From: Trichlorobacter thiogenes
GTDB lineage: Bacteria; Desulfobacterota; Desulfuromonadia; Geobacterales; Pseudopelobacteraceae
Direction: 5' to 3'
Length of the DNA: 64,000 nucleotides
NCBI RefSeq assembly: GCF_900167465.1
Contig: NZ_FUWR01000001.1
Span: 489,269-553,268 of the forward strand
Of this stretch, positions 1 to 64,000 are shown piece after piece. Below the pieces are notes generated by a model, which saw only the letters and a list, made by a program, of their open reading frames with translations, was not told where the DNA came from and searched no databases. The position numbers and the translations under genes were made by a program. The first letter of the stretch is position 1; the number at the start of each line of letters is the position of its first letter.

Positions 1-804
1 GGTTCCGAACGTCACAGCCTGGAAAATCTTGGCAATGTCTCCCTGACAACCACGGACGGGCGCTCGATCCCGCTATCACAATTGGCGCATTTTGAATCCC
101 GCATGGAAGACCCCCTGTTGAAGCGCTACAACCGGGAGCCGTACATTTCTGTTCAGGGCGACGTTGTTGATGGGGTCCAGCCGCCGGATGTAACGGCTCA
201 GATTCTTCCCAAACTGGAAAAACTGAAAGCGGCACTACCGGCTGGATACCGTATAGAAACCGGTGGTTCTGTAGAGGAAAGCAAGAAGGCCGATACGGCG
301 CTCGGCAAGCTGTTCCCGCTGATGGTACTGCTGATGCTGGTAATCATCATGGTTCAGGTCCGGTCGTTTGCCGCCATGTTCCTGGTGTTTGCCACAGCGC
401 CCCTTGGGTTGGTCGGGGCAGTGCCAACCATGCTCATATTCCATCAGCCGTTCGGATTTAATGCAATTCTGGGATTGATCGGACTGGCGGGAATTATTAT
501 GCGCAACACGCTGATTCTTGTGGATCAGATCAAACAAGACCAGAAAGCCGGACTGGCCGATTACGACGCGATCGTAGAATCAACCGTACGCCGGGCTCGG
601 CCGGTCGTTCTGACTGCCGTAGCGGCCATGCTGGCCTTTATCCCGCTGACGTTTTCCAGTTTCTGGGGCTCGATGGCCTATGTTCTGATCGGCGGAGTCG
701 GCGTCGGAACAATCCTGACGCTACTCTTCCTGCCTGCCCTCTACGCAATCTGGTTCAAGGTGAAACGTCCTCAGAGCGTCACTGAAGGAGAGGCACGACC
801 ATGA
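1..804 (+). CDS. RND efflux pump inner-membrane permease, C-terminal part (5' end outside window)
   Basis: The reading frame is open from base 1, so this is the last 267 residues of a longer protein. It has the end of an RND periplasmic loop, then a run of hydrophobic helices that includes the family-typical GIIMRNTLILVDQI segment and the closing LFLPALYAIWFKVKRP. The family exports drugs or other small toxic molecules by proton antiport across the inner membrane, in a tripartite complex. The next gene, an outer-membrane factor, overlaps it by four bases (ATGA), so the two are translationally coupled. Substrate cannot be told from this part; HAE1-type (hydrophobe) is more likely than metal-type, but this is an inference. 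Confidence 0.93.
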   Translation, partial: GSERHSLENLGNVSLTTTDGRSIPLSQLAHFESRMEDPLLKRYNREPYISVQGDVVDGVQPPDVTAQILPKLEKLKAALPAGYRIETGGSVEESKKADTALGKLFPLMVLLMLVIIMVQVRSFAAMFLVFATAPLGLVGAVPTMLIFHQPFGFNAILGLIGLAGIIMRNTLILVDQIKQDQKAGLADYDAIVESTVRRARPVVLTAVAAMLAFIPLTFSSFWGSMAYVLIGGVGVGTILTLLFLPALYAIWFKVKRPQSVTEGEARP

Positions 805-2216
805 TCCGCAGCATTGTAACCGCACATATCGTTCTCATCTGTCTGGCTGGTTGCAGCATGAAGCCGGACTATGTCCGGCCTGAAGCGCCAATTTCCGTTG
901 CCTGGCCCACCGGTCCGGCCTACAAGAGCAACTCCCCGCAGACGGAAGATTTGACCGTTGCCTACAAGCTGAAATGGAATGAGTTTTATGTTCATCCGCA
1001 GCTCCAGAAATTGATCGCCCTGGCACTGGCAAACAATCGTGATCTGCGGGTGGCCTCGCTGAACGTAGAAAAGTCACGTGCCCAGTACAGGATTCGGCGC
1101 GCTGATCTCGTACCGACTATCGCTGCTAGCGGCAGCGGCACGGTGCAACGACTTCCGGCGGATGTTTCTCCAAGCGGGCAAGCCATGATTGCCCGCAACT
1201 ACAATCTGAGTCTTGGTCTTAGCAGCTATGAAATCGATCTATTCGGCCGGGTCCAGAGCCTGAAGGATCAGGTGCTGGAACAGTATCTTGCCACTGAACA
1301 GGCGCGTCATAGCGTTCAGATCAGCCTGATTGCGGAGGTGGCCAACAACTATCTGACACTGGCCGCCGACAAGGAACGGCTGAAACTGGCCCGTGAGACC
1401 CTTGCAAGCCAACAGGCTTCCTATCAGTTGATTCAGAGCCGTTTCATGGCTGGTGCCTCCTCAGAGTTAGATCTGCACCAGGCCCAGACCAGTGTAGATG
1501 CGGCCAGGGTGGATGTAGCCCGCTACACCAGCCTGGTGGCTCAGGATGAAAACCTGCTGACCTTGGTTGTTGGTACCCAGCTAGCGGCGGAACTTTTGCC
1601 AACCGGGTTCAGTAGCGTGGGAACCCTGCGGGAACTGCCACCCGGAGTACCGTCCGAGGTACTTCAGCGCCGCCCGGATGTGATGCAGGCCGAACTGCTG
1701 CTCAAGGCAGCCAATGCCAACATCGGTGCCGCCCGGGCCGCCTTCTTTCCGCGTATCACCCTCAACACCAGCATCGGCACTTCCAGTGACCAACTGACCG
1801 GACTGTTCTCGCCCGGCTCCCTTGCCTGGGGCTTTGCCCCGCAGTTCACCCTGCCTATCTTTGATTACGGCAGGAACATGGCCGGACTGACCGTTGCCGA
1901 GCGTGATCGGGATATCTATCTGGCTCAGTATGACAAAACGATTCAGAGCGCCTTCAGGGAAGTAGCCGATGCTTTAGCCCAAAACGGTACTGTATCTGAG
2001 CAATTACAGGCGCAGCAGTCGCTGACCGAGACTACCGCCAAGAGCTACCGCCTGTCTCAGGCTCGCTACCAAGGCGGGGCAGCAAGTTATCTGAACGTGC
2101 TGGATTCACAGCGTTCTCTTTACCGCGCCCAGCAGGGTCTGATCAGCGTCAATCTGACACGGCTCACCAATCAAGTCACACTCTACAAGGTGTTGGGCGG
2201 TGGGAGCGAGCAATGA
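801..2216 (+). CDS. Outer-membrane efflux lipoprotein, NodT/TolC-like family
   Basis: 471 residues. The N-terminus has a lipoprotein signal with lipobox LAGC (Cys18), followed by the KPDYVRP motif typical of NodT-family outer-membrane factors. The body is the two alpha-helical OEP repeats with the LPPGVPSEVLQRRPDVMQAE connector near residues 275-295. It forms the outer-membrane channel of the pump whose permease lies directly upstream and overlaps it. A two-gene end of a longer efflux operon (the membrane fusion protein is presumably left of the window). Confidence 0.93.
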   Translation: MIRSIVTAHIVLICLAGCSMKPDYVRPEAPISVAWPTGPAYKSNSPQTEDLTVAYKLKWNEFYVHPQLQKLIALALANNRDLRVASLNVEKSRAQYRIRRADLVPTIAASGSGTVQRLPADVSPSGQAMIARNYNLSLGLSSYEIDLFGRVQSLKDQVLEQYLATEQARHSVQISLIAEVANNYLTLAADKERLKLARETLASQQASYQLIQSRFMAGASSELDLHQAQTSVDAARVDVARYTSLVAQDENLLTLVVGTQLAAELLPTGFSSVGTLRELPPGVPSEVLQRRPDVMQAELLLKAANANIGAARAAFFPRITLNTSIGTSSDQLTGLFSPGSLAWGFAPQFTLPIFDYGRNMAGLTVAERDRDIYLAQYDKTIQSAFREVADALAQNGTVSEQLQAQQSLTETTAKSYRLSQARYQGGAASYLNVLDSQRSLYRAQQGLISVNLTRLTNQVTLYKVLGGGSEQ

Positions 2217-2327
2217 AGGATGTACAACATTTCACCGCCTCTGCATCTGCCACGGCGTATGGAGTGCGGCCTGATTCAGATAAACAATTGAGCAGCACAA
2301 TCTACTGGTAAAGAAAGGAAGAAACGT

Positions 2328-3977
2328 ATGCGTAAAGCAAACAAGTTGATTCTGTCCACTGTACTTGCCCTGGCCATCCCGGCTGGCGCCATGGCTGCAG
2401 AAGCAGATCTGCAGGTCAAGATTGACAAGCTGTCCCAACAGATGGAAGACCTGAAGGGGCAGGTGCAAAAGATTGAAGACAAGTCTTTGGGTAAGTGGCT
2501 GCAAATTGGTGGCAGTTACCAATTCCGCATGGATAGCCTGCATGGCAAGACCGCTGCATACACTGACGCATTTGGAACGTTATCGAACTTGCAGAGCTAT
2601 GCCCAGGCACAGTATATGGCAGGCAACGCAGTCCCCTATAACACCTTGAACACTGTTTTTGGTTTGAAGAGCTACGGAGCCATCAATGGCTTTTTGACAA
2701 CGCCGGGGAATTTGGCGGCTTTGCAAACAATGATGGGGACCGCTGGAGTTGTCCAGGTTCCCGCGTATAAGCCTCAGAACGAGACCATGTACACCAACAA
2801 ATTTGCCCTTGATCTGAAGGCCAAGGCGACCAAGGATGTCACCGTTAACGTCAAGCTGGGAATGTACAAGGTGTTTGGATCACAAGAAGAAGCACCGATT
2901 ACCAGCAATGCCTACTTTGCAGATCGTACCGGCGTGTTTGATGGCACGATTGGGCATGTGCCATCAAGCAGTTATCTGAATGTGGATCGCGCCTATGCCA
3001 CCTGGAGCAACATCATGGATCAGCCGGTCTGGTTCTCAGTTGGCCGTCGTCCCTCTACTGATGGTGCCCCTACCAACCTGAAGTCCAACAGTGAGCGGCC
3101 TGGCAATGGTGGCACCCCCGCCCTGCTGGTTAACTATGCCTTTGATGGCATGACCCTGGGCTATGCCCCTGATATTGACTTTCTGCCCGGCTTCTATGCC
3201 AAGATCTGCTATGGCCGTGGTTTTGACTCCGGCTACCGTGCAACCCCCACTAACAGCCTGAAAGACAGTGACATGATGGGGGTGGCGATACTTCCGGTGG
3301 ATACTGACCCTCTACGGGTTTGGTTCCAGTGGAACCGTGGTTTCAACATCTATGACTTTCCAGCCATGAAAAATACAAAATTTGGCGATACCGCACAAAG
3401 TGTAAACCTTGGCTCGATTGACTGGTACGGCATCGGCGCCATGTCTACCCTTAAGAAGGTTGGCCCTGGCGACCTGAATTTCTTTGTGGATAGCGGTATG
3501 AATATAACCCATCCAACCAACACAGTATCTGCAAACGCCATGTTTCAAGGCCTGTTGACCGGATCGCCGCTGAACCCGGAAGCCCCTACAGACAAAACCG
3601 GTTATGCTGTGTTTGCAGGTGTGCGCTATGATCTTCCCACCAAGACCAAGCTTGGTTTTGAATTCAATTATGGATCAAAGAACTGGATTCCCTACTCTCC
3701 TGCTGCCGATGACATGTGGACCGCTAAGGTTGGCACCCGTGGCAAGGTGTACGAACCTTACGTCATCCAGGAACTGGACCTGAAGCCGGTCTCGTCCATC
3801 TTTGCCAAGGCCTTCTTCAAACTGGGCTACCAGTACTATGACTTTGAGTACACCGGCAGCAACAACTGGGTTGGCGCACCGATCAAAATTTCTGATATCA
3901 CTGCCAACACCATGTTGCTTCAAGCTCCTGTAAAGTCTGCCCATGACATTTATGGCACCTTCGAAGTTCATTTTTAA
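2328..3977 (+). CDS. DUF3373-type outer-membrane beta-barrel protein (porin-like)
   Basis: 549 residues. Sec signal peptide with likely cleavage after AGAMA (about residue 23), then a short coiled-coil (residues about 25-50, heptad-like LQVKIDKLSQQMEDLKGQVQ) as in trimeric porins and OprO-like proteins, then a long region of amphipathic beta-strands ending in aromatic-rich TFEVHF, the usual C-terminal barrel signature. I recognise it as the DUF3373 family common in Geobacter; substrate is unknown. RBS AAAGGAAG lies 6 bases before the ATG. It follows the efflux genes by 111 bases and is closed by a strong terminator. Confidence 0.8.
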   Translation: MRKANKLILSTVLALAIPAGAMAAEADLQVKIDKLSQQMEDLKGQVQKIEDKSLGKWLQIGGSYQFRMDSLHGKTAAYTDAFGTLSNLQSYAQAQYMAGNAVPYNTLNTVFGLKSYGAINGFLTTPGNLAALQTMMGTAGVVQVPAYKPQNETMYTNKFALDLKAKATKDVTVNVKLGMYKVFGSQEEAPITSNAYFADRTGVFDGTIGHVPSSSYLNVDRAYATWSNIMDQPVWFSVGRRPSTDGAPTNLKSNSERPGNGGTPALLVNYAFDGMTLGYAPDIDFLPGFYAKICYGRGFDSGYRATPTNSLKDSDMMGVAILPVDTDPLRVWFQWNRGFNIYDFPAMKNTKFGDTAQSVNLGSIDWYGIGAMSTLKKVGPGDLNFFVDSGMNITHPTNTVSANAMFQGLLTGSPLNPEAPTDKTGYAVFAGVRYDLPTKTKLGFEFNYGSKNWIPYSPAADDMWTAKVGTRGKVYEPYVIQELDLKPVSSIFAKAFFKLGYQYYDFEYTGSNNWVGAPIKISDITANTMLLQAPVKSAHDIYGTFEVHF

Positions 3978-4008
3978 CCCTGTTTAACCGCAGTACCTCC
4001 TTGTGGTG

Positions 4009-4036
4009 GGCAGGCCTTCGGGCCTGCCATTTTTTT
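4009..4036 (+). terminator. Rho-independent terminator of the porin gene
   Basis: Eight-base-pair GC stem GGCAGGCC / GGCCTGCC with a TTCG tetraloop, followed by A and seven T. Lies 32 bases after the porin stop codon. Confidence 0.92.
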
Positions 4037-4137
4037 GTGATAGAAAGGCGTGGAGCATAGAAACATCTGCATAGACAACCCCAAAACTCTGTCGTATAGG
4101 ATAGCTGACCCCATCAATCCCCCGCAAGGAAACGGCC

Positions 4138-4926
4138 ATGAATCGTCTGATCCTGCTTTGTCTGTCCCTGGTGCTACTCCTTGTGGCCAGCCCGGCCTTC
4201 TGCGACGATGCCGCGCTTGCCAGGCTGTTCAGTGATCGCAAAGTCAACGGCACCCTCCTGATCGCCAATCTGGACGGTACCGCCCTGTACCTGCATGACG
4301 CGGCCCGCGCCAGCACGCCGCTGCTGCCCGCCTCTACCTTCAAGTTTCCCAACACCTTGATCGCCCTTGATGAAGGGGTAATAACTGAAAAGGAACTGCT
4401 GAAATGGGATGGCACAGAAAGGGGGCTTGCAGCCTGCAATCGGGATCAGACCCTGGCCAGTGCCTTCAAAAACTCCTGCGTCTGGTGTTATCAGCAACTG
4501 GCGCAACGGGTCGGCACCGCTCGCTATCAGCACTGGCTGAAGCAGATCGACTACGGCAATGCCAACCCCGGCCCGGAACTGACCACCTTCTGGCTGTCCG
4601 GTGATCTGCGGATCAGCGCACAACAGCAGATTACGTTTTTGCAAAAACTCTACAAACATGAACTGCCGTTTAAGCCTGCATCCTATGATGCATTACGCAG
4701 AATCATGCTGGTGGAGGAAAAGCCCGGCTACCGCCTCTACGCCAAGACCGGCTGGGCAGGTTACGGAGAAAAAGCCACACCGCAAATCGGCTGGTACGTG
4801 GGCTATGTTGAAACCGGAACGGATGTCTGGTTTTTTGCCCTGAACATGGCTATAACCAAACCAGCAGATGGCGCCTTTCGTCAGCAGATGGTGATGGAGG
4901 CGTTGAAGCTGAAGGGAATTCTGTAA
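4138..4926 (+). CDS. Class D beta-lactamase (OXA-type serine hydrolase)
   Basis: 262 residues with a Sec signal peptide (about 22 residues, ending SPAFC). All class D motifs are in place: STFK at 66-69 (nucleophile Ser66, Lys69 to be carboxylated), SCV at 113-115, YGN at 139-141, and KTG at 203-205 followed by W. A periplasmic enzyme expected to open beta-lactam rings; spectrum cannot be predicted. The ATG has AAGGAAA eight bases before it. A SnoaL-like gene follows by 17 bases. Environmental Geobacter chromosomes do carry OXA-like enzymes, and nothing nearby suggests a recent mobile element. Confidence 0.9.
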   Translation: MNRLILLCLSLVLLLVASPAFCDDAALARLFSDRKVNGTLLIANLDGTALYLHDAARASTPLLPASTFKFPNTLIALDEGVITEKELLKWDGTERGLAACNRDQTLASAFKNSCVWCYQQLAQRVGTARYQHWLKQIDYGNANPGPELTTFWLSGDLRISAQQQITFLQKLYKHELPFKPASYDALRRIMLVEEKPGYRLYAKTGWAGYGEKATPQIGWYVGYVETGTDVWFFALNMAITKPADGAFRQQMVMEALKLKGIL

Positions 4927-4943
4927 CACCACGGAGGGCAGCA

Positions 4944-5303
4944 ATGATTGATCAGGCCTTTGCACACAGCTTTGCCAATGAATGGATCGAAGCCTGGAAC
5001 AACCATGATCTGGAGCAGGTACTTGTCCACTATGCCGATGATTTTGAGATGCACTCGCCGGTGATCGCCCAGATTGTGGGGGAACCATCCGGCATGCTGC
5101 AGGGCAAGCAGGCTGTAGGTGCCTACTGGAGTCAGGCCTTGCAACTGCTGCCTGATCTGCAGTTTGAGCTGATCACAGTACTTGCCGGGGTCAACAGCAT
5201 TACCCTTTACTATCGCGGCGCACTGGACAGGCTGGCTGCCGAGGTGTTTCTTTTCGGGCCGGATGGCAAGGTAATTAAGGCCTTTGCCCATTACGGGGTG
5301 TAG
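4944..5303 (+). CDS. SnoaL-like / NTF2-fold polyketide cyclase-like protein
   Basis: 119 residues with the NTF2-like pattern: an N-terminal helix with EWIEAWNNHDLEQVLVHYADDFEMHSP, then strands ending in DGKVIKAFAHYGV. The family includes small-molecule isomerases and many proteins of unknown role; no substrate can be assigned. RBS GGAGGG precedes the ATG. It lies 17 bases after the beta-lactamase on the same strand and may be co-transcribed with it. Confidence 0.8.
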   Translation: MIDQAFAHSFANEWIEAWNNHDLEQVLVHYADDFEMHSPVIAQIVGEPSGMLQGKQAVGAYWSQALQLLPDLQFELITVLAGVNSITLYYRGALDRLAAEVFLFGPDGKVIKAFAHYGV

Positions 5304-5414
5304 GAGCCTGCCCCGACTTTTCTGCTGGTACGTTTCAAAAAACATGTTCCGTATGTTGGCTTTCACGGTTTGCATCTGCATGCAGATCTGTTCATATCAA
5401 GCTAATGGTGTCCC

Positions 5415-5753
5415 ATGACCAACAACCCAACCTACCACGACAGCCTGATTACCATAACCGCTGATGAGATTGTCTTTGCTGATTACTATTTCCCGCGGCA
5501 TACCACCAAGACGGTCCCTCTGGCGGATATCGCCTGTATTACGGTCTGTGAGCCCACCATCTGGAACGGCAAGTGGCGGCTGCACGGCACCGGCAATATC
5601 AAGACCTGGTTTCCAGCAGATTACGACCGCCCCAGACGTGATAAAATCTTCATTGCTGACCTGACTACCCAGTGGATCAATATCGGCTTTACCGTGGAAG
5701 ACAGTGCCCAGGTTGAAGCGATCTTCCGGCAACTTGGGTTGATCAAAGGCTGA
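5415..5753 (+). CDS. Hypothetical protein, small soluble
   Basis: 112 residues, not recognised with confidence. It has no signal peptide or membrane segment. Alternating beta-strand pattern (SLITITADEIVFADYYFP, then TVPLADIACITV) recalls bacterial PH-like domains such as the QacE-adjacent YcxB/bPH folds, but that is only a pattern impression. Acidic and aromatic-rich. It stands 111 bases after the SnoaL-like gene. Confidence 0.6.
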   Translation: MTNNPTYHDSLITITADEIVFADYYFPRHTTKTVPLADIACITVCEPTIWNGKWRLHGTGNIKTWFPADYDRPRRDKIFIADLTTQWINIGFTVEDSAQVEAIFRQLGLIKG

Positions 5754-5772
5754 ATTTTCAACAGAGAAAATA

Positions 5773-5856
5773 TCTATTCAGAATCTATTCGTTAAAAGGC
5801 TTATGATGCTGATGTAATTGGAATTTTTTAGTGATAAATCTATTCAGTATCTATTC
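5773..5856. repeat. Four spaced TCTATTC heptamers
   Basis: Two 18-base copies, TCTATTCAGAATCTATTC at 5773-5790 and TCTATTCAGTATCTATTC at 5839-5856, differ at one base. Each copy itself holds two TCTATTC heptamers 11 bases apart, and the copies are 66 bases apart start to start, so all four lie close to the same face of the helix. The region has no gene. This is the geometry of a multi-site operator, but no binding protein is identified. Confidence 0.55.
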
Positions 5857-5883
5857 ATATTCAAGGTTTAGCAAGCCAACATC

Positions 5884-6033
5884 ATGGATAATCAGGAACG
5901 GCTGCTGGCCTTTCTGGCAACCGGCATCTACTCCTCGCCAGTAGATACAGCAGCGGTTTGGCTTCAGCCAACCGGTCACGCGACTTTCCGAATCATTTCG
6001 GTTGGTCTGCGCAGAAAACCTGGCAGCGGTTGA
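5884..6033 (+). pseudogene. Short open frame, possible gene remnant
   Basis: An ATG-started frame of 49 codons (begins MDNQERLLAFLATGIYSS, ends RRKPGSG). No ribosome binding site is evident and the composition changes halfway, from protein-like to arbitrary. It lies in the 415-base gap between the hypothetical gene at 5415 and the cassette gene at 6169, just before the hairpin at 6106. Best read as a remnant or chance frame. Confidence 0.25.
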
Positions 6034-6105
6034 GCGACTGAAGATGGCGCCATGCCTGCTTTGATAGTCTGAATTGTGGAATAATTGTTCTATTTGGGGG
6101 GATCA

Positions 6106-6152
6106 CCGGTTCACGCGCGCATGCGCGTGAACCGGCCAATGATGAGTTATGC
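6106..6152 (+). repeat. Hairpin-plus-core element 1 (integron junction-like)
   Basis: CCGGTTCACGCGC and GCGCGTGAACCGG form a perfect 13-base-pair stem with loop GCAT (6106-6135), followed by CCAATGATGA and the core GTTATGC (6146-6152), which fits the RRRY-type crossover box of integron attachment sites loosely (GTTRRRY). The same hairpin family precedes three other unusual genes in the window (20238, 27966, 48102). The matching left half expected of a complete attC is not visible upstream. Confidence 0.65.
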
Positions 6153-6168
6153 GGGAAAAGAAGAAATT

Positions 6169-7362
6169 ATGTCTAAAGAAATTCAAAGAGCGGTGAGGAT
6201 GACACAACGGTGGAATGTCTTTAGGCCACTTATTGAGGCTGGACTCTCTCCTGCTGAAATAAAAACTTCGATCATTCAAATTCTAAGCCCTTACTTCAAA
6301 GACCAATCACTGCTGAAGGAATATGCTGTAGAGCTGATACCGGGAGAAGCATTTCGAGTAGCCAGAATCAAGAAGGATTCATGGACAGCGCTGGCATTTG
6401 ACCATGTAACCAGCATTTACAGGTCAGCTGAGGCTGTAAATCCAGAAGCATGCTACAAGGCTTGTGCTGAATCCGAGAAGGATATTCTGGCAGCAGCTTC
6501 AAATCATTGGAGCCAACTGTATCTGGAAATAGATAAGGCTGAACTGCCCCTGGAAGAGTTCAGGCATGAGGTCTTTAGGAATATTGGGGCGCTTATAGAG
6601 TCATACCTTTTCCCTCATCTCAGGGACCTTCTAGCCCAAAATAGATTGAAGCGAGGCAAAAAGCCGGAATATTCTCAGATCTCACGGTTGAAGCTAGGAA
6701 ACGTGGTTAATGAGTTGCACAGCTCGATCAGCATGCCAGAAATTGTTGCGCCACCGCCATGGGGAATTCACCTGAACCAGTGGCGCAACATTGCACAACA
6801 TCATCGGTCCTGTGTTCGTGAAGAGTTAGTCTACGGATACTACGGTGAAGCTCCAAATGAGCGGGAAATAAGATTGACGAGAGGTGAATTATGGGATGTG
6901 CTTCAAAAGACATATGCCATCTGTGAGTTGATAAATACTGCTCGAACTTTGTTCGTCATTGACAACATAAAAAGAATAGAGGCGTATTTTTCGGAAGACT
7001 TAACCTTACGTCAAGACGCATTCATATTATCATTTGCGACCTCGATAGCGACCCAAGGTTTTGAACTTGCAGATCTCCAGCTAAATGCTGAATCAGCCAT
7101 AGCCACCGTTGTAGAAGTCAGTGATGAACCTCCCAAAGAACGCAGAATTCATGCAAGTCAGTTTGTCTACCCACTTTGGTGCCAGTTAAAGAAAGATACT
7201 GTCATAGTGAAATATTTTGATAAAGAAGGAAGTCTACGAATGACAGCAAAAGCAAACAGTGCTGACTGCAGAAGGATAGCTGATGGTGAAATTCCTTTCT
7301 CAGAGCTAGCCAGCCTCGTTGAGCTAGAGATAGATGGAAAAGCAGTTCCGAGGAAACACTAG
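6169..7362 (+). CDS. HEPN-motif protein of unknown function, gene-cassette borne
   Basis: 397 residues from the ATG at 6169, chosen over upstream ATGs because those fall in the attachment-site hairpin and because AAGAAG lies at the right distance. Soluble and mostly helical. Residues 205-212 read WRNIAQHH, an R-x4-H pattern in a helical setting as in HEPN-domain RNases and toxins. The C-terminal part (about 320-397) is beta-rich and may be a separate domain. It sits alone between a GTTRRRY-core hairpin upstream and an attC site seven bases downstream, the layout of an integron gene cassette. AT content is higher than that of the flanking genes. HEPN nuclease activity is an inference from one motif. 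Confidence 0.7.
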   Translation: MSKEIQRAVRMTQRWNVFRPLIEAGLSPAEIKTSIIQILSPYFKDQSLLKEYAVELIPGEAFRVARIKKDSWTALAFDHVTSIYRSAEAVNPEACYKACAESEKDILAAASNHWSQLYLEIDKAELPLEEFRHEVFRNIGALIESYLFPHLRDLLAQNRLKRGKKPEYSQISRLKLGNVVNELHSSISMPEIVAPPPWGIHLNQWRNIAQHHRSCVREELVYGYYGEAPNEREIRLTRGELWDVLQKTYAICELINTARTLFVIDNIKRIEAYFSEDLTLRQDAFILSFATSIATQGFELADLQLNAESAIATVVEVSDEPPKERRIHASQFVYPLWCQLKKDTVIVKYFDKEGSLRMTAKANSADCRRIADGEIPFSELASLVELEIDGKAVPRKH

Positions 7363-7366
7363 GCGA

Positions 7367-7429
7367 GCATAACCAGCGGCGACAGCGGTCTCCGCTGACG
7401 CTCCGCCGCTGCGCTCTCAGCTGTTGGAC
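7367..7429 (+). other. attC-like recombination site of the cassette
   Basis: Left core GCATAAC (7367-7373) and right core GTTGGAC (7423-7429, exact GTTRRRY) bracket a 49-base palindromic centre with CAGCGGCGA / TCCGCCGCTG outer arms and CAGCGG-TCT-CCGCTG inner arms. It starts five bases after the stop codon of the HEPN-motif gene. Size (63 bases) and architecture match attC sites. Confidence 0.72.
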
Positions 7430-7495
7430 TAAAACTTCTGGAATGAGTACCGTTCTGTTTGATTGCTGTTTATTACCTGTTGGAGGAAGCTGCTG

Positions 7496-7861
7496 ATGCT
7501 TGGAAACCTGACCCTGATTCTGCTCTGCCAGCTGATTGGTGAAATCATCACCAAGGTGACCAAACTGCCGGTGCCTGGACCAGTGATCGGCATGGTTATC
7601 CTGTTCTGCGGCCTGTTCTTTAGTAAAAAAATGCCTGCTGAACTGGAATCAGTGGCTGGTTTTCTGCATCGCTATCTGCCGCTGCTGTTTGTTCCGGCCG
7701 GTGTTGGCGTGATTACCAACCTTGATCTGATGCTGCGCTCCTGGGCACCGCTGGCAGGCGCCATTATCATCGGCACCGCCATAACGGTTGCCGTAACCGG
7801 CCTTGTCATGCAGCTGGCAAGCCGTCGTCTGAAACCAGGCCAGCAGGAGCTGCAGCCATGA
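7496..7861 (+). CDS. lrgA: CidA/LrgA family holin-like membrane protein
   Basis: 121 residues from the ATG at 7496, selected because GGAGGA lies nine bases upstream; a longer frame from 7463 has no ribosome binding site. Four hydrophobic segments and the family motif LPVPGPVIGMVILF near the N-terminus. The family acts in the inner membrane with LrgB-type partners in murein hydrolase control or in metabolite (pyruvate, glycolate) transport. Its stop overlaps the start of the lrgB-like gene by four bases. Confidence 0.88.
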   Translation: MLGNLTLILLCQLIGEIITKVTKLPVPGPVIGMVILFCGLFFSKKMPAELESVAGFLHRYLPLLFVPAGVGVITNLDLMLRSWAPLAGAIIIGTAITVAVTGLVMQLASRRLKPGQQELQP

Positions 7862-8577
7862 GCGGGGATATCACGCAACTGTGGGTCTACCTCTCCACCA
7901 GTCCGCTATTGTGGCTGACCGTGACCCTGTTGGCCTACCAGCTGGGTGTCTGGGTATTTCAGCGTTTTGGTTTTAGCCCGATCCTTAACCCGGTGCTGAC
8001 AGCCGTACTGGTACTGGTCATACTGTTGAAGCTGACTGGTACAGAGTATCAGGCCTATTTTAAAGGTGCCCAGTTTATTCATTTTCTGTTGGGGCCAGCC
8101 ACGGTTGCCCTGGCAATTCCGCTCTACCGTGAGGTAGCGACCATACGCAAGACCTTTGTGCCGATTCTGATTTCACTGGTGATTGGCTCGCTGGCTGCCA
8201 TGGTGAGCGCAGTGGGTATCGCCTGGGCTCTGGGGGGTGAACGGTTGCTGCTCTTGACCCTGGCTCCCAAGTCGGTTACCACGCCAATTGCCATGGGGAT
8301 CTCTGAACAGATCGGCGGCCTGCCTGCATTAACTGCAGTGGCAGTGGTGCTGACCGGCATTACCGGTGCGGTGATCGGTGATCTGGTGCTGAACTGGATG
8401 CGGGTGCATGATGAGACCGCCCGGGGCATGGCCTTTGGAGTTGCCTCCCACGGTATCGGCACTGCCCATGCCATGCAGAAAAGCCGGGTGTCCGGGGCGT
8501 TTTCAGCACTGGCAATGGCCTTGAACGGTCTGCTGACCGCTCTGCTACTGCCTGTGCTGGTCAGCCTGCTGCGTTAA
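7858..8577 (+). CDS. lrgB: LrgB family integral membrane protein
   Basis: 239 residues, strongly hydrophobic with about seven segments. It carries the LrgB hallmarks PKSVTTPIAMGISEQIGG and GVASHGIGTAHAMQ. It is translationally coupled to the upstream lrgA-like gene (ATGA overlap) and the pair forms a two-gene operon directly after an attC site. In bacteria and plants, LrgB homologues move glycolate/glycerate or pyruvate; which substrate applies here is unknown. Confidence 0.92.
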   Translation: MSGDITQLWVYLSTSPLLWLTVTLLAYQLGVWVFQRFGFSPILNPVLTAVLVLVILLKLTGTEYQAYFKGAQFIHFLLGPATVALAIPLYREVATIRKTFVPILISLVIGSLAAMVSAVGIAWALGGERLLLLTLAPKSVTTPIAMGISEQIGGLPALTAVAVVLTGITGAVIGDLVLNWMRVHDETARGMAFGVASHGIGTAHAMQKSRVSGAFSALAMALNGLLTALLLPVLVSLLR

Positions 8578-8710
8578 ACAGTGTCTTACGATGCGGATTG
8601 CTGCGGCCGTGCCTGCCAGATTTGACAATCCACCATATTCTGTTAAAAGTATCCAATAAACAGCTTACCAGGCCAACAACAAGGAATTCTCAGCTCTCCG
8701 ATAGATCCCT

Positions 8711-9220
8711 ATGAAAAAAGACTTTGTACGTTTTATAGCATTGCCCGCCTGTGTCTGCCTTGGCTCACCGGTCGATTCTTCGCTGCCCGCTGCCTATACG
8801 GCGGTGGTGCATGCCGTGCATGAGATTGTGGTTGCCGGATGTGAAAACGAGAGCATCGCCATCAGCAAGATGAAGGAAAAGCGGAAGCAGTTGGGCAAGA
8901 AGACCGTGTTTTCAGAGATTTCCATTGAACCCAAAACTGCCGGAATTGTGAAGTATCACCCGACACCGTTTGTTGCCGGACATAACATCATGACCACACC
9001 GGATGCAGATGGCGCCTATCCGGCTAAAGTGCTTTTAAAAGCGCAGCAGTTCCCTGACGGTCAGGGGCTGTGGATACAGTACAGCATCAAGGATGTGGTC
9101 TCCGGCGACAAACAGCAGCGCCACATGTACTGCGAAAAATATAAGTCCATGTTGTATTGCGGGTCACTGCCGGCCAGTTACGATCTGCGGTCCCACATGA
9201 ACGCCATCCTTACACCGTAA
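8711..9220 (+). CDS. Hypothetical protein, probably exported
   Basis: 169 residues, family not recognised. The N-terminus (KKDFVRFIALPACVCLGSPVDSSLPAAY) is a weak signal-peptide-like stretch. Four Cys in the mature part (GCENES, MYCEKY, LYCGSL) could pair in the periplasm. Its 3' end overlaps the convergent gene at 9210 by 11 bases, so both coding ends share the same DNA. The 133-base gap before it holds no gene. Confidence 0.6.
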   Translation: MKKDFVRFIALPACVCLGSPVDSSLPAAYTAVVHAVHEIVVAGCENESIAISKMKEKRKQLGKKTVFSEISIEPKTAGIVKYHPTPFVAGHNIMTTPDADGAYPAKVLLKAQQFPDGQGLWIQYSIKDVVSGDKQQRHMYCEKYKSMLYCGSLPASYDLRSHMNAILTP

Positions 9221-9959
9221 ACTCAATCAGGCAACTTCGCGTCTTCAAAGGTACTTTACCTTGTTGTAGTTTCAGATTGGTCCGCTCCGGGATGGCCAGG
9301 GTGCTGAAGTAGCTGCGCCACAGCTCTTGAAACTGAGCTTCTTCTGGTGTGAGATCAGGTTGGGCTGTCACCTCCATCGGCAGCAGCAGCCATTCCTTCT
9401 TTTCAGCATCGTACAGAATCCCCTCACCATGGCGCTGGTCATGGATTACCCATTGCTGGTCACTGAACCGTTCGGCAAAGTGGGCCCCGATCAGCAGCAG
9501 TATGCGGTGGTCAGGTGCTATGGTTGCGTAGTACAGCCCGCCCTGCAGCTGCTGGAACCTAACAAAACCCAGGTAGCGGTGTGCCTCTCGTGCCACCTGT
9601 TGGGACAGCTTCCAGACCGGCGCTACCTGTGGATGGGCCAGCATGCCGTCAATCTTCCTGCCTTGTTCAGCCTCCAGCAGAAGATAGTGGTAGATCAGCA
9701 GTTCCTGTTGGGGGTGGTCGGCCAGCAGACAGCGCCGCAGCAGTTTGAGTGAATTGTCGGAGAGACGTTTGGTCAGACGTTGCCAGAACGTCTCTGCCAC
9801 AGCCTGATCCGCACTGATGCTGATTTCGCTGTTGAACAGGCTCTGCTGATCAAGCGGGGTGACACTGATCCGCTCTACAACAGCCCGTTCTGCCAGCAAC
9901 CGGGCGTAAAGAGTCAGCAGTCCGGCCAAGGTGCCATCATAGCAATACTGACAGTTCAT
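9210..9959 (-). CDS. Putative DNA repair/metabolism protein of the TIGR03915 type, partner of the radical SAM gene
   Basis: 249 residues. It starts MNCQYCYDGTLAGLLTLY and contains SIKIS-like and PEEAQFQELWRSYFSTLAIPERTNLKLQQGKVP, typical of the TIGR03915 family that is always found next to the radical-SAM protein of the TIGR03916 family. In many bacteria this protein is fused to a uracil-DNA-glycosylase-like domain; here it ends after the TIGR03915 region and no such domain follows. Downstream partner of the gene at 10148-11440, from which it is separated by a 188-base gap holding a dispersed repeat that also supplies its AAGGAT ribosome binding site. Confidence 0.82.
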   Translation of the reverse strand: MNCQYCYDGTLAGLLTLYARLLAERAVVERISVTPLDQQSLFNSEISISADQAVAETFWQRLTKRLSDNSLKLLRRCLLADHPQQELLIYHYLLLEAEQGRKIDGMLAHPQVAPVWKLSQQVAREAHRYLGFVRFQQLQGGLYYATIAPDHRILLLIGAHFAERFSDQQWVIHDQRHGEGILYDAEKKEWLLLPMEVTAQPDLTPEEAQFQELWRSYFSTLAIPERTNLKLQQGKVPLKTRSCLIEFTV

Positions 9960-9966
9960 CTTTTAT

Positions 9967-10130
9967 CCTTAAAACGGCAGTTACTCACGCGGAGCCGCGA
10001 AGCTCGCGGAGAAAATCAAATAGTTACCTAAAAACAAGGAACAACCCTACAGGTGAAGCAATGACATGGCGTAACCAACTGCTTTTTTAGGATAATGAGC
10101 CATTTTGCGCTCTTTGTGTTCTTTCGCGGC
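9967..10130. repeat. Dispersed inverted-repeat element between the two DNA-repair genes
   Basis: On the minus strand the element ends with GCGTGAGTAACTGCCGTTTT followed by AAGG (9967-9990), a 24-base sequence also found exactly at 24321-24344 and 49949-49972. Next to it lies GGAGCCGCGAAGCTCGCGGAG, and at 10105-10130 the related TTTTGCGCTCTTTGTGTTCT with CGCGGC in the opposite sense. It fills most of the 188-base gap. Confidence 0.6.
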
Positions 10131-10147
10131 AATTGCTTTCATGTTGT

Positions 10148-11440
10148 TCACAGCTCACCCGTAATCAGGCTGGCGGTTTCATCAACTACCGGCTGTTCCA
10201 AATCAAGACTCAGCTGTACCGGACGCTTCTGTTTTGGCCCATCCACCAGCCTGCTGCGCAGGCTGCTATTCTCAAGTTTGATCTCTCCGACATATCGGCC
10301 ACGGGCAGTAATGAAGTAGCGGGCCCGCTTCATGACAATCCCCAGGCGGGTCAGATCGTCAATCCCCAGATGTCCCTGCCGCCGGGCCTGAATAATCCGC
10401 TGGGCAGAGCGGACCCCGACCCCTGGCACCCGCAGCAGCTCTTCATAACTGGCACGGTTGATCTCCAGCGGAAACAGCTCCAGGTGGCGCAAGGCCCAGC
10501 CGGTCTTGGGATCAAGTTCGCTGTCCAGATTGGGGCTGGCCTCATCCAGCAGCTCATGGGCGGAGAAGCCGTAGTAGCGCAGTAGCCAGTCTGCCTGATA
10601 CAGGCGATGTTCACGCCGCAGTGGCGCCTCGGGCCGGGCTGGCAGACGGGTGTCTGCCACGGTGGGAATGAAGGCAGAATAGTAGACCCGCTTCAGGTCC
10701 AGCCGCTGGTAGAGTTGTTCAGACAGGGTCACGATCTGGCGGTCAGATTCACCCGTGGCCCCCACAATCAGCTGGGTGCTTTGCCCGGCCGGTGCAAAAC
10801 TCGGCACCTTGCGGGATTGCTTCCGCTCGGCCCGGTTGGTGACTATCAGGTTGCTGACCTGACGCATCGGCTGGATCACTGCATCACGGCTCTTGTCCGG
10901 TGCCAGCAGTTGCAGGCTTTCACGGGTGGGCAGTTCCAGATTGACGCTGACCCGGTCCGCCCAGAGTCCTGCCTGCTGCACCAACAGCGGATCAGCCCCC
11001 GGCACCAGCTTGAGGTGGATGTAGCCGTTAAAGCGGTACTGTTCCCGCAGGGTGCGGACCGCCTGAATCAGCAGCTCCATGGTGTAGTCAGCAGAACGGA
11101 CCACGCCGGTGCTGAGGAACAGCCCTTCAATATAGTTGCGGCGGTAAAAGCCGATGGTCAGCTCTGCAACTTCAGCCGGAGAAAGTGTTACCCGTTGCAC
11201 GTCATTGCTGCGGCGGTTGATGCAGTAGGCGCAATCGTAGATGCAGCGGTTGGTCATCAGGATCTTGAGCAGCGAGACGCAGCGGCCATCACTGGTCCAG
11301 GTGTGACAGATACCGGTGGACGCAGCAGAGCCGATCCCGCCGTTGCTGTTAGCACGGGAGCTGCCGCTGGAAGAGCAGGAAACATCATACTTTGCCCCGT
11401 CTGCCAGTATTTTCAGCCTGTCCATCAGGTCGGTTGCCAC
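10148..11440 (-). CDS. Radical SAM DNA modification/repair protein (TIGR03916 type)
   Basis: 430 residues from a GTG at 11440, chosen for the AGGAG seven bases before it; an ATG six codons in (11425) is the alternative. The radical SAM cluster is CIYDCAYC (Cys66, Cys70, Cys73 in a C-x3-C-x2-C spacing). A helix-hairpin-helix motif near residues 345-370 (VPGVGVRSAQRIIQARRQG) indicates DNA binding. Matches the family of putative DNA-repair radical SAM proteins linked to uracil-DNA-glycosylase-like partners. Chemistry on DNA is presumed, not shown. Its partner gene follows downstream. Confidence 0.88.
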   Translation of the reverse strand: MATDLMDRLKILADGAKYDVSCSSSGSSRANSNGGIGSAASTGICHTWTSDGRCVSLLKILMTNRCIYDCAYCINRRSNDVQRVTLSPAEVAELTIGFYRRNYIEGLFLSTGVVRSADYTMELLIQAVRTLREQYRFNGYIHLKLVPGADPLLVQQAGLWADRVSVNLELPTRESLQLLAPDKSRDAVIQPMRQVSNLIVTNRAERKQSRKVPSFAPAGQSTQLIVGATGESDRQIVTLSEQLYQRLDLKRVYYSAFIPTVADTRLPARPEAPLRREHRLYQADWLLRYYGFSAHELLDEASPNLDSELDPKTGWALRHLELFPLEINRASYEELLRVPGVGVRSAQRIIQARRQGHLGIDDLTRLGIVMKRARYFITARGRYVGEIKLENSSLRSRLVDGPKQKRPVQLSLDLEQPVVDETASLITGEL

Positions 11441-11681
11441 AAAAACGCTCCTGTTATTCAATCTTGCTGCAGCATACCATATCCCTGTGACAGGATAGGT
11501 CATTCTGAGGCACTTAATGCTGCCAGTAGCAAAATCGACCTAATCACTTTACTTTATCTGACGGTATATTAGACTGGATTTCTGATGTGTTGCAAAAGCA
11601 GGTTTTGCGCGGTGACGGTTACGCCTCTTTTGTATGCCAGGTAATTGATTACTTCACACTGAGCAAGGAATTATAAGGCCG

Positions 11682-14018
11682 ATGGAACAGCTACGAATGA
11701 ATGAAGAAAAGTTGCGGCTTTTTGTCGAATATGCTCCGGCTGCCCTGGCGATGTTTGATCAGGAGATGCGCTACCTGTATGCGAGTCGCCGTTGGCTTAC
11801 TGATTATCAGTTAGGTGACCGGAACCTACGGGGGATTTCGCACTATGATATCTTTCCTGAAATACCGGAACGGTGGAAAGAGCTGCATCGTCGTTGTCTT
11901 GCAGGGGAGGCCCTGACTTCTGATGCTGATCGTTTTATACGTGCCGACGGATCGGTGCAGTGGCTGCGCTGGGAGATCCGTCCCTGGTTTTGCAATGCCG
12001 GTGATGTCGGGGGGATAGTCATCTTTTCTGAAGATATAACCAAGGTCAAGCAGGCGGAAGATGTGCTGCGTCGTTATGAGCTGCTTTCCAAACATAGCCG
12101 TGACATCGCCCTGTTTGTTCGCAGAGGAGATGGTCGTATCCTGGAGGCGAATGATGCTGCTGTCAGGACCTATGGGTATAGCCGTGAAGAGTTGTTGAAA
12201 TTGACCATTCTGGATTTGAGAGATGCTGATCATGTACATTTTGCTTATTCCCAGATGGAAGAGGCAGATACGCATGGCATCCTCTTTGAAACCGTACACT
12301 GCCATAAAGATGGTAGTACCTTCCCTGTGGAGGTCAGCTGCTGCGGGGTAGATATTGGTGATGACCGGATTCTGCTCAGTCTTGTCCGGGATATTAGCAA
12401 ACGTAAGGCTTCGGAAGATGAGCTGAAAAGGAACGCTGAAGTTGAGCATGCCCGGCTGACTGAATTGGAAGCACTCATGCAGGCAGTGCCGGCAGCAGTT
12501 CTGATCAGTCATGATCCGCAGTGTCGGGTTATCACCGGGAACCATGCCGCCTATGAGATGCTGAGGATGGAATATGGGACCAATACCTCAAAAAGTAATC
12601 CCGGCACCCATACAGACCATTTCAGGGTTTTTCATGGGGGCAAGGAGTTGTCTATTGAGGAACTGCCACTTCAACGGGCGGTAACCAGCGGAGTTCCCGT
12701 TTGTAATTTTGAAGAAGAAATTGTTTTTGACAATGGTGACCAGGTTTCAGTCTATGGCAATGCAGTACCGTTGAAGGATACGAACGGTAACATAACCGGT
12801 GTGGTGGCTGCCTTTGTTGACATTGGCCAGCGGGTGCGGGCTGAAGAAGAGGCACGAGAGGCACGAGAGGCTGCCGAGGCTGCCAATCGTGCCAAGAGTG
12901 CATTTCTTGCCAATATGAGCCATGAGATCCGCACCCCGCTCAACGGCATTGTCGGCACAGCACAATTGCTTGAATTTACTAGATTAACCAATGAACAGAA
13001 GGAATATCTTGCCGATATCAAATCATCATCTTGTACGTTGCTGTCACTGCTGAATGATGTGCTTGATCTCTCAAAGATAGAAGCTGGCAAGATCACGCTT
13101 GAATCTATTGATTTCAGGCTGCGATCAAGTATTGGTGGAGTTGTTAACTCTTTGAAATCGCTGGCGCAGTCCAAAGGATTACCGATAGAGGTACATATTC
13201 CAGATGGTGTGCCAGACTGTCTGAAGGGGGATCAGACCCGCTTCAAACAGGTGTTGCTCAACCTGCTTGGTAATGCTGTTAAATTTACCGAAGCAGGTAC
13301 TGTTTCGCTCTCTGTAGCGGTCAAAGAACAGCACGAAGATCAACTGCAGCTTGAGATAGAAGTGAAAGATACAGGGATTGGCATCTCTTCCCAAATGCTT
13401 GAAACAATCTTTGAGCCATTTACTCAGGCAGAAGCCACCCTCTCCAAAAAATACGGTGGAACCGGTCTTGGCCTTGCCATCTGTAAAAGGCTGATTAACA
13501 TGATGGGTGGTCAGTTGTGGGCAGAGAGTATCGAGGGTGCCGGAAGTACATTCCACCTTATAGCACCGTTTAGCGTGTGTGAAGTTCAAGACGAAGATGG
13601 TGTAGATGCCACTGTTCCCAAAGTATTGCCAGAATGGAGTGGGCCGCAGTTACGCATTCTGCTTGCTGATGACCATGAAATAAACCTGAAGTTTACCAGC
13701 AGGTTACTTGAAAAATTTGGTCATACGGTCATGCTGGCTCGTGATGGACAGGAGGCGCTACAGGCATGGGAACAGCATGATCCTGATCTGATTCTGATGG
13801 ATGTGAGCATGCCGATCTTGAGCGGTATTGAGGCCGTCGGAATAATCCGGGAAAAGGAACTGGCCAGTAACCTCCATGTCCCGATAGTCGCTCTGACCGG
13901 CCATGCCACGCTTCAAATCAAAGAGCAGGTAGCAAACCAGGGATTTGATGGCTGCCTGATCAAGCCTATTCCCCTGGATGTTCTGCTGCAGGAGCTGCAA
14001 CGACATTTCCCAGCATAG
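11682..14018 (+). CDS. Hybrid sensor histidine kinase with PAS domains and receiver
   Basis: 778 residues, no membrane segment, so a cytoplasmic sensor. Order: PAS (about 5-120), PAS (about 130-240), PAS (about 260-390), a short Ala/Glu-rich coiled-coil, HisKA with SHEIRTPLNG (phospho-accepting His414), HATPase with NLLGNAVKFTE and GTGLGLAICKRL, and a C-terminal receiver with phospho-Asp707 in LILMDVSMP. No output domain or neighbouring regulator on the strand, so its target is unknown. The 241-base gap before it holds no gene. A NADH:flavin oxidoreductase follows after 34 bases. Confidence 0.92.
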   Translation: MEQLRMNEEKLRLFVEYAPAALAMFDQEMRYLYASRRWLTDYQLGDRNLRGISHYDIFPEIPERWKELHRRCLAGEALTSDADRFIRADGSVQWLRWEIRPWFCNAGDVGGIVIFSEDITKVKQAEDVLRRYELLSKHSRDIALFVRRGDGRILEANDAAVRTYGYSREELLKLTILDLRDADHVHFAYSQMEEADTHGILFETVHCHKDGSTFPVEVSCCGVDIGDDRILLSLVRDISKRKASEDELKRNAEVEHARLTELEALMQAVPAAVLISHDPQCRVITGNHAAYEMLRMEYGTNTSKSNPGTHTDHFRVFHGGKELSIEELPLQRAVTSGVPVCNFEEEIVFDNGDQVSVYGNAVPLKDTNGNITGVVAAFVDIGQRVRAEEEAREAREAAEAANRAKSAFLANMSHEIRTPLNGIVGTAQLLEFTRLTNEQKEYLADIKSSSCTLLSLLNDVLDLSKIEAGKITLESIDFRLRSSIGGVVNSLKSLAQSKGLPIEVHIPDGVPDCLKGDQTRFKQVLLNLLGNAVKFTEAGTVSLSVAVKEQHEDQLQLEIEVKDTGIGISSQMLETIFEPFTQAEATLSKKYGGTGLGLAICKRLINMMGGQLWAESIEGAGSTFHLIAPFSVCEVQDEDGVDATVPKVLPEWSGPQLRILLADDHEINLKFTSRLLEKFGHTVMLARDGQEALQAWEQHDPDLILMDVSMPILSGIEAVGIIREKELASNLHVPIVALTGHATLQIKEQVANQGFDGCLIKPIPLDVLLQELQRHFPA

Positions 14019-14052
14019 TTACAGCAATATCCGGTTAAGAAGGAGGTCAACC

Positions 14053-15141
14053 ATGAAACTTTTTTCAACCTGTACCATTGGTGCTGTCAAGCTGCAGAAC
14101 CGTATCGTCATGGCACCCATGACCCGTTCACGGGCCACCAATAATCTGCCAAACAGCCTGATGGTTGAATACTATAGCCAGCGTTCAGGCGCTGGCCTGA
14201 TCATTACTGAAGGAACCTCGCCATCTCCCAACGGACTTGGCTATGCCCGGATACCGGGTGCGTTTTCAGCGGAACAGACTGCGGGCTGGAAACAGATCGC
14301 TGATGCGGTTCACCGGGGTGGAGCCCGTATCTTCATGCAGCTGATGCATTGCGGACGGGTGGGAAACAACCTTAACCTGCCAGCAGGTGCAGAGCTGGTG
14401 GCTCCTTCGGCAATTACCCTGGCGAACAAGATCTGGACTGACAGCCAGGGGGAACAGCCCTATGACCAGCCCCGGGAGATGACGCCAAAGGATATTGAGC
14501 AGGCCATTGCAGAGTATGCACTGGCAGCAAAAAATGCGGTTGCAGCCGGGTTGGATGGGGTTGAGGTGCATGGCGCCAATGGCTATCTGATCAACCAGTT
14601 TCTGGACCCAGGCTCAAATCAGCGCCGTGATGCATATGGCGGTGATGCAGCCCGCCGCAACCGGTTTGCCCTGGATGTGGCTGCTGCGGTGATCGCTGAA
14701 ATCGGGGCTGATCGGGTTGGTATCCGGCTCTCGCCCTATGGTGTCTTTAACGAAATGAGCGGTGACTATGACGGTATTGCGGAACAGTACGTTGCGCTGG
14801 CTGCAGCAGCAGGCGGGTTGGGGCTGGCCTACCTGCATCTGGTGGATCACTCTGCCATGGGGGCGCCCAAGCCGGAACCAGCCACTGTGCAAGCCATCTG
14901 TCAGGCGTTCCGTGCAGCTGGTGGAGCTGCGGTGATCCTTTCTGGTGGGTATGATGCTGCACGGGCCGAGGCTGATCTGCAGAGTGGTGCAGCAGACCTG
15001 ATCGCCTTTGGCCGCCCTTTTATTGCCAACCCGGATCTGGTGGCACGTCTGCAAAGTGGCAAAGAACTGGCGGTTCCAGACCAGGCCACCTTCTATTCAC
15101 CGGGGGAAGCTGGTTACACCGACTATCCTGGCATGCCGTAA
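14053..15141 (+). CDS. Old Yellow Enzyme family alkene reductase (FMN)
   Basis: 362 residues from the ATG at 14053, which has AAGGAGG eight bases upstream; the frame itself extends further up without a ribosome binding site. Family features: N-terminal QNRIVMAPMTRSRA, HxxN-type catalytic segment HGANGYLINQFLDP, NQRRDAYGG, and FMN-binding DLIAFGRPFIANPDL near the C-terminus. It reduces activated C=C bonds (enones, nitro-olefins, nitro-esters) with NAD(P)H. Most similar in style to NemA/XenB enzymes. Confidence 0.92.
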   Translation: MKLFSTCTIGAVKLQNRIVMAPMTRSRATNNLPNSLMVEYYSQRSGAGLIITEGTSPSPNGLGYARIPGAFSAEQTAGWKQIADAVHRGGARIFMQLMHCGRVGNNLNLPAGAELVAPSAITLANKIWTDSQGEQPYDQPREMTPKDIEQAIAEYALAAKNAVAAGLDGVEVHGANGYLINQFLDPGSNQRRDAYGGDAARRNRFALDVAAAVIAEIGADRVGIRLSPYGVFNEMSGDYDGIAEQYVALAAAAGGLGLAYLHLVDHSAMGAPKPEPATVQAICQAFRAAGGAAVILSGGYDAARAEADLQSGAADLIAFGRPFIANPDLVARLQSGKELAVPDQATFYSPGEAGYTDYPGMP

Positions 15142-15526
15142 GCAGTACGTTTTTTTCGAATGCGGTAGCCGCAGACAGACCGGGTAGCTGCGGCTACCGC
15201 ATTTCTCACAAGCGGTCTCAATATGAAACCAGATCTCAGCATGAGACCATATCCTGGCTGAACCAACAGCCTGTTCTGATTGCCAGCTACCCATAACAAC
15301 CAACCAGGCTCTCTCACCACCCTTCCCATTTTGTCAAGTTCAACCGTTAGTTTTGATTATTCCTGCGACTAAACAGGCATCTGCATTGCATACAGATGCC
15401 TGCAGGAGCTCTAAGATGTGGCTTTAATACTGCTGTAGTATAGCCATGGCCTGATTTCAGAGGTCACAGGTGACAATAATTGTGGTCAAATTAACGGCCT
15501 GAGTGGACCAACAAAAGGAGTACATT
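15142..15526. other. Structured non-coding interval before the selenoprotein gene
   Basis: No gene. It holds three inverted repeats: 16-base perfect arms at 15159-15174 and 15188-15203; GGTCTCA / TGAGACC at 15214-15220 and 15242-15248; and CAGGCATCTG / CAGATGCCTG at 15374-15383 and 15393-15402. A small ATACT-gctgt-AGTAT palindrome lies near 15434. The first hairpin follows the Old Yellow Enzyme gene but is preceded, not followed, by its T-run, so it is a poor terminator for that gene. Confidence 0.6.
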
Positions 15527-16099
15527 ATGGAAAAGATTGCCTGGATTGAATCATTTGAGGAGGGGCTCCAAAGGGCCCGGTCAGAAAACAAACTGATCTT
15601 TGCCGATTTCTTCAACCCCAACTGAATTGGCTGCAAACAGATGGACGCGGTCGCGTACATCGATGCCGAGGTGATTGGCTTCATAAACAACACCCTGATT
15701 CCCCTGCGGCTGGCAGCGGCCGATCCTGTGCTGGGGCCGCGCTACCGGGTCAAGTGGACCCCAACCCTGCTGATCCTCGACGCAGAAGGGGTGGAACAGT
15801 ATCGCACACTTGGTTTCTATCCGCCGCAGGAGCTGATCTCCTCGCTGCTGCTCGGCATCGGCAAGGCCCGCTTCAACCAGCCTGACCGTCCGGCAGCCGG
15901 TGACTGTTTCAGCGATATCATCAGCCGCTACCCGGCAAGCCCCCAGGCCCCGGAGGCGGTCTACCTGCACGGCGTCTCACGCTATATCGAAACTCATGAT
16001 GTCACCAACCTGATCGCCATCTACGACCAGCTGGCAGCCGGCTACCCTGACAGCATCTGGCTGACCAGGGCCGATCCCTACCGCCTGCTGAAGGCGTAA
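15527..16099 (+). CDS. Thioredoxin-like selenoprotein (UxxC), in-frame TGA read as selenocysteine
   Basis: 190 residues if the TGA at 15623-15625 (codon 33) is read as selenocysteine. The ATG at 15527 has AGGAG seven bases before it. Around the TGA the protein reads FADFFNPN-U-IGCKQMDA: the thioredoxin CxxC site with Sec replacing the first Cys, and GCKQM continuing the family pattern. After it come strand KWTPTLLILDAEG with the cis-Pro (TP) and a C-terminal TPR-like part. A candidate SECIS hairpin starts 14 bases after the TGA. Both halves are in the same frame with no other stop. Without Sec readthrough it would be a 32-residue fragment. Role: thiol/selenol redox enzyme of unknown substrate. 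Pirin follows after 21 bases. Confidence 0.85.
15640..15661 (+). promoter_or_regulatory. Candidate bacterial SECIS element
   Basis: GATG-g-ACGC-GGTC-GCGT-a-CATC: two four-base-pair helices separated by a G/A mismatch, closed by the loop GGTC (15649-15652). The loop starts 23 bases after the TGA, inside the range for bacterial SECIS elements, and equals the GGUC loop of Escherichia coli fdhF. It lies inside coding sequence, as bacterial SECIS elements do. Confidence 0.6.
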
Positions 16100-16120
16100 T
16101 CTGTGATGAGGTGATCAAGC

Positions 16121-17023
16121 ATGCCGCCACGTTCCATCAGCAAGGTGTTTAAAAGTATTCCAACCATTGAGGGGGCCGGTGTCCACCTCAAGCGGGCCTT
16201 TGGTTACCATCAACTGCCACTGTTTGATCCGTTTCTGATGCTGGATGATTTTCATACCGCTAACCCGGACGAGTATCTGGCCGGCTTTCCCTGGCACCCC
16301 CACCGGGGGATCGAGACCATCACCTACATCCTTGAGGGGCGGGTGGAACATGGCGACAGCATGGGCAACAGCGGGGTGATCGGGGCGGGCGACGTGCAGT
16401 GGATGACCGCCGGTAGCGGCATCATCCATCAGGAGATGCCGAAGCTGAGTCCCAGCGGCACCATGTGGGGCTTTCAGTTCTGGGCCAACCTGCCGGCCAG
16501 CCAAAAGATGATTGCACCCCGTTACCGTGATGTCCCGGCTGCCATCATCCCCGAAGTAACCCTGGAGAACGGGGTCACCATCAAGGTAATTGCAGGAAAG
16601 GTGGCTGGTGTGCAGGGACCGGTACAGGATATCCTGGCCGACCCGGAACTACTGGATGTACGCCTGCCTCCGGGTGCCGTCTTTGAACATGCCGTAACCG
16701 ATGGCTACACCGTGGTGGCCTACCTGCTGCACGGTCAGGGCTACTTTGATCAGGGTCGCGATCCCTATGCCTACGACTATGCCGGTACAGGCTGGCTGGA
16801 TCTGGAGCGGGACTGCTCCTTTGGTCCCGAGACAACCATCCTGTATGAGCACCAGGGGGAGGGCATTCGGGTGACTGCCGGCGATCAGGGGGTGCGCTTT
16901 CTGCTGCTGGTCGGCAAGCCGCTGGGTGAGCCGATTGCCTGGCAGGGGCCGATTGTGATGAACAGCCGCGAAGAGCTGCGTATCGCCTTTGAAGAGTACC
17001 ATAACGGCACCTTTGTGAAGTAG
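16121..17023 (+). CDS. Pirin family bicupin protein
   Basis: 300 residues. The N-terminal cupin has the pirin signature with metal ligands in GFPWHPHRGIETITYILEG, HGDSMGN and MTAGSGIIHQEMP, then a second degenerate cupin (LPPGAVFEHAVTDGYTVVAYLLHGQGYF). Cytosolic Fe-binding protein; family members are quercetinase-like dioxygenases or redox sensors, and no partner here defines the role. It starts 21 bases after the selenoprotein, so the two are probably co-transcribed. Confidence 0.92.
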   Translation: MPPRSISKVFKSIPTIEGAGVHLKRAFGYHQLPLFDPFLMLDDFHTANPDEYLAGFPWHPHRGIETITYILEGRVEHGDSMGNSGVIGAGDVQWMTAGSGIIHQEMPKLSPSGTMWGFQFWANLPASQKMIAPRYRDVPAAIIPEVTLENGVTIKVIAGKVAGVQGPVQDILADPELLDVRLPPGAVFEHAVTDGYTVVAYLLHGQGYFDQGRDPYAYDYAGTGWLDLERDCSFGPETTILYEHQGEGIRVTAGDQGVRFLLLVGKPLGEPIAWQGPIVMNSREELRIAFEEYHNGTFVK

Positions 17024-17048
17024 ATTAGCATGCTGTACTGTTGAGAAC

Positions 17049-17086
17049 TACGGGCGTCCATAACCAGACGCCCGTAACTGTTTTAT
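17049..17086 (+). terminator. Terminator after pirin gene
   Basis: Ten-base-pair stem TACGGGCGTC / GACGCCCGTA with an eight-base loop, followed by ACTGTTTTAT. It starts 25 bases after the pirin stop codon. The T-run is short. Confidence 0.65.
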
Positions 17087-17137
17087 GGCTCACCAGCCCA
17101 CGGAGGCCGGAGTGGATGCGGGGCTGCCATGCGGCCT

Positions 17138-17350
17138 TTACTCCTCATCCGCCTTAAATTCCAGCAGATCACCGGGCTGGCAGTCCAGATAACGGCAGAT
17201 CGCCTCCAGTGTGGCAAAGCGCACCCCTTTGACCTTGCCGCTTTTCAAGAGTGATAAGTTGGCCTCGGTAATGCCGATCTGCTCGGCCAGGTCACGGGAT
17301 TTAACCTTGCGCTTTGCCAGCATGATATCCAGATTCACCACAATCGGCAT
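17138..17350 (-). CDS. Xre/Cro-type helix-turn-helix regulator (YozG-like)
   Basis: 70 residues, a single HTH domain (VKSRDLAEQIGITEANLSLLKSGKVKG) with a short acidic tail. The DLLEF...DEE ending and size match the YozG-like regulators that pair with DUF2975 membrane proteins. It lies nine bases downstream of such a gene on the same strand. Probable autoregulator of the pair acting at the TTATTGT boxes upstream. Confidence 0.88.
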   Translation of the reverse strand: MPIVVNLDIMLAKRKVKSRDLAEQIGITEANLSLLKSGKVKGVRFATLEAICRYLDCQPGDLLEFKADEE

Positions 17351-17359
17351 AGCGCTCCC

Positions 17360-17872
17360 TTACACAATCTGACTGTTTTCATCATGCAGACGGTAGGCCT
17401 CATCCATCACCACCCCCAGCATCTGTACGGCACCGCCAACTATCAGCAGATACAGGTCTGCCGTACTCAATCCCACGCTAATGGAAAGCTTGCCCTGCAC
17501 TGCCATTGACAGCAATCCGGAAAGTGTCGCCGTGTACAGCGCATTTGCTCCGCCCAGCAGTAGCAGACCGGTACCAAAACGGCGGTACTGAACGCCGGTT
17601 TCCCGTCGGAACAGTTCTCCCTTGGCATAGGCGCTGCAGATCCGGAACAGGGCTGCCAGGGCATATGCGGCAGCTACAAGCGGAAGCAGTTCCACCAAAA
17701 AACCTGCAATCCTGACACCGCTAGACAGGCCTGCAGGCCCGACCTGCGTTGCCAGGGTTGGAGGAAGCCAGGCAACAATCTGCGGTGCTGACCAGCGTAG
17801 TACGGCAATCACCAGCGTCAGCAGCCATAGCAGCACAACCGTCCACTGCATGATGCGGCTCTTTGTTGTCAA
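17360..17872 (-). CDS. DUF2975 family membrane protein
   Basis: 170 residues with four predicted membrane helices (about 10-30, 45-75, 95-120, 130-155). Matches the DUF2975 layout, with the loop AYAKGELFRRETGVQYRRFGTGLLLLGGANALY. Function unknown; the family is nearly always encoded with a YozG-like regulator, as here. The ATG lies downstream of palindromic TTATTGT operators. Confidence 0.85.
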   Translation of the reverse strand: MTTKSRIMQWTVVLLWLLTLVIAVLRWSAPQIVAWLPPTLATQVGPAGLSSGVRIAGFLVELLPLVAAAYALAALFRICSAYAKGELFRRETGVQYRRFGTGLLLLGGANALYTATLSGLLSMAVQGKLSISVGLSTADLYLLIVGGAVQMLGVVMDEAYRLHDENSQIV

Positions 17873-17905
17873 TTGTTGAGGCAGCAGGATGCACCTCCTA
17901 AATTT

Positions 17906-17933
17906 TTATTGTAAAACAATAATTTTTTATTGT
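17906..17933. promoter_or_regulatory. Candidate operator of the DUF2975/Xre pair
   Basis: Palindrome TTATTGT-AAA-ACAATAA (17906-17922) followed by a third TTATTGT half-site at 17927-17933, in the AT-rich divergent gap between the DUF2975 gene and the exported small protein. Likely site for the adjacent Xre-type regulator. Confidence 0.5.
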
Positions 17934-17990
17934 ACTACTCATAATAACTCACCGCCTGCTTCAAGGCAAATCTGTTTGAGGAGGACCACC

Positions 17991-18305
17991 ATGTCCCTGA
18001 CACAGCTACTTGGCGCAGCACTGCTGTTGACAGCAGTTTTGGCTAATGATGCAGATGCAGCAGATACGATAGACAGCGGAAGGACGGCGGCTCCGGAACT
18101 GTCCCGCATGGCCCTGCAGCCTGCAGAGCTTCCGGATTACCTTACCAAGCGCCCTGACGTTGCCACACGGGACAGCTTTGTGCCATCCCAGGACCGGCCC
18201 TGGTATCTGCAGGTACTTGAAAATATGGCAATAGGTACAGCAAGCAATGCCCAGCTGAAGGAAACAGACGGCCGTCCCCGCACCCCCACCACACCGCAGC
18301 CATAA
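17991..18305 (+). CDS. Small exported protein of unknown function
   Basis: 104 residues from the ATG at 17991, chosen for GAGGAGG eight bases before it. Sec signal peptide about 23 residues (LLGAALLLTAVLANDADAA). The mature part is polar, ends in a Pro/Thr-rich tail (RPRTPTTPQP), and has no recognised domain. The serine hydrolase gene follows after 13 bases, so they are likely one operon. Confidence 0.65.
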   Translation: MSLTQLLGAALLLTAVLANDADAADTIDSGRTAAPELSRMALQPAELPDYLTKRPDVATRDSFVPSQDRPWYLQVLENMAIGTASNAQLKETDGRPRTPTTPQP

Positions 18306-18318
18306 CAGGGAGGCATCT

Positions 18319-20124
18319 ATGCTTCAGATCCCAGCAACAGTAAGCCGTTATGCACTCGTTATCATTATCAGCGTTATACTGGCGGGCTGCGCCACTGCAC
18401 CGCCGGTCAGGCCAACAACCCTGGTTCCCGGTGAGTACGGGTATCTGAAAGAACATGTGGCCTGGTTGATCCGTAAAGAGATGGCAAAAAACAATGTCCA
18501 GGGGCTGTCAATTGCCCTGGTTGATGATCAGCGGGTGGTTTGGGCCGAAGGGTTCGGCTTTGCCGATACTGCTGCCAAGGTCCCGGCCACGGCGGATACG
18601 GTCTACCGGATCGGCTCGGTTTCCAAGCTGTTCACTACCATCAGTGCCCTGCAACTGGTGGAGCAGGGCGGGCTTGCGCTGGATAGCCCGTTGCAGCAGT
18701 ACCTGCCTGATTTTTCGATGCGCAGCCGTTCGGGCACTACTGCCCCCATTACCCTACGCAGCATCATGACCCACCATTCCGGCATACCGTCTGATTACCT
18801 GAAAGGGATGTGGACCACTGATCCTCAGCCGATCAGCACGCTACCGACCTCCATCAGGGATGAGTATCTCGCGTTTCCGCCCAACACGGTTTTGTCCTAC
18901 TCGAATCTGGGTATGACGCTGCTGGGGCTGGCAGTGCAGAACAGTAGCGGTCAGGAATTTTGCAGACATCTGCAGCATCAGTTGCTGCAGCCGTTGGGCA
19001 TGCAGCAGACCAGCTGTTCCAATGCGTTGCCACGCACCGCCCAGGCAGCCAGGGCCTATAGCAACGACATTGAGAAGCAGGAACCACCATTGCGGGATGT
19101 CCCGGCCGGTGGCTTGAACAGCTCGGTCAGCGACATGAGCCGCTTTATCCGCATGATCCTGGCAGAGGGAGCACTGGATGGCCGCAGGATCATCAAGCCG
19201 GAGACCGTGCGGGAGATGCTGACCCCCCAGAACAGCGGCGTTGCCCTTGATCGTGGCTTTCGGATCGGTCTGGGCTGGATGCTGGGCGGCCTGGGTGGCA
19301 TCAATATCCAGCAGGCCGGTACGGTTGCCCATCACGGCGGCGCTACCCTGTACCACCGTGCCCAGCTGGTGGTGCTGCCCGAGGTCAAGTTGGGGGTGGT
19401 GGTGCTGTCCAACACCGATGCTGCCCAGCAAAGCGTGAACACGATTGCCACTGAAGCGCTGAAGCTCGGGTTGGAGATCAAGACCGGCCGCACACAGCCG
19501 GATCGTCCGCAGCTGCCAACCGGCAACTATCTGAGCAGCCAAGAACTGCAGGCCTATCAAGGCAGCTACGCCACCCAGGCCGGACTGGGCAAACTGGAGG
19601 CAGCCAGCGACTATCTTAAGGCATCATTGATAGGCCAATCCTTCCGTTTGGTGCCCCGCAGCGATACAAAACTGCAACTGCAGTACCGCCTGCTGGGGCT
19701 GTTTCCGATTAACCTGGGGGAACTTGGCCAGTATGGTGTTGGTCGTGCCCTGGTGGATGGCCATGAACTGCTGACGGTAGCGGATCAAAATGTAGAGCTG
19801 GTCATTGGCGAGAAGGTCAAGCCGGTGCCGTTGTCAGTGGCCTGGCAGCAACGGCTGGGCAGCTATCGTATCACCAACCTGGGTAACGACACGCCGTTTG
19901 CCGATGAGATTACCCTGCGGGTGGCAGATGGTCTGCTATTGCTAGACTACACCTTGCTTGAATTCGGGAAGGCCAAAGTCTGTCAGGTCATCAGACCGGT
20001 TTCCGACAACGAAGCGATAGTCGCGGGGCTTTGGCGCGGTGCCGGTGAAACCATCCGGGTGATCAGGGAAAACGGGCAGGAACAGCTTGTTTTTGCAGGC
20101 TACCGACTTGAACGGGTGAAGTAA
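18319..20124 (+). CDS. Serine hydrolase lipoprotein, class C beta-lactamase-like fold
   Basis: 601 residues. Lipoprotein signal with lipobox LAGC (Cys24), so membrane anchored in the periplasm. Penicillin-binding fold: SVSK at 100-103 (nucleophile Ser100, Lys103), YSN at 194-196, and HHGG near 338-341 in place of KTG. About 200 further residues after the catalytic domain form a beta-rich C-terminal region typical of esterase/peptidase members. More likely a peptidase or esterase on cell-wall or small substrates than a drug-resistance enzyme. Confidence 0.88.
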   Translation: MLQIPATVSRYALVIIISVILAGCATAPPVRPTTLVPGEYGYLKEHVAWLIRKEMAKNNVQGLSIALVDDQRVVWAEGFGFADTAAKVPATADTVYRIGSVSKLFTTISALQLVEQGGLALDSPLQQYLPDFSMRSRSGTTAPITLRSIMTHHSGIPSDYLKGMWTTDPQPISTLPTSIRDEYLAFPPNTVLSYSNLGMTLLGLAVQNSSGQEFCRHLQHQLLQPLGMQQTSCSNALPRTAQAARAYSNDIEKQEPPLRDVPAGGLNSSVSDMSRFIRMILAEGALDGRRIIKPETVREMLTPQNSGVALDRGFRIGLGWMLGGLGGINIQQAGTVAHHGGATLYHRAQLVVLPEVKLGVVVLSNTDAAQQSVNTIATEALKLGLEIKTGRTQPDRPQLPTGNYLSSQELQAYQGSYATQAGLGKLEAASDYLKASLIGQSFRLVPRSDTKLQLQYRLLGLFPINLGELGQYGVGRALVDGHELLTVADQNVELVIGEKVKPVPLSVAWQQRLGSYRITNLGNDTPFADEITLRVADGLLLLDYTLLEFGKAKVCQVIRPVSDNEAIVAGLWRGAGETIRVIRENGQEQLVFAGYRLERVK

Positions 20125-20237
20125 AAATCCGAATGTAACTGGCAGTTGCATAGCTCCGTGCAATGCTAGTATTTGTTGATTACGTCATTTTGTATTCTGA
20201 CCAGCGTCATTCTTCCGCCAGTAGAAAAAACAAGCTG

Positions 20238-20284
20238 CCGGTTCATGTGCGCGCGTGCGTGAGCCGGTCAATTACGAGTCGGCT
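20238..20284 (+). repeat. Hairpin-plus-core element 2 (integron junction-like)
   Basis: CCGGTTCATGTGCGC / GCGTGCGTGAGCCGG imperfect hairpin (20238-20267), then TCAATTACGA and core GTCGGCT (20278-20284), one base off GTTRRRY. It aligns base for base with the elements at 6106 and 48102. It lies 27 bases before the hypothetical gene at 20311. Confidence 0.6.
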
Positions 20285-20310
20285 ATTCACTATTTTTAAG
20301 TGAGGATTTT

Positions 20311-21051
20311 ATGGAAAAAACAAAGAGCGACTGCCAATTTTTGTTCTCAGTCATGAAGAGATGCCTGTCGAATGGCATCGGATTGTTGGTAATGGTATGG
20401 CTATCCGTCTTTCTCGTGCCGGAGGACGCCCAGGCAGTGACATTTTGCAACCCGGAGTACATGCCTCCCGGCTCTTGCGTTCCGTATGATCATATGCTGG
20501 AAAGACAGAAACAACGCGAGCAGATGATGTATGAACAGCGAACCCGGATATGGTCTCCAGCGCAGTGGGATGATTTTGTAAGATCGGCAAAAAAGTATGA
20601 CCAAAGTAAAGCGGAGGAAGCAAGACAAAAGCTGGAGCGCTGGGACTTTCATCAATCAAAACCGGATGAACGAGTGAAGGCTTGTCAGGCGACTTTCATG
20701 AGCCTGCGCAATGGCGTGATGTTCATTGATATGGATGGCAGCACGAAAGGAACATTCATCGGATTTTTCGGCACGGGTGTGCCCAAGCCTAGCAAGCCTG
20801 ATCAGGTCAAGGTCAGCCTGACCCAATCCGGTGAGACGCAGACGGTTCAGGCCTATCACCTCTACCTCCCTTGGGACGGTAAATTCGGGGTAATTCTCTT
20901 TGCTATTCCATCCACGAAGGCACTGATCGAATCCATTGAAGATATCCAAGATTATACGGTTGCCATGAATGGAAAGACGCTCGTTAGCGGCAAATGGCAT
21001 AGTGGACTAAAGGCGCGCAACTGGTTACGCGATTGCGTGAGCAGGCGTTGA
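20311..21051 (+). CDS. Exported hypothetical protein, gene-cassette borne
   Basis: 246 residues, not recognised. Signal peptide or N-terminal anchor at about residues 18-44 (LSNGIGLLVMVWLSVFLVPEDAQA), then a short Cys-containing segment, a charged helical region, and a beta-rich half (FIGFFGTGVPKPSKPDQVKVSLTQ..., GKFGVILFAIPSTKALIESI). It lies alone between a hairpin-plus-core element upstream and a well-formed attC 17 bases after its stop, which makes it a gene cassette. RBS GTGAGGA precedes the ATG. Confidence 0.7.
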   Translation: MEKTKSDCQFLFSVMKRCLSNGIGLLVMVWLSVFLVPEDAQAVTFCNPEYMPPGSCVPYDHMLERQKQREQMMYEQRTRIWSPAQWDDFVRSAKKYDQSKAEEARQKLERWDFHQSKPDERVKACQATFMSLRNGVMFIDMDGSTKGTFIGFFGTGVPKPSKPDQVKVSLTQSGETQTVQAYHLYLPWDGKFGVILFAIPSTKALIESIEDIQDYTVAMNGKTLVSGKWHSGLKARNWLRDCVSRR

Positions 21052-21068
21052 AAATATGAAATGAAGTC

Positions 21069-21136
21069 GCCCAACGCTTCAATTTAAGGGGGCCTGCGCG
21101 GTTTTTCGCGCAGGTCTATCAATTCAAACGTTATGC
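21069..21136 (+). other. attC recombination site
   Basis: Left boxes GCCCAAC (21069-21075) then GCTTCAATT; right boxes AATTCAAAC then GTTATGC (21130-21136). The left and right boxes pair with the single extra base typical of attC, and the centre has an eight-base stem CCTGCGCG / CGCGCAGG. 68 bases in all. The clearest attC in the window. Confidence 0.85.
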
Positions 21137-21391
21137 GTAAAAGCAGCACCTTAATCAATAGGAGTAAAAAAGCACTACACATCAGGATAGATACTACCGT
21201 CACTGCCGCTTGAACTACGTGCCCCCAGCCTCATTCCAATGAGGAAAATCAAGCCAAATGCAAAACTGAATTTCCAGCCCCAAAGCCAGATCCGCCCAAA
21301 ACCGGAGGGGCACCGGAGGGGCCATTAAGGCAATTTGCACCAGCAACTCCTTGCTGTGCTGACATCAAAGAACATGATTTTAACATGATGC
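21137..21391. other. Non-coding interval after the attC
   Basis: No complete gene seen. The minus strand is open from 21324 to 21175 (49 codons, ending GSDGSIYPDV) with no start codon; it reads like a protein C-terminus with one hydrophobic segment (FAFGLIFLIGMRLGA) and may be a remnant of an older cassette. Confidence 0.35.
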
Positions 21392-21423
21392 TTGACAAAT
21401 TTATTTAGTCAGCTAAATATAAA
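21392..21423 (+). promoter_or_regulatory. Promoter and operator of the marR operon
   Basis: TTGACA (-35) at 21392-21397, with AT-rich -10 candidates at 21414-21423. The palindrome ATTTAG-TCAG-CTAAAT (21403-21418) lies between them, and a related TAAATAAA follows. This is the expected position for MarR autorepression. Confidence 0.55.
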
Positions 21424-21452
21424 TGCACTAAATAAATACTCAAGGACATTTT

Positions 21453-21974
21453 ATGTTTGATATTCTGGACCTTCCTGACAGCACCACCATTGCCAAACTT
21501 GCGCAACGCTACCCGATGCTGGAGATCCCTGCCTTTGAGACCTGGCTTTCCCTGATGCGGGTTTCAGGCGATTGCATGGCTGATCTGGACCAGTTTCTTG
21601 CCCGTTACAACCTTTCACAACGCAAGTTTTTTGTTCTAATCCTGTTGATGCGGAATCCCGGCGGGTTGAAGGTATCGCAACTAGCAGAGGGGACAGGTGT
21701 TTCCTGCGCCACCATGACCGGCGTGGTGGATGGCCTGCTGAATGCCGGACTGATTACCCGAGAAGCTGATCAGCAGGATCGTCGCGCCTTTGTGGTGGAG
21801 ATCACCGATACCGGTCAGGCATTGCTGGATAAGCTCCTGCCCAAGCATTACCAGCGTTTGAGCGGGATTATGGCAATGCTTGATCCAACAGAACGGGCGC
21901 AGCTTCAGACGCTCTTGACCAAGGTCCGTGCAGGACTGGAAAGCTTACGCACAGTAGACAACGAAGGAGCATAA
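21453..21974 (+). CDS. MarR family transcriptional regulator
   Basis: 173 residues. Winged helix-turn-helix: [57 protein letters not shown], the conserved MarR recognition helix and wing with DRR. Longer N-terminus than usual. First gene of a three-gene operon with an aldo/keto reductase two bases downstream and a drug-type MFS pump, so it probably represses export or detoxification of a small aromatic or electrophile. Confidence 0.92.
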
Positions 21975-21976
21975 AC

Positions 21977-22984
<1,008 letters not shown>

Positions 22985-22992
22985 TCGCGTTT

Positions 22993-24180
22993 ATGACTCA
23001 AGCAGGCTATGGCAAGGCTTCGTTTCTGATACTTTGCCTGATCGGGGCAGCCACCTTTTTTAGTTCGTACCTGCGTATGCCGGTGCTGCCGCTGTTTGCG
23101 GCAACGCTGGGGGCAGGTCCGGCTCAGGTGGGGCTGATCAACGGCGCCTTCATGGTGACGGCAGGTGTTTTGTCCATCCCTGCCGGCCTGCTGGTGGACC
23201 GGCTTGGCCGTACCAAGCCGGTGATCGGTGGTATTCTGGCAACCGCTGTTTCTTCGCTGCTGGTAACCCAGTGCAGTTCTCCGCTCCAGATGGCAGCAGC
23301 CTATCTGCTGTTTGGGGCCGGATTGGCAGCCTTTGCCCCTGCCATGCTCTCACTGGTGGCAGATATTGTACCGCCTGATCGGCTTGGTCGGGCCTATGGC
23401 TGGTACACCACCGCCATTTATGTTGCCATGACCCTGGGGCCGGCATCCGGCGGTTATCTGGCCAAGACGGTTGGCCTGCGCAACGTCTTTTTTGTCTCTG
23501 GTGCTATGCTTGCAACCATGGCACTGCTTGCGCTGTTAACGCTACCCCGCACCGCCCCACGTCACAAGACTGAACTGCACGCTGCCCTTGCTGCCAGTCT
23601 GACCCTGCTGCACAATCGTCCCCTGCGGGCCTGTCTGCTGGCAACCGCTGGCAGCTGTATCGGCTTTGGGCTGTTTATTACCTTTCTGCCGCTTTTTGCT
23701 GCATCCCACGGCCTTGATCCTGCCCAGGTAGGGTTGGTGTTTGCTGCCCAGGCCATCACCAATGTGGTGGGCAGGGTACCGATCGGCATGATTGCCGACC
23801 GGATTGACCGCCGTCTGCTGGTTGCAGCAGGTCTGTTCTGTCTGGCCCTTGCCCTGCCAGCCCTGGGACAGGCCACGCAGTTGTTCTGGATGGTGGTCTA
23901 TGCGATTGGAATGGGGGTTGGTATGGCTTTTACCTTTACCGCCATCAGTGCGTTGATTGTTGAGCAGGTCCCCACGGCGCAGCGGGGGCTGGCCATGGGG
24001 ATGTATAACAGCTGTATCTACCTGGGGCTGATGACCGGTTCCACCGCCATGGGGATCGCCTTCAAGTGGGTGGATTACCCCACCGGCTTTGCCGTTGCCG
24101 GTGTCATTGCGCTGCTGACCATGCTGCTGTTTCTGCTGTTGATGGACAAGCCGCTTACCCTTCGCAGGAGCAGCAGTTGA
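22993..24180 (+). CDS. MFS transporter
   Basis: 395 residues with 12 predicted membrane helices and the cytoplasmic-loop motif GLLVDRLGRTKPVIGG between helices 2 and 3, repeated in weaker form as GMIADRIDRRLLVAAG. Drug-export-type MFS member. Third gene of the marR operon. The substrate is presumably linked to the regulator's ligand. Confidence 0.93.
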   Translation: MTQAGYGKASFLILCLIGAATFFSSYLRMPVLPLFAATLGAGPAQVGLINGAFMVTAGVLSIPAGLLVDRLGRTKPVIGGILATAVSSLLVTQCSSPLQMAAAYLLFGAGLAAFAPAMLSLVADIVPPDRLGRAYGWYTTAIYVAMTLGPASGGYLAKTVGLRNVFFVSGAMLATMALLALLTLPRTAPRHKTELHAALAASLTLLHNRPLRACLLATAGSCIGFGLFITFLPLFAASHGLDPAQVGLVFAAQAITNVVGRVPIGMIADRIDRRLLVAAGLFCLALALPALGQATQLFWMVVYAIGMGVGMAFTFTAISALIVEQVPTAQRGLAMGMYNSCIYLGLMTGSTAMGIAFKWVDYPTGFAVAGVIALLTMLLFLLLMDKPLTLRRSSS

Positions 24181-24184
24181 CCTG

Positions 24185-24344
24185 AAAAAAGCAGTTCACG
24201 CAACGGCGCAACGACGCTACGCATAAAAACAACATTTTGTATAAACCGAGCCTCTTACCAAGTGGGTAAAACGGAATGTTTCTGTAACTGTTTGGTTTTC
24301 GTTGCGAGCGTTGCGGCTTTGCGTGAGTAACTGCCGTTTTAAGG
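24185..24344. repeat. Dispersed inverted-repeat element
   Basis: Left end GCAGTTCACGCAACGGCGCA (24191-24210), right end CGTTGCGAGCGTTGCGGC then GCGTGAGTAACTGCCGTTTT with AAGG (24321-24344). The two ends are imperfect inverted copies about 100 bases apart. The right end is identical to those at 9967 and 49949. It fills the 245-base gap after the MFS gene. Confidence 0.6.
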
Positions 24345-24371
24345 GTTGATCCTCTCTTTTCTGTGTAACAG

Positions 24372-24399
24372 AAAAAGGCCGCTCTGAAGCGGCCCTTTT
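24372..24399 (-). terminator. Terminator of the exported-protein gene at 24426
   Basis: Seven-base-pair stem GGCCGCT / AGCGGCC with loop CTGA, five A on the left and four T on the right, so it can act in both directions. It lies 27 bases past the stop of the minus-strand gene. Confidence 0.85.
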
Positions 24400-24425
24400 G
24401 GTGGCAATGAACTGCAAAACGGTAA

Positions 24426-24758
24426 TTACTGTGTATTGGCAGTCCGATTGTTGTGCTTTTTACGATAGATGTTTTTACTGGCCCGGTTCTGATCGTGAGC
24501 TAACTTGGCCCGCTCTGCCTTGGTCAGGTTGCCGTCTGCCTTCATCCGTGCTTCTTCTTGAGCGATACGCGCCTGCTGGGCTTCCAGGCGGCCTGCCTCT
24601 TTCGGTGTCAAGGCACCGCTCTGTACCCCTTGCTCAATACGTTGCTCTTGTTTCTCCTGTCTCCGATCAATACGTGGGTCATTGGTGCCGGCAAAGGCTG
24701 AACCGGCAAACAGTGCTGCTGCAACGGTGATACAAATAGCCAGGGTGATTTTAGACAT
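24426..24758 (-). CDS. Small exported protein of unknown function (Geobacter-type)
   Basis: 110 residues from the ATG at 24758 with GAAGGAG upstream; the frame extends above it but only with non-signal sequence. Sec signal peptide of about 22 residues (ITVAAALFAGSAFA). The mature part is highly charged and helical, with repeated EEARMKA / RLEAQQARIAQ and DQNRASKNIYRKKHN. No enzyme motif. Similar small proteins with the LTPKEAGRLEAQQARI and LTKAERAKLAHDQNRASK motifs are common in Geobacter and Betaproteobacteria. Confidence 0.75.
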   Translation of the reverse strand: MSKITLAICITVAAALFAGSAFAGTNDPRIDRRQEKQEQRIEQGVQSGALTPKEAGRLEAQQARIAQEEARMKADGNLTKAERAKLAHDQNRASKNIYRKKHNNRTANTQ

Positions 24759-24848
24759 AATCCGCTCCTTCAAGGTTTTGTTTCCTGCCTGCTCTCTACA
24801 ACGGATACGATTTGGTTTGGTTGACACTAAATCTGCTACCGGTGATTT

Positions 24849-25358
24849 TTATTCCTGCCCCTGCCGGGAGCGTAGTTTCTGACGCACTGCACGTCGTTCT
24901 TCCTGAGACATGCCCTTCCAGTTCTGACGGATGTTCTTGCGTTCTTCCGGCGGGATACTCTGCCATTGCTTACGCAGTTCCTGCCGCTTTTCAGGAGGTA
25001 GCTGCTTGAACCAGCGGAACCGTTCGCGGATTTTTTCCTGTTCTCCCGGTGGGAGTTGACGGAATTCCTTGAAGCGTTGCTTGATCTGCTCTCGTTGTTC
25101 CTGAGGAAGCTCACGCCACTGCTTAAAGCGCTTTTTTGCATCCTGGCGCTCTTCAGGCGTCATCTGCTGCCAGCGGGCTGCGCCACGCTGCAGGGTTTCC
25201 TTTTGCTCAGGTGAAAGAGTGGACCATTTGTCGGCAAACGGCTTCAACAGCTGCTGCTCTTTTGGCGTCATCTCTTCCCATTCACGGGCCTGAGCCAAGC
25301 CTGTTGCCATCAGCAGACTGACGCTTACAACGGTAGTCAGCAGAAATTTATTTTTCAT
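24849..25358 (-). CDS. DUF3106-type exported protein with repeated helical motifs
   Basis: 169 residues from the ATG at 25358. Sec signal peptide (about 24 residues, GLAQA). The mature part is a chain of about seven repeats with the pattern W..LPPEQRE.I..RF..., each about 16-18 residues (LPQEQREQIKQRFKEF, LPPGEQEKIRERFRWF, LPPEKRQELRKQWQSI, IPPEERKNIRQNWKGM). This is the DUF3106 signature. Last gene of the sigma-factor operon. Periplasmic role unknown; it may resemble the metal- or envelope-stress helical proteins. Confidence 0.85.
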   Translation of the reverse strand: MKNKFLLTTVVSVSLLMATGLAQAREWEEMTPKEQQLLKPFADKWSTLSPEQKETLQRGAARWQQMTPEERQDAKKRFKQWRELPQEQREQIKQRFKEFRQLPPGEQEKIRERFRWFKQLPPEKRQELRKQWQSIPPEERKNIRQNWKGMSQEERRAVRQKLRSRQGQE

Positions 25359-25620
25359 AATCTTGATCCTTCTGTGGTTTCTTGCGTGAATACAGCTGTT
25401 TTTTCCGATCAGCTTGTCTTGATCTGGCATCCTGCTCTTTTTTCTGTTGGTCAGTGTCCTGTTCAGCAAACTGAAGCGGATCTATTGCCTTGCCGGTGCT
25501 GGTTTCGTACCTGCCCAGAAACTCCAGAAACTCGGCATCCGGCAACTGTTCGCCACTGGCCCGGGCAGTGGCAGGAAGCAGCGCAATCAATGCCAGACAG
25601 ATCAGGCTAGTGCGTCGCAT
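25348..25620 (-). CDS. Small exported protein in the sigma-factor operon
   Basis: 90 residues from the ATG at 25620. Signal peptide (SLICLALIALLPATARA), then a short acidic segment (DAEFLEFLGRYETSTGKAIDPLQF) and a highly charged Gln/Lys-rich tail. Overlaps the genes on both sides by a few bases (25607-25620 and 25348-25358), so translation of the operon is coupled. Equivalents occur in the same position in other sigma-factor/DUF3106 operons. Function unknown. Confidence 0.7.
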   Translation of the reverse strand: MRRTSLICLALIALLPATARASGEQLPDAEFLEFLGRYETSTGKAIDPLQFAEQDTDQQKKEQDARSRQADRKKQLYSRKKPQKDQDYEK

Positions 25621-25966
25621 CGGTCTTTGCCAGCCACGCATAAAAATCCATATCTTTGTACATATCCAGACTCCCCTGGTGTGCCAGCAACTCCATCTCA
25701 TCAATCCGGTTTTCCGGTATACCAGGGCGTGATGGATGCCAGTGGGAGATCAGGATCAGCAGCATGATTGCGGTGGCAAAACCGGCCAGCCGCTGGGGGC
25801 GCAGGAACCCCCATACTGCAAACGGTTTTTTGGTTGCCTGGGCCATTGCCTTGGTGCGACCTTCACGCAACCGCGTCGTGATTGAGGGATCAAGCTGATC
25901 AAGCCCGGCATCCAGCTCCTGCTTGATCTGGCTGATCATTGGATCATCCTGTTTATAGGTTGTCAT
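25607..25966 (-). CDS. Single-pass membrane protein, probable anti-sigma-like factor (DUF3619-like)
   Basis: 119 residues from the ATG at 25966, which overlaps the sigma-factor stop (ATGA). A cytoplasmic N-terminal helix (MISQIKQELDAGLDQLDPSITTRLREGRTKAM), one membrane helix at about residues 53-70 (LAGFATAIMLLILISHW), and a short outer part. The topology and position directly after a sigma factor suggest an anti-sigma role. No zinc-binding HxxxCxxC motif is present, so it is not a ZAS-type anti-sigma factor. Confidence 0.65.
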   Translation of the reverse strand: MTTYKQDDPMISQIKQELDAGLDQLDPSITTRLREGRTKAMAQATKKPFAVWGFLRPQRLAGFATAIMLLILISHWHPSRPGIPENRIDEMELLAHQGSLDMYKDMDFYAWLAKTDATH

Positions 25967-26556
25967 GGTTGATACTCCTCCAACTTTTGCCGCAATACCT
26001 GTACTGCCCGAAAATAGTGGGTCTTGACGCTTCCTTCTGAACAGCCCATGGCCTGGGCGGTTCCCGCTACGTCCAGCCCTTCCCATGATCGAAGTAGAAA
26101 GGCCTGCTGCTGGCGTAACGGAAGTTCACTGATAACCCGTTCCAAACGCTCCCCCAGCTGTGCCTGTTCCAGTAACCGTAAGGGAGTCTCTTCCCGCGGA
26201 TCAGCTACTTCCTGAAAGGGATCATCAATTTCATCATCCTGGCGGTTACCGCCAAGCCAGCCCATAAACCGCATCCGTACAGAACGACGGCGATGAGCAT
26301 CGGTAATCTTGCTCTGCAGCACCTTGAAAAAGAGTGGCGGCCACTCCTGATCAGGCTTGTCACGGTAGCGTCGGACAAACTCAAGCATCGCATCCTGGAC
26401 AACATCCAACGCCTGATCATCAGTGCCCATGGCAAACCGGGCCATGCGGAAGGCCCGCTTTTCCACATCAGCCAGATAGAGATTGAGCCGTGCTGTGGTG
26501 TCCAGAAAATACTCCCTGTTTGATGCTTGTAACCTGATCTGTCTTCTATAACGCAT
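25963..26556 (-). CDS. ECF-type RNA polymerase sigma factor
   Basis: 197 residues. Region 2 (ADVEKRAFRMARFAMGTDDQALDVVQDAMLEFVRRYRDK) and region 4 (LERVISELPLRQQQAFLLRSWEGLDVAGTAQAMGCSEGSVKTHYFRAVQVLRQKL), separated by a linker without region 3. First gene of a four-gene overlapping minus-strand operon with a membrane protein, a small exported protein and a DUF3106 protein. It probably directs an envelope-related regulon. Confidence 0.93.
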   Translation of the reverse strand: MRYRRQIRLQASNREYFLDTTARLNLYLADVEKRAFRMARFAMGTDDQALDVVQDAMLEFVRRYRDKPDQEWPPLFFKVLQSKITDAHRRRSVRMRFMGWLGGNRQDDEIDDPFQEVADPREETPLRLLEQAQLGERLERVISELPLRQQQAFLLRSWEGLDVAGTAQAMGCSEGSVKTHYFRAVQVLRQKLEEYQP

Positions 26557-26695
26557 TATGGCAGAAATGGTTGACAGGTTTCAGCCGGTCATTCGTAATT
26601 TTATATCAGGCAAGCCGCAATGGCCGGGTTCCCTGTTTGACTCAGCGGATTACTGCGGTATTATCAGCTATCTCACCTTATAGGAGGGCTCTCCC

Positions 26696-27628
26696 ATGCG
26701 TATCCTTTTCCTGGTTGTCTGTCTGCTACTTGCCTCCCTGCCCGCCACTGCCGCTGTCATCAATGTCGAGTTCAATTTTACCCCCTATTTTGCTCCTGCT
26801 GACCCCACTGCCAAGCAGGTGGACACCATACCGGGTAAGGCGGTGGTCTATCTCAACAATCAGGTGCTTGCGGAACAGGAACTTGAAAAGCGGGATCTGC
26901 CAGTGCTGTTTGAAGAACGGGAGATCTCTCCGGCGGTCTGGATACTGGCCAGTTCAATGGGGTCGGGTCTGCGTAAAGGTGCCAACAGCATTCGGGTCGA
27001 GTTTACCCCTGCAAACCCGAGCCAGCCCTATCTGGCCCGATTTACCTGGTCGGAAGTAACTGACAAGGAAACCCGTACTGATGACGGTGCGGGTCGTAGC
27101 ACTGCCACCAACTATGGTGGTACCGGCAAGGAAGAGCGCCCGGTCAAGGGCAAAGTGGTGTTTGAGCGGGGCTTTACTGCTGATTTTGCGGTTGATCATG
27201 CCTGGCACCATTATCCACCAATCACCGCAGTAAGCCCGGCAGACAAGGCCAGCCTGATTGCCCTGCTGAAAGAGCGGGCCACACTGTTCAAACCCAACTT
27301 TGCTGCTGCCTACAAACTGCTGGAGAAACAGCCCAACCTGACCGTACCAGCCATGAAAAAGGCCAAATGCCTGGAAAATGCCTACAAAGTGGGGATCCGG
27401 GTTAAGGCACCCACGCTAGAACAACTTGAAACGGTTATTACCAATGCCCCTGAACTGCTGCTGCAGGGCAAAGCTGGCAGCCCGCTGCATCCGATTAACC
27501 GTGCCGCTTTTAAGAAGATCAAAGGTGATGAAAACCAGATGTGTGCTGCCATGGCCCTGTATACCCTTTATCCACCCCGCCTGACCGTGGTGCGTACACC
27601 GACCGGCACGTGGGAGGTGGTTGAGTAG
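26696..27628 (+). CDS. Exported hypothetical protein
   Basis: 310 residues, family not recognised. Signal peptide of about 19 residues (LLLASLPATAA). The N-terminal half is beta-rich with an EFTPANPSQPYLARFTWSEV segment; the C-terminal half has a Cys pair (KKAKCLENAYKVGIRVKA, ENQMCAAMALYTLYPPRL) and a helical region. RBS GGAGGG eight bases before the ATG. The YciI gene follows after 29 bases. A periplasmic location is predicted. Confidence 0.6.
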   Translation: MRILFLVVCLLLASLPATAAVINVEFNFTPYFAPADPTAKQVDTIPGKAVVYLNNQVLAEQELEKRDLPVLFEEREISPAVWILASSMGSGLRKGANSIRVEFTPANPSQPYLARFTWSEVTDKETRTDDGAGRSTATNYGGTGKEERPVKGKVVFERGFTADFAVDHAWHHYPPITAVSPADKASLIALLKERATLFKPNFAAAYKLLEKQPNLTVPAMKKAKCLENAYKVGIRVKAPTLEQLETVITNAPELLLQGKAGSPLHPINRAAFKKIKGDENQMCAAMALYTLYPPRLTVVRTPTGTWEVVE

Positions 27629-27657
27629 CTTAACAATACCCAAAGGAGCAACAACCG

Positions 27658-27948
27658 ATGTTCATCGTATCCGTAACCTACCAACAGCCGCTGGAGGTGG
27701 TGGACCAGCATCTGGCCGACCATCTTGCCTTTCTTGACCGTTACTTTAGCCAAGGCACCTTTATCGCCTCTGGTCGCAAAGTACCCCGTACTGGCGGGAT
27801 TATCCTGGCCACCGGAGTTACACGGGAGCAGCTTGATGCGATCCTGCTGGAAGACCCGTTTAACCAACACAAGATTGCCAGCTATGAGGTCACTGAATTT
27901 GAGCCGAACCGGACCGGGCCGGAGTATGCCTGGTTTTTGAGTTTGTAG
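27658..27948 (+). CDS. YciI family protein
   Basis: 96 residues with the YciI-type ferredoxin-like fold: FIVSVTYQQPLEVVDQHLADHLAFLDRYFSQGTFIASGRKVPRTGG and a DPFNQHKIASYEVTEF segment. Conserved His (QHLADHLAFL) and Asp are present. The family includes dehydrochlorinase-like enzymes, mostly uncharacterised. The ATG has AAAGGAG nine bases before it. Confidence 0.88.
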   Translation: MFIVSVTYQQPLEVVDQHLADHLAFLDRYFSQGTFIASGRKVPRTGGIILATGVTREQLDAILLEDPFNQHKIASYEVTEFEPNRTGPEYAWFLSL

Positions 27949-27965
27949 GGTGTTTGGGAAAAACA

Positions 27966-28011
27966 CCGGCCGTGTAGGTGCATATGTGAGCCGGTTAATA
28001 ATGCATTAGAC
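27966..28011 (+). repeat. Hairpin-plus-core element 3 (integron junction-like)
   Basis: CCGGCCGTGTAGGTG / CATATGTGAGCCGG imperfect hairpin, then TTAATAATGC and ATTAGAC (28005-28011), one base off GTTRRRY. Most diverged of the four. A separate GGTGTTT / AAACACC hairpin abuts it at 27949-27967. The HEPN-type gene starts 15 bases on. Confidence 0.5.
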
Positions 28012-28025
28012 AAAAAGGGTGTGTT

Positions 28026-28540
28026 ATGAATCCTACGGATGCTTGTGCGTTTAATAATGTAACTAGCTATATTTACAAACTTGGACACTTTTGCAGTCTT
28101 TTAACAGCATAGAGTTGTTTTTACGCTTATATTTATACAAAAAATCAGGCTGCGATCAGAAGGATTTCTTGAAGTATAGCCGAGCTGAAATAGGAGATGA
28201 ATTACCAGAAAATCCGATTACGGACTATCGAGCATTTAAAGCACTTTGTACTGCTTTTAATAATCTTCAGGAAAATGACCGCAAGATAGATTTTTCAGAA
28301 CTCATTGAATTGCGGGACGCGTTGGCGCATGGTCGAGTATCGGGAGATGACTTGGGAAACATGCTTGTAGTTAAATATTCTAGTCCCCAGAACAGAAAGG
28401 TAAGGGTGGAATACAAGAAACAACTGACTCAAGCTGATTTTGAGAGAATAACTGATCGAATAGTCTGGCTTTCTATGGAAATATCAAGGCGAATGGGGGC
28501 AAAGATGCCAGATGAATTTGATCCGAACGAGTACACTTAA
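28026..28540 (+). pseudogene. HEPN-motif protein, apparently frameshifted
   Basis: The best start is the ATG at 28026, with AGGGTG six bases before it, right after the junction-like element. That frame (MNPTDACAFNNVTSYIYKLGHFCSL) stops at TAG 28110-28112. The -1 frame continues with FNSIELFLRLYLYKKSG and 140 more residues. A fifth T in the TTTT run near 28099-28102 would join them into one protein of about 171 residues. The long frame carries ELRDALAHGR (R-x4-H at Arg75 and His80 of the frame from 28091), the HEPN motif. A TTG at 28091 could also start it, but it lacks a ribosome binding site. Treat as broken or as a short active form. Confidence 0.6.
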
Positions 28541-28637
28541 GAATCTGTCGTGGGATGAAAAGAGAACCTAGCTGTTCAATTAATGGCTTGTTTGAGTCGT
28601 GACATCAGCTTGAAGTTACAGGAAAGTAACCAGCAAA

Positions 28638-29360
28638 ATGAACTGTTTTATCGCGAAAATATGGCTGATGATCTTTACATTACTGGTGCTGCTGCATACA
28701 GGGACAGCTATTGCTGCAGAAAGCGCGCAGCAGCACCCGCGTTGTGACTATGTTGCATACCAGCGACTTCCACTCACTAAAAAGCTGCACGGTGTAGATG
28801 GGGCGCTTGTCATACTAAGGGATCGAAGTGTTCTGGCTGTTGAACAGTATTCATTTGAGGATAATGAGACATCCTGCAATGCCCGCCTCCACCTTGAGGG
28901 GCCTGGCAACACGCCTATAGCAACCCATGCACTGGAGCGGCCCATTGCCAGGATTGAAGCGACCAATCTTGTTGGGGGAAGACCGGCAAGTTTTGCGCTG
29001 ACCGTTGATTACAGCTCCGGCATAGGGTCTTATTCAGGGCCAGCCACCAGGTTTTTTGATGTCGTTGCAGGGGAAATCCGTTGGTTACAGGCGAAAGATA
29101 AAAAAACAGGTACACTACAAGAGCTGGTTGTGGCCAGTACGCTAAAAACCGAATGGAAGCTGGTCCCGAACGGGCAACATCAAGATATTCTTGAGGTTCG
29201 TTGCAGGCCCGCATTCAAAGGTGAGTATGATGATTCGTTTGAAGTCACGTACAAGCGTTATCGCTTCAATGGCCATGGCTGGATGCAGTACAGCAGGTCA
29301 GAAAAAGGTTTTTGGGAAAGTGACGGTACGTTTCCCCAAGTGACACTGTTTCCCCGATAA
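28638..29360 (+). CDS. Exported hypothetical protein
   Basis: 240 residues, not recognised. Signal peptide about 27 residues (MIFTLLVLLHTGTAIA). Mature part is beta-rich, with Cys near the N-terminus (PRCDYVAY, ETSCNARL) and near 193 (EVRCRPAF). The 97-base gap upstream contains no clear attC. RBS AGGAAAG lies about 11 bases before the ATG. Confidence 0.55.
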   Translation: MNCFIAKIWLMIFTLLVLLHTGTAIAAESAQQHPRCDYVAYQRLPLTKKLHGVDGALVILRDRSVLAVEQYSFEDNETSCNARLHLEGPGNTPIATHALERPIARIEATNLVGGRPASFALTVDYSSGIGSYSGPATRFFDVVAGEIRWLQAKDKKTGTLQELVVASTLKTEWKLVPNGQHQDILEVRCRPAFKGEYDDSFEVTYKRYRFNGHGWMQYSRSEKGFWESDGTFPQVTLFPR

Positions 29361-29378
29361 AAACAAGGGGAGTGCTTC

Positions 29379-29843
29379 ATGCAGCATGAACTACGCCGTA
29401 AAGATCGCGGCATGCCTGAATCCGAAGCCAGAGAGCTGTTGGAGCGGGGTGAATATGGCGTACTATCCCTTTGTGGCGCTGATAATGAGCCCTATGGTCT
29501 GCCGCTTAGCTACTGCGTGCTGGACAATGCCATCTATTTTCACTGCGCCCTTGAAGGCCGCAAGCTGGTGATACTGGCTGCCAACAGCCGCGCCTCATTC
29601 TGCGTGGTGGGGGCAACAGAGGTCCTACCGGAGAAGTTTTCTACCCGATATGAAAGCGTCATTGTATCCGGCAATGTGACTGAGGCACTGGGTGAGGACA
29701 AACAGCGCGGCCTGGCAGGTCTGGTGGCAAAATATTCCAGCAGCTTCATGTCGGAAGGGCTGCACTATATTGGCGTGCAGTGGCAAGCAACCAGAGTCTT
29801 TAAGCTGAGCATTGACACTATCAGTGGCAAGGCAAGGCGCTGA
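29379..29843 (+). CDS. Pyridoxamine 5'-phosphate oxidase-fold flavoprotein (Nim-like)
   Basis: 154 residues with the NimA/FMN split-barrel pattern: RRKDRGMPESEARELLERGEYGVLSLCGADNEPYGLPLSYCVLDNAIYFHCALEGRKL. Members bind FMN or heme and include nitroimidazole reductases; the activity here is unknown. The stop of this gene lies 14 bases before the start chosen for the VanZ-like gene. Confidence 0.9.
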   Translation: MQHELRRKDRGMPESEARELLERGEYGVLSLCGADNEPYGLPLSYCVLDNAIYFHCALEGRKLVILAANSRASFCVVGATEVLPEKFSTRYESVIVSGNVTEALGEDKQRGLAGLVAKYSSSFMSEGLHYIGVQWQATRVFKLSIDTISGKARR

Positions 29844-29856
29844 GAAATATCAGGCA

Positions 29857-30264
29857 ATGGATCTGACAACCGGCCCGGGCAGGCCACACAAAGGTAGCTG
29901 GTTATGGCAGGTTTTGCTGGCAGCATGTACAGCCAGTATCCTGTACCTGTCGCTTATCCCTGCTCCGCCAGCGGTCAGTACGGGCTGGGACAAGTCAAAT
30001 CATGCCCTTGCAATGGCCGTGGTAACGTTACTTGCCCACCGCTCTGCGCACCTTAAACCGTGGTCACTTTACTTTGCGTTTGGCTATTCCCTGCTGCTGG
30101 GTGCCGCAATTGAGCTGCTGCAAGGATGGTGTACCACCACCCGTTCTGCTGAATGGCTTGATCTGGTGGCTGATCTGGTAGGTATCGCAATTATGAGTAT
30201 ACTTTTAAGGCTTTACGAAAAAAGAACCGCAGACAGAAGAATGAGTTCACCCCCGCCTGCCTGA
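29857..30264 (+). CDS. VanZ family membrane protein
   Basis: 135 residues from the ATG at 29857; an upstream start at 29812 would overlap the previous gene by 32 bases. VanZ features: SLIPAPPAVSTGWDKSNHALAMAVVTLLAHRS and LLLGAAIELLQGWCTTTRSAEWLDLVADLVGIAI with four membrane helices. Function beyond the VanZ fold is unknown. Confidence 0.85.
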   Translation: MDLTTGPGRPHKGSWLWQVLLAACTASILYLSLIPAPPAVSTGWDKSNHALAMAVVTLLAHRSAHLKPWSLYFAFGYSLLLGAAIELLQGWCTTTRSAEWLDLVADLVGIAIMSILLRLYEKRTADRRMSSPPPA

Positions 30265-30408
30265 AGGTCCGCATAATTTCATTTCTCCACACAGGACTGT
30301 CCGACTGTTACAGAAAAATCCGTGGTGGCATTTCAGTTTCTTGAGTATGCGGCGTTACCTGCCGATATAGTTAGCATTGTATATCGTTTGCAGTGCTCAG
30401 GAGGAGTT

Positions 30409-31098
30409 ATGTTCACCGCCGCCACATGTACCACGCCCATGCCAACGGCAGCCCCCTTAACCTTTTCAACCCGCTCCCTTGACCTGATGCAACGCAGAGG
30501 GGTTACCGATCAGGAACGTGAACGGTTTGCCGCTATACTTGCAACTGCCAGTAATGCCGGGGGTTGTAGCGATCCCAAGTCTTTTTTGAGTAACCTCTCT
30601 AGCGATGAGATGGAGATTTTACGGAAGGTCCACTGCCTTGCAGACCCGATTGCAGTAAATAACCTTGATTTTGAAGGGGCCTACAACCTGTTGATGGCGC
30701 CTGGTGAGGCAAAGGATCTTAATAACGATGGCCTGCTGGGAATCGGAGCGGGAAAAATCTGGGAGTATCCACCTCCAAACGCACCCGAGGCGGTCAAAAA
30801 GGCCTGGGAGGCAGCCACGGCAGGCGTGCCGGAATCAGAGAAGTGGCTGAAGATGGCCCCTTTTATGGCTGCAGCAGCCTGTGCAAACCTGAAGTCTGAT
30901 TTAAGCGGTTTCTATGAGCCGGGGGAGACCGGTTATAAAAATATCTATGCCGATCCTGGCTTTAGCTACATTGGTCAGGTGCGGGATATTTTGAGCATGA
31001 TGGATCGCTTCAAAGGGCAGAATGATGTGCACTATCAGGAAAATAAAGAGTTTCTGCTTTCCTTTTTAAAGGAGCTTACGGTCAACCACGCAGTCTAA
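30409..31098 (+). CDS. Hypothetical protein
   Basis: 229 residues from the ATG at 30409, which has CAGGAGG upstream; the frame is open back to 30322 without a good site. Not recognised. Contains an EF-hand-like loop (DLNNDGLLGIGAGKIWE), and an N-terminal LMQRRGVTDQERERFAAILATA helix. No signal peptide. It may be a cytoplasmic Ca-binding-type or secreted-by-other-route protein. The gene at 31100 converges with a one-base gap. Confidence 0.55.
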   Translation: MFTAATCTTPMPTAAPLTFSTRSLDLMQRRGVTDQERERFAAILATASNAGGCSDPKSFLSNLSSDEMEILRKVHCLADPIAVNNLDFEGAYNLLMAPGEAKDLNNDGLLGIGAGKIWEYPPPNAPEAVKKAWEAATAGVPESEKWLKMAPFMAAAACANLKSDLSGFYEPGETGYKNIYADPGFSYIGQVRDILSMMDRFKGQNDVHYQENKEFLLSFLKELTVNHAV

Positions 31099-31099
31099 G

Positions 31100-31633
31100 C
31101 TAGTTAGCCCACTGCCCTGCTGACAAATCCCTGATCAGCAGGGCTTCTTGTTCATCAATCCCCAATGAGAGCAGAAAGGCATGATGGGCCTGGGGGGCAC
31201 GGCGCTCAAATTCAACGTGCCACTGTTGCATGGCTGCTTCGTCCATGCCTGCAGCTCGCAGCATATCAATCCAGGTCTGTTTATCGATTGCAATCGCCAG
31301 CTCTCCCCCTGCCTGCAGATTCAGCATTCCGGCCAGCAGTTGCTGCTGGGCCTGCAGGTTTCTGATTTCACACCCGATCGCCTCCAGCCGTTGCCGGATC
31401 ACCAGTTCGCTGCCTGCTTCTGCGGTTGCCAGAAGGCGACGGATCGCTTCAATGCCCAGCCCGGCTTGGCGGTAGGAACAGATGGTTGCAAGCCGCTCTT
31501 TGTCGGCAGTGGAATAGCAGCGGTAGCCGGCCTCACTGCGTCCCGAAGGCTGTAACAGGCCAATCCGGTCATAGTAAAGCAGGGTGCTGCGGGAAAGGCC
31601 GAACAGGCGCGCCAGTTGGGTAATGCGGTACAT
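31100..31633 (-). CDS. MerR family transcriptional regulator
   Basis: 177 residues from the ATG at 31633; the frame extends upstream without a ribosome binding site. MerR winged HTH: MYRITQLARLFGLSRSTLLYYDRIGLLQPSGRSEAGYRCYS, a dimerisation coiled coil (about 65-105) and a C-terminal effector domain of about 55 residues (WIDMLRAAGMDEAAMQQWH...FLLSLGIDEQEALLIRDLS). That last domain is similar to the whole of the small protein encoded just upstream. The effector is unknown. Confidence 0.9.
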   Translation of the reverse strand: MYRITQLARLFGLSRSTLLYYDRIGLLQPSGRSEAGYRCYSTADKERLATICSYRQAGLGIEAIRRLLATAEAGSELVIRQRLEAIGCEIRNLQAQQQLLAGMLNLQAGGELAIAIDKQTWIDMLRAAGMDEAAMQQWHVEFERRAPQAHHAFLLSLGIDEQEALLIRDLSAGQWAN

Positions 31634-31649
31634 ACGGGCTCCAAAAGGT

Positions 31650-31672
31650 ACGGCCCCGAAAACCGGGGCCGT
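31650..31672. terminator. Hairpin between the small protein gene and merR
   Basis: Nine-base-pair stem ACGGCCCCG / CGGGGCCGT with loop AAAAC. Lies just downstream of the small gene at 31680 (minus strand), 17 bases before the merR start. No T-run, so it is more likely an attenuating hairpin. Confidence 0.5.
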
Positions 31673-31679
31673 GTAGTGT

Positions 31680-31865
31680 CTATCTGCTTGCTTTACGAAT
31701 CTCGGTAATCCGCTCTGCTGGTAATCCCAGCCACTCCAGAAAACTCTGGTGTCCTGCCGGGTTCTGCTGCTCAAACAGGCGGTGCCACTGTTGCATGGTT
31801 GCTTCGTCCAGGCCGATCTCCCTGAAGCGTCCAACCCATTCTTCTACGGTTACGTTCGGTTGCAT
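31680..31865 (-). CDS. Small protein, stand-alone copy of a MerR C-terminal effector domain
   Basis: 61 residues from the ATG at 31865, with AAGGAGA nine bases before it. Sequence aligns with the last 55 residues of the downstream MerR regulator: W..R..G.DEA.MQQWH..FE...P..H..FL..LG......IR. It has no DNA-binding part. The two genes are in the same direction, 46 bases apart. It could be a ligand-binding or modulating partner, or the ancestor of the MerR C-terminal domain. This is inference from similarity. Confidence 0.75.
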   Translation of the reverse strand: MQPNVTVEEWVGRFREIGLDEATMQQWHRLFEQQNPAGHQSFLEWLGLPAERITEIRKASR

Positions 31866-31975
31866 GATGCGTCTCCTTGGTCTGTGGTTTGATGTCGTGG
31901 CCATGACAAGGATCAGGCTAAACTGTGAAGCTGTAGACGGGTCAAGCAGTTTGTTGCAACCTTTGAAGAGCTGAT

Positions 31976-33418
31976 TCAGGGTTTTTTAGCCGGTTGCTCT
32001 GTCTTGGTCTCCTTCAGCATCTTTTCCAGCTCATAGCCCAGCATGGCCTGGGTCACCCGGTCGGTTTCCAGCAGATCGCAGGCAACATGATGATCATCCT
32101 TGGCACAGAGCTTCTTCAGCCCCGCTTCCACCCCTTCATCACCGGTTTTGCCAACGGTGTAGATCCAGTTTTCACAGCCGACCCGCACCCCTTTTTCGCA
32201 GACCTTGGCATACTGCAGCGCAGCCTCTTTCCAGTTGTTGGCAAGTGCAGCCATGGAGCCCAGGCGGTTGCAGCCCTGGGTATCACCGGCCTGGCAGCAG
32301 ACAGCAGGGTCTTTGTCCAGGCCACAGTTTGATGAAAGCGGTTCTTCTTTGTAGATGATGGGGGCCTGACAAACCTGTTGAGGGGCACTCTCCCTGCGGT
32401 AGACTTCAAAGTTGTTCCAGTCATCCATCCCCAGCAAAATGGTGTCGCTCAGGCGGGCAAAGACAAAATCGCCCCCCTTGTCGTGGCGCAGCTTGATCAG
32501 TCCATCTTCCAGCCGGGCCCGCAGCTGACTGCCCAGCGAGATGGTTACCATGCCCCGATCTTTGAAAACCATCGTTCCGCTCAGGGCCGAGACCGTACTG
32601 AGGTATTCGCCACAGGGCAGGGTTGTGGCAGAAGCCAGTGCCTTTGGGAATTGCAGGCTGATCAGCTGTTTGTGGCGGGCACAGGCATGCTCGTCAAGAT
32701 TTGCTTTGCATAGAGTTTCAAACAGCTGTGCGCTCTGACTGAACCGTTGCGCACGCCAGAGCTGCTGCACTGCCTTGCGGCACAGATCAGGGGTCTTGAA
32801 GCGGCTGCAGGAGTCGGCAATTTCGTCAAGCTGAGCTGCTGGTAACGGCTTTTTCTCGGCATACATGCCGCTAAACGGATTATCCCGTTTGTTGGCTGCC
32901 TTGTCGTACAGCTCCAGCAACCCTAGGCAGGCCTGTGGCTGAGTACGGCACTGCTGCTGCAGTATCGGAATGTTGGCACTGCTTTGGGCGTCTGCGACAC
33001 AGGCATTGCTATCACCGGCTGCACAGCATTCCTTTTCCTTGCCGTAGCTGCATTCCGGCTTTGTCAGGTAGCCCAGTTTTTGAAGGGAAGGACAGCTGTT
33101 GCGCTGTTGCTGGATATAGATAGTGTCGCCCCAGCTGCTGTCAGACTTTTTCAGCTGTTTGCCGTTGCCGACGAACTGGTACTGCTGGCCGTAGCCGGTT
33201 TCATAATTGCGCAGCCAGACCGATTGCCCGGCCCGGTAGTACTGGTGTACCGCCTGCACGACCCCATCCTTGTTGTATTCCTGCACGGTTCCATCCGGCT
33301 GAAACAACAACCGATAGCCGATCTTCTGATCAAGGTAGCTGGCGCAGGGAGCCGCCCAGGCAGGGCTGAAACAGCAGAAAAGGACGAGCGCAAGGCAGAG
33401 AGTTGTCCAGCGAGGCAT
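31976..33418 (-). CDS. Exported Cys-rich protein with two related modules
   Basis: 480 residues. Signal peptide about 22 (LVLFCCFSPAWA). Many Cys. Two modules repeat the pattern ECCAAGDSNACVADA and VCCQAGDTQGCNRLG (about residues 128-142 and 375-389), spaced C-C-x-x-G-D-x-x-x-C. The first part of each module holds a beta-rich segment with QYYRAGQSVWLRNYETGYGQ. Sel1-like helical-repeat character in the C-terminal part (WKEAALQYAKVCEKG...GCENWIYTVG). Function unknown. Next to two other exported proteins. Confidence 0.65.
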   Translation of the reverse strand: MPRWTTLCLALVLFCCFSPAWAAPCASYLDQKIGYRLLFQPDGTVQEYNKDGVVQAVHQYYRAGQSVWLRNYETGYGQQYQFVGNGKQLKKSDSSWGDTIYIQQQRNSCPSLQKLGYLTKPECSYGKEKECCAAGDSNACVADAQSSANIPILQQQCRTQPQACLGLLELYDKAANKRDNPFSGMYAEKKPLPAAQLDEIADSCSRFKTPDLCRKAVQQLWRAQRFSQSAQLFETLCKANLDEHACARHKQLISLQFPKALASATTLPCGEYLSTVSALSGTMVFKDRGMVTISLGSQLRARLEDGLIKLRHDKGGDFVFARLSDTILLGMDDWNNFEVYRRESAPQQVCQAPIIYKEEPLSSNCGLDKDPAVCCQAGDTQGCNRLGSMAALANNWKEAALQYAKVCEKGVRVGCENWIYTVGKTGDEGVEAGLKKLCAKDDHHVACDLLETDRVTQAMLGYELEKMLKETKTEQPAKKP

Positions 33419-33438
33419 GAAGATCTCCTTAAGGGTGA

Positions 33439-33735
33439 TTATTTATTTGGAGGAGCTGAGCTTTTTCTGCCAGCATCGTGGTACAGGGTGTAGGGCAGTA
33501 GCAAGGTATCGGCAGTCAGGCTGAGCGGGAAATCCATGAGCGCAAACGGCCAGAAGAGTGACAGAATGCCAGCGGAATCATCACCCGCAGCCCCGATCAC
33601 AGCTACATTTACCTGCGTGCCGCAATAGACCAGTGAATCTGCATGGGGCCGATCGGCAAAGGTCTCGGAAAAGGTTGAACAGCCGCTGGTCAGACATAGT
33701 AATGCTACGATTACATAGAGCCGGTATCGATACAT
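33439..33735 (-). CDS. YceK/YidQ family lipoprotein
   Basis: 98 residues with a lipobox (LTSGCS, Cys19) and the YceK/YidQ pattern FWPFALMDFPLSLTADTLLLPYTLYHD. Small outer- or inner-membrane lipoprotein; function unknown. In the same strand and close to the gene at 33740 (four bases apart). Confidence 0.85.
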   Translation of the reverse strand: MYRYRLYVIVALLCLTSGCSTFSETFADRPHADSLVYCGTQVNVAVIGAAGDDSAGILSLFWPFALMDFPLSLTADTLLLPYTLYHDAGRKSSAPPNK

Positions 33736-33739
33736 ACCG

Positions 33740-34210
33740 CTACTTGACCGGTGCAGCGGGCTCTGTCTGCTTTTTACCTAGAGCGCGTTGCAGCTCCTTA
33801 GCATTAAGATGTTTTTCAAAACCGGAGAAATATTTTGAAACCTCACCATTGGCCATAAGTCCCTGCATGGCCACCTGTCCCAGCACGCCAAAGCTCGCCT
33901 TAAAGGTGTCGTCTCCTTCAAAATCAACCGCTTGCCTGGTTTCAGTCTTGCAGCTTACGGTGAGCAGCCGCATCACCAGTTTGCCGGTTTCCTTGTTGAG
34001 CTGTTCCCCCATCTCCGGTGTTACGCCGCTTAAGGCTTTAACATCGGGGTGGGTCGCCATGGCAGCAAAGATCCATTTGATCAACAGGGTCTTGTCAGCC
34101 TCACTGGTGGATCTGACTAGGCATTTGGACATTTCATCGGTAAAAGGACCGGCATACGCGGTTGTTGCCATAGCGGTAAGGATCAAAAACAACACTACTT
34201 TTAATCTCAT
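33740..34210 (-). CDS. Small exported protein of unknown function
   Basis: 156 residues from the ATG at 34210 (GGAGG upstream). Signal peptide of about 20 residues (LFLILTAMATTAYA). A helical mature part with one Cys pair (SKCLVRS, TVSCKTE). Resembles no family I can name. Four bases before the YceK-like gene; part of a run of three minus-strand exported genes. Confidence 0.6.
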   Translation of the reverse strand: MRLKVVLFLILTAMATTAYAGPFTDEMSKCLVRSTSEADKTLLIKWIFAAMATHPDVKALSGVTPEMGEQLNKETGKLVMRLLTVSCKTETRQAVDFEGDDTFKASFGVLGQVAMQGLMANGEVSKYFSGFEKHLNAKELQRALGKKQTEPAAPVK

Positions 34211-34308
34211 AACGACCTCCGTGGGGATATTTGGATACAATGCGGATGTTCAGCACCGTTTTACTCTTGTTGTGTGCGCCATGCAAGCATGCCTTAAGCT
34301 GATTTGGG

Positions 34309-36156
34309 TCAGGTGGATGATGACGGCAGGGTGACCGTAAAGCGTGCGCCGCAGCCAGGGGCACTAAAAACTTCAATGGTACCCGCATGGTTACGGACAA
34401 TGCCCCAGGATATGGCAAGCCCCAGGCCGGTGCCGTTCTGTTTGGTGGTGAAGAACGGTGAAAACAGCCGTTCCTGTTGCTCCGGGTCGATACCGGGGCC
34501 GGTATCGGCTACCGTAATCGAGCAGGTTGCCTCAGGATCAGCCTCAGCGCTGAGGGTTAGTTGTCCCTCTCCACCCATGGCCTGCAGGCCGTTCAGGATC
34601 AGGTTGGTAAAGACCTGACGCAACTGCTCCCGATCTGCCTCCAGCTGGATGGCTGTCTGCTGGTAGCTGCGTTCAATATGGTACGTTGCCAACGGAATCT
34701 GATGGCCGATCTGGTCCAGGATCTCATCTAAAAGTCCTGCCAGGGAAAAACGGCTGACCTGGCGTTTGTCCTGACGGGCCAGGGTCAGCAGGCTGGAGGT
34801 AATCCGGTTGATCCGGCCGGCCTGGGTCAGGATCTCGCTAACTTCTTCCTGATCCTCTGCACCTGCAGGGATCGACATCTGCAGCAACTCGGCATTACCC
34901 CGGATAATCGCTAGCGGGTTGTTGATTTCATGGGCCACCCCGGCAGAGAGCATGCCCAGCTCTGCCAGCCGTTCAGTGCGGGCCAGCTCCTTTTCCGTCT
35001 CTAGCAGTTGCCTGCTCTTCTCCTCCAGTTCAATGGTCCGCTGCTGCACCTTTTGTTCAAGGGTATGGTTCAGGGTGCTGACCTCCTCTTCCCGTTCACC
35101 AAGGCGTTTACCCAGGCTGGTGGTCAGCCCGATTGCCAGCAGGGTCAGGACCAGCAGCAGGGCCGCAAAGGTTAGGTTGAGGTTGTTGCGTAAATGGAGG
35201 TAGGGACGTTCAGGCAGCCCCACATACAAAGCACCGATCACGGTGCCATCCGGGTCACGTAGCGGTTCATAGGCCGCAAAGTAGCGCTCATGCAGCACAT
35301 AGGCCGGTGCAATCCAGCGTTCACCCTGCTGCAGCACCTGTTTTACCACCTCGGCTGAAAGTCGGGTGCCGGTGGCCCGCTGACCATTTTCATTGGTAAC
35401 CGTGGTGGCGATCCTGACATCATCCAGAAAGATGGTGGCGGTTTCCCGCGAGGAACCATCCTGTTGCTGTGGTGCAATAACGCGGGTTATCCGGTCTGCC
35501 AGCTGTTCATTGTTGTTGAGCAGTTGACCGGCCAGCAAGGCACCGTGGATCTCTCCATCAGCGCCTAAAATCGGCGTGGCGGCTATCAGAAACAGGCCAC
35601 GTTGTTCAGCGGTCTTGCTGGTTGGCACGGCATGTTGTGAAGGAAGCAGTGGAACCAGCATCTGGTCCGGCAACAGCGGGTTTTCCTGACCGGCCTGCAG
35701 GTTGGAAAACAGCATGCTGCCCTGGCTGGGGCGTCCGGCAAGGGCCTCAGCCACCGGCTTGAGATGGCGCAGGGTATCACCGGAACGCTCTGGATTGGCT
35801 GCCCGGTAACGGACCTGACCATAGCGATCCACCACGGTCAGAAAGCTGAAGCTGCGACTGCCGGACAGCAGTGCCAGCAGTCGGGCCAATTCGGAGGCTG
35901 CCGGTCCTTGTAGGCTGCGGGATAACTCCGGGCTGCGGCTGATCAGCTGCACCCCTTCAGCCAGCCGGTTCAGCTCCCCTTGATACAGCTCTCTGGCTGT
36001 GCCAAGGTCGCTGCGGGCCTCTTCCTGGGCCTGTCCAGCCACACGGGCGGCAATCAAACGATCACCAATCAGCCAGCTGACCAGCAGGGCCACCAGCAGC
36101 GGCAGCAGGGTGGTGAGCAACAGGCGACGCCGGATATGGACACGGGTACTATTCAT
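34309..36156 (-). CDS. Membrane sensor histidine kinase (partner of the sigma-54 activator)
   Basis: 615 residues from the ATG at 36156. Membrane helix near 20-40, a periplasmic Cache-type sensor region (about 45-290), second membrane helix (LNLTFAALLLVLTLLAIGLT, about 300-320), coiled coil, HisKA with GVAHEINNPLAI (His about 408), and HATPase with NLILNGLQAMGGEG and GTGLGLAISWGIV. A NtrB-like kinase. It lies downstream of the sigma-54 regulator on the same strand, separated by the repeat-bounded GxxExxY gene. Likely phosphorylates that regulator. Confidence 0.92.
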   Translation of the reverse strand: MNSTRVHIRRRLLLTTLLPLLVALLVSWLIGDRLIAARVAGQAQEEARSDLGTARELYQGELNRLAEGVQLISRSPELSRSLQGPAASELARLLALLSGSRSFSFLTVVDRYGQVRYRAANPERSGDTLRHLKPVAEALAGRPSQGSMLFSNLQAGQENPLLPDQMLVPLLPSQHAVPTSKTAEQRGLFLIAATPILGADGEIHGALLAGQLLNNNEQLADRITRVIAPQQQDGSSRETATIFLDDVRIATTVTNENGQRATGTRLSAEVVKQVLQQGERWIAPAYVLHERYFAAYEPLRDPDGTVIGALYVGLPERPYLHLRNNLNLTFAALLLVLTLLAIGLTTSLGKRLGEREEEVSTLNHTLEQKVQQRTIELEEKSRQLLETEKELARTERLAELGMLSAGVAHEINNPLAIIRGNAELLQMSIPAGAEDQEEVSEILTQAGRINRITSSLLTLARQDKRQVSRFSLAGLLDEILDQIGHQIPLATYHIERSYQQTAIQLEADREQLRQVFTNLILNGLQAMGGEGQLTLSAEADPEATCSITVADTGPGIDPEQQERLFSPFFTTKQNGTGLGLAISWGIVRNHAGTIEVFSAPGCGARFTVTLPSSST

Positions 36157-36160
36157 CGCT

Positions 36161-36633
36161 AATAGCCGCAAAAGAACGCAGAGAGCTCAAAGAAAATCTT
36201 GAAGGATGTCATAAGGCGCCGCTTGATGCAGAAGATAAGGCGAATTTACGAACTTGAAATTTAAAACTGCCAAAGTTGACCAACAGACCATGTTCAATGC
36301 GAGAGGCCTTTAAATACCCCAGAAGCTGGGCAGTATGTTCATCATTAAGTGCCTTGCAAGCCTTGAGTTCAATAATTAAACGGTCTTCAAGGAGCAGATC
36401 AGCAAAATATTCACCGATAGTTGTGCCGTCTTCATCATACACCTGCAGGGGGTGCTGTTGCCTGACCTCTAAGCCAGCCAGACCTAAACGATGAACCAAG
36501 GCATTCTCGTAGACTTTTTCCAAATGTCCGTGACCAAGATACAGGTGAATTGCGTAGGCTGTTTCCCGGACAATGTCACATAACTGGTTAATGCTTTTCA
36601 TCTTTGCGTTCCTTGCGTTCTTTTGCGGCTATT
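36161..36633. mobile_element. Repeat-bounded element carrying the GxxExxY gene
   Basis: Exact 20-base inverted repeats AATAGCCGCAAAAGAACGCA at 36161-36180 and, inverted, at 36614-36633 flank the GxxExxY gene. The right repeat contains the TAG stop of the sigma-54 regulator and the left lies five bases from the histidine kinase start. So the element sits exactly at the junction of two genes of a two-component system. Mobility is inferred, no target duplication is seen. Confidence 0.5.
36209..36601 (-). CDS. GxxExxY protein (PDDEXK_3 nuclease-like)
   Basis: 130 residues. Family signature: GHGHLEKVYENAL (G-x-x-E-x-x-Y as GHLEKVY), then the PDDEXK-like core YFADLLLEDRLIIELKACKALNDEHTAQLLGYLKASRIEHGLLVNFG, with D (ADLLL) and ExK (ELKA). 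The start ATG follows directly on a CGCAAAG-type repeat that ends with the gene. Product function is unknown; nuclease activity is assumed from the fold. These genes often travel inside such repeats. Confidence 0.9.
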   Translation of the reverse strand: MKSINQLCDIVRETAYAIHLYLGHGHLEKVYENALVHRLGLAGLEVRQQHPLQVYDEDGTTIGEYFADLLLEDRLIIELKACKALNDEHTAQLLGYLKASRIEHGLLVNFGSFKFQVRKFALSSASSGAL

Positions 36634-37978
36634 CCGCCTTGTATTCCAACAGCTTGCGATCCAGGGTCTTACGGGAGACTCCCAAAATCTCGGCGGTCTT
36701 GCTCTTGTGGAAGCCGGTCTGTTTATAGACCCCCAGGATATGTTGCCGTTCCAGTTCATCCAGGGAGATCAGCGGTGTGACCTCGTCGTTGCGCAGCGGT
36801 GTGGTTCTGTTGCAGACCGGTAGCAGGTCTGAGGTGAGCAGGTTGCCCTGGGCCAGGATCACGGCCCGCTCGATCACGTTTTCCAGCTCACGCACATTGC
36901 CGGGCCAGTGGTAGCGGGACATGCAGGTCAGGGCATCAGGGTCAATGCCATGCAGCTCTTTTTTCATCCGGGCTGCAAAGCGGCGTACAAAGTGGCGGGC
37001 CAGCGGTTCAATATCTTCAGGCCGTTCCCGCAGGGGGGGCAAGGTCAGGGAGATGACGTTCAGGCGGTAGTAGAGGTCTTCCCGGAAGCGCCCTTCAGCA
37101 ACCTCCAGTTGCAGGTCGCGATTGGTGGCAGCCACAAAACGGACATCAACCGTGCTTGGCTTGGTGGAGCCGATCGGCATGAACTCCTTTTCCTGAATCA
37201 CCCGCAACAGCTTGGCCTGCACCGTGGGTGAAACATCACCGATCTCATCCAGAAACAGGGTGCCGCCATCCGCCTCTTCCAGCAACCCCTTCTGGTTCAT
37301 AATCGCACCGGTAAAGGAGCCTCGCAGGTGGCCAAAGAGCTGGCTTTCCAGCAACGAGTCCGACAGGGCGGCACAGTTTAGCGAGACAAAAGGTCGTTCG
37401 CGACGGCCGGAATTGCTATGCACGGTGCGGGCTATCAGCTCTTTGCCGGTGCCGGACTCCCCCAAAATCAGGATATTGGCCTCGCTTGAGGCAACCTGCA
37501 GGGTCAGATCGTAGACTTCACGGAAACGGGGGGAACTGAAGACGATTGAGCTGTCATCCCCGCCCCGCTGTAACTCCTCCCGCAGGCGTCGGTTCTCATC
37601 AGCCAGTCGATGGTGTTCAAGCGCCTTGGCCAGCACCCCCAAGATCTTCTCTTTTGGAAACGGCTTCATCACATAATCATACGCCCCCAAGCGGATGGCA
37701 TGTACTGCATCATCCACGGTGCCGTGGGCGGTCATCACCACCACCGGCATGTTCGGGCGCAGCTGGTGGGCCTGTTTCAGGATCTCAATACCGTTGATGT
37801 CCGGTAGGCGGACATCCTGCAGCAGCAGGTCAGCCGGTTCTGCAACAGGTGCCTGCAGCCGTGCCAGCAGCGCAGTGCCACTGCTAAACGTCTCCACGGT
37901 ATAGCCTTGTGTTTTAAGGAGCTTAGCCAGGTAACGCAGGATACCTTCTTCGTCATCACAGATCAGGATACGGGGCAT
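36629..37978 (-). CDS. Sigma-54-dependent response regulator (NtrC family)
   Basis: 449 residues from the ATG at 37978. Receiver (DD at 8-9, phospho-Asp55 in QDVRLPD), AAA+ domain with Walker A GESGTGKE, sigma-54 contact GSFTGA (Ser in place of the usual Ala of GAFTGA), Walker B GGTLFLDEIGD, and a Fis-type HTH at the end (HKSKTAEILGVSRKTLDRKLLEY). Transcribed divergently from the hydrogenase operon, whose upstream region has a sigma-54 promoter. Likely activator of hyb genes, as in other Geobacter hydrogenase clusters. Confidence 0.93.
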   Translation of the reverse strand: MPRILICDDEEGILRYLAKLLKTQGYTVETFSSGTALLARLQAPVAEPADLLLQDVRLPDINGIEILKQAHQLRPNMPVVVMTAHGTVDDAVHAIRLGAYDYVMKPFPKEKILGVLAKALEHHRLADENRRLREELQRGGDDSSIVFSSPRFREVYDLTLQVASSEANILILGESGTGKELIARTVHSNSGRRERPFVSLNCAALSDSLLESQLFGHLRGSFTGAIMNQKGLLEEADGGTLFLDEIGDVSPTVQAKLLRVIQEKEFMPIGSTKPSTVDVRFVAATNRDLQLEVAEGRFREDLYYRLNVISLTLPPLRERPEDIEPLARHFVRRFAARMKKELHGIDPDALTCMSRYHWPGNVRELENVIERAVILAQGNLLTSDLLPVCNRTTPLRNDEVTPLISLDELERQHILGVYKQTGFHKSKTAEILGVSRKTLDRKLLEYKAE

Positions 37979-38012
37979 GGACTGATTCCTTTGATCAAAG
38001 GGTGAGCATAAA

Positions 38013-38057
38013 GACAAAATGATACAATTCAGGACAAATGTATACAGTAATTTTGTC
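38013..38057. promoter_or_regulatory. Candidate activator binding site (nested inverted repeats)
   Basis: GACAAAAT (38013-38020) and ATTTTGTC (38050-38057) form an outer inverted repeat, ATACA (38022) and TGTAT (38039) an inner one. It lies about 90 bases upstream of the sigma-54 promoter, a typical enhancer distance, and in the shared regulatory gap between the regulator and the hydrogenase operon. Confidence 0.45.
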
Positions 38058-38120
38058 CGGCTGTGCCGTAAACGACCAGTCCTGAAGACGTAACACACTA
38101 TATTTACATCATTATGTCTG

Positions 38121-38138
38121 TTGGCATAACTCCTGCTC
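38121..38138 (+). promoter_or_regulatory. Sigma-54 (-24/-12) promoter of the hydrogenase operon
   Basis: TTGGCATAACTCCTGCTC: GG at 38123-38124 and GC at 38135-38136 with the required ten bases between. 62 bases before the hybS start. Matches the regulator type of the divergent gene. Fit to consensus is good for the GG/GC pairs, less so for flanks. Confidence 0.65.
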
Positions 38139-38199
38139 TCTCCGCTGCTCGATACAGTTTGTATACAGGAAAAACCTGCAAACTACTGCGGAGGTACGA

Positions 38200-39330
38200 A
38201 TGAGTCAGCTAGGGCATTTTTTCGGCAACGGCATCAGTCGCCGGGATTTTATCAAGACCTGTGTGGCAACAACGGCGGTCATGGGGCTGCCGTTCAGCAT
38301 GGCGGCCAAGGTGGCAGAGGCTGCCCAGGCGCCGGATCGGCCGCCGGTGATCTGGTTGCACTTTCAGGAATGTACCGGCTGTTCTGAATCGCTGCTGCGG
38401 GCCAATCATCCGGCTCCGGCCACCCTGCTGCTGGAGATGATTTCGCTGGATTACCACGAAACCTTGATGGCCGGTTCCGGCCACCAGGCTGAAAAGTCGC
38501 TGCACGATTCCATGAAGGCCAATCATGGCAAGTATATCCTGATCGTGGAAGGGGCCATCCCCACCAAGGAAAACGGCATCTACTGCAAGGTGGGGGGCAA
38601 GACCGCCCTGGAATCGCTGCGCAAGGCAGCCGAGGGGGCAGCTGCCATTATTTCAATCGGTACCTGTGCCAGCTATGGCGGTATTCAGGCTGCTCCGCCC
38701 AACCCCACCGGCGCTGTAGGGGTACGGGATATCATCAAGGACAAGCCGATCATCAACATCCCCGGCTGCCCCCCTTCGCCCTACAACCTGCTTTCCACGG
38801 TGCTGTATTTCCTGACCTTTAAAAAGCTGCCGGAACTGGATGAGATGGGCCGCCCCAAGTTTGCCTATGGCCGCCGGATTCATGAGCATTGTGAGCGTCG
38901 TCCACACTTTGATGCAGGCCGCTTTGCCAAGGCCTTTGGTCACGAGACCCATGCCCAGGGCTACTGTCTCTACAAGCTGGGCTGCAAAGGGCCAGCCACC
39001 TATGCCAACTGCTCTGTGCAGCGTTTTAACGACGTGGGGGTCTGGCCGGTTTCAGTGGGGCACCCCTGTATCGGCTGTACTGAGCCGGATATCCTGTTCC
39101 GCACCGCCATTGCTGACAAGGTCCAGATCCATGAGCCAACGCCGTTTGACAGCTATGCGCCGGTGGATCTGAAGGATAAGGGCAAAGGGGCCAGTCCGGT
39201 TACCACCGGTATTCTGGGCCTGGCTGCCGGTGCTGCCCTGGGGGCCGGTGCCATGATGGCCCGCAAGCTGCCGGATGCGGAACAACCTGCTGAGCACGGG
39301 CAGGGAGGCGACCATGAGCCAAAAGAGTAG
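38200..39330 (+). CDS. hybS: NiFe hydrogenase small subunit, Tat-exported
   Basis: 376 residues. Twin-arginine signal (SRRDFIKTCVATTAVMG). Cys ligands of the Fe-S clusters: ECTGCSE, GTCASYGG, IPGCPPSPYN (proximal), and the medial/distal set in YCLYKLGCKGPATYANC and HPCIGCTEPD. C-terminal membrane helix (TTGILGLAAGAALGAGAMMARKL) as in membrane-anchored group 1 hydrogenases. First gene of the operon with hybA-B-L-P. Order and content match the Geobacter sulfurreducens hyb uptake hydrogenase. Catalyses H2 oxidation at the periplasmic face. Start ATG has GGAGG. Confidence 0.95.
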   Translation: MSQLGHFFGNGISRRDFIKTCVATTAVMGLPFSMAAKVAEAAQAPDRPPVIWLHFQECTGCSESLLRANHPAPATLLLEMISLDYHETLMAGSGHQAEKSLHDSMKANHGKYILIVEGAIPTKENGIYCKVGGKTALESLRKAAEGAAAIISIGTCASYGGIQAAPPNPTGAVGVRDIIKDKPIINIPGCPPSPYNLLSTVLYFLTFKKLPELDEMGRPKFAYGRRIHEHCERRPHFDAGRFAKAFGHETHAQGYCLYKLGCKGPATYANCSVQRFNDVGVWPVSVGHPCIGCTEPDILFRTAIADKVQIHEPTPFDSYAPVDLKDKGKGASPVTTGILGLAAGAALGAGAMMARKLPDAEQPAEHGQGGDHEPKE

Positions 39331-40261
39331 GCGCGAGTTCCTGAAGCTGGCAGGTCTGGCCGGTGCAGGACTGGTGGCTGCGCCTGCCGTGGCTCTGGCG
39401 GGTCACCCGGTGGCCGGTGCCAATGATGAAGAGCTGGGCATGCTGTACGATGCCACCAAATGTGTTGGCTGCAAGGCCTGCATGTCAGCCTGCAAGCGCG
39501 TGAACGGTGATTATGGTTCCCTGTCCTATGAGCAGGCCAAGTTTGATCCTGACAAGCTCTGGGATGCCCCCCAGGATCTGACCGGCTCCACCCGTACCCT
39601 GATCAAGCTGGTCAAAGACACCCCCAAGGAGTGGTCCTATGTGAAGTACTCCTGCATGCACTGCCAGAAGCCATCCTGCGTCTCGGTCTGCCCGGTGGCT
39701 GCCATGACCAAGGACAAGATCACCGGCATTGTGGACTACAACAAAAACACCTGCATCGGCTGCCGCTACTGCCAGATCGCCTGTGCCTTCAACATACCTA
39801 AATTTCAGTGGGAAAAGGCGATCCCCCAGATTGTGAAATGCGACCTCTGCAAGAACACCAATCTCAAGCAGAAGGGGATCTCAGCCTGTGCCGAGGTCTG
39901 CCCCACCGGTGCGATCATGTTCGGCAAGCGCAAGGATCTGCTGGCTGAGGCAAAAAAACGGCTGGCCGAACATCCCAAGCAGTATGTCAACCATATCTAC
40001 GGCGAGCATGAGCTGGGGGGCACCAATCACCTCTACCTGGCTGCACTGCAGTTCAAGAAGCTGGGCCTGCCGGAGCTGAAGGGAGAGGCACCGGCCGAGT
40101 TTTCTGAAAAGATCCAGCACACCATTTACAAGGGCTTTATTGCTCCAATCGCCCTCTACAGCACGCTCTGCTTCATTGCGGTCAGAAACATGAAAAAGGG
40201 TAATGGCCATGCTGAAGAACAGAAGAAAACCGATGATGGGGGGATCAATGAGCCACGATGA
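39314..40261 (+). CDS. hybA: Hydrogenase-associated 4Fe-4S ferredoxin-type protein HybA
   Basis: 315 residues from the ATG at 39314; it overlaps hybS by 17 bases. Tat-type signal (SRREFLKLAGLAGAGLVAAPAVALAG) and four 4Fe-4S clusters: CVGCKACMSACK, CMHCQKPSCVSVCP, CIGCRYCQIACA, and CDLCKNTN...CAEVCPTGA. C-terminal membrane helix (IYKGFIAPIALYSTLCFIAV). Electron transfer from the small subunit to the HybB-type membrane subunit. Confidence 0.93.
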   Translation: MSQKSRREFLKLAGLAGAGLVAAPAVALAGHPVAGANDEELGMLYDATKCVGCKACMSACKRVNGDYGSLSYEQAKFDPDKLWDAPQDLTGSTRTLIKLVKDTPKEWSYVKYSCMHCQKPSCVSVCPVAAMTKDKITGIVDYNKNTCIGCRYCQIACAFNIPKFQWEKAIPQIVKCDLCKNTNLKQKGISACAEVCPTGAIMFGKRKDLLAEAKKRLAEHPKQYVNHIYGEHELGGTNHLYLAALQFKKLGLPELKGEAPAEFSEKIQHTIYKGFIAPIALYSTLCFIAVRNMKKGNGHAEEQKKTDDGGINEPR

Positions 40262-41513
40262 GTATCAGATTCACAAGGCAAAGATCCTGACACCTGCTTT
40301 CTGGGTGCTACTGACCCTGACGGTGATTGGGTTTGCCTTGATTGCGGTCCGCTTTATCTGGGGGATTGGCGCGGTTTCAAACTTAAGCGACGGCTATCCC
40401 TGGGGGATCTGGATCACCTATGATGTGGCCACCGGCACCGCCATTGCCTGCGGCGGGTATGCCGTGGCGATCCTGATCTATATCCGCAACAAGATGCACT
40501 ACCACCCCCTGATCCGCTCAGCGGTGCTGACCTCGCTGTTCGGCTACGGCCTGGCCGGATTCTCAGTCATGGTGGATGTGGGTCGTCCCTGGAACGCCTA
40601 CAACTTCTTTGTGCCCTCACAGTGGCAGGCCAACTCAGCCATGTTTGAGGTGGCGCTGTGCGTCATGGCCTACACCACCGTGCTGGCGATCGAGTTTTTA
40701 CCGGCAGTGTTGACCCGGCTGCAGGAGACCAACTGGAGCAGGGCCCGTAGTTTTCTTGAAAAATACCATGGCCGCTTCGGACTGGACACGCCGGTGGTGC
40801 TGGAGAAGCTGGAAAAACTTGGCCAGCGTGCGCTCTGGTTGCAGCCCAGGCTGGACAAGGTGCTGATCTTTGTGATCGTGCTGGGGATCACCCTGCCCAC
40901 CATGCACCAGTCCTCGCTGGGATCACTGCTGCTGATTGCCTCCACCAAGCTCTACCCGTTGTGGCACACCGGTTTTCTGCCGCTGTTGTTCCTGATCAAC
41001 TGCATGTTCATCGGCTACTCCATCGCCATCCTGGAGTCGATCATCTCCTCCTACGGCTTTAAGCGCCCCTTTGAGATTGATCAGCTTTCCGGCCTGGCCT
41101 CGATCACCCCCTACCTGACCAGCATCTGGCTCTGCGTGGTGGTGGGTGATCTGGTCTGGCGCGGTCAGGTGGCCAATGCCCTGCGGTTTGATTTCTATTC
41201 CGCCTTTTTCCTGCTGGAGTTCGGGCTGGTAGCCACCGGCTCTCTGCTGTTGTTCTCAAAGAAACGGCGTCAGTCCCCCCGCTGGCTGTTCATTACCGCA
41301 GTCCTGATCGTGCTGGGTGGCGCCCTGTACCGCTTTAACGTCTACCTGATCGGCTTTAATCCCGGCCAGGGCTGGCGGTACTTCCCGTCTTTGGCAGAGC
41401 TGATGATCACGGTCGGGATCGTGGCGTTCGAGATCCTGGGGTATCAGGTGCTGGTCAAGCTGTTCCCGGTTCTGCCACGGCTGCATGGCCATGAAGTGGT
41501 GGAAAAGGTGTAA
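40248..41513 (+). CDS. hybB: Hydrogenase membrane subunit HybB (NrfD-like)
   Basis: 421 residues from the ATG at 40248, overlapping hybA by 14 bases. About ten membrane helices with the NrfD/HybB features (SDGYPWGIWITYDVATGTAIACGGYAV, LPTMHQSSLGSLLLIASTKLYPLWHTGFLPLLFL). Quinone-interacting partner that lacks heme ligands; passes electrons from hydrogen oxidation to the menaquinone pool. Confidence 0.94.
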   Translation: MSHDEYQIHKAKILTPAFWVLLTLTVIGFALIAVRFIWGIGAVSNLSDGYPWGIWITYDVATGTAIACGGYAVAILIYIRNKMHYHPLIRSAVLTSLFGYGLAGFSVMVDVGRPWNAYNFFVPSQWQANSAMFEVALCVMAYTTVLAIEFLPAVLTRLQETNWSRARSFLEKYHGRFGLDTPVVLEKLEKLGQRALWLQPRLDKVLIFVIVLGITLPTMHQSSLGSLLLIASTKLYPLWHTGFLPLLFLINCMFIGYSIAILESIISSYGFKRPFEIDQLSGLASITPYLTSIWLCVVVGDLVWRGQVANALRFDFYSAFFLLEFGLVATGSLLLFSKKRRQSPRWLFITAVLIVLGGALYRFNVYLIGFNPGQGWRYFPSLAELMITVGIVAFEILGYQVLVKLFPVLPRLHGHEVVEKV

Positions 41514-41538
41514 TAACCGCAAAAAACAAAAAATATTG

Positions 41539-41668
41539 GCCGCGAAGGATCGCAAAGAACACAAAGATTAAAGACAGGGGTTGAATCAGTAACTCATTTT
41601 ATTTTGATCTGATTTTAATGGATTTACTCAATAAAGACTTTTTTGAGTCCCTTGCGTTCTTTTGCGGC
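41539..41668. repeat. Inverted-repeat element between hybB and hybL
   Basis: Left GCCGCGAAGGATCGCAAAGA (41539-41558), right CTTGCGTTCTTTTGCGGC (41651-41668); the ends are inverted copies about 84 bases apart. The right 18-mer is identical to those at 36612-36629 and 43551-43568. The hybL ribosome binding site starts ten bases beyond. Confidence 0.7.
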
Positions 41669-41691
41669 AAACAGATAAGGAGATCAAACAG

Positions 41692-43371
41692 ATGGCGCGA
41701 ATCACGATAGACCCGATTACCCGCATTGAAGGACACCTGCGGATCGATGTTGAAGTAACCAACGGACAGGTCAGTAAGGCCTGGTCATCAGCCCAGATGT
41801 GGCGCGGTATTGAGACCATTCTCAAGGATCGCCCGCCCCAGGATGCCTGGATCTATGCCCAGCGTTTCTGCGGGGTTTGCACCACGGTGCATGCCATCTC
41901 CTCGATCCGTTCCGTGGAGCATGCCCTCAAGGTTGAGGTGCCGCTGAATGCCCAGTACATCCGCAACATCATCATGGCCCAGCATTCGGTGCAGGACCAC
42001 ATCGTCCATTTCTACCACCTCTCGGCCCTGGACTGGGTGGACATTGTCTCAGCATTGAAGGCTGATCCCAAGAAGGCCGCCTCCATCGCCCAGTCGGTCT
42101 CGGACTGGCCCGGCAACAGTGAGAAAGAGTTCAGTGATGTGCAGAAGCGGCTGAAGGCCTTTGTGGATTCCGGCAAACTGGGGATCTTTGCCTCCGGTTA
42201 CTGGGGCCACCCGGCCATGATCCTGCCACCGGAGATCAACCTGATCGCCACCGCCCACTACCTGAAGGCGCTGGATTATCAGCAGAAGGCAGCCCAGGCG
42301 GTTGCTATTCTGGGGGGTAAGAACCCCCATATCCAGAACCTCTGCGTGGGTGGTGTGGCTACGGCCCTGAACATGGAAAACCTGGCCACCATCAACATGG
42401 AGCGGATCGCCTACCTGAAGGCGCTGATGACCGAGACCCGCGACTTTGTCAAAAAAGTCTACTACCCGGATCTGCTGGTGATCGGCAAGGCGTACAAGGA
42501 GTGGTTCAAACATGGCAAAGGGGTGGTCAATTACCTGGCCGTGCCTGAGTTCCCGGAGGATACCAAAAACACCAGCTTTGCCCTGCCGGGCGGCCTGATC
42601 ATGGGGGGGGATGTTGCCAAGGCCCGCATCATCAGTAACCATCAGGACCAACAGCTGATCGGCAGCATCAAGGAATCAGTTGCCTGTGCCTGGTATGAAG
42701 GCAAGTCATCCCTGCATCCCTGGGAAGGCGAGACCAAGCCGGACTACACCGACTTCCAGGAAAACGGCAAGTATTCCTGGTGCAAGGCACCTCGCATCGA
42801 CGGCAAGCCGATCCAGGTCGGGCCGGTAGCCCAGTTGTTGGCAGGCTATGCTGCCGGTAACCAGCGGGTACGCAAGCTGGTGGACAGCACCTGCAAGGCT
42901 GCCGGGGTCGGGGTGGCTGACCTGCACTCCACCATGGGCCGCCTGGCTGCCCGTGGCATCCGCGCCCATCTGCTGTCTGACCTGTCACTGGAATACCTGG
43001 ACAAGCTGGTGGACAACGTCGGCAAGGGGGATAAGGCCTATGCCAACCATACCGAGATCCCGTCCGGTGAGCATCGCGGCGTCGGCTTCCACGAGGCGCC
43101 TCGGGGCGTGCTGTCCCACTGGATGGTGATCAAGGACAAGAAAATCAAGAACTATCAGGCCGTGGTCCCCTCCACCTGGAACGCCTCACCACGGGATGCC
43201 GAAGGCAATGCCGGTCCCTATGAGGCCTCGCTGCTGGGCAACCCGGTGGCCAAGCCGGATCAGCCACTGGAGGTACTGCGCACCGTACACTCCTTTGACC
43301 CCTGCATCGCCTGTGCGGTGCATACTATTGACCCGGAAGGAAAAGAGATCACGAAGGTAAAAGTGGTGTAA
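41692..43371 (+). CDS. hybL: NiFe hydrogenase large subunit
   Basis: 559 residues from the ATG at 41692 (AAGGAG upstream). N-terminal nickel ligands RFCGVC (Cys60, Cys63), C-terminal DPCIAC (Cys538, Cys541) followed by AVH; the 15-residue tail after His544 is the part removed by the maturation protease. All four ligands are Cys, not selenocysteine. The Ni-Fe(CN)2CO site for H2 activation. It forms the heterodimer with hybS; exported by the Tat signal of the small subunit. Confidence 0.96.
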   Translation: MARITIDPITRIEGHLRIDVEVTNGQVSKAWSSAQMWRGIETILKDRPPQDAWIYAQRFCGVCTTVHAISSIRSVEHALKVEVPLNAQYIRNIIMAQHSVQDHIVHFYHLSALDWVDIVSALKADPKKAASIAQSVSDWPGNSEKEFSDVQKRLKAFVDSGKLGIFASGYWGHPAMILPPEINLIATAHYLKALDYQQKAAQAVAILGGKNPHIQNLCVGGVATALNMENLATINMERIAYLKALMTETRDFVKKVYYPDLLVIGKAYKEWFKHGKGVVNYLAVPEFPEDTKNTSFALPGGLIMGGDVAKARIISNHQDQQLIGSIKESVACAWYEGKSSLHPWEGETKPDYTDFQENGKYSWCKAPRIDGKPIQVGPVAQLLAGYAAGNQRVRKLVDSTCKAAGVGVADLHSTMGRLAARGIRAHLLSDLSLEYLDKLVDNVGKGDKAYANHTEIPSGEHRGVGFHEAPRGVLSHWMVIKDKKIKNYQAVVPSTWNASPRDAEGNAGPYEASLLGNPVAKPDQPLEVLRTVHSFDPCIACAVHTIDPEGKEITKVKVV

Positions 43372-43385
43372 GCAACCCCTTGATT

Positions 43386-43568
43386 GCCGCGAAAGAGCGC
43401 AAAGAACGCAAAATTGACACAGAAAGAGCAATTTACCGCAGAGAAAGGCAGGAGGAAGATCCTTTTCCGTTTTAGATTCAAAACCAAATTTTCTTGGTTT
43501 TCCTCTGTGAACCTCTGCGGCCTCTGTGGTAAACGCTTTTCTTTGAGATCCTTGCGTTCTTTTGCGGC
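43386..43568. repeat. Inverted-repeat element between hybL and hybP
   Basis: Outer repeats GCCGCGAAAGAGCGCAAAGA (43386-43405) and CTTGCGTTCTTTTGCGGC (43551-43568); an inner pair TTTACCGCAGAG / CTCTGTGGTAAA (43432-43443, 43522-43533) with one mismatch. It could fold into a long hairpin in the operon mRNA. Same family as the elements at 36161 and 41539. Confidence 0.7.
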
Positions 43569-43589
43569 CATAAATGAAAGCAGGTACGT

Positions 43590-44072
43590 ATGAAAGTTCT
43601 GATTTTTGGTGCAGGTAATCTGTTGCTGTCCGACGAGGGTTTCGGGGTCCATCTGGTCAAGTATCTGGCCGACAACTACAGCTTTGATGACGATGTAGAG
43701 CTGTACGACGGCGGTACCCTGGGCTTCATGGCCTCCCACAAGCTGGAAGAGGCTGGCCGGGTCTACATGGTGGATGTGATCACCACCCCCGGCGAACCGG
43801 GGGCGCTCTTCCGCTTTGAAAAGGATGCCTTTATCGGCCGCACCATCCCGATCAAGATGTCGCCCCACCAACTGGGGATTCAGGAGATGCTGCTGTTATC
43901 CGAAATCAGGGGTCGTTGCCCGGATCAGGTCACCCTGTTCGGGATAGTGCCCAAGAGCTATGAGGCAGGGATTGAGCTGTCACCGGAGCTGGCAGTACGT
44001 CTGCCCCAGCTGGCAGGTATGATTCAGCAAGAACTGCAGGCGGAAGGGATTAAAATGGAAGCCCGCTGCTAA
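43590..44072 (+). CDS. hybP: Hydrogenase maturation endopeptidase
   Basis: 160 residues with the HyaD/HybD protease features: GAGNLLLSDEGFGVHLV (metal-binding Glu), DGGTLGFMASHKLEEAGRVYMVDVI (Asp), MSPHQLGIQEML (His). It removes the C-terminal tail of the large subunit after nickel insertion. Last gene of the operon. Confidence 0.93.
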   Translation: MKVLIFGAGNLLLSDEGFGVHLVKYLADNYSFDDDVELYDGGTLGFMASHKLEEAGRVYMVDVITTPGEPGALFRFEKDAFIGRTIPIKMSPHQLGIQEMLLLSEIRGRCPDQVTLFGIVPKSYEAGIELSPELAVRLPQLAGMIQQELQAEGIKMEARC

Positions 44073-44081
44073 CGGGCTTCC
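44057..44081 (+). terminator. Hairpin at the end of the hydrogenase operon
   Basis: Nine-base-pair stem GGAAGCCCG / CGGGCTTCC with loop CTGCTAA, which holds the hybP stop codon. No T-run follows, so termination may need other factors. Confidence 0.5.
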
Positions 44082-44130
44082 AACCTGCACTCTACGGCCT
44101 GTTTGGCTGCCTTCCATTGTTTTTATTACC

Positions 44131-47100
44131 TCAATTGATCGTAATGTTTTCGACGGTGATTGTTCCGCTTTTTACGATAAAGGGACTTGTTATAACGGTC
44201 TGACCGACGTTGTTCGAGTACGTGGCGTTATATCCGCCCTTGAGTGTTACTGATGCACCGTACAGGTCAAAGGCCTGGGTATTGTCGTATGTCGTTGCCT
44301 GCATCTGGATGACGTCGTTATTTATTGCTGCGGCATAAGCCTGCTGTAAAGAGCTAAAGTACGTCGGAGGTGAACCGGCGATCCTCATGGTTCCTGTTAC
44401 GGGTGTTGCGTCAAAGTTGGCGGTAATGGTTCTGGAGCCGTTCAGGGTAAATGTCAGCGGCCCATTGAGAGAGCTTGCATCCCCGCTCCATGAGCTGAAG
44501 GTGTAGCCCGTAGCAGGCGTTGGAGATAACGTTACAAGAGAGCCGATACTGTAGTTACAGCCGACTGAACAATCAGGAGTTACGGTCCCCGCTCCCGGTG
44601 GGGAGACGGTCGTTGTCAGTGTCAGTAGATTCCCATACAGGCTGGCGGTATAGGGAGCCCCGGCGTTATGGCTGATCGTCAATGTACCGGTTTCCATGGA
44701 CGTTCCTCCGTCGGTAAAGGAAACTGTGATGATGCAGGTTTGACCGGCGGCGAGGTTGGTCGGACAGGTGTTACTTTGATCAAATCCGGGGCTGATGGTG
44801 ATAACAGGCGTGAGTGAATTGCCGGTGATGTTCTTCAGAGTCATCGTTTGAGGCGGGCTGGCTGAGGTTTCAAAGTAAAGCAGATCAGGAACCAGGGGAG
44901 ATTCACCGCTGCCAATCAGCACTTTTGAAGTAAAGGGAGCCAGAGTGAGATTACCCGTAATCTGGTTTTGATCTAAGTCCAGATATCTTTTGTTGCCCAG
45001 ATCAATCTGCTGGCTGTTTTTGGTGTCGTTGTAAAGGATGGCCGATAGCGGGGTGTCGCCTGAGTTCTGGGTGAACCAGTTGGTTTTAGAGTGGCTGTCC
45101 AGGCTGCTGAAACTTTTCCATCCCGCAAAGGTGTAGCGGGTCCAATTGGGACCATACCCGATATGGTTGGTGATATAAGGCTGGAAAAAATAATTGTAAT
45201 CCGAGGACAGTAGATTACTGAGGCTTGGCGTATATACTGTCCAGGCGTTGTTGGTCAGGCCATACATAATGTTGTTGCTGACGGTGGCCCGGGTGTTGCT
45301 GCCCGCCAGATTGATCTGGCCGGTATACATAGTTCCGGCGGCGGCGTTGTAAACCGTATTTTGCCGGATCTGACCGGTAGATTCCTGATATAAAATACCG
45401 GTAAAGGTAGTGTTGATAATCGAATTGCCCGTAACCAGCACGTCCCGTGAATAATTGTCGATATAAAGCCCCATCCCAAACAACGGGCGATAGGTGCTGT
45501 TGCAACCATCCGTATTGCCGGGGATATCAACAATGATATTGTTGCTGATCGTAAGGTCATGTACGGCTGAAGCAGCTAGGTTGTCATTGCCAAAAGTACG
45601 CACCCCGCCGCAATCGCCTTTGGTGTAACAGGCCTGCGTAATAACATTGCGATCAAGGGTATTGTGATGGCCGAACAGATCCACGCCGTTGTAGGCGATC
45701 TGCTCCAGTCGGTTACCGGTGATAGTATTATTGTTGCCGGTGTCGTCAGCCTTATCAATTTTTATCCGAATCCCGTCGCCATCCTCCGTGCAAGAGCCTC
45801 CACTTGCGTCATAGGCGCAGCCCAACCCGGCCGCTCCCAGGTTTTTCACCAGACCAACATTCCGAATAACATTGTCAATCAGGGTTGACTGCCGTGCGTA
45901 AACGTTGATACCCATACTGTTGGCGCGCTCGATGGTATTAGTGCTAACGGTAAGATTATAGCCTCCGCGCCAACCATCGGGTCGGCCATCCTGCGCGCTG
46001 TAAACCCACGTCATCAGGTTTATTCCGATACCATCAACATCCATGACACTATTGTTTTGCAAGGTAAGATGATGATTTTCGTAACCTGCCAAATTGGTGG
46101 GCGTAGCGATGCCGTGTCGAAACCAGCGGCGCACATCCAGATTTTCAACTCCAACATACGAAATGCCGCTGCCGGTCAAATCTTGCCCCAACATGACCCC
46201 GCCCCAGGAACGGTCATCAGTTTTCAAAACAACAGAACCCTCAATCTGACCGGCGGCTGGCGTGCCCAGTTCAGTATAGAGGTAAACCCGGTTGTTGGCC
46301 GGGTTGTAATACCACTCCCCCTCGCGGTCAAGCGTGCTTAGGTGGTTATTAAGAAAATAGCCCCAACCGGTGCAGTTGCCGTCCCAGCAATCGAGATTAG
46401 CGCCCACAGTCAGGGTTGAGCCGGAGTCGGCGGTCACTTGACGGTTGAGTATATACCAGCGCATCCCCTTAATATGCGCCACAGCGCCACTCCAATCACC
46501 GGTCGGAAGCTGGGCATCAGTGAATCGGTTGGCCGCAGGTTGGCTGTCAATGGTCGCGTAACCATCACCGGCATCAAGGTTAGGCCAGCGGCCCAGGGTA
46601 AGCCGGTCGCTATTGCGGAAAAGCTGGTTGACACCATGGGGAAATTTACCCGCATTGGCCCCGGCTGACAGGTCGGCATAATAAATAGTGCCGCTATAAG
46701 CAGACCAGCCACTAATGGATTGTGCGCCGGATACTATGGGTTTATTGATGCAACCGGCAGGGTAGGAACCGAAAGTGATCAGATTCGTCTCCGTCCCCGA
46801 CTTAGTAATGGTCAGCATCTCCCCACGCCAAGTATCGCCGCATTTGAACAGCACCGTGTCGCCGGGCTGCAACGCCAGCGCGTTCACTTTAGCTATTGTT
46901 TTGAAGGGACCATCCGAACCTGTCCCTGATGACAGGCCGGTGTTGCTATCTGTGCCCTCGCTTGAGGAAACATAATAGGTGGTGTTAGTCGCGTAGATCT
47001 TGCTCTCTAAGCTGGTAACCGTGGGTATGGATGAGGCCTTAACAACCTGTTCGCTAGACGCGGCGACCACACCTTGGTAAGCATCGGTAGATTGGGGCGA

Positions 47101-47229
47101 GTGATCGGTATAGGACCCGGTGTCAGCGGCCCAGACTTTTTTAGGCGGGAGAGGATGCCCCAGTATAAGCCCTAGCGCCAACAACCATATGAAAACGCGT
47201 GCTTGAGAAGCTGTTTTCAGTCTCAGCAT
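44131..47229 (-). CDS. Large secreted right-handed beta-helix protein
   Basis: 1032 residues. Sec signal (LLALGLILGHPLPPKKVWA). Body is a parallel beta-helix with NxI-type repeats (e.g. TITGNRLEQIAYNGVDLFGHHNTLDRNVIT, LTISNNIIVDIPGN, VLVTGNSIINTTFTGILYQ), then a choice-of-anchor-type domain with YFETSASPPQTMTLKNITGN, an InlB-type B-repeat (TVSPPGAGTVTPDCSVGCNYSIGSLVTLSPTPATGYTFSSWSGD) and a C-terminal beta-helical part. Related to pectate-lyase-like or adhesin proteins; substrate unknown. RBS GGGAGGA. Confidence 0.85.
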   Translation of the reverse strand: MLRLKTASQARVFIWLLALGLILGHPLPPKKVWAADTGSYTDHSPQSTDAYQGVVAASSEQVVKASSIPTVTSLESKIYATNTTYYVSSSEGTDSNTGLSSGTGSDGPFKTIAKVNALALQPGDTVLFKCGDTWRGEMLTITKSGTETNLITFGSYPAGCINKPIVSGAQSISGWSAYSGTIYYADLSAGANAGKFPHGVNQLFRNSDRLTLGRWPNLDAGDGYATIDSQPAANRFTDAQLPTGDWSGAVAHIKGMRWYILNRQVTADSGSTLTVGANLDCWDGNCTGWGYFLNNHLSTLDREGEWYYNPANNRVYLYTELGTPAAGQIEGSVVLKTDDRSWGGVMLGQDLTGSGISYVGVENLDVRRWFRHGIATPTNLAGYENHHLTLQNNSVMDVDGIGINLMTWVYSAQDGRPDGWRGGYNLTVSTNTIERANSMGINVYARQSTLIDNVIRNVGLVKNLGAAGLGCAYDASGGSCTEDGDGIRIKIDKADDTGNNNTITGNRLEQIAYNGVDLFGHHNTLDRNVITQACYTKGDCGGVRTFGNDNLAASAVHDLTISNNIIVDIPGNTDGCNSTYRPLFGMGLYIDNYSRDVLVTGNSIINTTFTGILYQESTGQIRQNTVYNAAAGTMYTGQINLAGSNTRATVSNNIMYGLTNNAWTVYTPSLSNLLSSDYNYFFQPYITNHIGYGPNWTRYTFAGWKSFSSLDSHSKTNWFTQNSGDTPLSAILYNDTKNSQQIDLGNKRYLDLDQNQITGNLTLAPFTSKVLIGSGESPLVPDLLYFETSASPPQTMTLKNITGNSLTPVITISPGFDQSNTCPTNLAAGQTCIITVSFTDGGTSMETGTLTISHNAGAPYTASLYGNLLTLTTTVSPPGAGTVTPDCSVGCNYSIGSLVTLSPTPATGYTFSSWSGDASSLNGPLTFTLNGSRTITANFDATPVTGTMRIAGSPPTYFSSLQQAYAAAINNDVIQMQATTYDNTQAFDLYGASVTLKGGYNATYSNNVGQTVITSPFIVKSGTITVENITIN

Positions 47230-47389
47230 AGCTTTCCTCCCTTGGCCATAAGAAAATCAGCCCCCATAACCGGTTAACAGACAACATCGGGCCACCCTTG
47301 AATATTGAAAAGGTCATCACCTGAAGCATACTATTCTGCTTTAAAGAGTGGCCGCTTTGTATTTGAACGGTGTGGGCGGTGAGCGGGAT

Positions 47390-48067
47390 TCACCGCTCCA
47401 CCGGCCTGGTTGGGCTTATCCATTTGATTTCAGGAGATTCTATGATCCCGCTGAAATAATCAGTTTCAGAGCCTTTGCTCATCTCAACTGTCACTACTTG
47501 ATCGGATGCATTGAAATATACTCGTCGGATGTGAATGCCATGATCGTCACCAGTATAAGGACCTTCCTTAATTTTCGAATATGAATAAACTACATGCTTG
47601 GGAATACGTAGAGACTCTTTCGGCTTTCCAAATAATTCGAAAATTCGTTTTGAATCTAGTCCTATCAGTTCGGCATTATTCATCTTAGTGTAACCATTAT
47701 TGAATACAAAACTAACCTTGTCCTCCTCCGAGAACCAAATTCCAAGGAAAGCGTCTTTTCCATTTCCACCTACACCATGAAATTCTGCAGCTGAAGGATC
47801 AAGGCCAGCGTTACCATTAGTAAAAATCAAACAGTGTAAAAAGTTGATTTGTTTTATGTAAAGCGGTTCGCCAAGTAATTCTCTTACTTTCTGCATGTTA
47901 GTCCCAGGCTTGAGCGATGAAAGTTTGCAGTCTGAATATGGCACAGAAGCAAATATAGTGTTGAAGTTGTAATCGGTTACTTCAGGAGGGGAGCAATGCG
48001 CTGATTTATTGAACATCAGAAAAGGAGCCGCAACTATGATAATGCAACATATTATCCACTTACTCAA
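47390..48067 (-). CDS. BamE-like exported protein, cassette-like context
   Basis: 225 residues from TTG at 48067, chosen for GGAG eight bases upstream and because the signal sequence (KWIICCIIIVAAPFLMFNKSAHC) begins there; no ATG is available. Two BamE/SmpA-like half-domains (LKPGTNMQKVRELLGEPLYI and GLDSKRIFELFGKPKESL). The hairpin-plus-core element lies just upstream on the same strand. Lower GC than the neighbours. Real family not identified; a BamE fold is an impression from two short motifs. Confidence 0.55.
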   Translation of the reverse strand: MSKWIICCIIIVAAPFLMFNKSAHCSPPEVTDYNFNTIFASVPYSDCKLSSLKPGTNMQKVRELLGEPLYIKQINFLHCLIFTNGNAGLDPSAAEFHGVGGNGKDAFLGIWFSEEDKVSFVFNNGYTKMNNAELIGLDSKRIFELFGKPKESLRIPKHVVYSYSKIKEGPYTGDDHGIHIRRVYFNASDQVVTVEMSKGSETDYFSGIIESPEIKWISPTRPVER

Positions 48068-48082
48068 TTTCAGTTCTCCTTT

Positions 48083-48127
48083 GCCCAACTCGTAATTCAC
48101 CGGTTCACGCGCGCACGCGCGTGAACC
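48083..48127 (-). repeat. Hairpin-plus-core element 4 (integron junction-like)
   Basis: Perfect 12-base-pair hairpin GGTTCACGCGCG-CA-CGCGCGTGAACC (48102-48127), and, on the minus strand, CGGTGAATTACGA and the core GTTGGGC (48083-48089, exact GTTRRRY). Its hairpin arm is almost identical to that of the element at 6106 (which has loop GCAT). Upstream of both elements lies a similar TGTTCYATTTTGGGGG stretch. Confidence 0.65.
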
Positions 48128-48191
48128 ACTCATCCCCCAAAATGGAACATTTCTTCAGGTCATTTTCAGTAAGCCGGTTAGAGCAAAGATG

Positions 48192-48232
48192 TACCATGAA
48201 AACCCGAACATGCAATCCGAATTTTCATGGTA
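48192..48232. repeat. 11-base-pair inverted repeat
   Basis: TACCATGAAAA / TTTTCATGGTA with a 19-base loop, in the 208-base gap between the BamE-like gene and the Fic remnant. No T-run. Could be an operator or an element end. Confidence 0.5.
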
Positions 48233-48275
48233 AAACCTTGCCAGAAAGCTCATTTATCGGTCTGAAACAGGCCGG

Positions 48276-48497
48276 TTAAGAATACTGATCACCTCTGTGG
48301 CGATGAAAACACGGTCCCGTATGTGGCTCAACAACTCCGTTCTCTCGCATGATGTTCAAAGCGGCATTGGCCGTCGGGAATGAGGTGTTGAACACCTGCT
48401 GGATTGAGCGAACCGTGACAACCGGGTGAGCGATGAGGTATTCAGGGAGCCGGTGGGGCGTGTTGGAGGCCCGCTGCCAGCAGACCTCCAACCCCAT
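48276..48497 (-). pseudogene. Remnant of a Fic family protein (C-terminal winged helix)
   Basis: 73 codons: LPEYLIAHPVVTVRSIQQVFNTSFPTANAALNIMRENGVVEPHTG matches the C-terminal winged-helix of Fic/DOC proteins (HPVVTV..., SFPTAN, LEELGIL-type). The catalytic HPFxxGNGR motif is absent, and the frame upstream ends. It is a fragment of a lost Fic gene. Confidence 0.7.
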
Positions 48498-48522
48498 TTA
48501 GATAAAAACTGAAAGGTTGCGA

Positions 48523-49260
48523 TTACTGGCGGGATTTCTTCAGGTCGTCGTAGCATTTCCAGCGTTTATAGTTGTTGTCGTTCTGCTCATTCCAGAAGCA
48601 GTCTACCGCCTGTTTATCTGCCTTCCACTGTTTGTAGCACGCAAGCCCCTGGGGCTTGGAACATTCTTCCACCAGCGTACAGCCACAATCCTCCGGTGTT
48701 GGGCCGCATTGCCGCTCAAGAAATGCGGTCACGGTATCCTGGCCTTTGGGGCAGGTGAAGACCGGACCGTTTTCCATACAGGGGCCGATCACCACACCAG
48801 GTCCAAAGAGCAGATCCTTGCGAGACCAGCAGGCAGCTGCCTGTTTGCGCACCTTGCACTCTTCCGGCTCAACGGTGCCGGACAGCCCGAACTTGGGCTT
48901 GCCGTATTTTGCACAATCAAGCATTTTGGTGGTGGTGCCGATCCGCACTTCGCATTCCTTTGAGCTGCCGTTACGGCAACAGACACTGGCTCTTTCAAAC
49001 AGCCGACAGCCGCACTTCTGCAGTTCAACCACGTCATAATCCCAGCAGGTCCCCACCGGAGTCAGATATTTTTTACCATTCAGCTCATTGGTGGGGCGCT
49101 GCCCACCCCTGTTTTTCAGCTCCAGTACCCGGCCTTTGACATTATGCTGCTGCTCCCAGAGACTGGTAACCTGTGCCTTGGTCGGCTCTGCAACAGCAGG
49201 TTGAGCAAACATACCAACTGCGGTGAGTACGCCGCATACCAACAAGAATAACAATCTCAT
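48523..49260 (-). CDS. Exported Cys-rich protein of unknown function
   Basis: 245 residues from the ATG at 49260 with AGGAGG. Signal peptide about 23 residues (LTAVGMFAQPAVA). Rich in Cys (18 or more), as in CGCRLFERASVCCRNGSSKECEV and ECCxx/CGCTLVEEC patterns. Similar in style to the Cys-rich protein at 31976. Function unknown. Confidence 0.65.
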   Translation of the reverse strand: MRLLFLLVCGVLTAVGMFAQPAVAEPTKAQVTSLWEQQHNVKGRVLELKNRGGQRPTNELNGKKYLTPVGTCWDYDVVELQKCGCRLFERASVCCRNGSSKECEVRIGTTTKMLDCAKYGKPKFGLSGTVEPEECKVRKQAAACWSRKDLLFGPGVVIGPCMENGPVFTCPKGQDTVTAFLERQCGPTPEDCGCTLVEECSKPQGLACYKQWKADKQAVDCFWNEQNDNNYKRWKCYDDLKKSRQ

Positions 49261-49349
49261 GGTGCCTCCTGTCATGCTTCAAGAGAGTATCTGGTACATA
49301 CGCTGAACTATAGCGGAGAATTCAACTGCCGCAACCTGCTGCAGAAAAA

Positions 49350-49904
49350 TTACCGTAAAACCCCTCCCGGTGGGTACTTCTGCCTGACCACCAGAGCCGG
49401 ATCAAAGCCCTGCTGTTTGGCCCGCTGGAGAATGGCGGCATAGAGGGTATCGTCCATGGTGCGGGTTCTGCTGAGAATCCAGAAGTATTTGCGGTTGGGG
49501 GTGCCGATCACGGCATACTCGTACTCCCTGCCCAGCTCAATAATCCAGTAGTCTCCCCGGAACGGCCAGAAGAAGGAGACCTTCAACTTCGCATTGCTGG
49601 CACTGTCAACCACCCAGGCATGGCCCTTTGACTGGCGCTGTTTGCCATCCCCGCTATCCTTGCAGCGGTTCAGTACCTCAATATCGCCGTCATCCCGCAA
49701 TGTATAAATGGCACTGCTCTCCAGGCAGCCTTTTTGAAATCGGTTCGGATAGCGGGCTATCTCATACCACTGCCCAAGGTAGCGTTTCAGATCAACCTTC
49801 TGCACGGTCTGCAAAGGCGGTAGACCGGTGTCAGCCTGCGCCGATCGTCCGCCCAGGCAAACGGCTGCTATGAAAATCAGTGCAAAAAACAGTGCAACTT
49901 TCAT
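49350..49904 (-). CDS. blc: Bacterial lipocalin family protein (Blc-like)
   Basis: 184 residues from the ATG at 49904. Signal sequence; mature part carries the lipocalin GxW motif in KRYLGQWYEIARYPNRFQKGCLESSAIYTL and KLKVSFFWPFRGDYWIIELG, plus YAVIGTPNRKYFWILSRTRTMDD. Lipid- or fatty-acid-binding envelope protein. Confidence 0.92.
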   Translation of the reverse strand: MKVALFFALIFIAAVCLGGRSAQADTGLPPLQTVQKVDLKRYLGQWYEIARYPNRFQKGCLESSAIYTLRDDGDIEVLNRCKDSGDGKQRQSKGHAWVVDSASNAKLKVSFFWPFRGDYWIIELGREYEYAVIGTPNRKYFWILSRTRTMDDTLYAAILQRAKQQGFDPALVVRQKYPPGGVLR

Positions 49905-49948
49905 GGTGTGCCCTACTTTCTGTTGAGCCAGGAAAAAGCAATTGCCCC

Positions 49949-49972
49949 GCGTGAGTAACTGCCGTTTTAAGG
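49949..49972 (+). repeat. Third copy of the 24-base dispersed repeat
   Basis: Exact copy of the sequence at 9967-9990 and 24321-24344 (starts GCGTGAGTAA, ends CCGTTTTAAGG). It lies 93 bases before thiM, in the gap after the lipocalin promoter. Confidence 0.7.
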
Positions 49973-50065
49973 TTGAACTTCCTGTCATCTACTGGTACTG
50001 CCTAAACTATTACTACAGCAGTGTACCAGATTTTCAGCCAGTACAGCTGCCCAAACGAGGGAACC

Positions 50066-50869
50066 ATGCCAACCATCCAACAACAGGCCGCACGCAATCT
50101 GACCAAACTACGGGAAACCAGACCGCTGATCCATAATATCACCAACTTTGTGGTGATGAACTTCACTGCCAACATCCTGCTGGCAGCCGGTGCTTCGCCG
50201 GTCATGGCCCATGCAGAAAATGAGGTGGAAGAGATGGTTGGCTTTGCCAGAGCGTTGGTACTGAACATCGGCACCTTAACCGATGACTGGGTTGATGCTA
50301 TGGTCAAGGCCGGCAAAAAGGCCACCAGCCTGGGGGTGCCGATCATCCTTGATCCGGTGGGTGCTGGAGCCACGGCGCTGCGTACCAATGCAGCCAAACG
50401 GATACTGGCAGAGACGAAAGTCAGCGTGGTGCGGGGTAATGCCTCCGAGATCCTGGCACTGGCCGGTGCCCAGACCAACACCAAAGGGGTGGATGCTGCT
50501 GATTCGGTTGGTCAAGCCACAGACCAGGCGATCCGGCTGGCTACAGAGCTGGGGGTGCCGGTGGCCATTACCGGGCCACAGGATCTGATCACCGATGGTA
50601 AGCGGGTGATCAGGGTCAACAACGGCCATGCTTTGATGAGTAGCATCACCGGTACCGGCTGCGGCGCCACCGCCATCATTGGCGCCTTTAGCGGGGTTGA
50701 TCCTGATCCGGTCTCTGCTGCTGCAACAGCCCTGGCCTACTATGGGCTGGCTGGCCAGCGGGCAGCGGCTGATGCCAATGGCCCTGGCTCCTTTATGATC
50801 CGCTTTCTGGATGCCCTGTATAACTTGCCCCCTGAGGAGCTTGAGCGCGATGCGCGAATCAGTGAATAG
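50066..50869 (+). CDS. thiM: Hydroxyethylthiazole kinase
   Basis: 267 residues from the ATG at 50066 (GAGGG upstream). Family features LIHNITNFVVMNFTANILLAAGASPVMAHA, GTLTDDWVDAM and the ATP/metal site SSITGTGCGATAIIGAF. Phosphorylates hydroxyethylthiazole in thiamine salvage. Start choice discards 15 upstream residues. Overlaps thiE by 20 bases. Confidence 0.95.
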   Translation: MPTIQQQAARNLTKLRETRPLIHNITNFVVMNFTANILLAAGASPVMAHAENEVEEMVGFARALVLNIGTLTDDWVDAMVKAGKKATSLGVPIILDPVGAGATALRTNAAKRILAETKVSVVRGNASEILALAGAQTNTKGVDAADSVGQATDQAIRLATELGVPVAITGPQDLITDGKRVIRVNNGHALMSSITGTGCGATAIIGAFSGVDPDPVSAAATALAYYGLAGQRAAADANGPGSFMIRFLDALYNLPPEELERDARISE

Positions 50870-51482
50870 CTGGCTGTTGCTGAATCTGGTCACTGACCGC
50901 TCCCTAAGCCAAGGGCGGTCGTTGGTGGAGGTGGTGGCTGAAGCCGTGGCTGGCGGCGTCACCTGTGTGCAGTTACGGGAAAAAACCTGTAGCACCCGCC
51001 AGTTTCTGGATGAGGCGCTGGCGCTGAAGGCATTGCTGCAGCCACTGAGGGTGTCGCTGATCATCAATGACCGGGTGGATATTGCCATGGCAGTTGGTGC
51101 AGATGGTGTGCATCTGGGACAGAGCGATATGCCGATCAGCCATGCCCGCCATCTGCTGGGGCCGGACTGCCTGATCGGGATTTCAGCTGAATCGGTGCAG
51201 GATGCGCTTGCAGCAGAACAGCAGGGGGCAGACTACATCGGCATCAGCCCGGTCTTCAGCACCCCCACCAAGACCGACACAGCCCCGGCTTTAGGGCTGA
51301 ATGGTATCAGGCAGATCCGTGAACTGGTCCGTATCCCGCTGGTGGGGATTGGCGGTATCAACCTGACTAATGCGCGGCAGGTCATTGCAGCCGGTGCTGA
51401 TGGGGTTGCGGTGGTCTCGGCCATTATGGCGGCGGAATCACCGCGACAGGCGGCAGAGGTAATCAGGCGGGAGCTGGGGTAA
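50850..51482 (+). CDS. thiE: Thiamine phosphate synthase
   Basis: 210 residues from the ATG at 50850. ThiE motifs: VTCVQLREK, SLIINDRVDIAMAVGADGVHLGQSDMP, YIGISPVFSTPTKTD, VGIGGINLTNARQVIAAGADGVAVVSAI. Joins the thiazole and pyrimidine phosphates. With thiM it forms a short operon with coupled translation. No TPP riboswitch was found upstream. Confidence 0.95.
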   Translation: MRESVNSWLLLNLVTDRSLSQGRSLVEVVAEAVAGGVTCVQLREKTCSTRQFLDEALALKALLQPLRVSLIINDRVDIAMAVGADGVHLGQSDMPISHARHLLGPDCLIGISAESVQDALAAEQQGADYIGISPVFSTPTKTDTAPALGLNGIRQIRELVRIPLVGIGGINLTNARQVIAAGADGVAVVSAIMAAESPRQAAEVIRRELG

Positions 51483-51869
51483 TGGGGCTGCGGATGACCT
51501 ACCGCGCATGCTTAACGCTCGGCCACGAGCCTGAGCACGTGTTGGGCATTTTCACTTGATAATCAAGCCAGTTCTATCCCCAATACCCCTTTCAATTTAG
51601 TTCGATAGTACCACTGACCAAATACTTAAGATTCGCTTTAAAATCACCTTTTTCCAACTTAGGTATGAACTCTCAAACGTCGACTTAAACTTACCAATTC
51701 TAGTCTCCGCAGAGCGCATTATCATTTGCGTAGCATAATGAGCTCCCCTCCAGTTTGGTTACTATGAATGCACCTCTGGTTTTGCGGTAGATGGTATGGC
51801 CGTAATAGGGACAGGCCACCTTGCGTGGTAGCTTGGTATGTCCGTGATTGCTTCAATACACTCACGCAA
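51483..51869. other. Gap after thiE with no confident gene
   Basis: The minus strand is open between 51700 and about 51855, with a short run RKVACPYYGHTIYRKTRGAFIVTK that resembles a zinc-ribbon half, but only one CPYYG-type motif is present. Treated as degenerate or chance. Nothing else seen. Confidence 0.35.
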
Positions 51870-51871
51870 AA

Positions 51872-51903
51872 CAAAAGGCCCCCCATTACCGGAAGGCCTT
51901 TTG
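51872..51903 (-). terminator. Terminator of the PFOR gene
   Basis: CAAAAGGCC / GGCCTTTTG arms with a 14-base loop, followed on the minus strand by TTTTGTTTTG. Directly after the pyruvate:ferredoxin oxidoreductase stop. Confidence 0.8.
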
Positions 51904-51932
51904 TCGTACTTACCTTATTGCCACTGTGGAGA

Positions 51933-54900
51933 CTACTTCTTCTCGCAGCTGTCTTCGAAGCTGAGTGCTGCCAGCTTCTGGTAGTAGGCAAGGTGTGCCT
52001 TGGACCACTCACCGGCCTTCTTCATCATTGCCTCTGCCCCTTTGGGGTTGGCCTTCTTGAGCATCCGGTAACGGTTTTCGTTATTGGTGTACTCTTCGAA
52101 GCTGATGGTTGGGGCCTTGCTGTCCAGTTGCAGCGGGTTTTTACACTCGGCTGCCAGGGCAGGATTGTAGCGGTACAGCGGCCAGTAGCCAGACTGTACG
52201 GCCTTCTTCTGGGCATCAACACCGGCAGTCATATCAATGCCGTGGGCGATACAGTGGGAGTAGGCAATGATCAGTGACGGACCATCAAAGGCCTCGGCCT
52301 CAAGCATGGCCTTAACGCACTGAGCTGGGTTGGACAGTGCTACGGTGGCCACATAGACCGAACCGTAGGACATGGCGATCATGCCCAGGTCTTTCTTGGC
52401 CATCCCTTTACCGCCAGCAGCAAACTGGGCTACTGCACCGATCGGGGTGGACTTGGAAGCCTGGCCGCCGGTGTTGGAGTAGACTTCGGTATCCAGAACA
52501 AACAGGTTGATGTTCTTGCCGGAAGCGATGACATGGTCCAGACCACCGAAACCGATATCGTATGCCCAGCCGTCACCACCGATACACCAGACTGATTTCT
52601 TAACCAGATAATCAGCAATCGGTGCCAGCAGCTTGGCAGTGGCATCTTTACTGCCTTTGATGGCTGCCTTCAGCTTCTCAACCCGGCCACGCTGGGCTTC
52701 GATGCCTGCCTGGGTGGATTGATCAGCAGCAAGGATCTCTTTGAACAGCTTTGCATTGGCAGCAAAGGCCTTGTTCTCAGACAGGGTTACCAGATACTCA
52801 CCGGCAGACTTGGTGAACTGGTCAACGGTCAGACGCATACCGTAACCAAACTCGGCATTGTCCTCAAACAGGGAGTTTGACCAGGCCGGGCCACGACCAT
52901 CAGCACGCTGTGCATAGGGGGTGGTAGGCAGGTTGCCGCCGTAGATGGAAGAGCAACCGGTTGCGTTGGCAACGATCATCCGATCGCCGAACAGCTGGGT
53001 CAACAGCTTGAGGTACGGAGTCTCGCCACAACCGGCACAGGCACCGGAGAACTCGAACAGCGGGCGGACCAGCTGGTTGTTGCTGAGGGTATCCAGTTTG
53101 AGCGTACTTGCATCAACATCAGGCAGCTTCAGGAAGAAATCGAAGTTTTCTGCCTCAGAGGCACGCAATGGTGGCTGGAAGGTCATATCCAGCGCCTTGT
53201 GCTCTGCATTGGTCTTGTCCTTGGCAGGACAGTTGTGGGCACAGGCGCCGCAACCGGTACAATCTTCCGGTGCAACCTGTACGGTCAGCTTCTTGCCTTC
53301 CTGACCCTTGATCTTGCAATCAGCAGACTTGAAGGTCTTGGGAGCATCCTTCAGCAGTTTGCCGTCAAAAGATTTCATCCGCACTGCTGCGTGTGGGCAG
53401 ACAAAGGAGCAGATACCGCACTGGATACAGAGTTTCTCATCCCAAACCGGGATTTCAGTGGCGATGTTGCGCTTCTCGTACTGTGAAGTTGCAGTGGGGA
53501 AGGTACCATCAGCAGGCATCTTGGACACCGGCAGCTGGTCGCCCAGACCGGCCACGATCACACCGGTAACATCCTTGACGAACTTAGGAGCCTTGCTGGA
53601 AACAGCAGCAGCCATCTTCAGCTTGCTGGATGCCTTGCTCGGTACCTTTACTTCATAGAAGTTGTTCAGGCCGGCATCAACCGCCTTGTAGTTCATCTCC
53701 AGAACTTTTTCGCCAGCCTTGCCATAGGACTTCTTGATGGCGCCTTTGATGGAATCAACCGCATCTTTCAGCGGAATGATATTGGAGATCTTGAAGAACG
53801 CGGTCTGCATGATCACGTTAATACGGGGTCCGAGGCCGATTTCATTGCCCAGCTTAACGCCATCGATCACGTAGAACTTGAGTTTCTTGGCTATAATCTG
53901 CTGCTGTACTTCCTTCGGCATGGTGTCCCATACCTCTTCCGCAGAGAAAGGGGCGTTCAGCAGGAAAGTTGCGCCGGTCTTGGCTTTGGCCAGCATGTCG
54001 TACTTCTCCAGGAAGGAGAAGTTGTGGCAGGCCACAAAGTCTGCCTCTTGCACCAGGTACGGGGCGCGGATCGGCTTTTTACCAAAACGCAGGTGCGAGG
54101 TGGTCATGGAACCGGCCTTCTTGGAGTCATACACAAAGTAAGCCTGAGCGTTGTTATTGGTTTCTTCACCAATGATCTTGATGGAGTTCTTGTTGGCGCC
54201 AACAGTACCGTCGGAACCGAGACCGAAGAACATCGCCTCATAGGTGCCGGGCATCGGGTTGGTGAAGGAGTAATCAACCTTGAGGCTGCTATTGGTGACA
54301 TCTTCCTCAATACCAACCACAAACTTGTTCTTTGGCTTGGCTGACTTCAGGTTGTCCAGCACGGCCTTGGCCATGGCCGGGTTGAACTCTTTGGAACCGA
54401 GACCATAACGACCACCAACGATGACCGGATAGCCCTTCATCTTCAGCTTGCCGGAAGCCATTGCCTCGCCGATGGCGGTGCGAACATCCAGATAGATCGG
54501 TTCGCCCAGTGAACCAGGCTCTTTGGTACGATCCAGAACAGCAATCTTTTTGACGGTCTTTGGCAACGCCTTGATGAAGGCGTCCAGTGGGAAGGGGCGA
54601 TACAGACGGATTTTCACCACGCCGACCTTCTCACCTTTTTTAGCCAGGTTCTCAACAGTGTCCTGAACAACATCAGCACCGGAACCCATCACCACCACAA
54701 CACGCTCGGCATCCTTGGCGCCAACATAATCAACCAGCTTGTACTTGCGGCCGGTCAGCTTGCCAAACTTGTCCATCTCTTCCTGAACAATCTTCTCGCA
54801 AACAGGGTAGAAGGGGTTGACGGTCTCGCGACCCTGGAAGTAGACGTCCGGGTTTTGGGCAGTACCACGCATGACCGGCTTGTCAGGGTTCAGGCCCCGT

Positions 54901-55514
54901 GCCTTATGCTCAGCGATCAGCTTATCGTCAACCATGGCCCGCATCTCATCAAAGGAGAGCTCAACCACTTTCTGGATTTCGTGGGAGGTGCGGAAACCAT
55001 CAAAATAATGCAGGAACGGAAGCCGGGCACGCAGGGTGGAGGACTGGGCGATCAGGGCAAAGTCCATAACCTCTTGCACGTTGTTGGAGCAGAGGAAGGC
55101 CCAGCCAGTTGAGCGGCAGGACATTACGTCGGAATGGTCACCGAAGATCGACAGTGCCTGGGCAGCGATGGCGCGAGCCGAGACATGGAATACGGTGGAG
55201 GTCAGCTCGCCGGCGATCTTGAACATGTTGGGGATCATCAGCAAGAGGCCCTGGGAGGCGGTGAAGGTGGTGGTCAGAGCGCCAGCCTGCAGGGCGCCGT
55301 GCACAGCACCGGCTGCGCCGCCTTCTGACTGCATCTCAACCACGGACGGGACGTTGCCCCAAATGTTCTTCTCACCCACGGCGCTTTTGGCGTCGGAGAT
55401 CTCACCCATGACCGAGGACGGGGTAATCGGGTAAATGGCAATAACTTCGTTGGTGGCGTGGGCCACGTGGGCTGCGGCGGTGTTACCGTCGATGGTGACC
55501 ATCTTCTTGCTCAT
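51933..55514 (-). CDS. nifJ: Pyruvate:ferredoxin (flavodoxin) oxidoreductase, single-chain
   Basis: 1193 residues from the ATG at 55514 (AGGAGGA upstream; the frame opens 27 codons further up without a site). Domain order: domain I with IDGNTAAAHVAHATNEVIAIYPITPSSVMGE (pyruvate/TPP pyr region), gamma domain, two 4Fe-4S clusters (CIQCGICSFVCPHAA and CTGCGACAHNCPAKD), then the TPP-binding PP domain with C-terminal GDGWAYDIGFGGLDHVIASG. Links pyruvate and acetyl-CoA to reduced ferredoxin in central carbon metabolism. Same strand as recR, 50 bases apart. Confidence 0.96.
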   Translation of the reverse strand: MSKKMVTIDGNTAAAHVAHATNEVIAIYPITPSSVMGEISDAKSAVGEKNIWGNVPSVVEMQSEGGAAGAVHGALQAGALTTTFTASQGLLLMIPNMFKIAGELTSTVFHVSARAIAAQALSIFGDHSDVMSCRSTGWAFLCSNNVQEVMDFALIAQSSTLRARLPFLHYFDGFRTSHEIQKVVELSFDEMRAMVDDKLIAEHKARGLNPDKPVMRGTAQNPDVYFQGRETVNPFYPVCEKIVQEEMDKFGKLTGRKYKLVDYVGAKDAERVVVVMGSGADVVQDTVENLAKKGEKVGVVKIRLYRPFPLDAFIKALPKTVKKIAVLDRTKEPGSLGEPIYLDVRTAIGEAMASGKLKMKGYPVIVGGRYGLGSKEFNPAMAKAVLDNLKSAKPKNKFVVGIEEDVTNSSLKVDYSFTNPMPGTYEAMFFGLGSDGTVGANKNSIKIIGEETNNNAQAYFVYDSKKAGSMTTSHLRFGKKPIRAPYLVQEADFVACHNFSFLEKYDMLAKAKTGATFLLNAPFSAEEVWDTMPKEVQQQIIAKKLKFYVIDGVKLGNEIGLGPRINVIMQTAFFKISNIIPLKDAVDSIKGAIKKSYGKAGEKVLEMNYKAVDAGLNNFYEVKVPSKASSKLKMAAAVSSKAPKFVKDVTGVIVAGLGDQLPVSKMPADGTFPTATSQYEKRNIATEIPVWDEKLCIQCGICSFVCPHAAVRMKSFDGKLLKDAPKTFKSADCKIKGQEGKKLTVQVAPEDCTGCGACAHNCPAKDKTNAEHKALDMTFQPPLRASEAENFDFFLKLPDVDASTLKLDTLSNNQLVRPLFEFSGACAGCGETPYLKLLTQLFGDRMIVANATGCSSIYGGNLPTTPYAQRADGRGPAWSNSLFEDNAEFGYGMRLTVDQFTKSAGEYLVTLSENKAFAANAKLFKEILAADQSTQAGIEAQRGRVEKLKAAIKGSKDATAKLLAPIADYLVKKSVWCIGGDGWAYDIGFGGLDHVIASGKNINLFVLDTEVYSNTGGQASKSTPIGAVAQFAAGGKGMAKKDLGMIAMSYGSVYVATVALSNPAQCVKAMLEAEAFDGPSLIIAYSHCIAHGIDMTAGVDAQKKAVQSGYWPLYRYNPALAAECKNPLQLDSKAPTISFEEYTNNENRYRMLKKANPKGAEAMMKKAGEWSKAHLAYYQKLAALSFEDSCEKK

Positions 55515-55564
55515 GCTGCTCCTCCTGTTGATGTGGTACTGATAATGTCCGATGCTGAACGGAT

Positions 55565-56158
55565 CTAAAGTTCGCTTCTTCCCTTCATGGCCCACTGCAC
55601 TGTGGCAGGGTCCACAAATTCGATATCACTGCCCAGCGGGATGCCGTGTGCCAGCCGGGTGACCCTGACCCCCAGCGGCTTTAGCTGTCGCGCCAGGTAA
55701 AGGGCGGTTGTTTCACCTTCCACCGTAAAGTTGGTGGCAATCACCACCTCCTCCACCGTGCCCTGTTCAATCCGCGTCAGAAGTTCCTTGATCCGCAGAT
55801 CATCAGGATTGACGCCATGTAACGGCGAAATCGCCCCCTGCAGCACATGGTAGCTACCGTGATAGGCGTTGCTCCGTTCCAGAGCCAGCATATCCTGCGA
55901 GGTCTCAACCACACAGATCACACTGCTGTCACGGCTGCCGGTGCAGATGGGACAGGGGTCCTGCTCAGTCAGTGCAAAACAGACAGAACAGGCACACACC
56001 CGCTCCTGGACCTGAACAAGCGCCTCTGCCAGGGAACCAAGATTCTGGGGTGACTTAAGGAGATGAAATGCCAGGCGCAGGGCGGTACGTTCGCCAATCC
56101 CGGGAAGTTTCTTCAGTTCTCCCACCAGCCGTGTCAATGTTGGGGCATGTTGTAGCAT
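55565..56158 (-). CDS. recR: Recombination protein RecR
   Basis: 197 residues. HhH (KLPGIGERTALRLAFHLL), Cys4 zinc finger (CACSVCFALTEQDPCPIC), Toprim domain (ICVVETSQDMLALE, IKELLTRIEQGTVEEVVIATNFTVEGETTALYLAR). Part of the dnaX-ybaB-recR block; acts in gap repair through RecFOR. Confidence 0.96.
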   Translation of the reverse strand: MLQHAPTLTRLVGELKKLPGIGERTALRLAFHLLKSPQNLGSLAEALVQVQERVCACSVCFALTEQDPCPICTGSRDSSVICVVETSQDMLALERSNAYHGSYHVLQGAISPLHGVNPDDLRIKELLTRIEQGTVEEVVIATNFTVEGETTALYLARQLKPLGVRVTRLAHGIPLGSDIEFVDPATVQWAMKGRSEL

Positions 56159-56292
56159 AGAATAATGGCCAGATAAAACAATTTTTTATAATTATAGTGT
56201 GGTTAAAAATATGCAGACGAAGGGAGCCCCGCGTCTGCACGTTTCCATTGAAATCAGCCAGTTCAATTACAGCACGAGTAAAAGCTGGATAA

Positions 56293-56607
56293 CTAGAACA
56301 GGCCGGGAATACTCATGCCGCCGGTGATTTTTGACATCTCTCCGGACAGCTCGGCATGTACTGTTTTTAATGCCTCGTTTACGGCTGCGATGATCAGATC
56401 CTGCAGCATCTCAACATCATTGGGATCAACCGCCTCAGGCTTGATGGTCAGTGATTTAATCTCATTCTTACCGTTCACCACAACGGTTACAGCCCCACCG
56501 CCAGCTGTTGCAGAAGCCTCTTTCAGGGCTGCTTCTTCCTGCAGTTTCGCCATCTTCTGCTGGATCATCTGGGCCTGCTTCATAATTCCTGCCAAACCTT
56601 TAGACAT
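56293..56607 (-). CDS. ybaB: YbaB/EbfC family nucleoid-associated protein
   Basis: 104 residues. Family pattern GLAGIMKQAQMIQQKMAKLQEEAALKEASATAGGGAVTVVVNGKNEIKSLTIKPEAVDPNDVEMLQDLIIAAVNEAL. DNA-binding dimer. Between dnaX and recR, as in most bacteria. Confidence 0.95.
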   Translation of the reverse strand: MSKGLAGIMKQAQMIQQKMAKLQEEAALKEASATAGGGAVTVVVNGKNEIKSLTIKPEAVDPNDVEMLQDLIIAAVNEALKTVHAELSGEMSKITGGMSIPGLF

Positions 56608-56658
56608 GGTGTAACTCCTCCTTTGGTGTCATCTGAAACGATGTTACGCTACACAGCA

Positions 56659-58332
56659 TTACAGCTCTTTAATTTCAACGATCTCTCCACCAAGTACCCG
56701 TAATGCCTCTTGCACCACCGGGTGCTCATTTACTTCACGCTGGATTGAGTCCCGTCGCTGCTCCTCATCATGCTTTTTTTTTTCAGCCAGTGAACAGGGG
56801 GATGCACCATCGCCAGCCGCTGTAATCGACACGACCTTGACCACGGTGGGCTGGTGCATGTACAGGGCAGCCAGTGCATCAACCGCTTTTTTGTTATCAA
56901 CATCCTGCAGGCTGGTCAGATAGTAGGAGCCTTCCGGAAAGCCGATCTCGATCCGATCCGGGGCATAGGCCAAGGGTGAGCCATGCTCAAGCAGTGCCCC
57001 TAAAGCAGGTTTCTGCTCCAGGCAGAAGGTGACAAAACGCTCCCACCCCCCGCCAACACCACCAGCAGGTGCCACCGGTGCTGGTGCAACTGACGCAGCA
57101 GCAGCTTCCTGACGGGGTGGAGCTATGTTTCTGGGGGTTGATTGCTGCGCCGTAGCCGGGGCAGACCACAGCTCCGGGGTCGTCTGGGCAATGCCGGTTT
57201 CCAGATGTTTAATCCGATCAAGCAGCTGTTGGATCGGCAGCACCGGTTGCAGGTTCGCCATCTTCAGCAGGGCCATCTCCAGCAACAACCGCGGAAACGA
57301 GGCGTGGGCCATCTCACCTTCAGCCTTAACCAGCAGGGTCAGGCGACGCTGAATATCGGCAGCACTCTGTTCCCCGGCCTGCTGTCGCAACTCTTCAAGC
57401 TCTGCTTCTGCCAGATCAAGGATCTCGCCAGGTTTGGGAACCGAGCGGATAATCAGCAGATTGCGGAAATGGATGATCAATTCCTGGGTAAACTGGCGCA
57501 CATTATAGCCAAAGGCATCCACCCGGCGCACACCTTCCAGCGCCCCCTGGGTATTGCCAGCAAAGACCGCGCTGGAAAGCTCTGCCAAAAGGCGTCGATC
57601 CACCACCCCAACCAGCGTGGCCACATCCTCATCAGCCACGGTATTGCCGCAGAAGGCCAGCACCTGATCAAAACAGGTGATGGAATCCCGCATGCTGCCG
57701 TCACCCTTGCGGGCAACCAGAGCCAGAGCGGCATCACTGATGACGATCCCTTCCTGATCAGCAATCTCGCGCAGACGACCAACAATCTTGATCAGCGGCA
57801 CCCGTTTGAAATCAAAACGCTGGCAGCGGGAGAGGATGGTAATCGGCAGTTTGTGCGGTTCAGTGGTGGCAAAGATGAACTTGACGTGGGGCGGCGGTTC
57901 TTCCAGCGTCTTCAACAGGGCGTTGAAGGCGTTGGTGGAGAGCATGTGCACTTCGTCAATGATATAGATCTTGTAGCGGCTGTGGGAGGGGAGATAGCGG
58001 CTGTTGTCCCGCAGTTCACGGACATCATCCACACCGGTGTTGGAGGCACCGTCAATCTCGAAGACATCGGTGGAGCTGCCGTCAGTGATCTCTTTGCACT
58101 GTGGACAGACATTGCAGGGCTCCAGCGAAACACCCTGCTCACAGTTAAGGGCCTTGGCCAGAATACGGGCCGTACTGGTCTTGCCAACCCCCCGGGCACC
58201 ACTGAACAGAAAGGCATGGGCTACCCGGCCGGTATCAATGGCATTCTGCAGGGTACGGCTGACATGCTCCTGACCGGTTAATCCGGCAAAGGTTTGTGGG
58301 CGATATTTGCGGGCAAGGACTTCGTAGGACAC
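56659..58332 (-). CDS. dnaX: DNA polymerase III tau/gamma subunit
   Basis: 557 residues from a GTG at 58332, chosen because AGGAAG lies six bases before it and the protein then begins MSYEVLARKYRPQTF, matching other DnaX. The ATG at 58356 would add eight residues and lacks a ribosome binding site. Features: Walker A GARGVGKTSTA, zinc finger CNVCPQCKEITDG, DEVHMLS, sensor SRCQRFDFKR. Domain V-like tail ends EIKEL. A run of ten A (56774-56783) codes for EKKK near residue 518. The gene starts 38 bases after the SRP RNA stem. Confidence 0.94.
   Translation of the reverse strand: MSYEVLARKYRPQTFAGLTGQEHVSRTLQNAIDTGRVAHAFLFSGARGVGKTSTARILAKALNCEQGVSLEPCNVCPQCKEITDGSSTDVFEIDGASNTGVDDVRELRDNSRYLPSHSRYKIYIIDEVHMLSTNAFNALLKTLEEPPPHVKFIFATTEPHKLPITILSRCQRFDFKRVPLIKIVGRLREIADQEGIVISDAALALVARKGDGSMRDSITCFDQVLAFCGNTVADEDVATLVGVVDRRLLAELSSAVFAGNTQGALEGVRRVDAFGYNVRQFTQELIIHFRNLLIIRSVPKPGEILDLAEAELEELRQQAGEQSAADIQRRLTLLVKAEGEMAHASFPRLLLEMALLKMANLQPVLPIQQLLDRIKHLETGIAQTTPELWSAPATAQQSTPRNIAPPRQEAAAASVAPAPVAPAGGVGGGWERFVTFCLEQKPALGALLEHGSPLAYAPDRIEIGFPEGSYYLTSLQDVDNKKAVDALAALYMHQPTVVKVVSITAAGDGASPCSLAEKKKHDEEQRRDSIQREVNEHPVVQEALRVLGGEIVEIKEL
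56774..56783 (-). other. A10 homopolymer in dnaX
   Basis: Ten A on the coding strand (GAA AAA AAA AAG). One extra A would give GCA TGA and stop 36 codons early; similar runs drive transcript slippage in Thermus dnaX. Too close to the end to make the usual gamma form. Confidence 0.4.
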
Positions 58333-58370
58333 GGGTGACTTCCTGAACGTGGACATGCAGTACAAATAAG

Positions 58371-58500
58371 TTGTGGACGGAGATGATAGCCGGGTTTACC
58401 TGCGGCACACAGCGACAGCCGCTGCCGTTGCTTCCTTCCGGACCTGGCGGAGTTCACAGCCTGCCGTTGCGCAGGGCCCGGCTATCATCTCCGTCCACAA
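58371..58500 (-). ncRNA. ffs: Signal recognition particle RNA (bacterial small type), with extended stem
   Basis: Minus strand. The SRP domain IV is clear: CCAGGTCCGGAAGGAAGCAA (about 58427-58446) with the GGAA tetraloop and flanking symmetric internal loop. Its base is closed by CCCGGC / GCCGGG, extended to a perfect 24-base-pair inverted repeat (58371-58394 and 58477-58500). The 5' side has TTGACA-17-TATGCA upstream (58511-58560). No terminator lies between it and dnaX, so it is probably cut from a longer transcript. Confidence 0.93.
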
Positions 58501-58519
58501 ACAGAAAATGCTGAGGATT

Positions 58520-58555
58520 GAGCAGGTTGTCTGCATACCATACCGCTACGGTTTT
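58520..58555 (-). promoter_or_regulatory. Promoter of the SRP RNA / dnaX transcript
   Basis: On the minus strand TTGACA, 17-base spacer, TATGCA (weak -10). It lies about 30-40 bases from the SRP stem. Confidence 0.4.
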
Positions 58556-58669
58556 GTCAAAACCTGTTCAACCTATCAGCACTGCTTCAAACAGCCGGTT
58601 CATACTTGCAGTGCTGCCGGGCTGTGTTAAACTCCTGCCAACTTTGCGTCCATGGAGGCTGACCAGCCC

Positions 58670-60292
58670 ATGCCATATCAATCACTATCAACCCACATAC
58701 TACTGATTATCTGCCTGTTCTTATCTTCTACCGTGGCGACCCATGCGGCTCAAACCGACAATCAACCGACGGCACAAACCACGGCTACGGTGGTGGTTTT
58801 CAACCGTCCGGTGGTTGAATTCCGTGCTCCATTGCTGGGGGTTCCGATTGGAGAGCGGGCACAGCGGGCCAGTGAGGTATTGCGCCGTATGCTGGCTTCC
58901 AGCACCAGCGGCAAGGTCACCACTCAGCAGATTCCCCAGGGGATTTCCATTATGCTGGACGGGGTACTGGCCTTTACCATGGTGCCTGAAGATGCTGACC
59001 CACTGAAACAGGAATCCCTGGAACAGGCGGCCAAAAATGCCGTAGCCGCCCTGGAACTGGTGGTCCGGGAAACCCGAGAAGCACGCGACCTGAAGCTCTT
59101 AATGCATGCAACAGGCTTTGTGCTGGCTGCCACCCTGGCATTTCTGCTGCTGGTCTGGCTGCTGCACCGGGCCAGAAAATGGCTGACCTTCCGCCTGGCC
59201 AGTCTTGCCCATACCCATGCAGAACGTCTCAGCGTGGGTGGCGAGTCGCTGATGAACCGCGAGCGACTGCTGCAACTGGTGCGGCGGGCAGTCACACTGG
59301 CATACTGGGCACTGGTCCTGTTTCTGTTCTACGACTGGCTGGGTTTTACCCTGGGACGGTTTCCCTATACCCGGCCCTGGGGAGAGCGACTGACCCAGTA
59401 TCTGCTTGATCTGATCGCCCGCTTTGGGGGCGCCATTGCCCGCACCATACCGGATCTGCTGGTGGCAGTCCTGATCTTCCTGATCGCCAAGTTCATCATT
59501 GACCTCCTGAAAACCGTCTTTGAGCGGGTTGAGCAGGGCAAGCTGCAGCTGGCCTGGCTGGACCAGGACACGGTCAGCCCCACCCGTCGCCTGATCTCGG
59601 CCGGTATCTGGCTCTTTGCCCTGGTAATGGCCTATCCCTACCTGCCCGGCTCCGGCACTGAGGCGTTCAAGGGGCTTTCGGTACTAATCGGCCTGATGGT
59701 CTCGTTGGGGGCTTCCAGCCTGGTGGGTCAGGCGGCCAGCGGCCTGATCCTGATGTACACCCGCACCATTCGGGCCGGTGAGTATGTCCAGATCTCCGGT
59801 CACCAGGGCACTGTCATGGAGCTGGGGCTGTTCACCACCCGGATCCGCACCGGCCTTGGTGAAGAACTAACCCTGCCCAATGCCCTGATCCTCGGCAATG
59901 TCTCCCGCAACTACTCCCGCACCGTGGGTGATGGCTTTATACTGGAGACCGGCGTGACCATCGGCTATGACACCCCCTGGCGCCAGGTACATGCCATGCT
60001 GATTGAGGCTGCAACACGCACCCCCGGTGTACAGTCTGATCCCGGCCCCCGTGTCTTTCAGACCGCCCTGTCTGACTACTACCCCGAATACCGGCTGGCC
60101 TGTCAGGTTTTGCGGACAGGACCAACCCAGCGTGCCGAGGTATTAAGCACCCTGCATGCCAATATTCAGGATGTCTTTAACGAGTATGGCGTACAGATCA
60201 TGTCGCCCCACTATCTGGGAGATCCCCCTGAAGCGAAGATAGTACCCAAAGAGCAGTGGTATCAGGCACCTGCCCAGAAAGCGGAACCGTAA
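58670..60292 (+). CDS. Mechanosensitive ion channel (MscS family)
   Basis: 540 residues from the ATG at 58670 (GGAGG eleven bases before); 58652 is the alternative. Signal-like N-terminus (LLIICLFLSSTVATHAAQ), long periplasmic part, about five membrane helices, and the MscS core with GLMVSLGASSLVGQAASGLILMYTRTIRAGEYVQISGHQGTVMELGLFTTRIRTGLGEELTLPNALILGNVSRNYS. Osmotic safety valve. The next gene overlaps the stop (TAATG), so they are translationally coupled. Confidence 0.93.
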   Translation: MPYQSLSTHILLIICLFLSSTVATHAAQTDNQPTAQTTATVVVFNRPVVEFRAPLLGVPIGERAQRASEVLRRMLASSTSGKVTTQQIPQGISIMLDGVLAFTMVPEDADPLKQESLEQAAKNAVAALELVVRETREARDLKLLMHATGFVLAATLAFLLLVWLLHRARKWLTFRLASLAHTHAERLSVGGESLMNRERLLQLVRRAVTLAYWALVLFLFYDWLGFTLGRFPYTRPWGERLTQYLLDLIARFGGAIARTIPDLLVAVLIFLIAKFIIDLLKTVFERVEQGKLQLAWLDQDTVSPTRRLISAGIWLFALVMAYPYLPGSGTEAFKGLSVLIGLMVSLGASSLVGQAASGLILMYTRTIRAGEYVQISGHQGTVMELGLFTTRIRTGLGEELTLPNALILGNVSRNYSRTVGDGFILETGVTIGYDTPWRQVHAMLIEAATRTPGVQSDPGPRVFQTALSDYYPEYRLACQVLRTGPTQRAEVLSTLHANIQDVFNEYGVQIMSPHYLGDPPEAKIVPKEQWYQAPAQKAEP

Positions 60293-62310
60293 TGCCGCAG
60301 GCATTTGTACCGCTTACCAACGTCGATGCCATCAGCCGGGCACTGGAACGTCTGACCGTAGCGGTTGACGATCCACTGCCGCTGCTGGTGCAGCTGTTTG
60401 ATGCAATACGGCCTGAGCGTAGCCGGGACCATGCAGAGGCGTTGCAGCGTTGGCGCAGGATGTTGCAGCTACTGACTATCCCCCGCTACCACGATGGTCT
60501 GCGTACCGCCCTGCTGACGCTGTTTGCCCAGCGCCGCCAGCTGTCGCTTTACAGCGAATCCGGCCTGCTGCCTAACACCGGTTTTTTCTCTGAACTGCAT
60601 CGCAAGCTGGTGCATCGCATCCTGCCGGAACTGGCAGATCCTGCTGAGCTGCGGGACTGTATCCGACTGCTGTTTCATCGACCAGGCGACGGGGTCTGGC
60701 TGAGCACGATCCCCCTTGAAGAGCAACTGGCCTTTTGGCAACTGCTGACACCACCTTCACCACGGATGCTGGAGCAGCTGAGCGAGGCCTGCCTGGTACT
60801 GTCCCACCGGATCTGCGCCATGGGGCTTGAACCGGAACTGCTGCGGGTACTGCCACAGCTGAAGACAAGCCGTTCTCCGTTTCTGGCACTGCATGAAGAG
60901 CTGGCCTGGTTCACCGTCGAGGCGTTGCGGATTGAGGATGAGACCTCCCCCAATGAAGAGGACAAACGGCACCTGTTGGTGCTGACTGACCAATGCCACG
61001 AGGTAGTACGTCGTGCCCATCAGCAGGCAACCGCCGTGGCCGGCACCAGCATGTCGCTGACCTTTCTGCTGACCAGACTTGAGCAGCACCTGCAGCGGCT
61101 TGAGCTATTGGTGGAGGTGCTGGCGATCCGGGTGCAGACCGTACCGGACAGCCTGGTGGTGGAACGCTGGAGCGCTTTTCTGGCTGATGCGGTGCTGGGT
61201 GAGCTGCGGCGCAACAGCCTGAGCAAGCATTTTGCCGATCTAAGCGGCCAGATGGCACTACTGGTTACAGAAAATGCCGCCCGGACCGGAGAACACTACA
61301 TCGCCTCGGATCGGCAGGAGTGGTGGGGGATGCTGCGGGCCGCTGCCGGGGCAGGAGTAATCATCGCCCTGCTGGCGCTGGTGAAGATCAAAGGGGCTGG
61401 CCTGCATCTGCCGATCCTCAGCCAGGGGTTGCTGAACGGCCTGATCTATGGGGGTGGTTTTCTACTGGTGCATCTGCTGCACTTTACCATCGCCACCAAA
61501 CAACCGGCCATGACCGCTGCTGCCATTGCCGCAACCGTCTCCCAAACCAGGGGACGGCTACGGGATCAGGAGCGGCTGCTGGAGCTGATGATAAGCACCG
61601 CCCGCAGCCAGTTTGCAGCAGTACTGGGTAATGTTGGCGTGGCCTTCCCGCTGGCATTGCTGATCGGCCTGGTGGTCGGCCTGCTGCAGTATGAGCCGGT
61701 CTCATCGGCAAAGGCCCATACTCTGGCCCAGGAACTGAACCCGTTTACCACACTTTCGCTCTTCTATGCCGCCATCGCCGGTATCTGGTTGTTTGTAACC
61801 GGCCTGATCTCCGGCTATATCGACAACCTGTCAGCCCATAGCCAGGTCGGCCCGAGGATTGCCCGGCTGCCCTGGCTTAAGCGGCTAACCGGCGCAGCTG
61901 GTGCCGGACGGATCGGCAGCTATATCAGCAGCAATGCCGGCGGCCTGACCGGCAACCTGTTTTTCGGCCTGATGCTGGGGGTTACCCCGGCGGTTGGCCA
62001 AATGCTAGGTCTGCCACTGGATATCCGCCACATCGCCTTTTCAGCAGCCAATATCGGGTATGCTGTGGCCAGATTCAATTTTATACTGCAGCCATCCCTG
62101 CTGCTCTCAGCTGTAGCCGGAGTCATGCTGATCGGCCTGATCAACCTGCTGGTCAGCTTTTCCCTGGCGCTCTGGGTGGCCATGCGCTCACGGGGGGTGC
62201 CATTCAGCTCTGTCCGTTCGCTTCTTTTGCCGCTACGCCGCCGTCTGTTCAGCCATCCCCTGGAATTTATGCTGCCGGTGGAGCCGCGCCAGGAGCCCCG
62301 TACCCCCTGA
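60292..62310 (+). CDS. Gcr family membrane protein (often annotated site-specific recombinase)
   Basis: 672 residues from the ATG at 60292. N-terminal half soluble (helical), then five to seven membrane helices in the C-terminal half with family motifs AVLGNVGVAFPLALLIGLV, LNPFTTLSLFYAAIAGIWLFVTGLISGYIDNLSAHSQVGPRI, SSNAGGLTGNLFFGLMLGVTPAVGQMLGLPLDIRHIAFS. No integrase or resolvase motif is visible, so the recombinase label is doubtful. Coupled to the MscS gene by a one-base overlap. Confidence 0.8.
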   Translation: MPQAFVPLTNVDAISRALERLTVAVDDPLPLLVQLFDAIRPERSRDHAEALQRWRRMLQLLTIPRYHDGLRTALLTLFAQRRQLSLYSESGLLPNTGFFSELHRKLVHRILPELADPAELRDCIRLLFHRPGDGVWLSTIPLEEQLAFWQLLTPPSPRMLEQLSEACLVLSHRICAMGLEPELLRVLPQLKTSRSPFLALHEELAWFTVEALRIEDETSPNEEDKRHLLVLTDQCHEVVRRAHQQATAVAGTSMSLTFLLTRLEQHLQRLELLVEVLAIRVQTVPDSLVVERWSAFLADAVLGELRRNSLSKHFADLSGQMALLVTENAARTGEHYIASDRQEWWGMLRAAAGAGVIIALLALVKIKGAGLHLPILSQGLLNGLIYGGGFLLVHLLHFTIATKQPAMTAAAIAATVSQTRGRLRDQERLLELMISTARSQFAAVLGNVGVAFPLALLIGLVVGLLQYEPVSSAKAHTLAQELNPFTTLSLFYAAIAGIWLFVTGLISGYIDNLSAHSQVGPRIARLPWLKRLTGAAGAGRIGSYISSNAGGLTGNLFFGLMLGVTPAVGQMLGLPLDIRHIAFSAANIGYAVARFNFILQPSLLLSAVAGVMLIGLINLLVSFSLALWVAMRSRGVPFSSVRSLLLPLRRRLFSHPLEFMLPVEPRQEPRTP

Positions 62311-62312
62311 TA

Positions 62313-64000
62313 TTAATTGGCCTGATAATAGTACCGGTTCAGATCCAACAAACCGCCATGTGTTGTATTTTCACTGTCAAATCGTTTTTGAAACCAATCG
62401 TAGGAATCCCAGAAACGCTCATCAGCCCGGTTGATCCCATATTTACCAAGTCTCGCCAGATCCTCCGGTGTCCCCTTGAAATTTGCCAGCAGATCAAAGA
62501 AATCCGGCAGATTATTCTCTGTCACATCAAAAAAGTAGTTGGGATACGGACCGATCAGGCCGGGGATAAAATCGGCATCATCCTTGGTCGGGTCCAGACG
62601 GCCATCCTCGCCAAACAGGAAGGCCACGTTATCATGCCAGCGGTTGATCACAATTGAATGAACCAGATCTTTGCCGTTGTTAAGTCGAATCCGCAGATAG
62701 GCAAGGTTTGAGTTGGAGTCGTTGACCATCGCCACAAACGGCATGCCGGGCCGGGCAAGGGAGCGGAAGGCCCGCATATAGTCACCCATGGTGCGGAATT
62801 TTTCCGGCAGTTTTGGATAGCTGGCCCCGGCCCGCAGGTAGTTAATCGGATCAAAGCCGATACCGGTTGCCGGCAACAGGTGCTTGTCCACAACATGCTC
62901 AACAAATTCCCGCTTGGGGTCACTGGTGGCAAAGGTGATCTTCGCTGGTCGTGGCGAGGGAAAGTAATCCACTTTTTTCAGATCAAGCCCCAGATACCAG
63001 GACTGCATCAGCTCCTGCCGTTTGTCCGCTGGCAGGAAATCAAGAAAGCTGCTCTCTCCTTCCATCCGCAGCGTATCCATGTACAATCGTAATGACAGCT
63101 GGTGGGCAACGTTGCCATAGACATCAAATCCGGCCACCAATGCGTAGTAAATCCGCTCCAGCAGGGGATAGTCAATCACCCAGAGCGTCTTGGGCAGGTT
63201 GCCCAACGCCCCTTTGTGTACGGTGGCATTATCAAAATGGCGGTAAATCGTCAAAAGTGGTGCATCAGTGGCCTGATTGCCCTTCCAGATAGCACTGTAA
63301 TCCTGTCCGGCATAATGATGGGCTGCATAGAAATTCTGCCGCGCCTGGTAAAAAGTAAGTGCCCCCTTACTATAGCGATCCGTAACCGCCGAGAAGATCC
63401 CCATATTACTGCCCTGCTCAATCGGCATCCGCAGGTTGTCGTTAAGCAATCTGATAAAACCGGGATAGGTAACCGCCAGATCATGGTCAGGGTCCATGAA
63501 CATCACCCAGAAGTGGTCGTTGATCACGTTCAGGGCGATTTGCCCCTTACAGACCGGACCATGGACAAAGGTCATGATAATATACTGGGCATTATCCAGC
63601 AGAAACTGATAGCGGGAGCGGGGCGGAATCTGCTCAAAAGAGCGAAACGGATTGGCGCTCAACTGTGCTTCGTAGCCCACCAGATGTGGGGTTTGCAACC
63701 ACTCCGGCTGGATAAACAGTTCCTGAATCCGCTTCATTCGGGCATCATCCAGCTCAACAACCATATGGGTCTTGTGGACGATGGTTGCATGAATTTTTCT
63801 GAAACGGTAGTAGACCCGTGGCACACCGGGATCATCGTAGGGCCGTACGCTTGGGATCAGGTCCAGCGGATTGCCAAGTGCGGTGCGGGAACGGACCAGC
63901 TCATAAAACTCATTGGTACTGGTAGCAAATTTCAGGTGAGCCAGAAAGAGATGTTCGTACAGATAGCGAGCGGTCATGCCGTGCTTGGCATCGTCCTGAT
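62313..64000 (-). CDS. cti: Fatty acid cis/trans isomerase, C-terminal part (5' end beyond window)
   Basis: The frame stays open to the window edge; an internal ATG at 63977 is not the start. The sequence (GMTARYLYEHLFLAHL, HATIVHKTHMVVELDDARMKRIQELF, PVCKGQIALNVINDHFWVMFMDPDHD, NLPKTLWVIDYPLLERIYYALVAGFDVYGNVAHQLSLRLYMDTLRMEGES) matches Cti. The N-terminal heme-binding CxxCH lies outside. Periplasmic enzyme that turns cis membrane fatty acids into trans, protecting against solvents. Its stop is two bases from that of the Gcr-family gene on the other strand. Confidence 0.88.
   Translation of the reverse strand, partial: QDDAKHGMTARYLYEHLFLAHLKFATSTNEFYELVRSRTALGNPLDLIPSVRPYDDPGVPRVYYRFRKIHATIVHKTHMVVELDDARMKRIQELFIQPEWLQTPHLVGYEAQLSANPFRSFEQIPPRSRYQFLLDNAQYIIMTFVHGPVCKGQIALNVINDHFWVMFMDPDHDLAVTYPGFIRLLNDNLRMPIEQGSNMGIFSAVTDRYSKGALTFYQARQNFYAAHHYAGQDYSAIWKGNQATDAPLLTIYRHFDNATVHKGALGNLPKTLWVIDYPLLERIYYALVAGFDVYGNVAHQLSLRLYMDTLRMEGESSFLDFLPADKRQELMQSWYLGLDLKKVDYFPSPRPAKITFATSDPKREFVEHVVDKHLLPATGIGFDPINYLRAGASYPKLPEKFRTMGDYMRAFRSLARPGMPFVAMVNDSNSNLAYLRIRLNNGKDLVHSIVINRWHDNVAFLFGEDGRLDPTKDDADFIPGLIGPYPNYFFDVTENNLPDFFDLLANFKGTPEDLARLGKYGINRADERFWDSYDWFQKRFDSENTTHGGLLDLNRYYYQAN

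Follow-up and report, generated by a model that had tools for sequence, protein, structure and literature searches.

Several described proteins lie close to the gene that we report here. Zhang et al. (2006) listed a 'thiol:disulfide interchange protein' with Sec for Geobacter metallireducens, G. uraniireducens and Syntrophus aciditrophicus (PMC1794560), and the selenoprotein catalogues of 2022 and 2026 list the thiol:disulfide interchange selenoprotein as a PF13098 protein with a UxxC motif, under WP_011366075.1 (PMC9312934, PMC13188914). The gene at 15527..16099 on the forward strand of our window (the whole 64,000-nt stretch of Trichlorobacter thiogenes DNA that was analysed) shares the PF13098 domain and the UxxC motif with this catalogued family, and differs in being a new member from another genus. 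In the single-contig Geotalea genome G082, which shares its coded genus with Geotalea sp. SG265, just one PF13098 match contains an in-frame TGA, namely the homologue of the gene at 15527..16099, and family identity with the PF13098 selenoproteins is therefore very likely. Judged from its domain, motif, the listed species and G082, the gene most likely belongs to the catalogued PF13098 UxxC family, and it is most likely new as a gene and old as a kind, the kind having been catalogued about twenty years ago. We consider it improbable that the proteins with a DsbD-gamma-like domain and a TPR-like tail, which occur in Thermodesulfobacteriota, Nitrospirota and anammox Brocadia and nearly always in the Sec form, make up a family of their own, separate from the catalogued selenoprotein and missed by the published lists. 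A sequence-level identification of this particular gene was not found in the deep-Sep, GOS and stop-codon papers. NCBIfam 20.0 is without a specific model for the protein, and automatic annotation is therefore likely to place the start of the gene past the TGA. The preliminary description had held that the gene is hidden from automatic callers; this probably stands for gene callers, but the literature does have a PF13098 UxxC selenoprotein (PMC1794560, PMC13188914).

The gene opens with an ATG at 15527 and closes with a TAA at 16097-16099, and a single frame runs throughout with one internal TGA, at codon 33. The sequence directly 5' of the ATG is AAAAGGAGTACATT, in which the likely ribosome-binding site, AGGAG, can be read at 15516..15520 (forward strand), 6 nt before the start. 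With TGA translated as U, the product is 190 aa long and begins MEKIAWIESFEEGLQRARSENKLIFADFFNPN-U-IGCKQMDAVAYID. The TGA (15623..15625, forward strand) is the first codon of the UxxC motif in NPN-U-IGC-KQM, that is U33-I-G-C36, and comparison of codons among homologues identifies it as Sec-encoding. Both the placement of the TGA at the first redox residue of a CxxC site and the continuity of the two gene halves in one frame, as described previously, are thus borne out by the translation, and the former by the homologues as well. The longest frame without Sec decoding is the 152-aa open frame that starts at an ATG past the redox site (15641..16099, forward strand), and this is the expected product of a Sec-blind caller.

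Homologues with cysteine at the site had been suggested as a check, and we find them. We searched 97 genomes, comprising the window's own and those of relatives, and found full-length matches in 30; a further scan, with each species represented by a single genome, yielded 80 named loci. These overlapping sets, in which some genes occur twice, together hold 109 homologous gene records, and codon 33 is TGA in 93 of them and a Cys codon in 16 (TGC in 10, TGT in 6), so that every classified record carries one or the other. The Cys homologues read across the site without a stop, and one further homologue (L095) has CIAC, with its cysteine in the same place. Removal of identical sequences leaves 84 Sec genes and 14 Cys genes; the motif is UIGC in 82 of the Sec genes and ULGC in the remaining two. 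The homologues align along the whole length of the protein, and the TGA-bearing records come from several phyla and a large number of genera; outside this codon their genes are intact and conserved. Among the named organisms with the Sec form are Geotalea, Geobacter argillaceus, Geomobilimonas luticola, Desulforhabdus, Syntrophaceae, Nitrospirota and Candidatus Brocadia. An even sample of the phylum contains a relative at E <= 1e-25 in 60 of its 297 genomes, and a large majority of these matches have one TGA. Distribution within the genus is patchy: no match to the gene was found in several same-genus genomes that are near-complete (G002, G003, G008 and G013).

The second line of evidence is the RNA that follows the codon. 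Published limits for bacterial SECIS elements are an apical loop of 3-9 nt with a G within the first two places, a stem of 4-16 bp, a UGA-loop distance of 16-37 nt and an energy of at most -7.5 kcal/mol (PMC13188914). The hairpin GAUGGACGC-GGUC-GCGUACAUC (15640..15661, forward strand) lies within them, with a 4-nt loop 23 nt from the UGA and a constrained folding energy of -11.7 kcal/mol. It begins with G15640, 14 nt past the TGA as had been reported, and contains one G.A mismatch. The GGTC loop is present at 15649-15652; it is not typical of the family, however, occurring in 19 of 76 distinct Sec sequences (columns 27-30), while the commonest loop is AGTTAC and the invariant element is the G of column 28. 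The resemblance to the fdhF loop, which had been stressed previously, is better seen as a detail of the lineage than as a defining feature. Local folding of 53 nt gives -14 kcal/mol, which for this single 53-nt sequence is not significantly different from shuffles (z -0.33); because single-sequence energy does not separate from shuffles we do not use it as evidence, and the significance of the hairpin comes from comparison across homologues.

A complete six-pair stem in either of two registers is present in 71 of the 76 distinct Sec sequences and in none of the 13 distinct Cys sequences. When codons are redrawn at random from family usage with the protein unchanged, a complete stem appears in 7.5% on average and 18% at most (200 draws), and the mean hairpin energy is -3.4 +/- 0.25 kcal/mol compared with the observed -8.9; these figures are descriptive, and since the sequences are related, there are fewer independent observations than the comparison suggests. 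The majority hairpin among homologues is GGAUGC-NGUNNC-GUAUCC, and the clade of the 15527-16099 gene has GGACGC-GGUC-GCGUACC, or its own variant given above, in a shifted register. Because of this shift, with its mismatch or bulge, the gene scores five of the six pairs of the model stem, and it is among the five incomplete Sec cases together with three relatives that have the same G.A mismatch, which is bridged in the fold by a longer stem. The two arms covary, in part across the protein code: the paired codons are GAT/TAT in 54 sequences, GAC/TAC in 9, GAA/TTT in 3 and GGA/TTC in 1. Columns 23/36 change from A-U to G-C (GAT/TAT to GGT/TAC and GGA/TTC), columns 24/35 from U-A to A-U (GAT/TAT to GAA/TTT), and columns 22/37 from G-C to A-U. 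Wherever the 3' arm encodes threonine the codon is ACG, without synonymous variation; at other places in the gene Thr codons vary. The earlier suggestion of a SECIS-like loop therefore holds, both by the published limits and by conservation with compensatory changes. In six Brocadia (anammox) loci (L089, L073, L077, L084, L085, L111) the Sec form likewise comes with a SECIS-like hairpin, for example GGATACAGTTTCGTATCC.

The machinery for Sec insertion, the presence of which had been proposed as a check, is encoded in full. Family models detect tRNA-Sec (selC; 76.2 bits, cut-off 47), SelB (361.9 bits for both pieces together, cut-off 242), SelA (609.5 bits) and SelD (351.3 bits, its own gene containing an in-frame TGA) in the genome, and SelB exceeds the cut-off in all ten further gene-holding genomes tested, two Brocadia among them. 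Genome G000 has another selD-like gene at C37:64619-65453 (L049, L050), again with an in-frame TGA; its halves are in different frames, and it is perhaps a decayed or frameshifted duplicate.

Because some ninety bacterial relatives of the gene and a hairpin conserved in the RNA point the same way, we read codon 33 as selenocysteine, and judged by this comparison 15527-16099 is almost certainly a genuine selenoprotein gene. An ordinary gene starting at the ATG at 15641, with the TGA-bearing part upstream left untranslated and a protein devoid of the redox site, would account for the 152-aa frame being open from that ATG, but is very improbable: the 32 codons that precede the TGA can be aligned as protein with homologues, the Cys homologues continue across the site, and a ribosome-binding site precedes 15527. 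Compared with the nearest, same-genus relative, dN/dS is 0.07 upstream of the TGA, a value based on only those 32 codons and exceeded in one pair (L056, 0.53), and 0.22 downstream of it, which indicates purifying selection on both sides. Still less credible is a pseudogene or sequencing error in which a Cys codon has turned into TGA. A single base does separate TGA from TGC or TGT, but an accident of this kind is contradicted by the conserved TGA and hairpin, the same TGA being shared by 93 of 109 records from several phyla in genes that are otherwise intact, and by the Cys genes forming one nested clade. We thus reject pseudogene, downstream start and chance TGA alike on conservation, and conclude that the preliminary reading of a thioredoxin-like selenoprotein was right in all essentials, given the TGA or Cys codon in homologues and the conserved hairpin.

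The protein matches Pfam Thioredoxin_2 (PF13098) at 35.7 bits (curated cut-off 27, E 1.2e-8). In profile searches of solved structures its first ~100 residues match the putative disulphide isomerase 2kuc (4.9e-16) and DsbD-gamma (1uc7/2fwe, E about 1e-11), and profile positions 108-180 match the TPR domain of CpoB/YbgF (6.4e-11). An AlphaFold model (mean pLDDT 95.8, pTM 0.90) shows a thioredoxin fold followed by five helices, and its best solved relatives by Foldseek are DsbD-gamma and related disulfide oxidoreductases. The family has an invariant W77-T78-P79 (the cis-proline loop) in addition to the redox pair U33/C36, as in a DsbD-gamma-like thioredoxin. As modelled, then, the protein combines a DsbD-gamma-like thioredoxin domain with a TPR-like helical C-terminal tail. 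It shares the thioredoxin fold and the C-x-x-C-K arrangement with the gamma domain of DsbD, but has Sec for the first Cys, a TPR-like tail and no membrane part. The C-terminal DsbD-like part of the rhodanese/DsbD fusion-like selenoprotein TsoB (NF045694) resembles residues 4-106 at 31.7 bits, a score far below the cut-off of 805, and TsoB differs in architecture and in having two Sec residues.

What the selenoprotein does is a separate question, and one alternative concerns function only and is compatible with Sec insertion: it could act as a holdase or chaperedoxin like E. coli YbbN (CnoX), with the TPR-like tail as its main working part. The two have the same order of domains, thioredoxin then TPR, and Foldseek ranks the YbbN structures 3qou and 3qdn among its best whole-length matches, but the whole-length superposition is poor (TM-scores 0.42 and 0.29, rmsd above 10 A at 11.6). 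The active sites also differ; YbbN is not known to have a CxxC, whereas here the UxxC site is strictly conserved and so points to redox catalysis. We therefore think a YbbN-like role unlikely and favor a redox enzyme. We saw no hydrophobic N-terminal segment in the protein, which suggests a cytoplasmic location, and the product is probably a cytoplasmic selenothiol:disulfide oxidoreductase. SelB carrying Sec-tRNA(Sec) would bind the hairpin 15-36 nt 3' of the UGA and so allow the ribosome to decode codon 33 as selenocysteine. The U33 selenolate would then attack a substrate disulfide and C36 would resolve the mixed selenosulfide; the TPR-like tail may bind a partner or client.

A common neighbor that might be such a partner was sought across the homologue loci, with neighboring genes named by eye, and none was found. 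A pirin-like gene (16121-17023) begins 21 nt past the selenoprotein gene, in the same order as in L010 of the same genus, and Brocadia L089 likewise has a pirin-like frame downstream (about 4098-5108). In several Geobacteraceae a gene for a cardiolipin-synthase-like membrane protein follows the selenoprotein gene, and the remaining genomes have other genes.

The distribution of Sec and Cys forms likely also records an exchange of one for the other. A tree built with the Sec/Cys residue masked (LG model, quick search, rooted at the midpoint) places the Cys genes in a single group (99% SH-aLRT) nested among Geobacteraceae Sec forms, which argues for one change of state, and all the named Cys genes are from Geomonas, a genus that retains SelB. 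The Geomonas silvestris gene (L097) has ATGGATGCGGTCAGCTTTCC at the place of ATGGATGCGGTCACGTATCC in Sec relatives, and the DNA of its Cys codon and the next 40 nt is close to the SECIS of those relatives, so that it looks as if Sec had been lost to Cys fairly recently. As Geomonas keeps SelB and the silvestris gene keeps SECIS-like DNA, these sequences most likely record a change from Sec to Cys, with the SECIS now in decay.

Overall, reading the TGA as Sec restores an N-terminus and an active site that Sec-blind callers would cut off, in this genome as in many related ones. The family makes a textbook case of a coding-region SECIS whose bases constrain the amino acids that they encode, with Asp/Glu and Tyr/Phe covarying across the stem, and the Geomonas lineage has apparently gone from Sec to Cys while retaining SelB.
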